Notes under the pieces: generated by a model
What the model was told of the DNA's origin: nothing
The model's database searches: none
The model's input: only the letters and a program-made list of their open reading frames with translations
Translations under genes and position numbers: made by a program
In this document: positions 1-35,463 of the stretch, one piece after another
Layout of the letters: each line of letters starts with the position of its first letter
How positions within the stretch are numbered: the first letter of the stretch is position 1
Virus record (IMG/VR): IMGVR_UViG_3300038548_000690
Span: 1-35,463 of that record
Origin: a virus
Length of the DNA: 35,463 bases
Strand: one strand, 5' to 3'

Positions 1-1
1 G

Positions 2-64
2 AAAAATCAGATGAATCCAGATCATGTATATATTAAACTCTTACCGGAGATTGAAAAGAAATGA
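2..64 (+). CDS. 3' end of an unidentified gene (truncated by window)
   Basis: An open frame enters from the left edge and ends at TGA 62-64. It leaves about 20 residues ending in PEIEKK. The next ATG (61) overlaps this stop as ATGA, the same coupling used through the rest of the operon, which supports this as the true frame. Function cannot be judged from so little sequence. Confidence 0.5.
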   Translation, partial: KNQMNPDHVYIKLLPEIEKK

Positions 65-144
65 TACTACATATAGCTATGATTTTTGCAACGTCCCTTA
101 GTGGCGTTTTAATCGGGTATCTTTTATGGGGGCAGAAGAAATGA
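61..144 (+). CDS. 27-aa single-pass membrane mini-protein
   Basis: ATG at 61 overlaps the previous stop (ATGA), and its own stop overlaps the next ATG at 141 in the same way. The product is one hydrophobic helix (about residues 3-23, with a GVLIGYLLW core) followed by a QKK tail, so it probably sits in the inner membrane with the tail in the cytoplasm. It has no family I recognise. The overlaps on both sides and the clean membrane helix are the only support. It resembles the putative 23-aa membrane peptide at 2991-3062. Confidence 0.5.
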   Translation: MILHIAMIFATSLSGVLIGYLLWGQKK

Positions 145-299
145 GTAACCCCCTAACAATAACCAACCCCACCCACCTAACCCGTATGCGCATGGACCCG
201 ATGTGCCTAGGCTGGTGTTCAATTTGCATGGCCTATATTTATAAGAAACAACTATGCCACCCTGTAGATAACTTTCTAGAAGGAGTTGAAGATGAATAA
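141..299 (+). CDS. Small Cys-containing hypothetical protein (52 aa)
   Basis: ATG 141 overlaps the upstream stop as ATGA, and the stop at 297-299 lies inside the next gene's start region. The middle of the protein holds three cysteines (C-LGW-C-SI-C) and a fourth further on, which could bind a metal. The first third is Thr/Pro-rich. It belongs to the chained early operon, and no family is recognised. Confidence 0.5.
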   Translation: MSNPLTITNPTHLTRMRMDPMCLGWCSICMAYIYKKQLCHPVDNFLEGVEDE

Positions 300-360
300 C
301 CCAAATCCCGCAGGGATTTCAAGTATGAGCGATTCTGAGCTGGACAGGTTGGCTTTATGA
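292..360 (+). CDS. 22-aa peptide gene in the overlap chain
   Basis: ATG 292 overlaps the end of the previous gene and its TGA (358-360) overlaps the next ATG (357) as ATGA. A GAAGGAG ribosome site lies at about 279-285, with suitable spacing. The SDSELDRLAL ending looks like the first helix of a common small phage protein that usually continues further, so this may be a shortened relative. It may also act mainly to couple translation to the next gene. Confidence 0.4.
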   Translation: MNNPNPAGISSMSDSELDRLAL

Positions 361-608
361 CAGACGAAGATAAAATAAGAATCTTAAAAAAGTATTGCTC
401 TAAATTAGTAGATCGTAATCAGGAAATAAAGAATACGTTGTTGTCTATTAACCACGAGAGTTTACTTGATGCGATTAAACTAAAAGAGGAAGCGGTGCAT
501 CAGGAATTGTCACAAGATGACGGCTTATACATTTCAAGAAGTTCATTTCTTGACAGCCTCATAAATGTAATCGAACTTTGGGAGGAACATACGCATGGAC
601 ATAAATAA
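357..608 (+). CDS. Hypothetical protein (83 aa)
   Basis: A charged, helical protein whose start overlaps the upstream stop as ATGA. It is rich in Lys, Glu and Ile with regularly spaced leucines, compatible with a small coiled-coil or helical bundle, and it ends in a His-rich EEHTHGHK tail. The next gene begins inside its 3' end, so the two are probably translated together. I do not recognise a family. Confidence 0.65.
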   Translation: MTDEDKIRILKKYCSKLVDRNQEIKNTLLSINHESLLDAIKLKEEAVHQELSQDDGLYISRSSFLDSLINVIELWEEHTHGHK

Positions 609-783
609 ACCCACCCCCGAGCCGTTGAAGCCCTGCCTTGGCTCAGAATGTCAAACACGTTCAGGACACGTTTTATGGTGTGAACACCACCCGAACTATC
701 CTCACGATGGCCCAGACCCCTACTATCAAAAGATTTTAGACAAAGAAAACAACACCAGAACCACCACCCAGAAGGAGGATTGA
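595..783 (+). CDS. Small Cys/His protein, possible zinc-binding (62 aa)
   Basis: Starts at ATG 595, 14 bases inside the previous gene, preceded by GGGAGGAAC (about 581-589). The segment KPC-x4-C followed by W-C-E-H-H has the right residues for a small zinc site. The remainder is polar and Pro-rich. It is only loosely like Lar-type anti-restriction proteins, so that name is not applied here (the better Lar candidate is at 3343). Confidence 0.6.
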   Translation: MDINKPTPEPLKPCLGSECQTRSGHVLWCEHHPNYPHDGPDPYYQKILDKENNTRTTTQKED

Positions 784-787
784 AATT

Positions 788-1108
788 GTGAGAAAAAGCA
801 CAATGATTGAAATGGTACACGAACTTAGAAAGCTACCGCAACATCAAGAGGTAGTGACGATGGTTATGGAAGCTGTAACGGGGGAATTTCATGACTATAA
901 GAATCAAAAATATGTTTGTGGGAAAATGACAGCGGCTCAATTCTTGTTCGACATTTCCGAAAAGTATTCGGATTGTCAGGACGCTTTAAAAATACGTGAA
1001 GAAATAATCACGGGGGCCTACGATGAAACGCCAGATCAAGAAGATCAAAAGATGTTAGATGAGCTACTTAAAGAAATTTTTAATGGAGAGAAAACTGATG
1101 AAGCATAA
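788..1108 (+). CDS. Hypothetical helical protein (106 aa)
   Basis: Starts with GTG 788, chosen because a strong AAGGAGG ribosome site lies 8 bases upstream (773-779). The protein is polar and predominantly helical with no membrane segment. The last third is acidic (DETPDQEDQKMLDELLKEIF). Its stop overlaps the start of the next gene. No family is recognised. Confidence 0.65.
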   Translation: MRKSTMIEMVHELRKLPQHQEVVTMVMEAVTGEFHDYKNQKYVCGKMTAAQFLFDISEKYSDCQDALKIREEIITGAYDETPDQEDQKMLDELLKEIFNGEKTDEA

Positions 1109-1565
1109 CGCACAAAGGCCAGACGCCCAAGAGTTTGATGAAATACGGATAAAAACCATTCCAAGATTCAAAGACAGTTATATGTCAGGGTCAGAATGGA
1201 GGATATCGGCGCTAGTGAGTGTCTACCAAAAAGGGCGTCTTTGTTTCCAACGATCTTTTAGAGATATTGATGCCGCTATACCCAGACTACAAAGTGTTTT
1301 GGATGAGGCGTCAGAAAACAGACCCGATAATGTTAATTTTGCGGGTGATGGCGAACACTGTGATCAAGAAGGTTGCAGTGAAAAGACAACTATAGTTAAA
1401 AGGTTTAAAAAAACCTATTGCACAGGCGGTGGTAATTGCGGTCAAGAGACAGATAACTACGAAAACATTACCTTGAGGCATTTTTGCAAATCACACTCTG
1501 TACGCGGTACATCAGACCTTGAAGATTGTGATAGTAATTACGAGGACTATAATGGCAGCCAATAA
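1098..1565 (+). CDS. Hypothetical Cys-rich protein (155 aa)
   Basis: ATG 1098 is preferred to the upstream in-frame ATG at 1059. It has a GGAGAG site (about 1085-1090) at good spacing and overlaps the preceding gene by only 11 bases. The C-terminal half carries a run of cysteines and histidines (HC, GC, YC, NC, HFCKSH) from about residue 85 on, consistent with a metal-bound fold. Function unknown. Confidence 0.6.
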   Translation: MKHNAQRPDAQEFDEIRIKTIPRFKDSYMSGSEWRISALVSVYQKGRLCFQRSFRDIDAAIPRLQSVLDEASENRPDNVNFAGDGEHCDQEGCSEKTTIVKRFKKTYCTGGGNCGQETDNYENITLRHFCKSHSVRGTSDLEDCDSNYEDYNGSQ

Positions 1566-2043
1566 CCCCAACACCCCGCAGCAAGAGGAACCAGCCGCCG
1601 AGCCTATTAGTACGGATGAGTTGATTAAATTATTTAAAGAGAGTAAGGCTTGGTATAAGGGCGTCTTTGGTAAAGAGCTTTTATTGGCAGCAGACCGCCT
1701 CCAAACCCTTCAAGCCGATTTAAACAACAGGTGCGATCATTGTGGTGCCAATCTCACTGACCACTGCTTTAGATGTGTTGCGCCTCAGTGCTGCCCTAAG
1801 TGTTGTGAGATTCAATCCCTTCAAGAAGCTTTAGAAAACACTATGAAATGCAACGAACTACAATTAAGTGAAGAATTCACTAAGCAGAATGTGATGATGC
1901 GAGAAAACAAACAACTCACCACCGAAGCAGCGCGACTGCGGGAGGCTTTGGAGAAGATCGGTCAAGGGTATGAGTATTATGAACATTTAGACGATGCCGC
2001 CGCCGATGCACGAGAAGCCCTCAACCTCAAGGAGAAAGAGTGA
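1552..2043 (+). CDS. Zinc-ribbon plus coiled-coil protein (163 aa)
   Basis: ATG 1552 has GAGG six bases upstream and lies inside the end of the previous gene. After a Pro/Glu-rich N-terminus and a short helix, three cysteine pairs follow within about 25 residues (CDHC, CFRC, CCPKCC), a typical small zinc-binding pattern. The rest (about 85-163) is Glu/Leu-rich and reads as a coiled coil. Such proteins are common in phage early regions as DNA- or protein-binding adaptors, but no specific role can be given. Confidence 0.65.
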   Translation: MAANNPNTPQQEEPAAEPISTDELIKLFKESKAWYKGVFGKELLLAADRLQTLQADLNNRCDHCGANLTDHCFRCVAPQCCPKCCEIQSLQEALENTMKCNELQLSEEFTKQNVMMRENKQLTTEAARLREALEKIGQGYEYYEHLDDAAADAREALNLKEKE

Positions 2044-2183
2044 TCACCGAAGCCGAAGTGTTGCACCTTACAACAAAGTACCTGCGCTTGAGTGATTTCA
2101 CTAAGGCGTTGAATGAATTGATAAAGACTAAAGAATCCCTGAAACCAACACCAGCCGAGCGCATAACCGGAGAGGTCAACTAA
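2040..2183 (+). CDS. Small hypothetical protein (47 aa)
   Basis: GTG 2040 overlaps the previous stop (GTGA), with a GGAGAAAG ribosome site immediately upstream (about 2031-2038). The peptide is amphipathic and helical for its first 35 residues. Its TAA is followed directly by the ATG of the next small gene. No family recognised. Confidence 0.55.
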   Translation: MITEAEVLHLTTKYLRLSDFTKALNELIKTKESLKPTPAERITGEVN

Positions 2184-2288
2184 ATGAAAAATGTGGAAGG
2201 CGCCAATGTTTACGACAGACAGTCGCAAAGACAAATAAAGATTAACGTTACGTACACACGTAACCGATACAAAAGTAACTTCAACTAA
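2184..2288 (+). CDS. Small basic peptide (34 aa)
   Basis: ATG 2184 abuts the previous stop, with GGAGAGG (about 2169-2175) upstream. The product is rich in Arg, Lys, Gln and Asn. Support is limited to the ribosome site and position between two genes, and no function is evident. Confidence 0.4.
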   Translation: MKNVEGANVYDRQSQRQIKINVTYTRNRYKSNFN

Positions 2289-2298
2289 AGGAGATATT

Positions 2299-2967
2299 AT
2301 GAAGTTAGTACTATTCATAGCAGCCCTAGCAATTGGGCTCACAGTAAACCTAGTCGCTAGTGGTGACGACAACCCTTGGGGGATGCGTGTAAGTCACGTT
2401 GACGCCAAGCTCTCAAGCAGTAGCCCGATTCCAAACGGGCACAAAGAAGGCAAGGGCTTCGACGCTACCTTGACCTACAACCTCAATGATGACGTTGCGC
2501 TGGTTTCTGGCGTGAAGCGTATTATCGTTAGAGGGGACAACCACACTATTCAAAAAGAATATGTGGCCCCTCAATCCGGTTACGCTGCACCTGGAGAACA
2601 GAGTGGTGTCAGAATAACGCCTATGCGTGCATGGGCGGCATACGTTGGAGCGGATTACACACTTAGGCGAGTAGAGGATTGGTCTGTTGGACTATCTGCC
2701 CGTGTAGGTTTGGCCCGCACTAACGATGTTGAGGTTGATGTCGCTGACTGGGGGACTATAAAGGCCCTAAAAGGTGGGGCTGACTTTTATTATAGCGTGG
2801 GTGCATTCGCACGCTATGACTTCGACAAGCTGTACGCATATGGCAGCTATTCTTATGACGATTTCGGTCGTTATAAAAGTACTGCCGACCCGCGTCGTCT
2901 GGGAACAATCTCAGGCTACGCGTTGCGCACACAATCTATAAGTCTAGGGCTCGGTCGGGAGTTCTAA
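2299..2967 (+). CDS. Outer-membrane beta-barrel protein, Lom/Ail/OmpX-like
   Basis: A 222-residue protein preceded by AAAGGAGAT at ideal spacing. Residues 1-20 or so form a signal peptide (Lys, then a hydrophobic core ending near LVASG). The rest alternates hydrophobic and polar residues in strands (WSVGLSARVGLA, YYSVGAFARYDF, YAYGSYSYDDF, QSISLGLGREF) and ends in phenylalanine, the usual terminal residue of outer-membrane barrels. Size and pattern fit an eight-stranded barrel of the OmpX/Ail/Lom kind. Known phage members such as lambda Lom are made by lysogens and alter the host surface. A role in surface modification or exclusion of other phages is inference. It is unusual here because it sits among small early genes, not beside the tail genes. 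Confidence 0.7.
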   Translation: MKLVLFIAALAIGLTVNLVASGDDNPWGMRVSHVDAKLSSSSPIPNGHKEGKGFDATLTYNLNDDVALVSGVKRIIVRGDNHTIQKEYVAPQSGYAAPGEQSGVRITPMRAWAAYVGADYTLRRVEDWSVGLSARVGLARTNDVEVDVADWGTIKALKGGADFYYSVGAFARYDFDKLYAYGSYSYDDFGRYKSTADPRRLGTISGYALRTQSISLGLGREF

Positions 2968-2990
2968 ATAGAGGTTATCTTTTCCTCGGT

Positions 2991-3062
2991 TTGAAGTGGG
3001 GTCTGTTCACCTTCGGGTGGGCAGGCCTTTTAGCAGTAATTGAGATCAACAAAAGGAAATAA
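2991..3062 (+). CDS. Possible 23-aa membrane peptide
   Basis: A TTG-initiated frame fills most of the gap between the barrel gene and the next gene. It encodes a single hydrophobic segment (GLFTFGWAGLLAVIEI) with a basic NKRK end, the same plan as the 27-aa peptide at 61-144. No convincing ribosome site precedes the TTG, so expression is uncertain. Confidence 0.3.
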   Translation: MKWGLFTFGWAGLLAVIEINKRK

Positions 3063-3064
3063 AG

Positions 3065-3346
3065 TTGGAACAAGAATCTGAGCATATCGTTGACGGTGCC
3101 ATAATGCACAAAGGGAAAGTTTACACCGGCCCAAGGCATTATTTGATTATCAAGCAGATAATAAATAAGTTGGAAGAATCGCCATGTAGTAAGGGGCATG
3201 GATTTTTAACCAGTACCGACAGATTTGTTAGTCGGGAGGAAGCCCGTAAGATCGCCATTGCATCCGGACAAGTGAAAGAGGACGATCTTAACCCTGCCTA
3301 TTTAATTTCCACAGAAGATTTATGGGAGTACCCACAGAAAGTATGA
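3065..3346 (+). CDS. Hypothetical protein (93 aa)
   Basis: TTG 3065 is the probable start, with AAAAGGAAA (3051-3059) about six bases upstream. A polar alpha/beta-type protein with a REEARKIAIASGQ segment followed by ISTEDLW. That pattern of a catalogue-like small phage protein recurs in many phages without an assigned role. Its stop overlaps the next ATG. Confidence 0.6.
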   Translation: MEQESEHIVDGAIMHKGKVYTGPRHYLIIKQIINKLEESPCSKGHGFLTSTDRFVSREEARKIAIASGQVKEDDLNPAYLISTEDLWEYPQKV

Positions 3347-3546
3347 GAGATATGACAATAAAAATAATAACAGAACTAACTAAATGCAAATGCGGCCGCA
3401 CTCCGAAGAGGGGTTTGTCAGAAAAAAAATTATATAGGGTTGTGTGTGTCAAGATGGATGGCGGGTGTGCTGCAACTACACACCTATTCAAAGATCAAGA
3501 TGCTGCCGATACTGCTTGGAACCTTGGAAATATCACAAGGAAATGA
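3343..3546 (+). CDS. Lar-like restriction alleviation protein
   Basis: ATG 3343 overlaps the previous stop (ATGA). The 67-residue product has the layout of the Lar family: an N-terminal Cys pair (CKCGRTP), a strand ending in V-x-C, a second Cys in a Gly-rich turn, then D-AADTAWN, which matches the family's conserved AI-x-AWN ending. Lar proteins relieve host type I restriction, by increasing modification in the Rac prophage case. The assignment rests on this motif order only. The second Cys pair is irregular (C-VKMDGG-C), so metal binding may differ. Confidence 0.6.
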   Translation: MRDMTIKIITELTKCKCGRTPKRGLSEKKLYRVVCVKMDGGCAATTHLFKDQDAADTAWNLGNITRK

Positions 3547-3812
3547 TGATCATAGGGCCCATATTTAACAAAACTGACATGGCACTGATTGATTGCCTTA
3601 TCCGCATGGAGAACGGCACAACAATCATGGTTTATGGTGATAACGACGGCACTGGCTGTATAGAGGGATCTGAGAATGATGAGTACATCACTCCAATCAT
3701 GGCCACACCGATCGAGGCCATGCTCATCGAACCCCCTCAAGAATACGTGAAGAATCAAGCAAATTTTTGCAAACGATGTGGCCAGGCTCATAAAACGAGT
3801 TGGTGCAAATGA
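3546..3812 (+). CDS. Hypothetical protein with C-terminal zinc knuckle (88 aa)
   Basis: ATG 3546 is chosen over ATG 3543 because the AAGGA site (3537-3541) is too close to the latter. The body is a small mixed fold with no known motif. The last residues, CKRCGQAHKTSWC, have the C-x2-C-x4-H-x4-C spacing typical of a zinc knuckle, a fold that binds single-stranded nucleic acid in other proteins. The specific function is unknown. Confidence 0.6.
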   Translation: MIIGPIFNKTDMALIDCLIRMENGTTIMVYGDNDGTGCIEGSENDEYITPIMATPIEAMLIEPPQEYVKNQANFCKRCGQAHKTSWCK

Positions 3813-3826
3813 AATTAGGAGAAATT

Positions 3827-4240
3827 ATGGAACCTGGACGAGAACTCGACGCCCTGATTCATCGGCATGTTATGAACATCACGCCAAAGGATTACGGCCA
3901 ATCTTTCAGGGTGTCACGGGAAGATCTGAAGCAGACGGATAATCATCCAGTGCGATCCGGGTGTTTATGTGGTTCCCGTGAATGGTGTGAGATATGCACC
4001 CCCAAACAAGAGATCACGGTGCCCAGATATTCAGAATTGATGGGCCCTGCCTGGCAAGTGGTGGAAAAGATTGACGAATTGGGATTGGGGTGGATGTTGG
4101 TTATGAAAACGAGCCCCAAAGCATACATCGCTTATCAATGCACCGGTTCCACTGACCCTGATTATGGGGATTGGTTTCAATATGGCGAAACACCAGAGCA
4201 CGCCATGTGTTTGGCCGCATTGCAAGCGGTGGGCGTATAG
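3827..4240 (+). CDS. Phage ABA-sandwich domain protein
   Basis: ATG 3827 is preceded by AGGAG (3817-3821) and starts after the upstream stop, so the longer in-frame TTG at 3800 is unlikely. The second half (PRYSELMGPAWQVVEKI, then a beta hairpin, then TPEHAMCLAALQAVG) matches the widespread phage ABA-sandwich (BC1872-like) domain, with its P-x-Y-S-x5-A-W start and A-x-C-x-A-A-L-x-A end. A Cys-rich insert (CLCGSREWCEIC) precedes it. The role of this family is not known. Confidence 0.65.
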   Translation: MEPGRELDALIHRHVMNITPKDYGQSFRVSREDLKQTDNHPVRSGCLCGSREWCEICTPKQEITVPRYSELMGPAWQVVEKIDELGLGWMLVMKTSPKAYIAYQCTGSTDPDYGDWFQYGETPEHAMCLAALQAVGV

Positions 4241-4242
4241 AT

Positions 4243-4554
4243 ATGGGTAGAGATTCTAATTTTGTATGTAAAAAATGTGAAAAAACGTATTATCTGGGTT
4301 ACGGAAGTTACTCAACGTGGGCCGATAACGATGTGAAAACCGTGAAGGAATATGATGATGCAGTCGTTGGTGAGTGTAAGAATCTCTCTAAAAATGCTAA
4401 TTTTAGAAAGTGTTTAGTTGAACATGAATCTCACGATTGGTTCACATATTCATCAGATTGGTGTTCAGAGATGCATGGCAATTTGGTTCTTGATTATAAC
4501 AATACAATTATATTGAAGGATTTTTCTTTATTTGAAGAAGTAAAGTTAGAGTGA
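4243..4554 (+). CDS. Hypothetical Cys-containing protein (103 aa)
   Basis: ATG 4243 lies two bases after the previous stop, and a longer in-frame start at 4171 would overlap that gene by 70 bases. The N-terminus has a C-x2-C pair and a YYLGYGSY segment, with two further cysteines in the second half, so a small metal-bound domain is possible. It is the last gene before the hairpin at 4557-4621. No family assigned. Confidence 0.55.
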   Translation: MGRDSNFVCKKCEKTYYLGYGSYSTWADNDVKTVKEYDDAVVGECKNLSKNANFRKCLVEHESHDWFTYSSDWCSEMHGNLVLDYNNTIILKDFSLFEEVKLE

Positions 4555-4556
4555 TT

Positions 4557-4621
4557 GGATTGCCAGGAGCGGCGGAGTGCCTCCAGGGCCCAGAGGACGG
4601 AGTACCCCTGGCAATCTTTTT
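4557..4621 (+). terminator. Long rod-shaped hairpin with T-run (terminator or small RNA)
   Basis: GATTGCCAGG (4558-4567) and CCTGGCAATC (4607-4616) form a perfect 10-bp helix followed by TTTTT. The 39-base interior can fold again (GT-CCTC with GAGGAC, one bulged G). It lies directly after a gene and before a gene with its own strong ribosome site. This fits an intrinsic terminator with an unusually long stem, or a processed structured RNA. Confidence 0.55.
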
Positions 4622-4657
4622 GAAATTTGACAATGAAATTCATACAAAGGAGAAAAT

Positions 4658-5194
4658 GTGGAAGAGATGAAGGGCTTGGAATTAGTCAAGCAAACCAGAA
4701 AATACGTTGATTACATCGAGGAACATTTAAATAACGTCTGGAAAGCGTTCCTTGAGATCAACAAGAAATGCGAATCAATGCGTTTTATATATGATGATTA
4801 TTGCTATCACACGTTGAGGGCCATGGTGCTCAGTCACGATCTTTCTAAATTTTCAGCGAAAGAATTCACACAATACAGAGATTGTTTCGTTCCACTTAAG
4901 GGCCAGAAAGACAAAAAGTTGGGTTCGGCATGGGATCACCACAAGGCATCCAACGACCACCACTGGCAAAATTGGACGAAAAGCAATAACAATCATCCAT
5001 ATTACCAAGAGATCTGCTGTGCTCACATGGTCATCGATTGGCTTGCTATGAGCTACAAGTTTGGGGACACCCCTAGAAAGTACTACGAGGATCACGTAGC
5101 TGAGATACATATACCAGATTGGTCTGTGACATTCATTTATGAGATATTCGATGCCTTAGAGGCTCCATATCCTGAAGCAGAGAAGTCAGTATAA
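4658..5194 (+). CDS. DUF5662 family HD-like protein
   Basis: A 178-residue protein starting at GTG 4658 behind AAAGGAG. The sequence has a chain of metal-type motifs: H60-D61-LSKFS, W92-DHH, N99-DHHWQNW and a downstream DWLAM. This matches the DUF5662 family of phage and bacterial proteins, which looks like a helical HD-type metal-dependent hydrolase. No reaction has been established to my knowledge, so nucleotide hydrolysis is only an inference from the His/Asp pattern. It opens a new transcription segment after the hairpin at 4557-4621. Confidence 0.7.
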   Translation: MEEMKGLELVKQTRKYVDYIEEHLNNVWKAFLEINKKCESMRFIYDDYCYHTLRAMVLSHDLSKFSAKEFTQYRDCFVPLKGQKDKKLGSAWDHHKASNDHHWQNWTKSNNNHPYYQEICCAHMVIDWLAMSYKFGDTPRKYYEDHVAEIHIPDWSVTFIYEIFDALEAPYPEAEKSV

Positions 5195-5215
5195 TATTTA
5201 CTCAAGGAGCTCCGA

Positions 5216-5314
5216 ATGGACAAGTACGAAAAAATAGCAATGAGCCTGACAATTGAAAATGCTTTCACTAAAGCAGCAAACGACTTGAAAGAGAAGTTGG
5301 GCTTACCCGAGTAA
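5216..5314 (+). CDS. Small hypothetical peptide (32 aa)
   Basis: ATG 5216 has a strong AAGGAG site about seven bases upstream. The product is a single amphipathic helix ending in LKEKLGLPE. The ribosome site is the main evidence that it is real. Confidence 0.45.
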   Translation: MDKYEKIAMSLTIENAFTKAANDLKEKLGLPE

Positions 5315-5363
5315 AATTTTCGATAGCGCAGCGCGGCGAGATGACGCCAGAAAGAGTTTGAAT

Positions 5364-5651
5364 ATGGATTCAGAATGTACAAGAGAAATGCCTAAGTATC
5401 AGAGTCATAAAAAAGTATGGGCTTTGAAAATAAAAGAGATCATTGACACAACTGAAGAAGGTTGTGAAAGCGATGGAAGCAGAAGCATTGTTCCTGCTGA
5501 AGAAGGTTTCGCACCGTTTAAGGTGGATCACGCCTACATGCGACAACACAAGCCAGAGGTTGGCGGATACTACGTTAGATATGAAGATGGCTATATTTCG
5601 TATTCACCAGCAGAACCATTTGAAGGTGGTTACACAAAGATTTCAGTATAG
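5364..5651 (+). CDS. Conserved phage hypothetical protein (95 aa)
   Basis: ATG 5364 is used instead of TTG 5358, with AGAAAGAG upstream. The segments MPKYQSHKKVWALKI, HKPEVGGYYVRYEDGY and SYSPAEPFEGGY recur in a small protein found in many phages of proteobacteria. It is a compact beta-type domain of unknown role. The stop overlaps the next start (TAGTG). Confidence 0.65.
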   Translation: MDSECTREMPKYQSHKKVWALKIKEIIDTTEEGCESDGSRSIVPAEEGFAPFKVDHAYMRQHKPEVGGYYVRYEDGYISYSPAEPFEGGYTKISV

Positions 5652-5851
5652 TGAAAATTCGATGGCTTTTTAGAAGCAATGGTTTTTGGTTCCAACTCTG
5701 CAAGATAATCTTTGGCAAACATAGATGCATTAAATTTGCACTTCAGCCTTCTGTTTTGAGATGGCAAAGGGAAGAATGTAGGGGTTGGAACGCCACATTT
5801 TTAGGATTACGAATTACGTGGGAACACCAACCTGGCGGCATCCTAGTTTAG
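5651..5851 (+). CDS. Hypothetical protein (66 aa)
   Basis: GTG 5651 overlaps the previous TAG by one base. The protein is rich in Trp, Phe and Arg (RWLFRSNGFWF, FLGLRITW), with no clear membrane helix. The pairing with the preceding gene is a common small-phage-gene arrangement. Function unknown. Confidence 0.5.
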   Translation: MKIRWLFRSNGFWFQLCKIIFGKHRCIKFALQPSVLRWQREECRGWNATFLGLRITWEHQPGGILV

Positions 5852-5875
5852 GACTGGCCGCTATCTTTATTTTTC

Positions 5876-5949
5876 GGGCGATGAGGCATACTGGTAATGC
5901 GCTGTAGATCAACAGAGATCGGGGGGTTCGATTCCCTCCCCTTCCACCA
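5876..5949 (+). tRNA. tRNA-like element (intact 3' half, degenerate 5' half)
   Basis: The 3' part is textbook. T-stem GGGGG (5922-5926) pairs with CCCTC (5934-5938) around the loop TTCGATT, then CCCTTCC, a discriminator A and an encoded CCA (5947-5949). A D-arm-like GCA...TGC with CTGGTAA lies at about 5886-5900, and the total length (74) is right. The acceptor 5' strand pairs poorly and no good anticodon loop can be drawn. This could be a decayed tRNA gene, or an attachment-site core copied from a host tRNA 3' end. Confidence 0.3.
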
Positions 5950-5969
5950 CATTACATCCCTGACGGTGA

Positions 5970-5993
5970 GGCTTCGGTCTTGCCCGAGGGGCC
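5970..5993 (+). other. GC-rich hairpin downstream of tRNA-like element
   Basis: CTTCGG (5972-5977) pairs with CCGAGG (5984-5989) around a six-base loop, and flanking GG/CC bases can extend it. There is no T-run, so it is not a typical terminator. It may help process the tRNA-like transcript or fold the leader of the next gene. Confidence 0.3.
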
Positions 5994-6027
5994 AATTAAA
6001 TTTAACCACTAAAGAAAGAAGGATAAC

Positions 6028-6264
6028 ATGAGTAGAGTTGATATGACAATTGAACCCATCGGTGATAAGTACGTAGTTAGGTACAACCATAATAGAGTTA
6101 TTTGTGATGATTTTGACGCGCTTATTGAAGAAATACGTCTTACCTGGAACCAAACCGATGAAGAGAAAGCGGAAAGATTGGCACGTTGGGAAGCTTTAAT
6201 GAAGGAAGCGGCAATCAAAGATCCTGCCCAAGCTGTTTGCGATTCTTTAAACAATAAGGATTAG
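6028..6264 (+). CDS. Hypothetical protein (78 aa)
   Basis: ATG 6028 is preceded by AAGAAGGA at normal spacing. A beta-rich start (YVVRYNHNRVICDDF) is followed by a long charged helix (TDEEKAERLARWEALMKEA). It sits alone between the two tRNA-like elements. No family recognised. Confidence 0.6.
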   Translation: MSRVDMTIEPIGDKYVVRYNHNRVICDDFDALIEEIRLTWNQTDEEKAERLARWEALMKEAAIKDPAQAVCDSLNNKD

Positions 6265-6270
6265 GCCATG

Positions 6271-6358
6271 GCATGGATAACTCAAGCGGTATCGTAGTCC
6301 GTAGAGGTAGAGACGGTTAATGGCCGTGATGTGGGTTCGATTCCCACTCCAAGCCCCA
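6271..6358 (+). tRNA. tRNA-like element with long central region
   Basis: GCATGGA (6271-6277) pairs with TCCAAGC (6348-6354) at six of seven positions. It is followed by T8-A9, and the element ends in C plus an encoded CCA (6356-6358). The T-arm is perfect: GTGGG, loop TTCGATT, CCCAC. A stem-loop ACGG-TTAATGG-CCGT (6313-6327) could be an anticodon arm. The D-arm is poor and the element is about 12 bases longer than a class I tRNA, so it is either an odd class II-like tRNA, a pseudogene, or an att-type relic. Confidence 0.35.
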
Positions 6359-6594
6359 TATTCAACCAGGCAAAGGGGATAGGGTATCCCCGGCAGTTAA
6401 CAGAGTGGCCCATGACGCCATGATGAAGTTATCAGCCTAAAAGGGGGGCCGCTGTGCCCCCACCCGATTCCCCTTAAACAACATACTAAACACCCCTTCA
6501 GTGGGTCATTTAATTGCTCGAGTGTGTTGTTTATTATCACTGGCACAATCACCATCAAAGCCGTGAAAACTGTGCCACCCTCATAATCAGCTCA

Positions 6595-6716
6595 AAAACG
6601 GTGGCCATATCTTTTTGATGCACATTGGGGTTCTGACTTAAAAACAGGGGTACACCTGGATTTTTAGCCTAAAACGGTGGCCATCATGTGTCATATTCTC
6701 ATTTGATGCACCATGG
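6595..6716. repeat. Two-unit imperfect direct repeat
   Basis: AAAACGGTGGCCAT occurs at 6595-6608 and 6671-6684. TTTGATGCAC occurs at 6614-6623 and 6702-6711, each followed by a similar A/C-rich TTGG/ATGG end. The two motifs keep their order in both units. A GTGTCATAT/ATATGACAC inverted repeat (6688-6696, 6730-6738 approximately) overlaps the second unit. Confidence 0.55.
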
Positions 6717-6752
6717 CATTAGAAACGACCATATGACACAATAAATGTCAAC

Positions 6753-6827
6753 TATCTCGAATATCTCGAGAGATAAGATCCTCTAAATCTAAAAACTCGA
6801 GAGATAAGAGAAATCTTAAGTCTCGAG
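6753..6827. repeat. CTCGAG repeat cluster, candidate operator or iteron
   Basis: CTCGAGAGATAAGA is repeated exactly at 6765-6778 and 6796-6809, 31 bases apart (about three helical turns). TATCTCGA occurs at 6753-6760 and 6762-6769, and CTCGAG recurs at 6822-6827. TATCTC-GA-GAGATA (6762-6775) is an inverted repeat. Even spacing and palindromy suggest a protein-binding array. Confidence 0.55.
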
Positions 6828-6992
6828 TCTTCATAAGTCTTTTTTCTGTATGTGGATACAACGTTATCCCTTAAAGTTCGAGGTATTCGGTATCTGTCTT
6901 GCGACCATCTGACACATCACCGCGGCCAAAAATCACCTCATGATTCACGCCGGCCGTAACGATAAATACTCCATGTTAACGAAAGGAATAGC

Positions 6993-7154
6993 ATGGATAA
7001 AGCTGAGTACTTGGCTAATTTATATAAGTCAGTGGCACTTCACATGGAAATCAAAATGCAGTGTGAGAAGCGCGGTGACACCGATTGTGTCATCTGGCAT
7101 GGTGGTATTATTGATAAACTCCAGCAGGAGATCTTCACTATAATGGCTGAGTAA
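6993..7154 (+). CDS. Small hypothetical protein (53 aa)
   Basis: ATG 6993 is preceded by GAAAGGA at good spacing. The frame encodes an amphipathic protein (YLANLYKSVALHMEIKM, then VIWHGGIIDKLQQEIFTIM) that looks far more protein-like than the overlapping frame starting at 6940. No family known. Confidence 0.5.
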   Translation: MDKAEYLANLYKSVALHMEIKMQCEKRGDTDCVIWHGGIIDKLQQEIFTIMAE

Positions 7155-7221
7155 TGTGACCTGGGGGGCTGCTTAGGTGGCTTCCCTTTTTACTAGTACA
7201 ATGGGCAAAAGGAGCGAAACT

Positions 7222-7476
7222 ATGTTTATTAAAGTGACTGAATTTGATGGTCAAGAGGCCATAATACCCACTACAGATATTAAATCGGTCAGGGGAATGG
7301 CCTTGAAGAACATCGATCTGAAGGATGTCAGTGATGCTTTCAAAGGCCATGATTATGTCACAACCATATTCTTTGGTGATAATAAAGACAGGGTGCATGT
7401 CCATCAGACTGTTGATGAGGTGTATGCATCGATTGAAAAGGCTGTCAGACTCATCAGGCCAATCAACATTGGTTGA
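7222..7476 (+). CDS. FlbD-like small beta protein (84 aa)
   Basis: ATG 7222 follows AAAAGGAG with usual spacing. The product opens with MFIKVTEFDGQEAIIPTTDI, then a strand VTTIFFGDNKDRVHVHQT and VDEVYASIEKA. This is the layout of FlbD-type proteins: a short beta sheet that ends in a V-x-E-x3-E-V helix. FlbD is a small flagellar-operon protein in bacteria, and phage copies have no assigned role. It is the last gene before the 860-bp control region. Confidence 0.45.
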   Translation: MFIKVTEFDGQEAIIPTTDIKSVRGMALKNIDLKDVSDAFKGHDYVTTIFFGDNKDRVHVHQTVDEVYASIEKAVRLIRPINIG

Positions 7477-7568
7477 AGTATCACTGCTTAACTATCACCA
7501 CCAAACACACACAATCAGGCAGTCGTTAAACCCTTTGACAGACACCTCTTACATAATAAATCAATGAG

Positions 7569-7577
7569 TTATCCACA
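7569..7577 (+). promoter_or_regulatory. DnaA box match
   Basis: TTATCCACA, an exact match to the strict DnaA box consensus, lies at the left of the palindrome-rich region. One box alone is weak evidence, but its neighbourhood (AT-rich flank, skewed composition) makes an origin function worth considering. Confidence 0.4.
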
Positions 7578-7841
7578 TAATACCAACAGGTTATTAGTTA
7601 AACATTTCTCAATTAATTTAAAGCACCAATACGTAACCCTTTACGTACAGCAAGACCAACTCAACACAAATGTAAGCGCTTGCACACACGACCCATAATT
7701 TTTATCATAAGGACGGCGGTGGCTTATTCTCTCTCCCTTTCAATCAACTCTCCATAACGAATCTCATCACAGTAACAACAACCATCACACGCCATCACAA
7801 TCAACACCTAAACAACCATTCAAACACAGCAGCATTGTGAA

Positions 7842-7860
7842 GTTACCCCAGCAGGGTAAC
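7842..7860. repeat. Perfect hairpin GTTACCC/GGGTAAC
   Basis: A seven-base-pair stem with a CAGCA loop. No T-run follows, so it is more likely a binding site or structural element than a terminator. Confidence 0.5.
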
Positions 7861-7994
7861 GAGAGTGAGGCGTGCCGAACAGCAAAACAATCAATCACTC
7901 ATCACCTCGCTCACACCCATACAATCCATACTCAACAGCTACATTCAACACACGTCATATCACTTGACTGCACGTAACAATGTTCACAGTATTG

Positions 7995-8012
7995 TTGTAC
8001 ATGTGTGTACAA
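7995..8012. repeat. Operator-like inverted repeat TTGTACA/TGTACAA
   Basis: Perfect seven-base half-sites separated by TGTG, the size and symmetry of a dimeric HTH repressor site. Confidence 0.45.
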
Positions 8013-8056
8013 ATGTGCTGTGTTGTTGATTGACGCTGCAATTTATTTCACAAATG

Positions 8057-8093
8057 ACTTCGCTCGAAGTGCCTTATTGACTATCTGTCAATA
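8057..8093. repeat. Two adjacent perfect inverted repeats
   Basis: ACTTCG-CT-CGAAGT (8057-8070) is followed after four bases by TATTGAC-TATCT-GTCAATA (8075-8093). Their sequences differ, so they may bind different proteins. The second half-site contains a TTGAC -35-like element, which would let a bound protein block a promoter. Confidence 0.45.
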
Positions 8094-8159
8094 TACCATA
8101 TGTTGTGGTGCCTGACTTCATGCTCATTGTCTCTCAGTGCCAACCTGCTTTACTGGTAT

Positions 8160-8199
8160 GTAATCAACGATTACCATGTAATAGAACAAACTATTCTAT
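8160..8199. repeat. Two further perfect inverted repeats
   Basis: GTAATC-AAC-GATTAC (8160-8174) and ATAGAA-N7-TTCTAT (8181-8199) lie within 80 bases upstream of the rightward promoter. Confidence 0.45.
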
Positions 8200-8229
8200 T
8201 GACCTAGGTATCGTTGACATCTCTTAAGA

Positions 8230-8259
8230 TTGAATAGAACCGTGTGAGTGGGCTATAAT
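8230..8259 (+). promoter_or_regulatory. Sigma-70-type promoter for the AP2-terminase operon
   Basis: A perfect TATAAT (8254-8259) sits 18 bases after TTGAAT (8230-8235, four of six matches to TTGACA). Transcription should start near 8266, about 75 bases before the GTG start at 8343. Confidence 0.5.
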
Positions 8260-8342
8260 TAAACGGCATGTTATTCTTATCAATGAATAATAAAGTTCAT
8301 GTATGAGCTGTGAGCAGCGTTTCTGTAGGAGAGAGGGCATCA

Positions 8343-8861
8343 GTGGAAGAAAAAGATTCAAAAGAAATTTCCAAGAAAAAAATCTCTGAAAAGCCCAAGT
8401 TACACCCCACAACGCCAGAATCAACCAAAACAAGTGCCCTAAAGGGTGTTTCTAGCAGAAAAAGGCACATTGCAAAGAAGCGTGTGACGAAGTCGAAGTA
8501 TGTTGGAGTGAGTTGGTGTAGTGAGCGTGGTAGGTGGCATGCTACTTTATCGGTTGGTCGTAAGTATATTGATCTTGGTCGTCATATGACTGAGGAGGGT
8601 GCGGCGTTGGCTTATGATGAATATTGTCGGAAGTTGATTAAGCGGTTTACTCGTAATTTGAATTTTCCGGATGAGAGTGATGGATCTGCGGTGGCGCAAT
8701 CGGATCAGGTTTTGGCTGATGCTGAGATTGTTGTTCAGTCGGATGGTGAATCTGAGGGTGGGGAGGATGTTGATTTTTTTGGTCCGACGACGGTGTCGGA
8801 TTATGTTGATGCGCAGAATTCGGTTAATGTAGATGATGTTGATGGGGAAGAGAGTTCATGA
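8343..8861 (+). CDS. AP2-domain DNA-binding protein (stand-alone)
   Basis: GTG 8343 is preferred to the in-frame GTG 8310 because TAGGAGAGAGG lies just upstream. Residues 53 to about 111 form an AP2 domain: KYVGVSW, then RWHATLSV, KYIDLGRHMTEEGAALAYDEYCRKL and LNFP, the three-strand-plus-helix layout of plant ERF and phage endonuclease AP2 modules. The N-terminus is Lys/Ser-rich and disordered, and the C-terminus (about 115-172) is acidic. No HNH nuclease motif is attached. Base use changes inside the gene near 8480 from A/C-rich to strongly G/T-rich (21 G against 6 C in 8581-8640), suggesting a recombined origin. It overlaps the HTH gene by four bases. A DNA-binding role in regulation or packaging is inference. 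Confidence 0.7.
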   Translation: MEEKDSKEISKKKISEKPKLHPTTPESTKTSALKGVSSRKRHIAKKRVTKSKYVGVSWCSERGRWHATLSVGRKYIDLGRHMTEEGAALAYDEYCRKLIKRFTRNLNFPDESDGSAVAQSDQVLADAEIVVQSDGESEGGEDVDFFGPTTVSDYVDAQNSVNVDDVDGEESS

Positions 8862-9070
8862 ATTTACGTGAGATGCGGAAGGGCAGTGGGGTTCATCGGA
8901 AGGAATTTTGTCGGTTGCTGGGTGTGGGATTGCGCACATTGGATCATTGGGAGAGTGGGAAGCGGATTATTCCCACATTGCGGATAACCTCATTTGCTCG
9001 GATATGTGGGGCCACAGCGGATCAGGTGTTGAGTGCCTTGGCTGAAACCATTGAGGCAAGTCATGACTGA
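8858..9070 (+). CDS. Xre-family helix-turn-helix protein (70 aa)
   Basis: ATG 8858 overlaps the AP2 gene's stop (ATGA). The sequence reads as a compact HTH: REMRKGSGVHRKEFCRLLGVGLRTLDHWESGKRI, then PTLRITSFARICGATADQVL, with a typical recognition helix around RTLDHWESG. It shares the G/T-rich composition of the second half of the AP2 gene, so the two may have arrived together. It could be a repressor acting on the palindromes upstream, or stand in for a small terminase subunit. The sequence does not decide between these. Confidence 0.7.
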   Translation: MNLREMRKGSGVHRKEFCRLLGVGLRTLDHWESGKRIIPTLRITSFARICGATADQVLSALAETIEASHD

Positions 9071-9266
9071 TAAGCCAAAATACAAGATTAGCGAAACCAT
9101 TATGATAACGCCCACGATTGAGGCTTACATAAGTGCTATTTTGATAAGAAAGGGCTCTGTTCGATATGAATTGACCCATTTGGATGATTTTACTCCGGTA
9201 GAGACATGGTTTGATGAAGAGCATATAGAGCGAATATTGTTTAAAACGGGAAGTGAGGTTTCATGA
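9063..9266 (+). CDS. Hypothetical protein (67 aa)
   Basis: ATG 9063 has GAGG seven bases upstream and overlaps the HTH gene by eight bases. A short mixed alpha/beta protein with an acidic second half (LDDFTPVETWFDEEHIERIL). No family recognised. Its stop overlaps the next ATG. Confidence 0.55.
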   Translation: MTDKPKYKISETIMITPTIEAYISAILIRKGSVRYELTHLDDFTPVETWFDEEHIERILFKTGSEVS

Positions 9267-9541
9267 CTGAATCAGATAAAGAGAGAATCATCGAAATGAT
9301 CAAAAATGATGATCTTTCTGTAATTACTCATGAGGCAAGGAAGTTTGAGCGAGATGTTGAATTTTGGGAATTACTTGAGGAAAGAGGGCTTCTGAATAAA
9401 CCGAAGGGTGAAAAGTCGATCCAAGACCTGAAAGATGAAGATCTGGATATTCTGCTGGCCAGAGATTTTGGCGCCATGGTCACAATTGCCGTTTTTTTGA
9501 CCTTGGTGATATTTGGGGTAATCTGGTTTGATCTCATTTAG
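9263..9541 (+). CDS. C-terminally anchored membrane protein (92 aa)
   Basis: The start overlaps the previous stop (ATGA). Residues 1-68 are highly charged and helical. Residues about 71-92 are a single hydrophobic segment (MVTIAVFLTLVIFGVIWF) ending two residues later, so this is a tail-anchored protein with its body in the cytoplasm. Function unknown. It is unusual directly upstream of packaging genes. Confidence 0.6.
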   Translation: MTESDKERIIEMIKNDDLSVITHEARKFERDVEFWELLEERGLLNKPKGEKSIQDLKDEDLDILLARDFGAMVTIAVFLTLVIFGVIWFDLI

Positions 9542-9649
9542 AACAAAGCTTTTCCTCGATGGCCTGTTTCTCGCATTTGTGCTAATTCGGAAATCTTGTT
9601 ATTTTAGGATTATGAAAATAATTAATTGGCACAATAAGACGCGGCTCAG

Positions 9650-9820
9650 ATGAAGGCCAAAATAAAAATCTCAATGCATGATCTCATTGAGGCAATTATG
9701 GAATCAAACCCTAAGATGAGGCCGAAAAGCATCAGAAAGTACATTATCGAAAATTTGATTCTGGAAGATGATGGCTATATTCAACTGGATTTGACCTTTG
9801 AGAAGCCAGAAGGTAAATAA
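9650..9820 (+). CDS. Small protein preceding terminase (56 aa)
   Basis: ATG 9650 to TAA 9818-9820, directly abutting the terminase ATG. The peptide is helical, then beta (MHDLIEAIMESNPKMRPKSIRKYIIENLIL, split by prolines, then GYIQLDLTF). A 13-codon frame beginning at ATG 9613 with AGGATT ahead of it ends in an ATGA overlap with this start and may serve as a coupling leader. The position is where small terminase often lies, but this protein is too short for a normal one. Confidence 0.5.
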   Translation: MKAKIKISMHDLIEAIMESNPKMRPKSIRKYIIENLILEDDGYIQLDLTFEKPEGK

Positions 9821-11251
9821 ATGCCTAAAGTCGAGGGATACAAGCCAGGAAAAGATGCCATCAGGGCCCACAAAAGCCTTGCTCAAATCAGATGTTTGAT
9901 TTGGGGCATCAAAAGCGGCAAGACCGAGTGGGGCGCATGCGAGACAGTGCGATTTGCCAAATTCAACTCAAATAAGAACGTTTGGTGTGTGAGCTCATCA
10001 TTTCACAACCTTGAGGCCTGTATTGCGGCCATCACAAAATTGCTTGACTTCTATAAAGTGTCTTATCGGTACAAACTCTCAAGCCATAGTTATCATTTGG
10101 CCAATGGAACGGTCATTTCCTGCAAATCAGCCGATCAATACGACAATCTCAGGGGGCCCAACGTGGATTGGCTTTGGATTGATGAAGCGGCATTCGTCAA
10201 AGAAGAGGCCTGGTGGATCTGCCAAGACCGTTTGGCCGTGACACAGGGCCGGATTATTTTGACCACTACAACCGATGTTAGAAACTGGGTTTGGGAGCTT
10301 TGTCTTGAGGGTGGAATGCCGCCCACAATGGATTATGGGGTTTTTGAGAAAAATGGTAGTGACGGCAAGGCCCAATATTTTATCAGTCATCACCCAACCT
10401 GGCATTTCCCATGGGTACCCCAATCCTGGGTGGATGACAAAAAGCTGAAAAGGCCCCGGGTGGTTTTTGATCGAGATATTGCCGCATTGTTTTCATCTCA
10501 TGGAACATCTGTTTTCAATTACGTTTGGGAGGCCTTATCCCGGGCCCCACTTGTCAGAGACAGCAAAGCAAAATATGTGATCGGCCTTGACTTGGCAAAA
10601 GAGCAGGATTTTACCGTACTCACGGTGATGGATGGCGATGGCCGTGTATTCAAGGTTTTGAGATTTCAAAAAGTGGATTATAAGATTCAAGTGCAAAGGG
10701 TGGTGGAACAGTCCAAAATCTGGAATGCATGCGTGGTGCTCGATAAAGCCAACGTGGGCAACGTGATTCAAGAACTTTTGAGAGATGAAGGCCTTCAGAT
10801 CCATTGTGTTGATATGAACAGCCATGAAGTGAAGACAGACCTGATTCAGCAGCTTCAGGTGGCTTTTGAGACAAAATCAATCAAATTGATTGATCCAAAG
10901 GCCGATTGGGCCAGTACTGATGATCAGCAAATGTATGATGAGCTGGGTTATTATGCCACCAAATTAACACCAGGCCGAAAACAGCTCAGTTATAGCGCAC
11001 CGCGGGGAATGCATGATGACTGTGTGATCTCACTTGCCCTTGCAAATTGGGGCAGGGCAAGGGGTTTGGCTGGTGGTGGATTGACCGCATCACAGGTATC
11101 ATTGGCCCGTGACGACTGGGATAAACATATTGCCAATTCGAAAAAAATGAGTAATCGAGTTCGATCTTCTAAAGTAAATTTGTTAAAAAGGTATTATGCA
11201 ACTGGATCAAAGCTTGGGTTCAAAGCATCGGGCAACACTTTTTGGGGTTAA
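9821..11251 (+). CDS. terL: Terminase large subunit
   Basis: ATP-driven DNA-packaging motor with a headful or end-cutting nuclease, acting at the portal of the prohead. Visible motifs: Walker A-like WGIKSGKT at residues 28-35, Walker B WLWIDE with D121-E122, and ILTTTT as the coupling motif. The C-terminal RNase H-like nuclease has GLDLAKEQDF (D257) and GMHDDCVISLALAN (D399/D400). The 476 residues fit a complete two-domain large subunit. It is followed within three bases by the portal gene. No standard small terminase gene is seen next to it. The AP2 and HTH proteins upstream are the nearest DNA-binding candidates. Confidence 0.9.
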   Translation: MPKVEGYKPGKDAIRAHKSLAQIRCLIWGIKSGKTEWGACETVRFAKFNSNKNVWCVSSSFHNLEACIAAITKLLDFYKVSYRYKLSSHSYHLANGTVISCKSADQYDNLRGPNVDWLWIDEAAFVKEEAWWICQDRLAVTQGRIILTTTTDVRNWVWELCLEGGMPPTMDYGVFEKNGSDGKAQYFISHHPTWHFPWVPQSWVDDKKLKRPRVVFDRDIAALFSSHGTSVFNYVWEALSRAPLVRDSKAKYVIGLDLAKEQDFTVLTVMDGDGRVFKVLRFQKVDYKIQVQRVVEQSKIWNACVVLDKANVGNVIQELLRDEGLQIHCVDMNSHEVKTDLIQQLQVAFETKSIKLIDPKADWASTDDQQMYDELGYYATKLTPGRKQLSYSAPRGMHDDCVISLALANWGRARGLAGGGLTASQVSLARDDWDKHIANSKKMSNRVRSSKVNLLKRYYATGSKLGFKASGNTFWG

Positions 11252-11254
11252 ATT

Positions 11255-12664
11255 ATGAGATTTTTGTGGTCTAAAAAAGATGATGTTTTAAGAGAAGATA
11301 ATGGGAAAAAAGGCATTGGTGGGTCATCCCCAAGGGCGAAAACCGCCAAAAGACTATCTGAAAACGTATTTACCCAAACTGACAATCCTGATGCGGGCAC
11401 CGAATTTGATGATATATTTTTTCAACAGATAGGCAACACTCAAGATGTTGACCTTCCCCAGCAAACCCTGCTAAAGGCACAAAGACTTGCCCATTTCCTC
11501 TATAGAAAAAATTGTAGGGCATGGAGTGGAACGGAAATTCTCAAAGATTTCGCTCTGGGCGATGGAGTCAAGCACCAAGCCACGGATCCCAAAGTTCAAG
11601 CTGTTTTAGACAATCATTGGGAAATCAATGAGTGGGATGACAAAATTGAGGAACGGATGAGAGCACTTTCTTTGTCTGGTGAGCAGATCTATCCAACATT
11701 TGTAAATGACAACACTGGCCTGGTAAAACTTTCCACCATATCCCCATTTAAAATAAAAAATATTACCCGTGATCCAAAAAACGCTGAAAATCAAGAGTTC
11801 ATTATCACTTCATTGAAGGCATATCAAAAAACTAAGATTATTAATATTGATGATGATGGCAAACTTGAGGGCGAAACCTTTTATTTTGCAGTAAACAGGG
11901 TGAGTGGTGGAACTCGCGGCGTTCCCGACATGTTGCCATCCGTAGATTGGCTTGAAGGCCTCGATGGCATGCTCTTTTCCCTCATGGAAAGAAGCTCTTT
12001 GGCCCAAGATATTGTTTTCGATCTCACATATGAAGGCGCCAACGACAAAGAATGTCGTGAAATGGCCCTTGAGTTTATTCAAAGTTTAAAAGCGGGCGGG
12101 GCATATGCGCACAATGAAAAAGTCAAACTGGAAATAAAAGCTCCAGAGTTGGCGGCATCTGATGCCGAAACTGTGATTTCTATATTGCTTCGCCAAATTC
12201 AATCTGGAATGAGATTGGCCGGATTGTTCTTTGGGGATGCTGAAGATCTGACAAAGGGAAGCGCATCGGAATTATCAATGCCAGTGGCCAAGGCCATCAA
12301 GGCGCGGCAGAATTTTTGGAAAAGATTACTCACTAAAATTTTCAAATATCAAATACAACAATCTAAAGCCCATGGTCAATTGGAAGGCGTCACTGATTTT
12401 GGTTTCAAAATATCAATGGCCCCAATACTTTTGAGAGATGTGAAGGTGATCACCGATTCTCTTATCAGTCTGGGAACAACTTTGGCCGAGGCAACAGAAG
12501 AACACTATATTTCAAACAAAGAGGCCGCTGAGATTTATCGCGGTGCATTGGAGCAGCTTGGAAGTTTGATGGATGATTTTGATCCTGAAGATTTCAAAGA
12601 TATTGTCGAACTTAAAAAGAGATTTGTTAAAAAAGATAAAGGTGAGGATGATAAAAGTGAATAA
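11255..12664 (+). CDS. Portal protein
   Basis: A 469-residue protein directly after the terminase, where the portal is normally found. It forms the dodecameric ring at one head vertex through which DNA enters and leaves. The middle has the usual portal pattern: an N-terminal region with RKNCRAWSGTEILKDFALGDGV, a beta-rich clip/wing segment (FKIKNITRDPKN, GETFYFAVNRVSGGTRGVPDM), then long helices of the stem and crown (LLRQIQSGMRLAGLFFGDAEDLTKGSASELSMPVAKAIKARQ is split here by 20-residue limits only in wording). The charged C-terminus ends KKDKGEDDKSE. Identification rests on position, size and this layout. Confidence 0.8.
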   Translation: MRFLWSKKDDVLREDNGKKGIGGSSPRAKTAKRLSENVFTQTDNPDAGTEFDDIFFQQIGNTQDVDLPQQTLLKAQRLAHFLYRKNCRAWSGTEILKDFALGDGVKHQATDPKVQAVLDNHWEINEWDDKIEERMRALSLSGEQIYPTFVNDNTGLVKLSTISPFKIKNITRDPKNAENQEFIITSLKAYQKTKIINIDDDGKLEGETFYFAVNRVSGGTRGVPDMLPSVDWLEGLDGMLFSLMERSSLAQDIVFDLTYEGANDKECREMALEFIQSLKAGGAYAHNEKVKLEIKAPELAASDAETVISILLRQIQSGMRLAGLFFGDAEDLTKGSASELSMPVAKAIKARQNFWKRLLTKIFKYQIQQSKAHGQLEGVTDFGFKISMAPILLRDVKVITDSLISLGTTLAEATEEHYISNKEAAEIYRGALEQLGSLMDDFDPEDFKDIVELKKRFVKKDKGEDDKSE

Positions 12665-12692
12665 AAATTCATACACGTTGTTTGGTTTTTAG

Positions 12693-12977
12693 ATGTCGCG
12701 CAAATACGAAAAACACATATATCGTTGTTGCTTTACTTCTGAAGAAAGTAAAAGAGTGGCCGCAGGTTATAAGGGCGGTTCGATTTCAGAAAATGGTGAG
12801 TTGATCGTTTGCGCTAAAGGCGATACAGATATGTCTCTTGGAGATCTTTCAGTTCCACCAAAACCGGAAAGTTTTGGAGACTTCCAGAATTGGCCCTTTG
12901 GAAGTTATAAAGAATTTTTCGAAGCGATGACGGCAAGAACCAAAACAGTAGACGACTTTACATTTGGAGTTTATTAA
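12693..12977 (+). CDS. Hypothetical structural-region protein (94 aa)
   Basis: Lies between the portal and the lectin-like proteins, with its stop immediately followed by the next ATG. Two adjacent cysteines occur near the N-terminus (YRCCF). The second half is aromatic and Phe-rich (FGDFQNWPFGSYKEFFEAM). No strong ribosome site is visible. Its place in the head module suggests a virion or assembly protein, unproven. Confidence 0.5.
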   Translation: MSRKYEKHIYRCCFTSEESKRVAAGYKGGSISENGELIVCAKGDTDMSLGDLSVPPKPESFGDFQNWPFGSYKEFFEAMTARTKTVDDFTFGVY

Positions 12978-13676
12978 ATGTCATTAGGACTACCTGATTT
13001 TCAAGACATAGACGGCATGAACGATGCTGATTGGCCCGTTAAAACCGGAGGCCCAATTAGTTTTGTACCAGATCTATTTGGCAACGATGCCCCTGACTTT
13101 GATGGTCTTACACAAGATATGCGCAGAGCCGCTTTATCAATATCGGGCCTCGCAGAGTTTACGTACACAACCATGTTCAAACTTGATTCTACCGGGGCAG
13201 CGCAGTGCATAGCCTCAATGCAGACAGGTGGCGGGGTTAGACAGTTCGCCATATACCTTACATCTGCCGGGAAAATAGAAGTGACTGCGAACGATCAAGG
13301 TAGCGCATCTGTTGGTAGTAAATCCACATCGACGGCAACATATGATACAGGCACCCTTCATCATCTTGGGGTGAAAATGTCAGCCACAACAGGGCTTACG
13401 ATTTATGTAGATGGGCCTCCAGTAGCCTTGGACAATGACACCATTAATTTGGGAGGTGGTGGCCCTTTTACTAAATTCGGCGGTACATTGAGTGATCATG
13501 TTATTGGTACGATCGAAGAGTTCCCATCATCACGGGCGTTAGGTACTATTGCCCGCCCTAAAGCGTGGTATAAAACTGAGTCTGACGCTGATATGTTAGA
13601 AGAAGCTCTCTTTGAATTAGCTGGCCCTGTGGCAGGATCATCATTCGCAAAACTGCAATTATTATTAGATGATTGA
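12978..13676 (+). CDS. LamG/concanavalin-like head-region protein with SSFAK tail
   Basis: A 232-residue protein. Residues about 40-180 have the look of a concanavalin A/laminin G jelly roll: FTYTTMFKLDSTG, a strand with FAIYLTSAGKIEVTAND, then TGTLHHLGVKMS and GLTIYVDGPP, which is the usual D-G turn of the fold. Such domains bind sugars or act as capsid ornaments. It ends in GSSFAKLQLLLDD, nearly the same ending as the following gene's product. Lying between portal and minor head genes, it is probably a head-decoration or surface protein, not a tail fibre. That is inference from position. Confidence 0.6.
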   Translation: MSLGLPDFQDIDGMNDADWPVKTGGPISFVPDLFGNDAPDFDGLTQDMRRAALSISGLAEFTYTTMFKLDSTGAAQCIASMQTGGGVRQFAIYLTSAGKIEVTANDQGSASVGSKSTSTATYDTGTLHHLGVKMSATTGLTIYVDGPPVALDNDTINLGGGGPFTKFGGTLSDHVIGTIEEFPSSRALGTIARPKAWYKTESDADMLEEALFELAGPVAGSSFAKLQLLLDD

Positions 13677-13694
13677 TTTAATGGATAATCGAGA

Positions 13695-14462
13695 ATGACA
13701 ACTCCATTTTCACAAGCTGATTTTGCAGGGCCCACAAGAAGTCTGAATATTTTTCAAAGTTCAGCAGCTCCGCCTTTTGAAACATTAACAAGCCCTGAAA
13801 ATATTAACGCGGTGAACTATTCGGGCCAGGGTTTGAAATGCACTAATGCAGTTGGTTTGGGTCAATGCTATTGGGCGGCTTCAGAAATCAACATGGTCGA
13901 TCTTTACGACAACACCTTTTCTGTTTGGGGGGCTGGCTGTAGTTCTGCTGATACTTTCCCCGAAACAAATGAGATCCGAATTAATACAACAGTTGCCCAC
14001 GCTGGCGGCATCAAGTTTGAAGCGGATTACACCGTGTCAAAAGTAAGGGTGACAATCAATCCACTACACGCCAGCGAATCAGTGGCCTATACTTTTAAAG
14101 ACATGTCAGACGTTGCGATTTCAGACGGAACAATATTTCTATCCGATGTCATAGGAGATATGAATCAATTGCAGTTCGGTTATTCTTTTGATGTGGTGAC
14201 GGGCATCTTCACATTCAACGCCGACAACGTTGATTTCTTGCAAGTAAAATTAGCAAGCGTAGTTTCCGCAAAAGCGATCTCGCATTGGGGCACAGCTTTT
14301 GGGGACGAGCCTGGTCACGGCTTCCAAGATATCAGGTCATACAATATCGTCGCAGATATGACAAAGGTTATCACGGCAACAGATGACTTCCATGATGAAT
14401 TTATTGCACCAACACAGTCATCATCTTTCGCTAAAATAGCATTACTATTTAATGGCGCATAA
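13695..14462 (+). CDS. Beta-rich head-region protein with SSFAK tail
   Basis: A 255-residue beta-rich protein with no clear family. Strands such as WAASEINMVDLYDNTFSVWGAG, EIRINTTVAHAGGIKFEAD and GIFTFNADNVDFLQVKLAS resemble SPRY/lectin sandwiches found in virion proteins. The C-terminus SSSFAKIALLFNGA parallels GSSFAKLQLLLDD in the preceding protein, although the bodies differ. That points to a shared docking signal on different passenger domains. GAG precedes ATG 13695. Confidence 0.55.
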   Translation: MTTPFSQADFAGPTRSLNIFQSSAAPPFETLTSPENINAVNYSGQGLKCTNAVGLGQCYWAASEINMVDLYDNTFSVWGAGCSSADTFPETNEIRINTTVAHAGGIKFEADYTVSKVRVTINPLHASESVAYTFKDMSDVAISDGTIFLSDVIGDMNQLQFGYSFDVVTGIFTFNADNVDFLQVKLASVVSAKAISHWGTAFGDEPGHGFQDIRSYNIVADMTKVITATDDFHDEFIAPTQSSSFAKIALLFNGA

Positions 14463-14467
14463 GAGTC

Positions 14468-15508
14468 ATGAGTAACAGCGAAGATTCAGATAAATTCGTC
14501 AAATCCTTTGCGGATAGTCGAAAATCTCTTTCCAACCTTTCAGATCAAGCAGTGGTCAACCTCATATTATTGATGCAAGATTTCCGACAAGATGCCTTAG
14601 AGAGATTGCGCTTTGACCGGCCATCAGATCCAAGGGCCCCATTCAATGTGAGGATTTTGCCAGATCTACAATCAAGCCTGAACAGTTCTTTACACACTTT
14701 GAAGCTTAGAACTGGACAAGAAGTCACCGATAAACTCGAATTAGGTTTCGATCTCGGCCAGGGCGTGACCGCTCGGGCCATGGGTGCCGCAAATATCGCC
14801 GTAGCATCGCCACAAATTGCCCCAAGTCTTTTAGCGGCTTTGTCCAGAGATACCGCCAATATTTACAGTGAAATGTTTGATGAGTTGGGATTGGCGATCA
14901 CCAATCAAATCAATCGATCGGCTGCAGGTCTTCAATCTTCGAGCCAGGCCATGAAAAAGATAAATAGACTTTTGAGAACGAGCCCAGAAGTTAGGGCCGG
15001 CCAGAGAAGGCGGATAAAATTTGCCTTTCAAGCCGAGGAAATTGTCAGAACTGAAATGGGTCGAGCTTTTTCAAGTGCTCAACAAGCGGCTTCCGAGCAA
15101 TTGGCTGATTCGATACCTGGATTGAAAAAAAGATGGCTTCCGGTGGGTGACGGTCGAGTGAGGCGGGGCCATGGTGAGGCCGGAGAAGCTTACGCCCCAG
15201 GTGGTTCTATTGGCCCAATTCCCATTAAGCAGAAATTTAGAATAGTCGATTATTCCAGAACGGGATCCACCAATTTCATGACACTTGGCGGCAGTGCAAG
15301 CCCAAAAGGTTTCACAGGTGGTCAAGTAGTGGTCAAAGTAGACAGGTATCAAAGGCGTGGTCGCTTAATAGTGGATAAGATGCTTTTCCCCAGAGATCCA
15401 AGCGCAAGTTCTGGAAATGTCGTTCAATGTCGATGTGTTGTAATTGACGTTATCCCCAATCTCGAAAAGACTTTAGACAAATCAATTGGAATTATTCAAC
15501 AATCTTGA
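14468..15508 (+). CDS. Minor head protein, Mu gpF/SPP1 gp7-like
   Basis: A 346-residue protein with the signature of the head-morphogenesis family. It has a helical N-terminus, EIVRTEMGRAFSSAQQAA, then KRWLPVGDGRVRRGHGEAG, and near the end a V-x-Q-C-R-C-V-V segment. In Mu and SPP1 this protein is packaged in small copy number near the portal and contributes to head assembly and DNA delivery. The order portal, minor head, protease/scaffold, capsid agrees. Start ATG 14468 lies a few bases after the previous stop. Confidence 0.8.
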   Translation: MSNSEDSDKFVKSFADSRKSLSNLSDQAVVNLILLMQDFRQDALERLRFDRPSDPRAPFNVRILPDLQSSLNSSLHTLKLRTGQEVTDKLELGFDLGQGVTARAMGAANIAVASPQIAPSLLAALSRDTANIYSEMFDELGLAITNQINRSAAGLQSSSQAMKKINRLLRTSPEVRAGQRRRIKFAFQAEEIVRTEMGRAFSSAQQAASEQLADSIPGLKKRWLPVGDGRVRRGHGEAGEAYAPGGSIGPIPIKQKFRIVDYSRTGSTNFMTLGGSASPKGFTGGQVVVKVDRYQRRGRLIVDKMLFPRDPSASSGNVVQCRCVVIDVIPNLEKTLDKSIGIIQQS

Positions 15509-15521
15509 AAGAGGTATTAGC

Positions 15522-15860
15522 ATGGCAAAAAAGAAAACCACGAAGAAGAAAAAATCAACAAACGAAAAAGACAAGTCATCTGAAATTGCGGGGAAAATGG
15601 CTTCTGTGATTATTGGGGAAGAAAAGGTTACTGAGCAACCATTAAAAGATGAGTCAAAAACTGTTTCAGAAAATTCTCAAGAATCCAAGGAAGTGTCTGA
15701 AACTAAGGAAAACGATCTATCAAAATTCCGTCCAGAAGGTGCCCCAGAAGCCGAAGATTGCCAGGGCGAATTTGAATCTGAACGGTTCCACATCTACAAA
15801 ATAAAGCACGAATGCGTTCACAAATATAAGGGCAAGAAAAAGATTTTGATCGAAAAATAA
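15522..15860 (+). CDS. Lysine-rich hypothetical protein (112 aa)
   Basis: ATG 15522 has GAGG (15511-15514) upstream and starts just after the minor head gene, so the longer frame from 15486 is not used. The N-terminus is almost pure Lys/Thr/Ser, the middle is acidic and disordered. A short ordered C-terminal segment (FHIYKIKHECVHKYKGKKKILIEK) looks like a beta hairpin. It ends before a terminator. It may be a small head-associated protein, but no family is known. Confidence 0.55.
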   Translation: MAKKKTTKKKKSTNEKDKSSEIAGKMASVIIGEEKVTEQPLKDESKTVSENSQESKEVSETKENDLSKFRPEGAPEAEDCQGEFESERFHIYKIKHECVHKYKGKKKILIEK

Positions 15861-15896
15861 TCGACAAAACATTTAAAAAGTAACCGCAAAACGAAC

Positions 15897-15945
15897 GGAT
15901 TGTTCTCATAATAATTAATGCTATTTTGGGAACAATCCATTTTTT
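15897..15945 (+). terminator. Terminator upstream of the capsid gene
   Basis: GGATTGTTC (15897-15905) pairs with GAACAATCC (15930-15938), followed by ATTTTTT. The loop is long (24 bases) and AT-rich. It separates the packaging genes from the capsid polyprotein gene, which therefore may have its own promoter in the AT-rich stretch after it. Confidence 0.55.
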
Positions 15946-15983
15946 CATTGCCATTGGTTATCGAAATAAGATATTTTTGAGGT

Positions 15984-18500
15984 ATGAAAAGATTCTTGGA
16001 AAAAACTAGTATCTCAATCCTCGGCGATGTCGAAGGAAAAACAGGCAAAGAATGGGATGTAGTTTTAATCGAAGCCGGCCTTTCTCTAAACAATAAGTTT
16101 TATTCAGAACAGCTTTTAGAAGCTTCGGTTTCACATTTTGAAGGTGTGAAATGTTGTGCTTTTTTGGAAGGTGATGATTTCAATCATCGCTCTCAAGAAA
16201 ACATAGATAACAATCCATCCGGATCCGCAAAGAATACAATTGGCTGGTTCAAAGATGTACGTTTCGGAGAATTTAAAAAACCTGACGGATCAACCGGAAA
16301 AGGTATTATAGCTAGATTGCATATTCTGGAAGGCCAAGATTGGCTCATGAAGGGCATGAAAGATGCCTTTGCTCATGGAAAAACAGATTTACTCGGATTC
16401 TCTATTGATGCTCATGGTGATGGCCATGAGGGTTTTCGTGAAGGAAAAGACGTATTCATTGTTGAATCAATCACTCAGGTCGAATCAACTGATGTTGTAA
16501 CAGATCCCGCTGCCGGTGGTCGTTTTATGCGAATCGCTGCCAGTGTAGAAAATGATAAAAAAGGGGAACAGATGAAAGACTTCAGGAAACTTGCTGAAAA
16601 TTTTGGTATGACACAAAAAGAAGGTGAATCTGATGACGATTTCAAGAAAAGAGTTCTTTCGGCCAAAATGAAAGAAGCTGGCACCCCTCTTGGAAATATG
16701 CTGAGAAAAGCAATGGATGCCAAAGGGCTTTCAACAGCAGATCTCGGAAAAGCCGCTGGCATTGATGCCGGAACAGTGGCACAAATTTTAGATGGAAGTA
16801 TAAAAAGACCACCTAACGAACGCCTAAAAGGCTTCGCCAGGGTGACAGGAATTTCATTCGATCAACTTTTGAATGCGATTCCCTCAAATATCAGAGAATC
16901 AATTGATGGTGCTTACATAAGCGACGAAGAAAAGGATTTGGAAATGAAAACAGCTAAAGAACTCAAAGAAGCTCAGGACAAACTTGCTGAAGATCAGGCA
17001 AAATTTGAAGAAACACAAAAGGCTTCACGTATTAAAGAGAGCCAAATTCTAGTGAAAGAAGCGTTGCTTACTTCTGAATTGCCCGAACAGGCGAAGAAGA
17101 AAATCACTGAAAAGTTTGACGGTCAAGAAGAAGTGACCGCTGAAAAGATTCAGGAAGCTATCAAGACTGAAAAAGATTACATTGCCTCATTCAAAGAGCA
17201 AACCGGTGGTGTTGATGGCCTTGGTGATGCTCATGATGATGGTTCTGATGCCCTAAAGAAAACCAAAGTTGGTGATGGCCTAAAAGAAAAGCTTGGTAAA
17301 GCTTGGGATGGCATGTATGAGATGGACGACATTGATGGTGTTCCCCGTTTCAACAGCCTCAAAGAAGCTTGGAGAGCCTATAACAAAGGTAATCTGAAAG
17401 CTTTGGGTGGCAGCAACCAACAAGTCAGCCGCCATATTTTTGAATCAATGGCCAGAGGTCTTCCAGGCGAAGGCGGTCTAAACTGGGACGATGGAAATCC
17501 TTATGAAGAGCACTCCAACAAATTGAAAGAGAGTTGGAATCGTTCAACCTCTCAAAGTTTGAGGGAATCAACAGCCACTGGAGATTTCTCTATTGGTTTC
17601 GGCGATTCTCTTTATCGTAGACTTCAAAAAGAAACAAATATGGATCCTCGCAGTGATTGGAGAGACATTGTCTCAAGCATCGAGAATCTTCAAGATGCCA
17701 CCAACACTTTCCGCGTTGTCAGAACCGGTGAGAGCAAAAGGTTGCCAGTAGTCAACCAGAAAGCCCCTTACCAAGAAATCAACCCCTCCACCACTGAGGA
17801 AGTCGAAACAATGACTCCTGCCAAATATGGTGGTTTGGAAATCGTCACTTGGGAATCTGTTTTGGCTGACAACATGGGAATCATTCGTAAGATCCCCAGA
17901 AAATTGGCCCGCGCTTCCAACTTGACAATTCACGGCCTGATTTGGGATGAAATTGAATTGAACCCAACAATGCAAGATGGGGACGCTCTTTTCCATTCCA
18001 ATCACAGTAACGATCTTGGAGATGTGGCCTTGACTTATGACAATGTTGTTGTTGGTGTGAAGGGACTGAGAAAACAAACAGCCTTTGAATCTGATGAAAA
18101 GATGGGCCTTGGCCCTCACTTCTTGCTGACTTCTGTTGATCAAGAAGCCCTTGCTGAAGAGATCATCGGATCAACTGCTAAGGCAACAAGCGCCGAAGAT
18201 TCAACCATCAAAAACGTTTTGATGACTAAGTTCAGAATGAAGGCTCTCGGAACCCTTGGTTTGGGAACCGCTGCTGCCAGGCTTCTTTATTGGTATGTTT
18301 GTGCAAGCCCCAAAGATGCTGACACAATTGCTGTCGGTTTCTTGGGTGGTCGTTCACAGCCTGATATCTTCGTTCAAGGAATCAACACTCCAACAGCCGG
18401 ATCAATGTTTGATGCTGACATGATCACTTATAAGATCAGACAAGTAGCCGCAGCCACAATTATTGATCACCGTTGGATTCAGCGTGGAGCAAAAAGCTAA
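15984..18500 (+). CDS. Prohead protease - HTH - scaffold - major capsid fusion (Mu gpT-like)
   Basis: An 838-residue polyprotein. Residues 1 to about 185 are a HK97/U35-type prohead protease, with H68 in DFNHRS and S140 in LLGFSIDAHG as probable catalytic residues, then DVVTDPAAGG. Residues about 235-302 are a complete Xre-type helix-turn-helix (LRKAMDAKGLSTADLGKAAG, then AGTVAQILDG and RLKGFARVTGISFDQLL). Residues about 315-400 are a charged coiled coil, suitable as scaffold. Residues about 440-838 are a Mu gpT-like major capsid domain (TATGDFSIGFGDSLYRRL, DGDALFHSNHSNDLG, LRKQTAFESDEKMGL). Self-cleavage would release mature capsid protein. Protease and capsid are usually separate genes. The HTH between them is the oddest part and could bind DNA, or serve merely as a helical spacer. 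Confidence 0.85.
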   Translation: MKRFLEKTSISILGDVEGKTGKEWDVVLIEAGLSLNNKFYSEQLLEASVSHFEGVKCCAFLEGDDFNHRSQENIDNNPSGSAKNTIGWFKDVRFGEFKKPDGSTGKGIIARLHILEGQDWLMKGMKDAFAHGKTDLLGFSIDAHGDGHEGFREGKDVFIVESITQVESTDVVTDPAAGGRFMRIAASVENDKKGEQMKDFRKLAENFGMTQKEGESDDDFKKRVLSAKMKEAGTPLGNMLRKAMDAKGLSTADLGKAAGIDAGTVAQILDGSIKRPPNERLKGFARVTGISFDQLLNAIPSNIRESIDGAYISDEEKDLEMKTAKELKEAQDKLAEDQAKFEETQKASRIKESQILVKEALLTSELPEQAKKKITEKFDGQEEVTAEKIQEAIKTEKDYIASFKEQTGGVDGLGDAHDDGSDALKKTKVGDGLKEKLGKAWDGMYEMDDIDGVPRFNSLKEAWRAYNKGNLKALGGSNQQVSRHIFESMARGLPGEGGLNWDDGNPYEEHSNKLKESWNRSTSQSLRESTATGDFSIGFGDSLYRRLQKETNMDPRSDWRDIVSSIENLQDATNTFRVVRTGESKRLPVVNQKAPYQEINPSTTEEVETMTPAKYGGLEIVTWESVLADNMGIIRKIPRKLARASNLTIHGLIWDEIELNPTMQDGDALFHSNHSNDLGDVALTYDNVVVGVKGLRKQTAFESDEKMGLGPHFLLTSVDQEALAEEIIGSTAKATSAEDSTIKNVLMTKFRMKALGTLGLGTAAARLLYWYVCASPKDADTIAVGFLGGRSQPDIFVQGINTPTAGSMFDADMITYKIRQVAAATIIDHRWIQRGAKS

Positions 18501-18546
18501 TAACTGAATGAATTAATCCTTATCAAATTGGAAGGAAACAGGAAAA

Positions 18547-18975
18547 ATGACTAAAAGTAATAAAAAAGAAGACCTCCATGGGGATCACTTCAAACAGGCC
18601 AGAACTATTCTGGTGGCCCTTGGTTCAGATGAAGAGTGGTCTATTTTCAGACATTCTGGATCTAAAGACATCAAGATCACTGGTGCTAGGTTCATCCCTG
18701 ATACTGCGATCACCGGTCATGCCACGGCCAATCTTCTTCTTCAAATTCAGAACAGGGGCGTTGGCGGTTCTGAAACAGTTGCCGTGTCAGATGCGTTTGA
18801 ATACGATGTCGGAGTTGATGGCGTTGCATTTGTTGCGAACGAATTTGTTCTTTCGACCACTGCCGCAAATTTGATTGTTTCGACAGGTGAAGTTTTGGCC
18901 TTGCTCAAGACTGAAACCGGTGCGGGTTTGGCATTGCCTCCTGGCCTTGTCGAAATCTCATACGAGTACAACTAA
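18547..18975 (+). CDS. Probable capsid decoration or head protein (142 aa)
   Basis: Directly after the capsid gene and before a strong terminator, so it is co-expressed at high level with the capsid. The protein is beta-rich (SGSKDIKITGARFIPDTAI, ATANLLLQIQNRG) with no cysteine or membrane segment, and ends LPPGLVEISYEYN. Position and composition match a shell-stabilising protein. No sequence family is recognised. Confidence 0.55.
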   Translation: MTKSNKKEDLHGDHFKQARTILVALGSDEEWSIFRHSGSKDIKITGARFIPDTAITGHATANLLLQIQNRGVGGSETVAVSDAFEYDVGVDGVAFVANEFVLSTTAANLIVSTGEVLALLKTETGAGLALPPGLVEISYEYN

Positions 18976-18980
18976 AAAAC

Positions 18981-19010
18981 AGCCTCCCTCTTTTGAGGGG
19001 GGCTATTCTT
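18981..19010 (+). terminator. Terminator after capsid/decoration genes
   Basis: AGCCTCCCTC (18981-18990), a TTTT loop and GAGGGGGGCT (18995-19004) form a 10-bp stem with one G-T pair, followed by ATTCTT. The T-run is imperfect, so partial read-through into the connector genes is likely. This would keep capsid expression above that of downstream genes. Confidence 0.65.
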
Positions 19011-19027
19011 ACAACTAGGGGCGTCAA

Positions 19028-19378
19028 ATGTTAAAGCAAATAAGCCCGCAAAATATCAGGGCTTTAGCCATTCAAGATGGCAGTGACAATACGATTGAAT
19101 TTAACTGTAAATCAGCCAAGGCGATTGAGTTATTTTTGAACGTCACAGCAGTTGGTGCTTCTGGAGATTACGACTTTTTCATAGATACTTCTCTTGGAAA
19201 TCTCAATGACGGAGAACCCGTTTGGTTCCAACAGGCTACCGTCAATATCGCAGCAGCCCAAACAGTCAACATGCTCATCAATCGAATTGATCATGCCCTT
19301 GGCGAAAGATTCCGCATTCGTTGGGTGAAAACCACAACCACAGTCACATTCTCCCTGAAGGCTGCAATCTTAGAATAG
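19028..19378 (+). CDS. Hypothetical virion-type beta protein (116 aa)
   Basis: ATG 19028 follows ACTAGGGG. A beta-rich protein (AIELFLNVTAVGASGDYDFFID, FRIRWVKTTTTVTFSLKAAIL) with no cysteines, as expected for a small decoration or head-fibre protein in this position. It precedes the connector gene by nine bases. Family unknown. Confidence 0.5.
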   Translation: MLKQISPQNIRALAIQDGSDNTIEFNCKSAKAIELFLNVTAVGASGDYDFFIDTSLGNLNDGEPVWFQQATVNIAAAQTVNMLINRIDHALGERFRIRWVKTTTTVTFSLKAAILE

Positions 19379-19387
19379 GGGGTTTTT

Positions 19388-20365
19388 ATGGGATTACTTC
19401 TAGCAGATGCTCAAGCAACTGTTGCCCTCTTTGTTAAAGATACAGCCCCTTTCTTATCAGTAGGTGACGATCAGAAAGCGATTGAATTTGCAATTGATCA
19501 ATTAAATCGAGATTTGCCACTCACCACCGTTTCGGATGTTCCAGGTGATGGTACTCAGGATTATAGGCTTCCCGCTGCATTCATAAAGGGAATTTCAAAC
19601 GTTTCGAATGTGGAATCGCCAGCGGGTCAAACACCCATTGTGTTGAAAACAAGAATCGATGATTGGTTTTTGTATGAAGACCCAACATTTTTGGCCGGCC
19701 AACAGCAGAGATTGAGATTCAATTTATCCACGCCAAGTTTTTCTAACATCTTGGAAGCTTTGGATGTGGATACGATTCTTTATCAATCAAGTAATGGCGC
19801 CATCAGATATACATTCAATGGATCGCCTGATCTCAGTGGGATTGTGGTGAACAGTGTTCTTTTTGCTGAGAGTTCAACGAATGCCAATAATGACGGAAGT
19901 TATTACATAAGCGCGGTGAATAATGGATCTAATTTTGTCGAAGTCACCAATGATTTGAGATCTGATGATTCTTTGGATGAGGCCAGTGATAGCCCTTCGA
20001 CGGTGAAACTCAGAACGGTTGAAACAATTCGCATCAATTTCAATGGATTGCATTTCATAAGCACCACGGAGTCATCTTTGAACCAATCAAGTTTCAATGC
20101 GGTCTGTTACCTAGCCACATCATTGCTTCTTTACTCACTGTCAAATTTCATGAATGAATCAGTGAATAGGCAGATCAATGCCGACAGTGTGGATTATGCC
20201 ATCAAGGCCCAGAACTACCGTATTTCGGCCAAAGACTTTGAAGACAAGTATAAAGTTCAGGTCGGCCTTAAGGGCAACATCAAGCCGGCCCAGGCATTGG
20301 TGGAGGCAGATATCAAATTCATGCATGGCGAAGATTTTATCTTTCACCCGAGTTTGCAAAGATAA
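19388..20365 (+). CDS. Head-tail connector/adaptor-like protein (325 aa)
   Basis: The N-terminal 90 residues (LLADAQATVALFVKDTAPFL, DDQKAIEFAIDQLNRDLP, then DYRLPAAFI) have the helical start and beta insertion typical of phage adaptor/gp6-like proteins that bind below the portal. The rest is longer than the usual adaptor and contains a beta-rich middle with repeated SS/DS turns, then a helical C-terminus (FNAVCYLATSLLLYSL). Position between capsid and gp10-like genes supports a neck protein. The last base of its stop is the first base of the next start. Confidence 0.6.
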   Translation: MGLLLADAQATVALFVKDTAPFLSVGDDQKAIEFAIDQLNRDLPLTTVSDVPGDGTQDYRLPAAFIKGISNVSNVESPAGQTPIVLKTRIDDWFLYEDPTFLAGQQQRLRFNLSTPSFSNILEALDVDTILYQSSNGAIRYTFNGSPDLSGIVVNSVLFAESSTNANNDGSYYISAVNNGSNFVEVTNDLRSDDSLDEASDSPSTVKLRTVETIRINFNGLHFISTTESSLNQSSFNAVCYLATSLLLYSLSNFMNESVNRQINADSVDYAIKAQNYRISAKDFEDKYKVQVGLKGNIKPAQALVEADIKFMHGEDFIFHPSLQR

Positions 20366-20871
20366 TGGCTACCGTTGAGATGAGATTGGTTAAAAGGCCA
20401 AAGAATATTCAGAACGATATTCCACAGGATATCTATGTTAGGGAATATTCTAGGGGTATTGCGGAGTCTCTGGTTTTGATGCGTGGTGAATTTGTGCAAG
20501 AATCTCCAGTTGGTGGAACGGCTGTTTTAAGAAATTCTTGGCAAACCAATGGCCCCGATGTGAGGGGTGATGTGATAAGTGGTGATGTGACAAGTGCCGT
20601 TGTTCAGGCCATAGTGGTCGATCAGGGCGCCAAACCCCACACTCCCCCAAGCGGTGATTCTTCTGGTTTGAAACAATGGGTTACTCGCAAACTGAGAATC
20701 ACAGATCCAACCAGGGCAAGCACTGTGGCATTTTTGATTTCTCGTAAGCTAAAGAAGACTGGTTTGCCAAAAAGAAAGACATTCACCAATTCATTCAATG
20801 ATCTGAAAAAGGATTTTGACAAGGCCATGGTGAGAGCTCAGAAGCGCATGGGCGATAGGTTGACTGAATAA
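20365..20871 (+). CDS. HK97 gp10-like head-tail joining protein
   Basis: A 168-residue protein with the gp10-like layout: a helix, ESPVGGTAVLRNSW, strands, then VDQGAKPHTPPSG, helix, and KKTGLPKRKTF. The P-x-G-T-x-x-L-R-x-S-W and P-H-x-P-P segments are conserved in this family, whose members help join tail to head. Start overlaps the previous stop (TAATG). It carries an in-frame 15-bp tandem duplication at 20566-20595 (GDVISGDVTS). Confidence 0.75.
   Translation: MATVEMRLVKRPKNIQNDIPQDIYVREYSRGIAESLVLMRGEFVQESPVGGTAVLRNSWQTNGPDVRGDVISGDVTSAVVQAIVVDQGAKPHTPPSGDSSGLKQWVTRKLRITDPTRASTVAFLISRKLKKTGLPKRKTFTNSFNDLKKDFDKAMVRAQKRMGDRLTE
20566..20595 (+). repeat. 15-bp tandem duplication inside the gp10-like gene
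   Basis: GGTGATGTGATAAGT (20566-20580) is followed directly by GGTGATGTGACAAGT (20581-20595), 14 of 15 identical. The frame is kept, adding five residues in a surface loop. It looks recent. Confidence 0.6.
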
Positions 20872-21335
20872 TGTCACAAAAACTCATATTGGCTGAAATC
20901 AAAACTCTATTGGAAAGTGTTACTGATATTGGAAATGTTCATGATTACATCAGATCCACATATTTTTGGGAGCAATTTTTTGGGGCCCATCAAGATGGAA
21001 CTCAGGTTTTGACATGGGAGATATCAAGGATTGCAACACCGCAAGCACTTGCCAATGTTGGAGCTGTTGAAGATAACTATCATCTCACACACAGTTTTGC
21101 CATCGTTGGCCATATGTCATTGTCTGATGAACTTGCAACGGAAAAGACATTTCAAGATCTTTGCGATGCCATCCAAACTAAATTTCGTGGGGACGATAAT
21201 TTGAATGGTACAATATTGCCAGTGCAGCCACCTAATAAATTGCAGATTAAATCAGTTGGACACGCTAACTATGCCGGTATTCTGGTACATCACGCAGTTC
21301 TGACGCTTGACGTAGTAGAAAGAGTTGGAGGATAA
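20871..21335 (+). CDS. Tail terminator-like protein (154 aa)
   Basis: Sits between the gp10-like and the tail-tube genes, the usual place of the tail terminator that caps the tube at the head end. The start overlaps the previous stop (TAATG). The fold pattern agrees with that family: helix IKTLLESV, central strands (THSFAIVGHMSLSDELATEKTF), helix FQDLCDAIQTKF and final strand VLTLDVVERV. No diagnostic motif is visible, so the name is by position and outline. Confidence 0.6.
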   Translation: MSQKLILAEIKTLLESVTDIGNVHDYIRSTYFWEQFFGAHQDGTQVLTWEISRIATPQALANVGAVEDNYHLTHSFAIVGHMSLSDELATEKTFQDLCDAIQTKFRGDDNLNGTILPVQPPNKLQIKSVGHANYAGILVHHAVLTLDVVERVGG

Positions 21336-21336
21336 A

Positions 21337-21510
21337 ATGGATAACGCAAACAAATCAAAAATCGAGCACAACAACACAAAGCCAGGTCTTTGCCGTAAAG
21401 GTGGATCATATACACATGACAAGGATGGTAAGCTTGTTGCTGGGCCAAAAGATAAACCGGCCAAAAAAGAAACTAAAAAAACGGTCAAAGATGAGGATGG
21501 TGGTAAATAA
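21337..21510 (+). CDS. Small Lys-rich protein in tail operon (57 aa)
   Basis: ATG 21337 is chosen over TTG 21325 because GGAGGA (21327-21332) lies at ideal spacing. A disordered, basic peptide (GLCRKGGSYTHDKDGKL, then a KPAKKETKKTVKDEDGGK tail). Tail operons often hold such a small gene here without known role. Its stop overlaps the tail-tube start (TAATG). Confidence 0.55.
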   Translation: MDNANKSKIEHNNTKPGLCRKGGSYTHDKDGKLVAGPKDKPAKKETKKTVKDEDGGK

Positions 21511-22466
21511 TGGTATTTCTAACTAAAAGAAAACAGATTGCAGTAAAAATTGAAGCTGTCGAAGGCTCAGAGGAAACTTTGGCCGATATCGATGTAATCG
21601 CTCCAGTTTATAACGTTGAGTATTCAATCGACAACGTTCAAAATGACCGCTCTGAAGTGGTTCAGCCTAGTTTTTCAAGGCTTCCCCAGGTAGCCGGAGA
21701 AATCAATGCCACTCTCACATTCTCAACAGAATTAAAGGGATCTGGAACTGCTGGAACGGCACCGGCCCATTTGTCTGATTTGTTTCAGGCATGCGGATTG
21801 AGTGAAACCATTGTGGCTGTCACAAGCGTTACTTATGCGCCTGTGACCGAAGATATACCAAGCGTCACCCTTGAGATGCGCGAAGGTGCTGAAGGCTCTG
21901 TATTCAAGTCTAAGATCTTGATTGGTGCCAGAGGTACGGTGAAACTTGTTGCCACCAAGGGCGGCATCGTTATGTGTGAGTTTGAATTTAAGGGCAAATA
22001 CAAGATCCCCACAGACACAGTTGCCTTTGCACAACCGGCACCTGGCGTTGTCCCCAAAACATTCCTTGGGGTGGCTCTCAGTATTCATGGCGTAGGTACT
22101 TTGAACATTCAAAACCTTACAATTGACATGGCCAATGAGATCATTCATCGGCCAGATGTCAACGATGCCACCGGTTACAAATCAGCCCTTTATGTTGGCA
22201 GACAGCCAAAAGTCGAAGTGGATCCTGAACAGGTGGCAGTTGGAACCATTGATTTCTTTGACAAAATCAGGGATAACTCAGAAGGCATTTTGACTTATGC
22301 TCTCACCGGATCGGCGGGAAACATAATGACATTTACGGCACCCAAGGCACAATTCATCAATCTCAGTGACGGGGATTCAGACTCGATCAGGACTGAAGAA
22401 CTAGAAATGCAGTTGAACCAAGATGGTGATGAAGGTGACGATGAATTCACAATAGCATTCACATAA
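21510..22466 (+). CDS. Major tail (tube) protein
   Basis: A 318-residue beta-rich protein just upstream of the tail chaperones. Features typical of this tube-protein group are an N-terminal segment with AVKIEAVEGSEETL, the mid strands (EINATLTFSTELKGSG, then DLFQACGL) and the GGIVMCEFEFKGKYK segment. It polymerises as stacked hexamers to form the tail tube. Position and pattern agree. It is followed by a ribosome site (AGGAGC) and the chaperone gene. Confidence 0.75.
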   Translation: MVFLTKRKQIAVKIEAVEGSEETLADIDVIAPVYNVEYSIDNVQNDRSEVVQPSFSRLPQVAGEINATLTFSTELKGSGTAGTAPAHLSDLFQACGLSETIVAVTSVTYAPVTEDIPSVTLEMREGAEGSVFKSKILIGARGTVKLVATKGGIVMCEFEFKGKYKIPTDTVAFAQPAPGVVPKTFLGVALSIHGVGTLNIQNLTIDMANEIIHRPDVNDATGYKSALYVGRQPKVEVDPEQVAVGTIDFFDKIRDNSEGILTYALTGSAGNIMTFTAPKAQFINLSDGDSDSIRTEELEMQLNQDGDEGDDEFTIAFT

Positions 22467-22510
22467 TAAAAGCAGACCGAATAACTTAATCAGGAGCAAA
22501 AGGAGCACAT

Positions 22511-22888
22511 ATGGACATTCGGAAATTAAAAGAAGACAACAAACCAAAGCGATACAAAATCAGAAATTCTGAGGCTGTATTGCTTATTGTCAGCCCAAAA
22601 CCAAAGGATTTGTCAGCCCTTAGAAAAAAATGCACTTTCAAAAAACGTGGAAGAGCTGGGCTTGCAGAAGAATTCAATTCAAAAAGATATGGCGAAGAGT
22701 GCGTAGACAGATTCGTTGTTGGCTGGGAGGGAATTCTTGATGGAGACACCCCAGCAGAATGTAATCGTGTCAACAAAATTCAATGTGATGAAGATTGGAC
22801 TGAATTCAGCGAATGTTGGAATGAAGTTGTTTTGGGCATTGAGATTGAAGACGAGGAAGAGTCTGAGGAAGAAGTAAAAAACTTATAG
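22511..22888 (+). CDS. Tail assembly chaperone, G-type (unshifted product)
   Basis: A 125-residue protein between tail tube and tape measure, the position of lambda G. It is charged, ending in an acidic stretch (EIEDEEESEEE) before the slip site. AGGAGCACAT precedes ATG 22511. Its last codons contain the A AAA AAC heptamer that lets a fraction of ribosomes enter the T frame. As in lambda, the chaperone should bind the tape measure while the tube forms. Confidence 0.75.
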   Translation: MDIRKLKEDNKPKRYKIRNSEAVLLIVSPKPKDLSALRKKCTFKKRGRAGLAEEFNSKRYGEECVDRFVVGWEGILDGDTPAECNRVNKIQCDEDWTEFSECWNEVVLGIEIEDEEESEEEVKNL

Positions 22889-23268
22889 CCTGGGCGCAAT
22901 TTAATTACGCTCAGGAAAACAGATCTTTTTACGAACATTGCCATCAATGCTGTGAAGATGTTGATGGCGTTTCATGCTTGAGAGATATCAATGAAGATGG
23001 ATTGTGTCAGATCAAAGATAAATCACCGGAACTTTCTCAAGAAAATGAGGTTGTTTTCAATATTTTTGATCAGGCATTTGGCACCGCAAATTGTATTGAG
23101 GGCGCGGATAAGAATATTTATTATGTCAAGCCAACAGATGTTGAGGCATTGATGAATATTCACAACGTTGATACTGATAGCAAATCGGAAATTATGAGAA
23201 GAGTTTTAATACTGCAAGGTATCTCAAACAAAGAAAGGCCGAATAGGCCAAAGGTTAGAGGAAGATAG
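22511..23268 (+). CDS. Tail assembly chaperone, GT-type frameshift product
   Basis: A -1 slip on A AAA AAC (22876-22882) fuses the first 124 codons to a second frame that runs from 22882 to TAG 23266-23268, giving about 252 residues. The downstream frame is open from 22867 but has no start codon near the overlap. Its first in-frame TTG is at 22978, far inside, so the frameshift is the natural way to translate it. The T part is Cys-rich (FYEHCHQCCEDVDGVSCL) and ends in a basic RPNRPKVRGR. The stop overlaps the tape-measure GTG by one base. Confidence 0.75.
22876..22882 (+). promoter_or_regulatory. Programmed -1 frameshift slippery heptamer
   Basis: A AAA AAC in the correct phase (gtA AAA AAC) two codons before the G stop. 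It has the X XXY YYZ form, and moving back one base joins precisely the frame left open downstream. Confidence 0.75.
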
Positions 23269-25520
23269 TGGATCTAAAATACATACTCACAGTTGACGAT
23301 CAGGGGACTCCCACTCTCAAGAAGTTTGACAATTCAATTGATAAATCGGCTAAAAAAACAGAAACCGCGGCCAGTAAGATGTCTAAGAGTTTTCAGAGAA
23401 CTCAAAAGAGTGCAAGGCGTGTGGCTTTGGCGGTTACGGCCATAGGTGTTGCCACAGTCGCAATGGTTGCCGTTGTCGGCAGAAAACTCATAGAATTGGG
23501 TGATATCAATATAAATCTAGAAAACAGACTCAAGACAGTTACTTTGGGTTCTGAAGAACTACGAGCAACGTTTGAAAAATTGGCAAATATCTCAAATGAA
23601 ACTAGGTCGAGTTTTGCGGCTACAACCGAGTTGTACGTTAGAACCACAGCAGCCACCAAAAGTTTGGGCATCTCCACGGAAACGATGTTTGAATTTATTT
23701 CCAAATTAAATAAGGCTGTTATTGTTTCTGGGGCAACTACCATTGAGGCTGAAAATGCCATTAGGCAGTTGACTCAAGGCATGTCTTCAGGGGCCTTGAG
23801 GGGTGAAGAATTGCGGGCTGTACTGGAGCAGTTGCCGGTGGTTGCTGCGGCTATTGAGGATCAATTGGGCATCACTCGTTCCGAGTTGAGAAAAATGGGT
23901 GAGGATGGCAAGATCTCAGCCGGTATTATCATCGAATCTATTTTGAACGCTGATAAAGTGATGCAAGATTTCGAAGCTTCTACGGTAACAACTGAACAAG
24001 CCATGACGGTTTTTAATAACAAATTGATCGTAGTCGGTGGAAGTCTTGGTAAGAAATTGAATCCAGTGGTGGCGATTTTCATTACCGCTGCATCCAAAGC
24101 CATTGAAAAAATTGACCAGTGGTCATCTGCAAATGACAAGTTAGTAAAATCAGGAATTATAGAATTCGCCAAATTTTTAGCAAATTCATTGATGCTTGTT
24201 GCCAAGGTGGCGATATCAATAGTCAAAATATTCAATGCGTTTGCTGCAGGGATTGATTTGATACAGGCTGGCTTTGCCGCAATGGGTCAGGTGGCTTCGT
24301 TGGTAGTAAAGGCCATTCTTTTTGGCCTGGCAAGAATAGGAGAATTCCTAACTGTTCATATTTTGAAAGATTTGAATAAGATCAGGAAGGGATTTCTACA
24401 CGTTGAGCTTGGAATTGTGAATGCTCGTAGGGTGGCGGCGGGTTCTCAAGCAGAATTTAATTTTATGAATGCAAAGATCCTGGATATAAAAAGAGAACTG
24501 CTAGAACTTAACAAAGTAAAACCAACCGGTGCGAATGCTTTCAGTGCAGCTATGGATGAAGGCGTTAAAAAAATGGATGAAAACATCCAACTTATGCAAA
24601 CATTCAGGACAGAGAACGAAGATTCTGCCTTGGCTGCTGCGGGGCACGCTGAAGCTCTTCAAGCGTTGAGTGATGGTGTTAGTAATTTGAACGATGAAAT
24701 TCAAGCTAATTTGGACCAAGAACTTAGTGGCGGGAGTCCCGAAGTATTGAAAACTGAGATATTGGCAGATGAACTTCAAAAACGTGAAGCTTTGCAGAAA
24801 CAATTTGCAGCCCGTGAAATGGAAAGAAAATTAGCTGTGGTCGAGCAAGAGAAAGTAGCGCAAGAGCTATTTTTTGCAGAGTTACACGCCTCATTTGCCG
24901 GTGACTTAGCCAAGAGAAATCAAACATTTTTTTCAGCTCAAAATAAACAGCTAGATCTTCTCAAGGCACGAATCAATGCCGAAAAAAACTTAGAAAAACG
25001 ACAGGCATTGCAAAAAAAAGCTGCCATTGCCATGTCTACAGGGGCAATACTGACAATCTTGGAAGAATCCGGCGAGAGGGGATTTAAGGCGGCTCAGGCC
25101 ATCGCAATAGCTGAGGGTCTTGTAAACACCTATAGTGCTGCCCTGAAGGTCTACAACACCGTAGGCGGTGGTTACTGGGGAGCGGCGGCTGCGGCGGCCA
25201 CGGTGGTAGCTGGACTGAAACACGTTGATAGTATTCGAAAGGCCAAGCCAGGTGGTGGTGATGGCGGTGGAGCTGGTGGCGGTGGTGGCGCCGGTGGAAT
25301 TAGTGGGCCTCCTTCTGGGGTTGGTGGTGATGCTAGCTTCGCTCCTGAACTAGCGTCTTTCACTGACCCCGTTTTATCAAACGCACAACAGGGTCAGCAA
25401 CTTACTGTCAACATTCAAGGATTCGTTGGGGACGAGGCTCAGTTAACCAGTGCTTTGGCTGAGATCATTCAAGATGCCTCAGATGACGGCGTTGATTTTG
25501 GATTTACGACATCTGTATGA
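23268..25520 (+). CDS. Tape measure protein
   Basis: A 750-residue protein that sets tail length. Residues about 75-225 match the tape-measure N-terminal domain: LENRLKTVTLGSEELRATFEKL, TRSSFAATTELYVRTTAA, then EAENAIRQLTQGMSSGALRGEELRAVLEQLP, with further pieces up to GIIIESIL. Hydrophobic helices lie at about 46-70 and 300-365, long coiled coils at 380-610, and a Gly-rich stretch at about 660-680. By the usual rule of about 1.5 angstrom per residue the tail would be roughly 110 nm. The start is GTG, sharing one base with the GT stop. Confidence 0.9.
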   Translation: MDLKYILTVDDQGTPTLKKFDNSIDKSAKKTETAASKMSKSFQRTQKSARRVALAVTAIGVATVAMVAVVGRKLIELGDININLENRLKTVTLGSEELRATFEKLANISNETRSSFAATTELYVRTTAATKSLGISTETMFEFISKLNKAVIVSGATTIEAENAIRQLTQGMSSGALRGEELRAVLEQLPVVAAAIEDQLGITRSELRKMGEDGKISAGIIIESILNADKVMQDFEASTVTTEQAMTVFNNKLIVVGGSLGKKLNPVVAIFITAASKAIEKIDQWSSANDKLVKSGIIEFAKFLANSLMLVAKVAISIVKIFNAFAAGIDLIQAGFAAMGQVASLVVKAILFGLARIGEFLTVHILKDLNKIRKGFLHVELGIVNARRVAAGSQAEFNFMNAKILDIKRELLELNKVKPTGANAFSAAMDEGVKKMDENIQLMQTFRTENEDSALAAAGHAEALQALSDGVSNLNDEIQANLDQELSGGSPEVLKTEILADELQKREALQKQFAAREMERKLAVVEQEKVAQELFFAELHASFAGDLAKRNQTFFSAQNKQLDLLKARINAEKNLEKRQALQKKAAIAMSTGAILTILEESGERGFKAAQAIAIAEGLVNTYSAALKVYNTVGGGYWGAAAAAATVVAGLKHVDSIRKAKPGGGDGGGAGGGGGAGGISGPPSGVGGDASFAPELASFTDPVLSNAQQGQQLTVNIQGFVGDEAQLTSALAEIIQDASDDGVDFGFTTSV

Positions 25521-25557
25521 TAAATTTCTGTTTTAATGTTTCAAAAGGCGAACTTTT

Positions 25558-26385
25558 ATGAGTGGTGCAATTATAGGAGCCAATTCAAGACTTGATTCGG
25601 ATACGGTGGTGGTATCTCCTGTTGAGAATACCAACTTTCCAGCCATCAATCTTTCAGATGATAGGACTTACACTATTTTCAAACCAACTTCAGCATCATC
25701 CACAGTGACCATCACCACAGATGCCGGAGTGGGGAATACAGTTGATGTCGATTATTTCATGGCACTGGCCCATGATTTCTTTGATCCGGCCTCAGATGGT
25801 AATGGCGCCGTAGATATTGAATTTGAGCATAGCGCTGACGATATAAGTTACTCATCAATATTCACTGAAACAGGTATTTTGGATAATAAAATCATCCTTC
25901 GAAAATTCACCGAAGCCACAAATAGATATTTCAGATTATCAATAACAAGGGTGGCCACGTTCATTCCCTTGATTGGTCAGCTTCAATGGGGAAAGGCTGT
26001 GGTATTCCCGGCGGGATCAATTCATAAATCATTTGATCCACAGATGGAAATTGTTAAAAATGTCACTTCCAGATCGCAATTAGGTCACATTCTCGGAGCA
26101 GTTCGTTTCTACCAAGAAAGAAGGGCTGATATTAAGGCCAAGTTGATGACCAATGCTTTTGTCAGAGATGAAACTGTGGGAGGGTTTCAAGACTTTTGGG
26201 ATAATCATGGGGTTTTATTGAAGCCCTTTGTTTGGTCTTGGAATGCGGGCAACCCGGGCAATTTCGAAAAGGATTCTTTCTTTTGCCAAATTGATGAGAA
26301 AAAGGGTGTGAGAAGGCCTATTGTGACTCCGCTTGACGTTGGATTCAGAGATTTGCAATTCTCAGTAATCGGTGTTAAAGAATAA
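25558..26385 (+). CDS. Distal/minor tail protein (275 aa)
   Basis: Immediately downstream of the tape measure, where the distal tail protein lies in siphophages. ATG 25558 follows AAAAGGCGA. The first half is a beta sandwich of the discoidin kind (DRTYTIFKPTSASSTVTITT, VDIEFEHSADDISYSSIF, NRYFRLSITR), and the second half includes FQDFWDNHGVLLKPFVWSW and VRRPIVTPLDVGFRDLQFSV. Probably a ring protein at the tube end. Stop overlaps the next ATG (TAATG). Confidence 0.6.
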   Translation: MSGAIIGANSRLDSDTVVVSPVENTNFPAINLSDDRTYTIFKPTSASSTVTITTDAGVGNTVDVDYFMALAHDFFDPASDGNGAVDIEFEHSADDISYSSIFTETGILDNKIILRKFTEATNRYFRLSITRVATFIPLIGQLQWGKAVVFPAGSIHKSFDPQMEIVKNVTSRSQLGHILGAVRFYQERRADIKAKLMTNAFVRDETVGGFQDFWDNHGVLLKPFVWSWNAGNPGNFEKDSFFCQIDEKKGVRRPIVTPLDVGFRDLQFSVIGVKE

Positions 26386-28610
26386 TGCCTACAGCAAGTT
26401 ATTTAGCGGAGCTTGCCAAGGTTTCTAGGGAACAAATTTACCTTGTTCGAATAACTGTTGCTGGAGATGTTGCCGGAAGCACCACATTCAAATTTTCACC
26501 ATCGAATGCAAATCTTATCAGCGTACAAATTGGCGAGGATGTCAGGCCTTATATGAGAAAGTTCACTGGCCGACCTGTACGAATCAGGCCAGAAACTTCA
26601 ATCACTGAGAATGCCAGCATATCAATAACATTCTTTGACGATGAGGATGCACCCGATTTTGATTCATCGGTTTTCAGTATTTTCACAGGCGGTTCATTCT
26701 GGAAAAGATTGATTTTGGCCCAACCAGCTATTATTGGTTCAAAAGTTGAATTATTGCGTGGTTTCAAGGAAGACGGCTTTTTAGAGTCTGATTTCGAGGT
26801 TGTGTTTTCCGGTCGTTGGGAGGATTATAAATTCAATAATGATCGAACAATAACGATAAAATCCAAAGATCTTCAGGTTTTGACAAATGTGGAGGCGCCA
26901 AGTCAAATCAGTGAAGTTAATTTGATTTCTGGGGCAATAACTGCTGTCGATATAACTTTTAATGTTGATGACAATACCGAAATTACCGATCCCGATTCAT
27001 TGGGTTCAAAGGATCAAATGCCGGTTGTTATCAGGATTGATCCCGGTGGCGCCAATGAAGAAGATGTGATTATTAAGGGCTTTTCTGGAAGCACTACGGT
27101 TTTAGTGCAAGATAATTTCCTTGAATTTTCGGAAGATTTCACTGATGTAATATGGCTTCCAACTGGAACGACAACGGTTAACGGTGCATTTTCAGTCGGC
27201 CCTTTTGGAGTTGATTCGCTATCAGATCAATTACTTTTCCCCGCAGTCAATGACACGATTTTTCAAAATCCTCCTGTATCCAGTTTGGCAAGTCAAACAT
27301 GGGTTTTTTCTGTTTGGTTGAGATCTTTGGCCGGTGGAACCATTACATTAGAAGTTGATGAAGCTGGTGGGGATAATTTCTCATCCCAGGTTACAGTTGA
27401 TGAAAAATGGGTAAGACATGAGATTGTTGCGGCTTTCACAGGTGGTGCAGGAACCGATGTTGATTGCATTATCAAAAGGGATACGGGTGATTTAGCCAGT
27501 GTTCAAGTTCATGGGGCCCAATTCGAAAAGAGCGCATCTAGGGGCTTCTATGTGGCCACAGAAGGCGTTGGAACAGTGGGTTTTGATGCCGGTCGAGGGG
27601 CATTTTTAACAGATCCCGCTACCCATAGCGATGATGATGCATTTTTAGAAGTCATGATTTATCAGCAACGACTCACCGAAGAAGGTATTTCACCGGTAGT
27701 AATCCTTAGAGATTTAATATCAAGATCTGGAATCGGTGATGCCGATATCGATTTGGATATTTTTAATGATGAATTCGATGCTGATACAGAGTTGTCTTTC
27801 AGGCGTGCTCAGTCAACTGCAGGTGTCGATACCACGATTATTTCTCCACAAACTCTTACTTCTTTCATCACAGAAGTTAGAAAACAATCATTAATCGATG
27901 TTTGGGTGAGTGAACAAGGTAAATATAAGGCCAAATCACCATTGACTATTCGACCAGGTGATACCGTTCGAATATTTACTGATGAAGAAAATATAGTTTA
28001 CAAATCGAGTAGTCTTGAAGGCAATACAAAAGATCGTGTCACCCGGGTACTTATTTACTACAACATCGTTGTCGATGTGGATGGTAGTGAGCCAAGCCAT
28101 TTCTCAAATGTACGAATAAATGTAGATATTGGGGTTGAAGCAGATTCAGGGCCAAAAGTTAGGGTCATATTTTCAAAGTGGATTTATAGAGCTGCTGAAG
28201 CCTCTCAAGTGGCCGAAAGTATTACTTCCCGTTTCCGGAGAGGGGCCAAGCGAGATAATTTAGCCTTTGATATAAAGGATGATGCTGATATTATTGTTGG
28301 TAGCGTAGTTGCTTTGAATTCTGAGGATATTTTACTTACAAATTCAGATGGAAGCATTGGAAGGGGAAATTCATTTTGGCAAGTTACTCAAAAAATTCAG
28401 AAACGAGAAATGGGTCAAATTCAAGCGGAGTTGGTTCTGATCTCAGAAAAGAGAATCGGCTTTATTTCTCCAGAAACAATACCTGGAGGTACATTCCCAG
28501 ATGATATCGACAATGCGAGTATACAGCAGCTTGTTTATGGTTTTATTGGCACAGCAGCGCCGGCCAACAAAGTGAACAACGGAACAAAAGACGGGTATGT
28601 GATTTTATGA
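26385..28610 (+). CDS. Tail hub/tip protein with inserted carbohydrate-binding-like domain
   Basis: A 741-residue baseplate-hub type protein. The N-terminal 175 residues (IYLVRITVAG, NLISVQIGEDVRPYMRKFTG, SFWKRLILAQPAIIGSKVEL, RTITIKSKDLQVLTNV) and the C-terminal part (SSLEGNTKDRVTRVLIYYNI, VAESITSRFRRGAKRDNLAF) match tail-tip hub proteins. Residues about 243-395 form an inserted jelly-roll resembling carbohydrate-binding modules in phage tails: FLEFSEDFTDVIW, QTWVFSVWLRSLAGGTITLE, KWVRHEIVAAFTGG and VQVHGAQFEKSASRGFYVA. The insert is likely involved in surface recognition. No endopeptidase motif was seen. Confidence 0.7.
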   Translation: MPTASYLAELAKVSREQIYLVRITVAGDVAGSTTFKFSPSNANLISVQIGEDVRPYMRKFTGRPVRIRPETSITENASISITFFDDEDAPDFDSSVFSIFTGGSFWKRLILAQPAIIGSKVELLRGFKEDGFLESDFEVVFSGRWEDYKFNNDRTITIKSKDLQVLTNVEAPSQISEVNLISGAITAVDITFNVDDNTEITDPDSLGSKDQMPVVIRIDPGGANEEDVIIKGFSGSTTVLVQDNFLEFSEDFTDVIWLPTGTTTVNGAFSVGPFGVDSLSDQLLFPAVNDTIFQNPPVSSLASQTWVFSVWLRSLAGGTITLEVDEAGGDNFSSQVTVDEKWVRHEIVAAFTGGAGTDVDCIIKRDTGDLASVQVHGAQFEKSASRGFYVATEGVGTVGFDAGRGAFLTDPATHSDDDAFLEVMIYQQRLTEEGISPVVILRDLISRSGIGDADIDLDIFNDEFDADTELSFRRAQSTAGVDTTIISPQTLTSFITEVRKQSLIDVWVSEQGKYKAKSPLTIRPGDTVRIFTDEENIVYKSSSLEGNTKDRVTRVLIYYNIVVDVDGSEPSHFSNVRINVDIGVEADSGPKVRVIFSKWIYRAAEASQVAESITSRFRRGAKRDNLAFDIKDDADIIVGSVVALNSEDILLTNSDGSIGRGNSFWQVTQKIQKREMGQIQAELVLISEKRIGFISPETIPGGTFPDDIDNASIQQLVYGFIGTAAPANKVNNGTKDGYVIL

Positions 28611-28612
28611 AT

Positions 28613-29257
28613 TTATGTCGTACTGAGCAATTTGGTGAATATATAATCTACAGAGATTCCTTCTGTAAGATGTCCCCGAATGACCTCTTCAGTCGTATTG
28701 TATTTTTTCGCCCAATCGGGAATAGAAAGAAGTCTGCCTTCAAATTCAAGGTGTTTATATCTTCCTTGATACCCTCTGTTCGCCACTTGCTGGCTAGGTG
28801 TTGCCCAACGACAATTCTCTTTACAGTAGCCTTTGTAATTGTTAATACGGTCAATCGAATGCTTTGCGGTGGGGCGATCTCCCATGTCTTCGAGAAAGTT
28901 TTCAAACTTAAGCCAACGATCATCTTCAATCTTTATGCCTCGACCTCCATATTTAGGATAGGCAGTATTTTTATTATTGTTACATCTTTGAATCATTTGA
29001 CGCCATACACTATAAATTGGATCTCTAGATCTGCCGTGTTTGGTCAATCTCTTAACCAGATTCTCAGCCTGAAGACAACCACAGCTTTTACTTTGACCGT
29101 TCCTCAAAACTCCTTGGCCAACTCTTTTTTCCGTTCCACACTCGCAAACACAGATCCAAAATTTATTATGGTATTTATTGGCACCCCAGTACTCTTTTAC
29201 CGTCCATCTTCCAAAAATTTCACCAATCACAATAAGCCTCCCTTGAGCAGTTTTCAT
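28613..29257 (-). CDS. HNH homing-type endonuclease
   Basis: The only minus-strand gene within the late operon. ATG at 29257 gives about 214 residues, and an in-frame GTG at 29284 would add nine. The layout is typical. An N-terminal region with CVCECG and KSCGCLQ makes a small zinc-type site. It is followed by HGRSRDPIYSVWRQMIQRCN, YGGRGIKIEDDRW, then HSIDRINNYKGYCKENCRWAT, the His-Asp-Asn core of this HNH group. A C-terminal DNA-binding segment, LLSIPDWAKKYNTTEEVIRG, resembles NUMOD/IENR-type helices. It fills the gap between two tail-tip genes, as expected for a selfish mobile gene. Confidence 0.8.
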   Translation of the reverse strand: MKTAQGRLIVIGEIFGRWTVKEYWGANKYHNKFWICVCECGTEKRVGQGVLRNGQSKSCGCLQAENLVKRLTKHGRSRDPIYSVWRQMIQRCNNNKNTAYPKYGGRGIKIEDDRWLKFENFLEDMGDRPTAKHSIDRINNYKGYCKENCRWATPSQQVANRGYQGRYKHLEFEGRLLSIPDWAKKYNTTEEVIRGHLTEGISVDYIFTKLLSTT

Positions 29258-29286
29258 ATAAGTTATTATAGAGAAAGGGGCCACTA

Positions 29287-29835
29287 GTGTCTATTGACGG
29301 ATTCGACTTTACAGTTATCGCAAACGGCAGAATTGATCCAGATTCACCACTTAGCACCGATCTGTTCACGCATATCCGTGACAATATGGAATTCTTAAAG
29401 TTATGGCTTGGCAAAAACTATGTTGGTGCAGCCGTTGCCGATCATAATCATGATGGTGCAAATTCTAAACAAATCGATGCTGGCGATCTTTTGAATAGTG
29501 TTGGTGATTTTGTATGGGTTGATACAGCAACAGCAGCTTTCACCGATGGAAGTGGTGGCGCCGCCGGTGTTGTAGATGTATCAAGTTTTGTTCCAGTTGG
29601 AACGGAATCAGTTCAACTGCAAGTAGATTTAATTTGGACAACAGGGGCAGTTAGTATTGGTTTTCGAGAACCAGGGACAGGCACCTATAGAACCGTACTT
29701 GATGGAACTCCAAGTGTTGCATTGAGAACAGCCTTCCCTATTATTCCTGTCAACTCTTCTAGAGAGATTGATAGATCATCTGCTGTTGATTCTGGTAATT
29801 CTGTAAGCGCAATTGTGAGGTCTTATCAATTATGA
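29287..29835 (+). CDS. Minor tail tip protein (182 aa)
   Basis: GTG 29287, preceded by GAAAGGGG, starts three bases after the minus-strand frame's extreme end. It has the DHNHDGANSKQI segment found in many phage tail-tip and fibre-base proteins, then a beta-rich domain (ESVQLQVDLIWTTGAVSIGF). It would have been directly adjacent to the hub gene before the HNH insertion. A role in tip assembly or host contact is likely. Confidence 0.6.
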   Translation: MSIDGFDFTVIANGRIDPDSPLSTDLFTHIRDNMEFLKLWLGKNYVGAAVADHNHDGANSKQIDAGDLLNSVGDFVWVDTATAAFTDGSGGAAGVVDVSSFVPVGTESVQLQVDLIWTTGAVSIGFREPGTGTYRTVLDGTPSVALRTAFPIIPVNSSREIDRSSAVDSGNSVSAIVRSYQL

Positions 29836-30197
29836 TTATTAATACAATTTATAACTGTTCAAAAATTGAAGAAATTACTAGCGATGATGTTGTGGTTGGA
29901 TACTGTGTGCATCATTCAGATTTTCCAGAAGGAAAGCTAAACGGTATTTCTGGTAATTTGAAGCGCTTCCCTGTAGGTGATTTGATGGGTTTCAAATCCT
30001 TTTTTAAGGACAATAAAGGTAAAACTATTAAAAGAACTGACGGACGATGTATTGGCAGAGGCCATAAAAAAATGAATCGTTCAAATATAAGTGAAGTTGT
30101 TAAAGATGGTGGTGAAGTCAAATCTTTTAAGATGGAACTTTTCTGTGAAAGAGAAGATGAAAACGAATACAGGATTTATACGAAGGCGGCTGAATAA
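29832..30197 (+). CDS. Hypothetical late protein (121 aa)
   Basis: ATG 29832 overlaps the previous stop (ATGA). A soluble mixed protein, slightly basic in its middle (DNKGKTIKRTDGRCIGRGHKK), with no signal peptide. It lies between tail-tip and lysis-like membrane genes. Family unknown. Its stop overlaps the next ATG (TAATG). Confidence 0.5.
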   Translation: MIINTIYNCSKIEEITSDDVVVGYCVHHSDFPEGKLNGISGNLKRFPVGDLMGFKSFFKDNKGKTIKRTDGRCIGRGHKKMNRSNISEVVKDGGEVKSFKMELFCEREDENEYRIYTKAAE

Positions 30198-30532
30198 TGG
30201 ATAAAGCTATAGTTGAAGCAGGGATCGCCGTGGTCGTTTGTGTGTATGTGATCCAAAAGCTTTTTGAACTGATCAAGTATCTTTTCAGTAAAAAAGAGGT
30301 TCGGGCAACGGAACAACATTGCGGATTTCAGAAGGTTGAATGCACTGCTGAAAGTAAGGCTGTGAATGATATTCGGGTGAAGCAGACCAACGATCAACAT
30401 GAAAAAATGATTGAACTCATGACCACTGCGACAACAACCTTGGCATTGATGAATGAAACCACTAACAGTACGAATGCAAAATCTGCCAGGATTGAAAAAG
30501 ATGTCAATTTCATCAAACAACAAATGACCTAA
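30197..30532 (+). CDS. Membrane-anchored coiled-coil protein (holin/XhlA-like position)
   Basis: A 111-residue protein with an N-terminal membrane helix (about residues 5-25, GIAVVVCVYVIQKLFELIKY). It is followed by a polar helical tail containing KQTNDQHEKMIELM and ARIEKDVNFIKQQM. One membrane helix plus coiled coil at the end of the late operon fits a holin accessory or spanin-like lysis protein. The orientation is not decided, and no family match can be claimed. Confidence 0.5.
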   Translation: MDKAIVEAGIAVVVCVYVIQKLFELIKYLFSKKEVRATEQHCGFQKVECTAESKAVNDIRVKQTNDQHEKMIELMTTATTTLALMNETTNSTNAKSARIEKDVNFIKQQMT

Positions 30533-30555
30533 TGATTTTTACCAAAGGAGCAATT

Positions 30556-31059
30556 ATGCGAAAAATAAATTTGATAGTGCTGGTCTTATTGGCCATGGTT
30601 TTAACCGCGGCTGATGGCTGTGATGATCGTGTCAGCGTTCTAGTTAAAGATGGCATACAAAACAAAGAACAGTATCAGGCTGCAGGAAAATCAGTTTATG
30701 CGACAGTAAAAAATACAGATATTGACAACGAGTCAAAGTTGGAAACCGCTGTAAATGTCGTTGATTCTATGAGTGATGTGGTGAATACCGTTGCTTTCAT
30801 CCCAGGTGTGAGCGGTTATGCAAAACCCATTGGAGTCGGTTTGACTGTTATCAGTTCAATCATGGCTTTTTTTCTTCGTAGAGAACAGAAGAAGGTTAAG
30901 GTTGTAACTGCAATTGCTGAAAATTACAGCCAAGGCTTAGATGTTGCTCGAATGGATGGGGATGAAAAAGGCGTTGTTCATGTTGAAGTTTTGGAAAAAT
31001 TTCTTAATCAAGAAACTAAAGATCACTTCAATGCAACCGGTGGAACTGTTTTAGAGTAA
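30556..31059 (+). CDS. Probable lipoprotein with internal membrane segment (167 aa)
   Basis: ATG 30556 is chosen because AAAGGAG lies five bases upstream. Residues 1-21 are a lipoprotein-type signal (KINLIVLVLLAMVLTAADGC) with the cleavage Cys at 21-22, although D at -2 is atypical for a lipobox. A second hydrophobic stretch (PIGVGLTVISSIMAFFLRRE) occurs at about residues 95-115. With the preceding membrane protein it forms a pair at the end of the late operon, suggestive of lysis, but no endolysin or canonical spanin motif is present. Confidence 0.55.
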   Translation: MRKINLIVLVLLAMVLTAADGCDDRVSVLVKDGIQNKEQYQAAGKSVYATVKNTDIDNESKLETAVNVVDSMSDVVNTVAFIPGVSGYAKPIGVGLTVISSIMAFFLRREQKKVKVVTAIAENYSQGLDVARMDGDEKGVVHVEVLEKFLNQETKDHFNATGGTVLE

Positions 31060-31090
31060 CAAACTATTAGCCAATCAACTAAATCTAAAG

Positions 31091-31115
31091 GCTATCTGAA
31101 AGGGTAGCTTTTTTT
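31091..31115 (+). terminator. Late operon terminator
   Basis: GCTATC (31091-31096), loop TGAAAG, GGTAGC (31103-31108), then seven T. It ends the tail/lysis operon and lies between convergent genes, just 3' of the minus-strand operon. Confidence 0.75.
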
Positions 31116-31118
31116 ATG

Positions 31119-31457
31119 TTAAAAATTTTCTTTTGCCAAAACAACTAATGTCAACACATGTAATAATTGGTCAAAGCCAATGGTCGAATAAAATAAATGA
31201 TCTTCCCAGTATTTGAAAGTCTCTTTATCCTCTTTGCGCCTAAACCATTTGTAAGCGTTCCATATATTTTTATCAATAATCATGTGGATTAAAGCGTTTA
31301 ATCCTGCGAATACCGGTCCCCAATATAAGAAGCAGCAAAATATAATTGAAATATGTTCGGCCATAGCCATACCATCAGACGATTTATTCTTAGCTACCCA
31401 ACGCCTTTGTAGTAAAAAATCCGAAATAAAATGAATAATGAGTAGTTTAATTATCAT
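31119..31457 (-). CDS. DUF3307-like membrane protein (112 aa)
   Basis: Start at 31457 on the minus strand overlaps the end of the 51-aa gene by 11 bases. The product has about three membrane segments. It opens with LLIIHFISDFLLQRRWVAKNKS, has the HISIIFCCFLYWG stretch, LIHMIIDKNIW, and ends with FDQLLHVLTLVVL. The H-x2-S-D-F-L-L-Q start and the final D-Q-x-L-H fit DUF3307, a small integral membrane family with no known role. It runs against all neighbours, so it may be an accessory or lysogenic-conversion gene. Confidence 0.65.
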   Translation of the reverse strand: MIIKLLIIHFISDFLLQRRWVAKNKSSDGMAMAEHISIIFCCFLYWGPVFAGLNALIHMIIDKNIWNAYKWFRRKEDKETFKYWEDHLFYSTIGFDQLLHVLTLVVLAKENF

Positions 31458-31602
31458 CTTTAGCCAACGTCCTTTCTATCGCGTTTTTTAATATGGGCTC
31501 AATGCGTCCTATATATTCCTTAAGCGAATCCCGCTCGGCTTCGAGTAACTTTTTTTCAGCTTCTAATAATTTAACCTTGTTTATTAATTGCCCTGATTCC
31601 AT
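31447..31602 (-). CDS. 51-aa coiled-coil peptide
   Basis: ATG on the minus strand at 31602-31600 with AGAGAGG upstream. The sequence is a strong leucine-heptad coil (KVKLLEAEKKLLEAERD, then LKEYIGRIEPILKNAIERT). It overlaps the DUF3307-like gene by 11 bases, so translation is coupled. The pair may form a complex at the membrane. Confidence 0.6.
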   Translation of the reverse strand: MESGQLINKVKLLEAEKKLLEAERDSLKEYIGRIEPILKNAIERTLAKDDN

Positions 31603-31896
31603 TTCTTATAAACCTCTCTTAAAGAACATAAGAGTCAAAATTCAATTTATCTAAAACTTACTTTTAAATATATAGCTCATAGCTCGGCGCTCGTATGCTT
31701 CGTCGCTCCCCACTCCCATGTGGAATATATTGTCAAACGATAAATTTCTTGTCAATTGTGGTAATCACTAACTTAATCATTTTTGTAAAAATTAGTGCTG
31801 GCTAACTTATTAAGTTAATACGCACTAACTTTAGTAGATTTTAAATAAAGTCATAAATTACTTGAATTAAATTAAAGCTTCAGTCATACTTATTTC
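31603..31896. promoter_or_regulatory. Divergent AT-rich control region
   Basis: No gene is seen here. It holds TTGTCAA repeats (31730-31736, 31749-31755) and CACTAACTT repeats (31766-31774, 31823-31831), with a further CTAACTT at 31802-31808. It also holds a perfect palindrome TAACTTA-T-TAAGTTA (31803-31817). A short GC-rich patch (about 31685-31715) interrupts the AT-rich sequence. It must contain the promoter for the minus-strand pair and the rightward promoter at 31862. Confidence 0.6.
31862..31890 (+). promoter_or_regulatory. Rightward promoter of the structured leader
   Basis: TTGAAT (31862-31867), 17-base spacer, CATACT (31885-31890), each four of six to consensus. The expected start, six or seven bases on, is about G31897, which is exactly where the leader's first helix begins. 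Confidence 0.5.
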
Positions 31897-31998
31897 GTGA
31901 TGCAGATGAAAACAACCAATAAATATTTGAAACTTTAGGCTTGAGCCGTTAACTCTGGTATTCGTACCGGTCTGCATCACAGCGCGGCTCAAGTCTAA
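31897..31998 (+). ncRNA. Structured leader RNA with pseudoknot or switch topology
   Basis: Three helices are visible. A: GTGATGCAGA (31897-31906) with TCTGCATCAC (31971-31980), 10 bp. B: TTAGGCTTGAGCCG (31935-31948) with CGGCTCAAGTCTAA (31985-31998), 14 bp with one G-U. C: CTGGTA-TTCG-TACCGG (31955-31970), a six-pair stem with a UUCG tetraloop, abutting A'. The order A, B, C, A', B' makes A and B cross, so they form an H-type pseudoknot or two competing states. Four bases between A' and B' are tight for crossing a full 10-bp helix, which favours competition. B is followed by TTTT (31999-32002), so it may act as a weak terminator. The next ribosome site is at 32005. No known riboswitch class is recognised. 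Confidence 0.6.
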
Positions 31999-32017
31999 TT
32001 TTATGGAAGGCGATTCT

Positions 32018-32401
32018 ATGGATGAACGATTTTTATTTAGAGCTTGGGATAAAGTAAATAAAAAAATGGTCTATGATTTTTGGGATACGCCATATTATAA
32101 ACATCGTGTTATTTGCCACTTTCTTATCATTGATTGCATGCAATCTACAGGGATAAAAGATAAAGATGGAAAAGAAGATGACCAGCTTTGCTATGAAGGT
32201 GATTTAATAACAGGCCACAGAACTTATCATCATGGCCGAGGAACAGAATGTTTTAAGAATTCCCAAGTCATTTTTAAAGACGGTTCATTCAAAGTGAAAC
32301 CTGTGAATTATGAATACTACGTTCATTTGAGTGATATTGATTTTGAAATCGCTGGAAATATACATGAAAACTCAAATTTACTAGAGGTAAAAAATGGGTG
32401 A
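32018..32401 (+). CDS. YopX-like protein
   Basis: ATG 32018 is preferred over 32003: GGAAGG (32005-32010) gives proper spacing, and the protein then begins MDERFLFRAWDKVNKKM, the normal YopX opening (F-R-A-W-D). Further YopX features are STGIKDKDGKE, CYEGDLITGH, VIFKDGSFKV and the ending FEIAGNIHENSNLL. YopX is a widespread phage protein of unknown function. The structured leader lies immediately upstream and probably governs this gene. A second, divergent copy is at 33212. Confidence 0.8.
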   Translation: MDERFLFRAWDKVNKKMVYDFWDTPYYKHRVICHFLIIDCMQSTGIKDKDGKEDDQLCYEGDLITGHRTYHHGRGTECFKNSQVIFKDGSFKVKPVNYEYYVHLSDIDFEIAGNIHENSNLLEVKNG

Positions 32402-32672
32402 TATAGCTGATGGAATCATCGACGGAACGTTTTGCCAAGAGTCAGGCGAATACATTGGGGAACCGTGTGGTTATCCTCGCACAGCAAAGTTCATAACTGA
32501 GGGAGTTAAGTACCCCACAAAGAAAAAGAAGCAATACAACAGCACAAAAAAAATGTGTGAGTGTGGCCGGTTGCCCATTCACTTCGGACAAAGAAAAAAG
32601 AATTGCCATCTGTGCCGTAAAGATGCTCATGAATTGTTGCAAGAAAAAAGGAGGCCAATTGAAAATTTGTGA
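32394..32672 (+). CDS. Small Cys-rich zinc-type protein (92 aa)
   Basis: ATG 32394 overlaps the YopX gene by eight bases, with AGAGG upstream. The N-terminus is FCQESGEYIGEPCGYPRT. The C-terminal half has CECGRLPIHFGQRKKNCHLC, a C-x-C...C-x2-C arrangement that should bind zinc, flanked by basic residues suited to nucleic acid. No named family. Confidence 0.6.
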   Translation: MGDIADGIIDGTFCQESGEYIGEPCGYPRTAKFITEGVKYPTKKKKQYNSTKKMCECGRLPIHFGQRKKNCHLCRKDAHELLQEKRRPIENL

Positions 32673-32838
32673 AACCGAAGGGTGTGACAGGGCAATAAAA
32701 GATAACTTTACATTTTGCGAAGTTCACCCATACAATTTACCTAACGGCTGTTGGTTTCTTATTGGCCTTATGATTATTGGTTTAACTTGTTCAATTATGG
32801 CGGCTATGTATGCCTTTATAAAATGGTGTGTTGTATGA
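32659..32838 (+). CDS. Zinc-motif plus membrane helix protein (59 aa)
   Basis: TTG 32659 is the likely start since AAAGGAGG (32647-32654) lies just before it. The longer frame from 32557 would mostly duplicate the previous gene's DNA. The protein has ICETEGCDRAIKDNFTFCEVH, a Cys4/His-type site common in small phage proteins, then one membrane helix (FLIGLMIIGLTCSIMAAMYAF). Its stop overlaps the next ATG. Confidence 0.5.
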   Translation: MKICETEGCDRAIKDNFTFCEVHPYNLPNGCWFLIGLMIIGLTCSIMAAMYAFIKWCVV

Positions 32839-33215
32839 AAACCGAATACCGCCAATGGATAAATGAAAACGTCAAAGAAGCTTATGGAAAATGTGTAGAG
32901 ACTACCTTGGCCATGACAAAAGCGTTTCCTGAGTTGATCCGAGTACGTGGACATTATCAATGCCCTTTAGATGGTAAACGGCCTCATTGGTGGCTGAAAA
33001 CGTCTGATGGCGGCATTGTAGACCCAACGGCATCCCAATTTTCCAGTGGAGGCGTTATGGGCGAGTACGAAGGGTGGGTCGAGGGATCGCCGGAGCCAAC
33101 AGGGAAATGTATGAACTGCGGTGGGTACTGTTACAACAATTCAAATTTTTGTACTCAAAAGTGTTTGAATTCGCTGTCAGATGCAAACGGATGGGAAAGG
33201 TGTTTATTGAAATGA
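32835..33215 (+). CDS. Hypothetical protein with C-terminal Cys motif (126 aa)
   Basis: ATG 32835 overlaps the previous stop (ATGA). The body holds VRGHYQCPLDGKRPHWWL, then DGGIVDPTASQF and a YEGW segment. This G-H-Y/H-W-W/D-P-T-x2-Q-F pattern recurs in phage proteins of unknown role and has His, Asp and Cys residues that could form an active site. The C-terminal CMNCGGYCYNNSNFCTQKC looks metal-binding. It is coupled to the second YopX-like gene by ATGA. Confidence 0.6.
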   Translation: MKTEYRQWINENVKEAYGKCVETTLAMTKAFPELIRVRGHYQCPLDGKRPHWWLKTSDGGIVDPTASQFSSGGVMGEYEGWVEGSPEPTGKCMNCGGYCYNNSNFCTQKCLNSLSDANGWERCLLK

Positions 33216-33682
33216 ATGATAGATTTAAGTTTAGATATGTCTGGAAACACAAAGACACAGGAGAGATCAAATTTGTCATTCATGACTTACAAACCATAGA
33301 ATCAACAAATCCTGTGCTCGGCCTTCAAATGGAGGGGTGGAGATTGATAAGCCGTGACTTCTCAACCGGCCTAAAATCCAACAGTGATAAGCTGATCTTT
33401 GAGAGGGATTTTGTTGATTTTACTTACTGGTGGTTTGATGGAAACGAAGCGGAAAGTCATCTTCAAGGCGAAATAGTTTATTTAGAAAACCTCATGTCAT
33501 TCGGCCTTAAGCACGTTAAAAATTCAGATTGGTGTAAACACACTGGCGCAGATAGAGAAGTGGGAGACACAGACGCATTTGGAGTATGGACGTTTGATGA
33601 GGCTGATTTTGAAATTATTGGAAACAGTCACAAAAACCCAGAATTATTAAACGATCAGAACGGGAAAAGGATTGAGAAGTGA
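33212..33682 (+). CDS. Second YopX-like protein (156 aa)
   Basis: ATG 33212 overlaps the upstream stop (ATGA), so the longer frame from 33074 is rejected. It opens MNDRFKFRYVWKHKDTGEIK, a variant of the YopX start, and ends FDEADFEIIGNSHKNPELL, parallel to the first copy's FEIAGNIHENSNLL. The middle differs considerably, so the two are old paralogs or independently acquired. Role unknown. Confidence 0.65.
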   Translation: MNDRFKFRYVWKHKDTGEIKFVIHDLQTIESTNPVLGLQMEGWRLISRDFSTGLKSNSDKLIFERDFVDFTYWWFDGNEAESHLQGEIVYLENLMSFGLKHVKNSDWCKHTGADREVGDTDAFGVWTFDEADFEIIGNSHKNPELLNDQNGKRIEK

Positions 33683-33843
33683 GTGAATCTAAAGTAATCC
33701 AAGTTATAGAGACAAGTTCATTGAGGCCCACGAAAGACGGAGGGCGAAAGCACGTTATTGAGTATTGGTCACTAAAAGGCACATTACTGGCTGAGCTTGA
33801 CCCTGAAAATATGCCAGAAAACTATTATAAAAAGGAGCAATAA
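33679..33843 (+). CDS. Small protein before the ATPase gene (54 aa)
   Basis: GTG 33679 overlaps the previous TGA. The frame runs to TAA 33841-33843, sharing one base with the ATPase ATG. The peptide (VIQVIETSSLRPTKDGGRKH, then VIEYWSLKGTLLAELDP) is a plausible beta-hairpin protein. Coupling on both sides supports it. Confidence 0.55.
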   Translation: MSESKVIQVIETSSLRPTKDGGRKHVIEYWSLKGTLLAELDPENMPENYYKKEQ

Positions 33844-35183
33844 TGCACATTCAAAAACTAACAACAGAAAATTTCATGAAGGTCAAATTCGCAGAAGTGA
33901 ACTTTGATGAAGAGGGCAATCTAATCATCGTCGGTGGCAACAACGGACAGGGTAAAACAAGCTTTTTGAACTCGATTGAGGTCTTACTGAATGGCGCAAA
34001 ATCATTGCCCCCAGAGCCTTTGAGAGAGGGTGCTGAATCAGGCCGCATCACCGCGGAACTTAAATCCGAAGAGGGCGACCCATACGATGATTTGATTGTT
34101 GAAAGAACAATTGGCGCAGACCGCAAAACAAGCTTGAAGATCAAATCAAAATCTAAAAAAGGTGTGAAATACACCCAATCAATGCTTTTTGAAATTATTG
34201 GAAAGCTGGCGTTTGATCCCTTGGCATTCAAAAACATGGAAGTCAAAGCCCAGGTTGAGCACCTTAAGAAAACCTTTGATATTGATCTGTCAGACCTTGA
34301 AAAGAAATTCACTGAATCTTTTGAGGAAAGAACGGAACTTAACCGCGATATCAAATCACTTGAAGCTCAGTTTGAGGCCAAGGAACATCACAAAGATGCT
34401 CCAAAGGAAGTTGTGACCGTCTCACAACTGTCTGAGGATCTAGAAGCGGCCAGAAAACACAATAAAGAGAACCAGGAAAAGACGGATGCTTTGAGGGATT
34501 TAAGGGGTGATCTTGAAGAACTGACCGAACAAAAAACACAGATGATTGAAAACGTCAAAAAACTGAAAAAAGAACTCGCTGACTTTGAAACAGATGTCAA
34601 AGAACAGGAAAAGTCAGAAAAGACAACCGCCGAATTGATAACAAAGGCCGAAAAAATTGTTGAAAAACTTGAAGATGAAAAACTTGATGTTTTCCTCAAA
34701 AAAATAGAAACTGCCGAAGAAGAAAATGACAAGGTGCGATCCAACACTATTCGCAATGATCTTGAAACAGATATCAAAACAAAGACGGCTGTTGCAGATG
34801 GTTTGACCGAAAAGCTCGATGGCCTAAGAACGGAAAAGAAAGACCGCCTTGCCGCCGTTGACTTCCCAGTTGAGGGCCTTGGTTTCAATGCCAATGGCGT
34901 CACCTTTAAAGACCTTCCATTTGAACAAGCATCAGGTGCCGAGCAGTTGAAAATCTCGGTGTCTATTGCCATTGCAGCCAATCCGAAACTCAAGGTATTC
35001 TTAATCCGCGACGGCTCACTACTCGACAAAGAAAATGTGAAGATGATCGCAAAGATGGCCGAAGACTTTGGCTGCCAGGTTCTTATTGAAATGGTTGGCG
35101 AAGAAAGCGGCATGACCATTGTTTTTGAGGATGGTTTGATTAAAGAAGTGGCCAAGAAGGAAAAGGTGAAAAATGAAAAATGA
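33843..35183 (+). CDS. SbcC/Rad50-like AAA ATPase
   Basis: A 446-residue protein behind AAAAGGAG. Walker A GGNNGQGKTS is at residues 31-40 (K38). A long Glu/Lys coiled coil fills about 150-330. The signature-like QASGAEQLKISVSIAIA is at about 361-377, and a Walker B region VFLIRDGSLLD at about 387-397, in which Gly replaces the usual Glu. This is the phage small SMC/RecN-like type that accompanies single-strand annealing or exonuclease genes in recombination operons. No nuclease partner (SbcD) is seen in the window. The next gene overlaps its end by 11 bases. Confidence 0.8.
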   Translation: MHIQKLTTENFMKVKFAEVNFDEEGNLIIVGGNNGQGKTSFLNSIEVLLNGAKSLPPEPLREGAESGRITAELKSEEGDPYDDLIVERTIGADRKTSLKIKSKSKKGVKYTQSMLFEIIGKLAFDPLAFKNMEVKAQVEHLKKTFDIDLSDLEKKFTESFEERTELNRDIKSLEAQFEAKEHHKDAPKEVVTVSQLSEDLEAARKHNKENQEKTDALRDLRGDLEELTEQKTQMIENVKKLKKELADFETDVKEQEKSEKTTAELITKAEKIVEKLEDEKLDVFLKKIETAEEENDKVRSNTIRNDLETDIKTKTAVADGLTEKLDGLRTEKKDRLAAVDFPVEGLGFNANGVTFKDLPFEQASGAEQLKISVSIAIAANPKLKVFLIRDGSLLDKENVKMIAKMAEDFGCQVLIEMVGEESGMTIVFEDGLIKEVAKKEKVKNEK

Positions 35184-35463
35184 AGCGGTAGATTTTGAAA
35201 TTGATGGCGAGAACTACATTGGCGGCATAAAGATTAAGGAGTTTGAGGTTGGGCTTCAGATCACTCAAGATAGCGGCATCGTAACAACGTCTATATCAAT
35301 AGGTGAGGCACAACAGCGAGAGCTTTGCACGTTCTTAATGAAGAAATTCAGGGCGTGTAGGGATATGAAGGACGAAGCGGAATTAAGTCGTCGCCTAAAA
35401 GAAATGATGCCAGTTGAAATTAAATATGAAGGCAATGACGCAGTTCTATTAGACCCAAGGGCA
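35173..35463 (+). CDS. Hypothetical protein, truncated at window end
   Basis: ATG 35173 overlaps the ATPase gene. At least 97 residues are present without a stop. The start is beta-rich (VDFEIDGENYIGGIKIKEFE), followed by a helix (GEAQQRELCTFLMKKFRAC) and an acidic helix. As it follows the ATPase it may be part of the recombination module. No family assigned. Confidence 0.6.
   Translation, partial: MKNEAVDFEIDGENYIGGIKIKEFEVGLQITQDSGIVTTSISIGEAQQRELCTFLMKKFRACRDMKDEAELSRRLKEMMPVEIKYEGNDAVLLDPRA

Follow-up and report, generated by a model that had tools for sequence, protein, structure and literature searches.

A candidate pseudoknot leader RNA at a predicted transcription start in a virus contig and leaders of the same shape in related and isolated phages

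The DNA analysed here, called the window below, is a virus contig of 35,463 bases without close relatives among isolated phages. A leader with three helices precedes a YopX-family gene in it, and its features are collected in Table 1. Helices A and B cross, which is the arrangement of an H-type pseudoknot, and hairpin C lies within loop L2. All three were re-found where an earlier note on this DNA had placed them, B with one G-U pair and C with one U-G. It also holds, as that note had claimed, that hairpin C (ending at 31970) abuts A' (beginning at 31971), and that B' is followed by TTTT and then by the ribosome site. The UUCG loop is not of the extra-stable cUUCGg type because its closing pair is A-U. 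The ATG at 32018 is the likely start codon of the YopX gene; a longer frame is open from the ATG at 32003. A second YopX-like frame in the same operon (33074-33682) matches Pfam PF09643 at 24.1 bits.

Table 1. Predicted features of the leader in the window, the related contigs, and the other leaders assigned to the same family.
Feature	Position or record	Strand	Remarks
Predicted sigma-70-type promoter	31862..31890	+	-35 TTGAAT 31862-31867, 17-nt spacer, -10 CATACT 31885-31890; 8/12 match
Helix A, 5' arm	31897..31906	+	10/10 bp with A', 100% complementary; first base is the predicted +1
Loop L1	31907..31934	+	A-rich, 28 nt; AATATTT in common with G004 leader L027:14104
Helix B, 5' arm	31935..31948	+	pairs with 31985-31998
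Hairpin C (CUGGUA-UUCG-UACCGG), within L2, adjoins A'	31955..31970	+	read from sequence
Parts of hairpin C	CUGGUA 31955-31960, UUCG 31961-31964, UACCGG 31965-31970	+	six pairs, one U-G
Helix A, 3' arm (A')	31971..31980	+	complementarity to 31897-31906
Linker L3 (AGCG)	31981..31984	+	4 nt between A' and B'; read from sequence
Helix B, 3' arm (B')	31985..31998	+	13 Watson-Crick + 1 G-U (14th pair), 93% Watson-Crick
U-tract (TTTT) 3' of B'	31999..32002	+	terminator-like or U-rich ribosome standby
Shine-Dalgarno-like GGAAGG	32005..32010	+	7 nt before ATG 32018
YopX-family gene	32018..32401	+	Pfam PF09643 49.1 bits, E 7e-13; PHROG 98
Related contig G001	IMGVR 3300023222_000219		
Related contig G002	IMGVR 3300022707_001484		
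Related contig G003	IMGVR 3300009788_000227		
Related contig G004	IMGVR 3300023223_000955		
Member, window	31897	+	score 59.5
Member, G004	L027:14104		score 51.5
Member, G004	L027:6326		score 49.0, first scan only
Member, G002	L033:6225		score 50.5
Member, G002	L034:1404		score 44.5
Member, G001	L029:240		score 49.5
Member, G001	L029:17040		score 48.5
Member, G003	L026 5458	minus	score 37.5
Isolate member	Marinomonas P12026		before HNH endonuclease gene; descriptor scan
Isolate member	Oceanospirillum GJ44		before antirepressor gene; descriptor scan
Isolate member	Idiomarinaceae 1N2-2		before HNH endonuclease gene; through BLAST

Several other features of the window were observed. Repeats in both orientations (GCTAACTTA/TAAGTTA and TTAGTGC/GCACTAA) at 31766-31832, between a divergent gene block and the leader promoter, look like repressor operators. 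A tRNA-like gene at 6271-6355 (Rfam tRNA 24.6 bits, cut-off 29; its G004 homolog 35.9) was missed by ARAGORN, and so was another stretch at 5922-5982, which has a T-arm and CCA. An HNH endonuclease-like ORF on the minus strand (28613-29284) fills a gap between structural genes in the rightward late gene block and is probably a recent insertion.

Neither helix A nor helix B is notable alone, since single helices arise in dinucleotide shuffles of the window at rates of 4.1 (A-like) and 0.83 (B-like) per 35 kb. A crossing combination of the two is seen a single time in the window and not at all in 12 shuffles. On the promoter-anchored descriptor the window scores 59.5, and the best score in 1.15 Mb of shuffled DNA is 43.5. 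The putative promoter itself, at 8/12, is below the 9/12 cut of our promoter scan and is absent from the list of that scan; alone it is weak and would not convince.

We searched for further leaders in four related contigs, which were reached via terminase and tail proteins, by scanning their DNA with two descriptors. The first is anchored on the ribosome binding site (RBS) and looks for crossing helices with T-rich sequence and then a ribosome site behind them, with no promoter term; the second looks for a crossing pair just after a promoter and asks for neither U-tract nor ribosome site. The two agree on the top distinct loci. Seven more leaders with crossing A and B were found, giving eight members in five related records with the window included, and G001, G002 and G004 have two members each, ahead of different genes. 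All seven start 4-7 nt after a -10 box and end in a T-rich tract, a ribosome site and a start codon. The G003 member scores lower because of a bulge in its helix B, which the descriptor cannot bridge; it occupies the same orthologous locus as three other members, behind a conserved 170-aa gene, and the fold is present in all four relatives carrying that gene. Between G003 and G004a the downstream gene is kept (81% identity over 54 aa) and the stems are unrelated. The leader is not specific to YopX, which is the second gene behind one other member, as the remaining members precede unrelated genes; the downstream genes across members are YopX, HNH endonuclease, antirepressor and unknowns.

The start-at-A rule, which the earlier note had drawn from the window promoter, extends to the whole group. 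Each of the eight group members has a predicted promoter that matches at 8/12 or better, with the -10 box ending 4-7 nt upstream of helix A. Shuffled upstream sequence gives such a promoter in 4.8% of cases, and the other registers of the same regions do so in 6.0%. The first descriptor used no promoters, and hence the register is independent support for a start at A. Judged from these sequences, the anchoring of the predicted pseudoknot leaders to promoters is well supported. The first nucleotides of the transcript, whose pairing marks a 5'-terminal stabiliser, are predicted to be paired in all eight.

Three of the seven isolated phages scanned have an intergenic member (P12026, GJ44 and 1N2-2), with the start predicted ~5 nt upstream of helix A in P12026 and GJ44, which would leave a short 5' overhang. 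The hosts of the three are gammaproteobacteria, and most bacteria of this class rely on RNase E and RppH. No such candidate was found between promoter and gene in Pseudoalteromonas Pq0 and H105/1, Vibrio LP.2 or the first 45 kb of Thermus P23-45. Placement between a promoter and a gene is essential to the call because the RBS-anchored descriptor also gives false matches of similar scores inside genes. A BLAST search of phage records with the window leader gave only fragments, mostly of the coding part, scans of genome contigs gave no relatives, and the YopX relatives L002 and L003 have no leader of this kind.

Some candidates were rejected. The exact A-arm pattern has five matches in viral contigs, which are unrelated on inspection; an inverted repeat of ~25 bp with GTGATGCAGACG at L007:2710-2830 shares the window A arm by chance. 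L027:13911-14020, just upstream of the G004 leader, has a crossing pair (12 + 13 bp) and then TTTG, but no promoter or ribosome site; the GGCCGCTATC upstream of it is common to the window at 5852 and G003. The leader of an SbcC-like operon in G001 and G002 (L009:5174-5420 and L011:14268-14470, z -6.1 and -3.9) is strongly structured but nested, and unrelated in sequence. In this leader TAGTTGATA occurs at the possible +1 and again before the ribosome site, both copies are complementary to the intervening TATCAACTA, and all three segments change together in L011 (U-A to C-G), so a three-way switch is possible.

The members have a common anatomy. Helix A is 10-12 bp long in the related group; it has 8 bp in GJ44, and in P12026 and 1N2-2 it consists of 7 bp with a bulged extension. 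It is followed by an A-rich L1 of 15-29 nt and by helix B of 7-15 bp, with an internal bulge in some members. L2 covers ~7-27 nt; the window, G004a and 1N2-2 have a hairpin in it. The gap between A' and B' (L3) is 0-4 nt in 10 of the 11 members after extension of imperfect helices, and ~11 nt in GJ44 as paired. In the ten members tabulated, at least four of the 8 nt 3' of B' are T, and the ribosome site and start codon come next. Short frames starting at +1 to +4 were seen at 31900-31938 in the window, L029:240-290 and L033:6226-6273 (MQMKTTNKYLKL, MNLHNNQLKKLYLTLS and MKPLNYLQKLYLARS, each followed by a stop), and an in-frame gap leaves the start, frame and stop of the latter two intact. We rejected leader-peptide attenuation because such frames occur in G001a, G002a and the window only and are absent from the other group members.

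The compensating changes in A/A' and B/B' that the earlier note had proposed to look for were seen in two pairs of leaders, each compared in a two-sequence alignment. The orthologous leaders G001a and G002a, which have the same promoter and loops, hold 26 pairs with 98% of the cells paired, and differ by five two-sided compensatory changes, three in A and two in B; there are none when the partners are slid by 1-3 columns. The leaders of P12026 and 1N2-2 are 74% identical over 119 nt and all 20 core pairs are intact in both leaders; this count excludes the outer part of A, which pairs anew around a bulge of another size. They show two two-sided changes, one per helix, for which the shuffling control is not significant (110/500). 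The stems of the other members share almost no sequence, and ~99% of their pairs hold against 38% in a control mispaired across members (0.99 vs 0.38), a contrast that is partly circular as members were selected by complementarity. Taken together, the predicted structure is well supported, and evolution appears to keep the shape and not the sequence of the leader stems.

None of the Rfam 15 covariance models matches the window at its gathering score, in agreement with the earlier statement that the leader does not match a known riboswitch or ribozyme. At lax thresholds, two sub-threshold matches around the leader were obtained, which are chance, and only tRNAs were found in the relatives searched. 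The conserved ligand-binding nucleotides expected of a riboswitch are absent, with no invariant loop position common to the members. Literature searches of partial coverage did not find a described family of such leaders, and we do not claim membership in an existing RNA family.

The earlier note had also read the leader as a switch, in which the early helix A holds back the terminator-like helix B. The order is consistent with our folding: when the RNA is cut after A', helix A is part of the minimum-energy fold in all eight group members (10/10 pairs in the window, to 31980), while in seven of the eight the full-length leader, folded with nested pairs only, goes over to B, suggesting A first and B second. 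In the window this nested-only fold (z -2.5) keeps B and C and drops A, as is expected when pseudoknots are outside what the program can draw. The switch itself has only partial support, since A' (31971-31980) and B' (31985-31998) share no bases and the two helices can coexist, which sets them apart from a classical terminator/antiterminator pair. With A' and B' non-overlapping and 0-4 nt apart, a stack of A and B end to end would be the natural end state.

The leader is probably the 5' UTR of an operon in this phage and belongs to a family of 5'-terminal pseudoknots whose predicted structure and anchoring to promoters are well supported by the sequence comparisons. Given this anchoring and how little sequence is conserved, a 5' plug is the reading we prefer, although we hold it tentatively and at somewhat less than an even chance: the leader may be a sequence-independent stabiliser of phage mRNA that shields its 5' end. 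A mechanical role is favoured because the members share almost no sequence. Helix A would form once A' is made and B would then zip on, and by geometry the two may make a ~25-bp coaxial stack with A'-B' as a near-continuous strand. The 5' base of the mRNA would be buried at the junction inside this stack, paired and not usable by RppH or the RNase E 5' sensor, and only the U-tract and the ribosome site would be left single-stranded. RppH and RNase E depend on a single-stranded 5' end, and structure at that end stabilises mRNA (PMC3997798). Against the 5' plug, an ordinary hairpin at the 5' end would be enough to hide it, so that the model does not need the crossing topology; end protection leaves the conserved, terminator-like U-tract after B' unexplained; and the ~5-nt overhang predicted in P12026 and GJ44 speaks against it.

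Known leader systems are similar in part. The put RNA of phage HK022 is a cis-acting leader RNA near early promoters, consists of two simple adjacent hairpins with conserved bases, and makes RNA polymerase termination-resistant; the present family is likewise compared as cis-acting phage leader RNA, but has crossing helices without conserved bases. Intrinsic-terminator attenuators also have a leader stem with a U-tract and an earlier helix that forms first, whereas A' and B' here have no shared strand and no alternative antiterminator pairing was found. The nearest phage precedent is the gene 32 leader of T4, T2 and RB69, a pseudoknot with coaxially stacked helices upstream of an A+U-rich ribosome site (PMC3014915). 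Both are pseudoknots in a phage leader upstream of the ribosome site. However, the T4 gene 32 pseudoknot is a specific gp32 site ~67 nt before the start codon and precedes its single-stranded-DNA-binding protein gene, which is not what lies downstream of our members; the present fold is larger, starts at +1 and recurs before different genes with almost no sequence common to its copies. The translation-repressing hairpins of the stand-alone homing endonuclease genes Aeh1 mobE and T4 segB sequester the ribosome site (PMC3014915). They are similar in that HNH endonuclease genes follow the P12026 and 1N2-2 members, but the fold described here does not include the ribosome site, and the genes behind the other members are different. 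If the plug model holds, the nearest systems by function would be 5'-terminal stabilising stem-loops of the ompA 5' UTR type, which likewise are extreme 5' structures placed to block 5'-end-dependent decay (PMC3997798). The present family differs in that its structure is a pseudoknot rather than a hairpin, the 5' base would lie within a coaxial stack, and a U-tract borders the fold on its 3' side.

The main rival of the 5' plug is an attenuator, and it stays a strong one because the plug does not explain the U-tract directly after B'. Helix B with its U-tract would be an intrinsic terminator. Whether B forms in time would depend on helix A, which is made earlier and would act either by itself or with a stabilising factor from the phage or the host, so that premature termination at ~+85 to +105 switches the operon. 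We regard this as possible, though on balance unlikely. The U-rich tract recurs although the promoter-anchored scan (six loci) did not ask for it, an A-rich stretch precedes helix B, which has 7-15 bp, and the folding order described above also fits. On the other hand, the non-overlapping A' and B' give none of the mutually exclusive pairings of known attenuators, some members have a weak U-tract (TTATTTAC, TTTTATGG), and no leader peptide, ligand pocket or conserved loop is common to the members. A protein operator, acting on translation or antitermination, might instead be bound by a phage protein (as in T4 gene 32, or as a put-like RNA acting on RNA polymerase) and be shared by several operons of one phage. 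The two members each in G001, G002 and G004, before different genes, look like a regulon, and a phage pseudoknot ahead of a ribosome site is known from the T4 gene 32 leader (PMC3014915); yet almost no sequence is common to the members even within one genome, which leaves only shape to be read, and we consider such an operator improbable.

We give still less weight to an insulator or standby for the ribosome site, in which the pseudoknot would keep upstream sequence off, offer a U-rich S1-binding landing strip and raise translation. In members with a clear start codon the fold does end ~15-25 nt upstream of it, but a structure starting exactly at +1, and not merely at a fixed distance, is left unexplained. 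Inverted repeats acting at the DNA level (operators or recombination sites), or chance, are very unlikely to account for the family. Single helices are expected at about this rate in 35 kb, and the operator-like repeats at 31766-31832 lie just upstream; against this stand the compensatory changes and the fixed place between promoter and ribosome site. The non-Watson-Crick stem cells point the same way, 22 being G-U on the transcribed strand and one other, in a test biased by a descriptor that tolerates G-U.

The 5' plug and the terminator-like stem could also be coupled. We speculate that a pseudoknot at +1 might trap the 5' end in a coaxial stack and thereby serve as a shape-only RNA cap, an exchangeable start module of which one genome has several, for early or accessory operons, with the shape being either recognised or protective; we would sooner doubt than assert this. 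Sequence-based RNA searches miss families whose stems diverge so fast, and it was shape together with promoter position that found these leaders. As P12026, 1N2-2 and GJ44 have cultured hosts, both the plug and the attenuator models are directly testable. If the attenuator is true, the leader would be a pseudoknot-gated terminator without the usual shared strand. If the 5' plug is true, phages would protect their early mRNAs from host decay using a shape-only, exchangeable module, which may be of use as a portable mRNA stabiliser.
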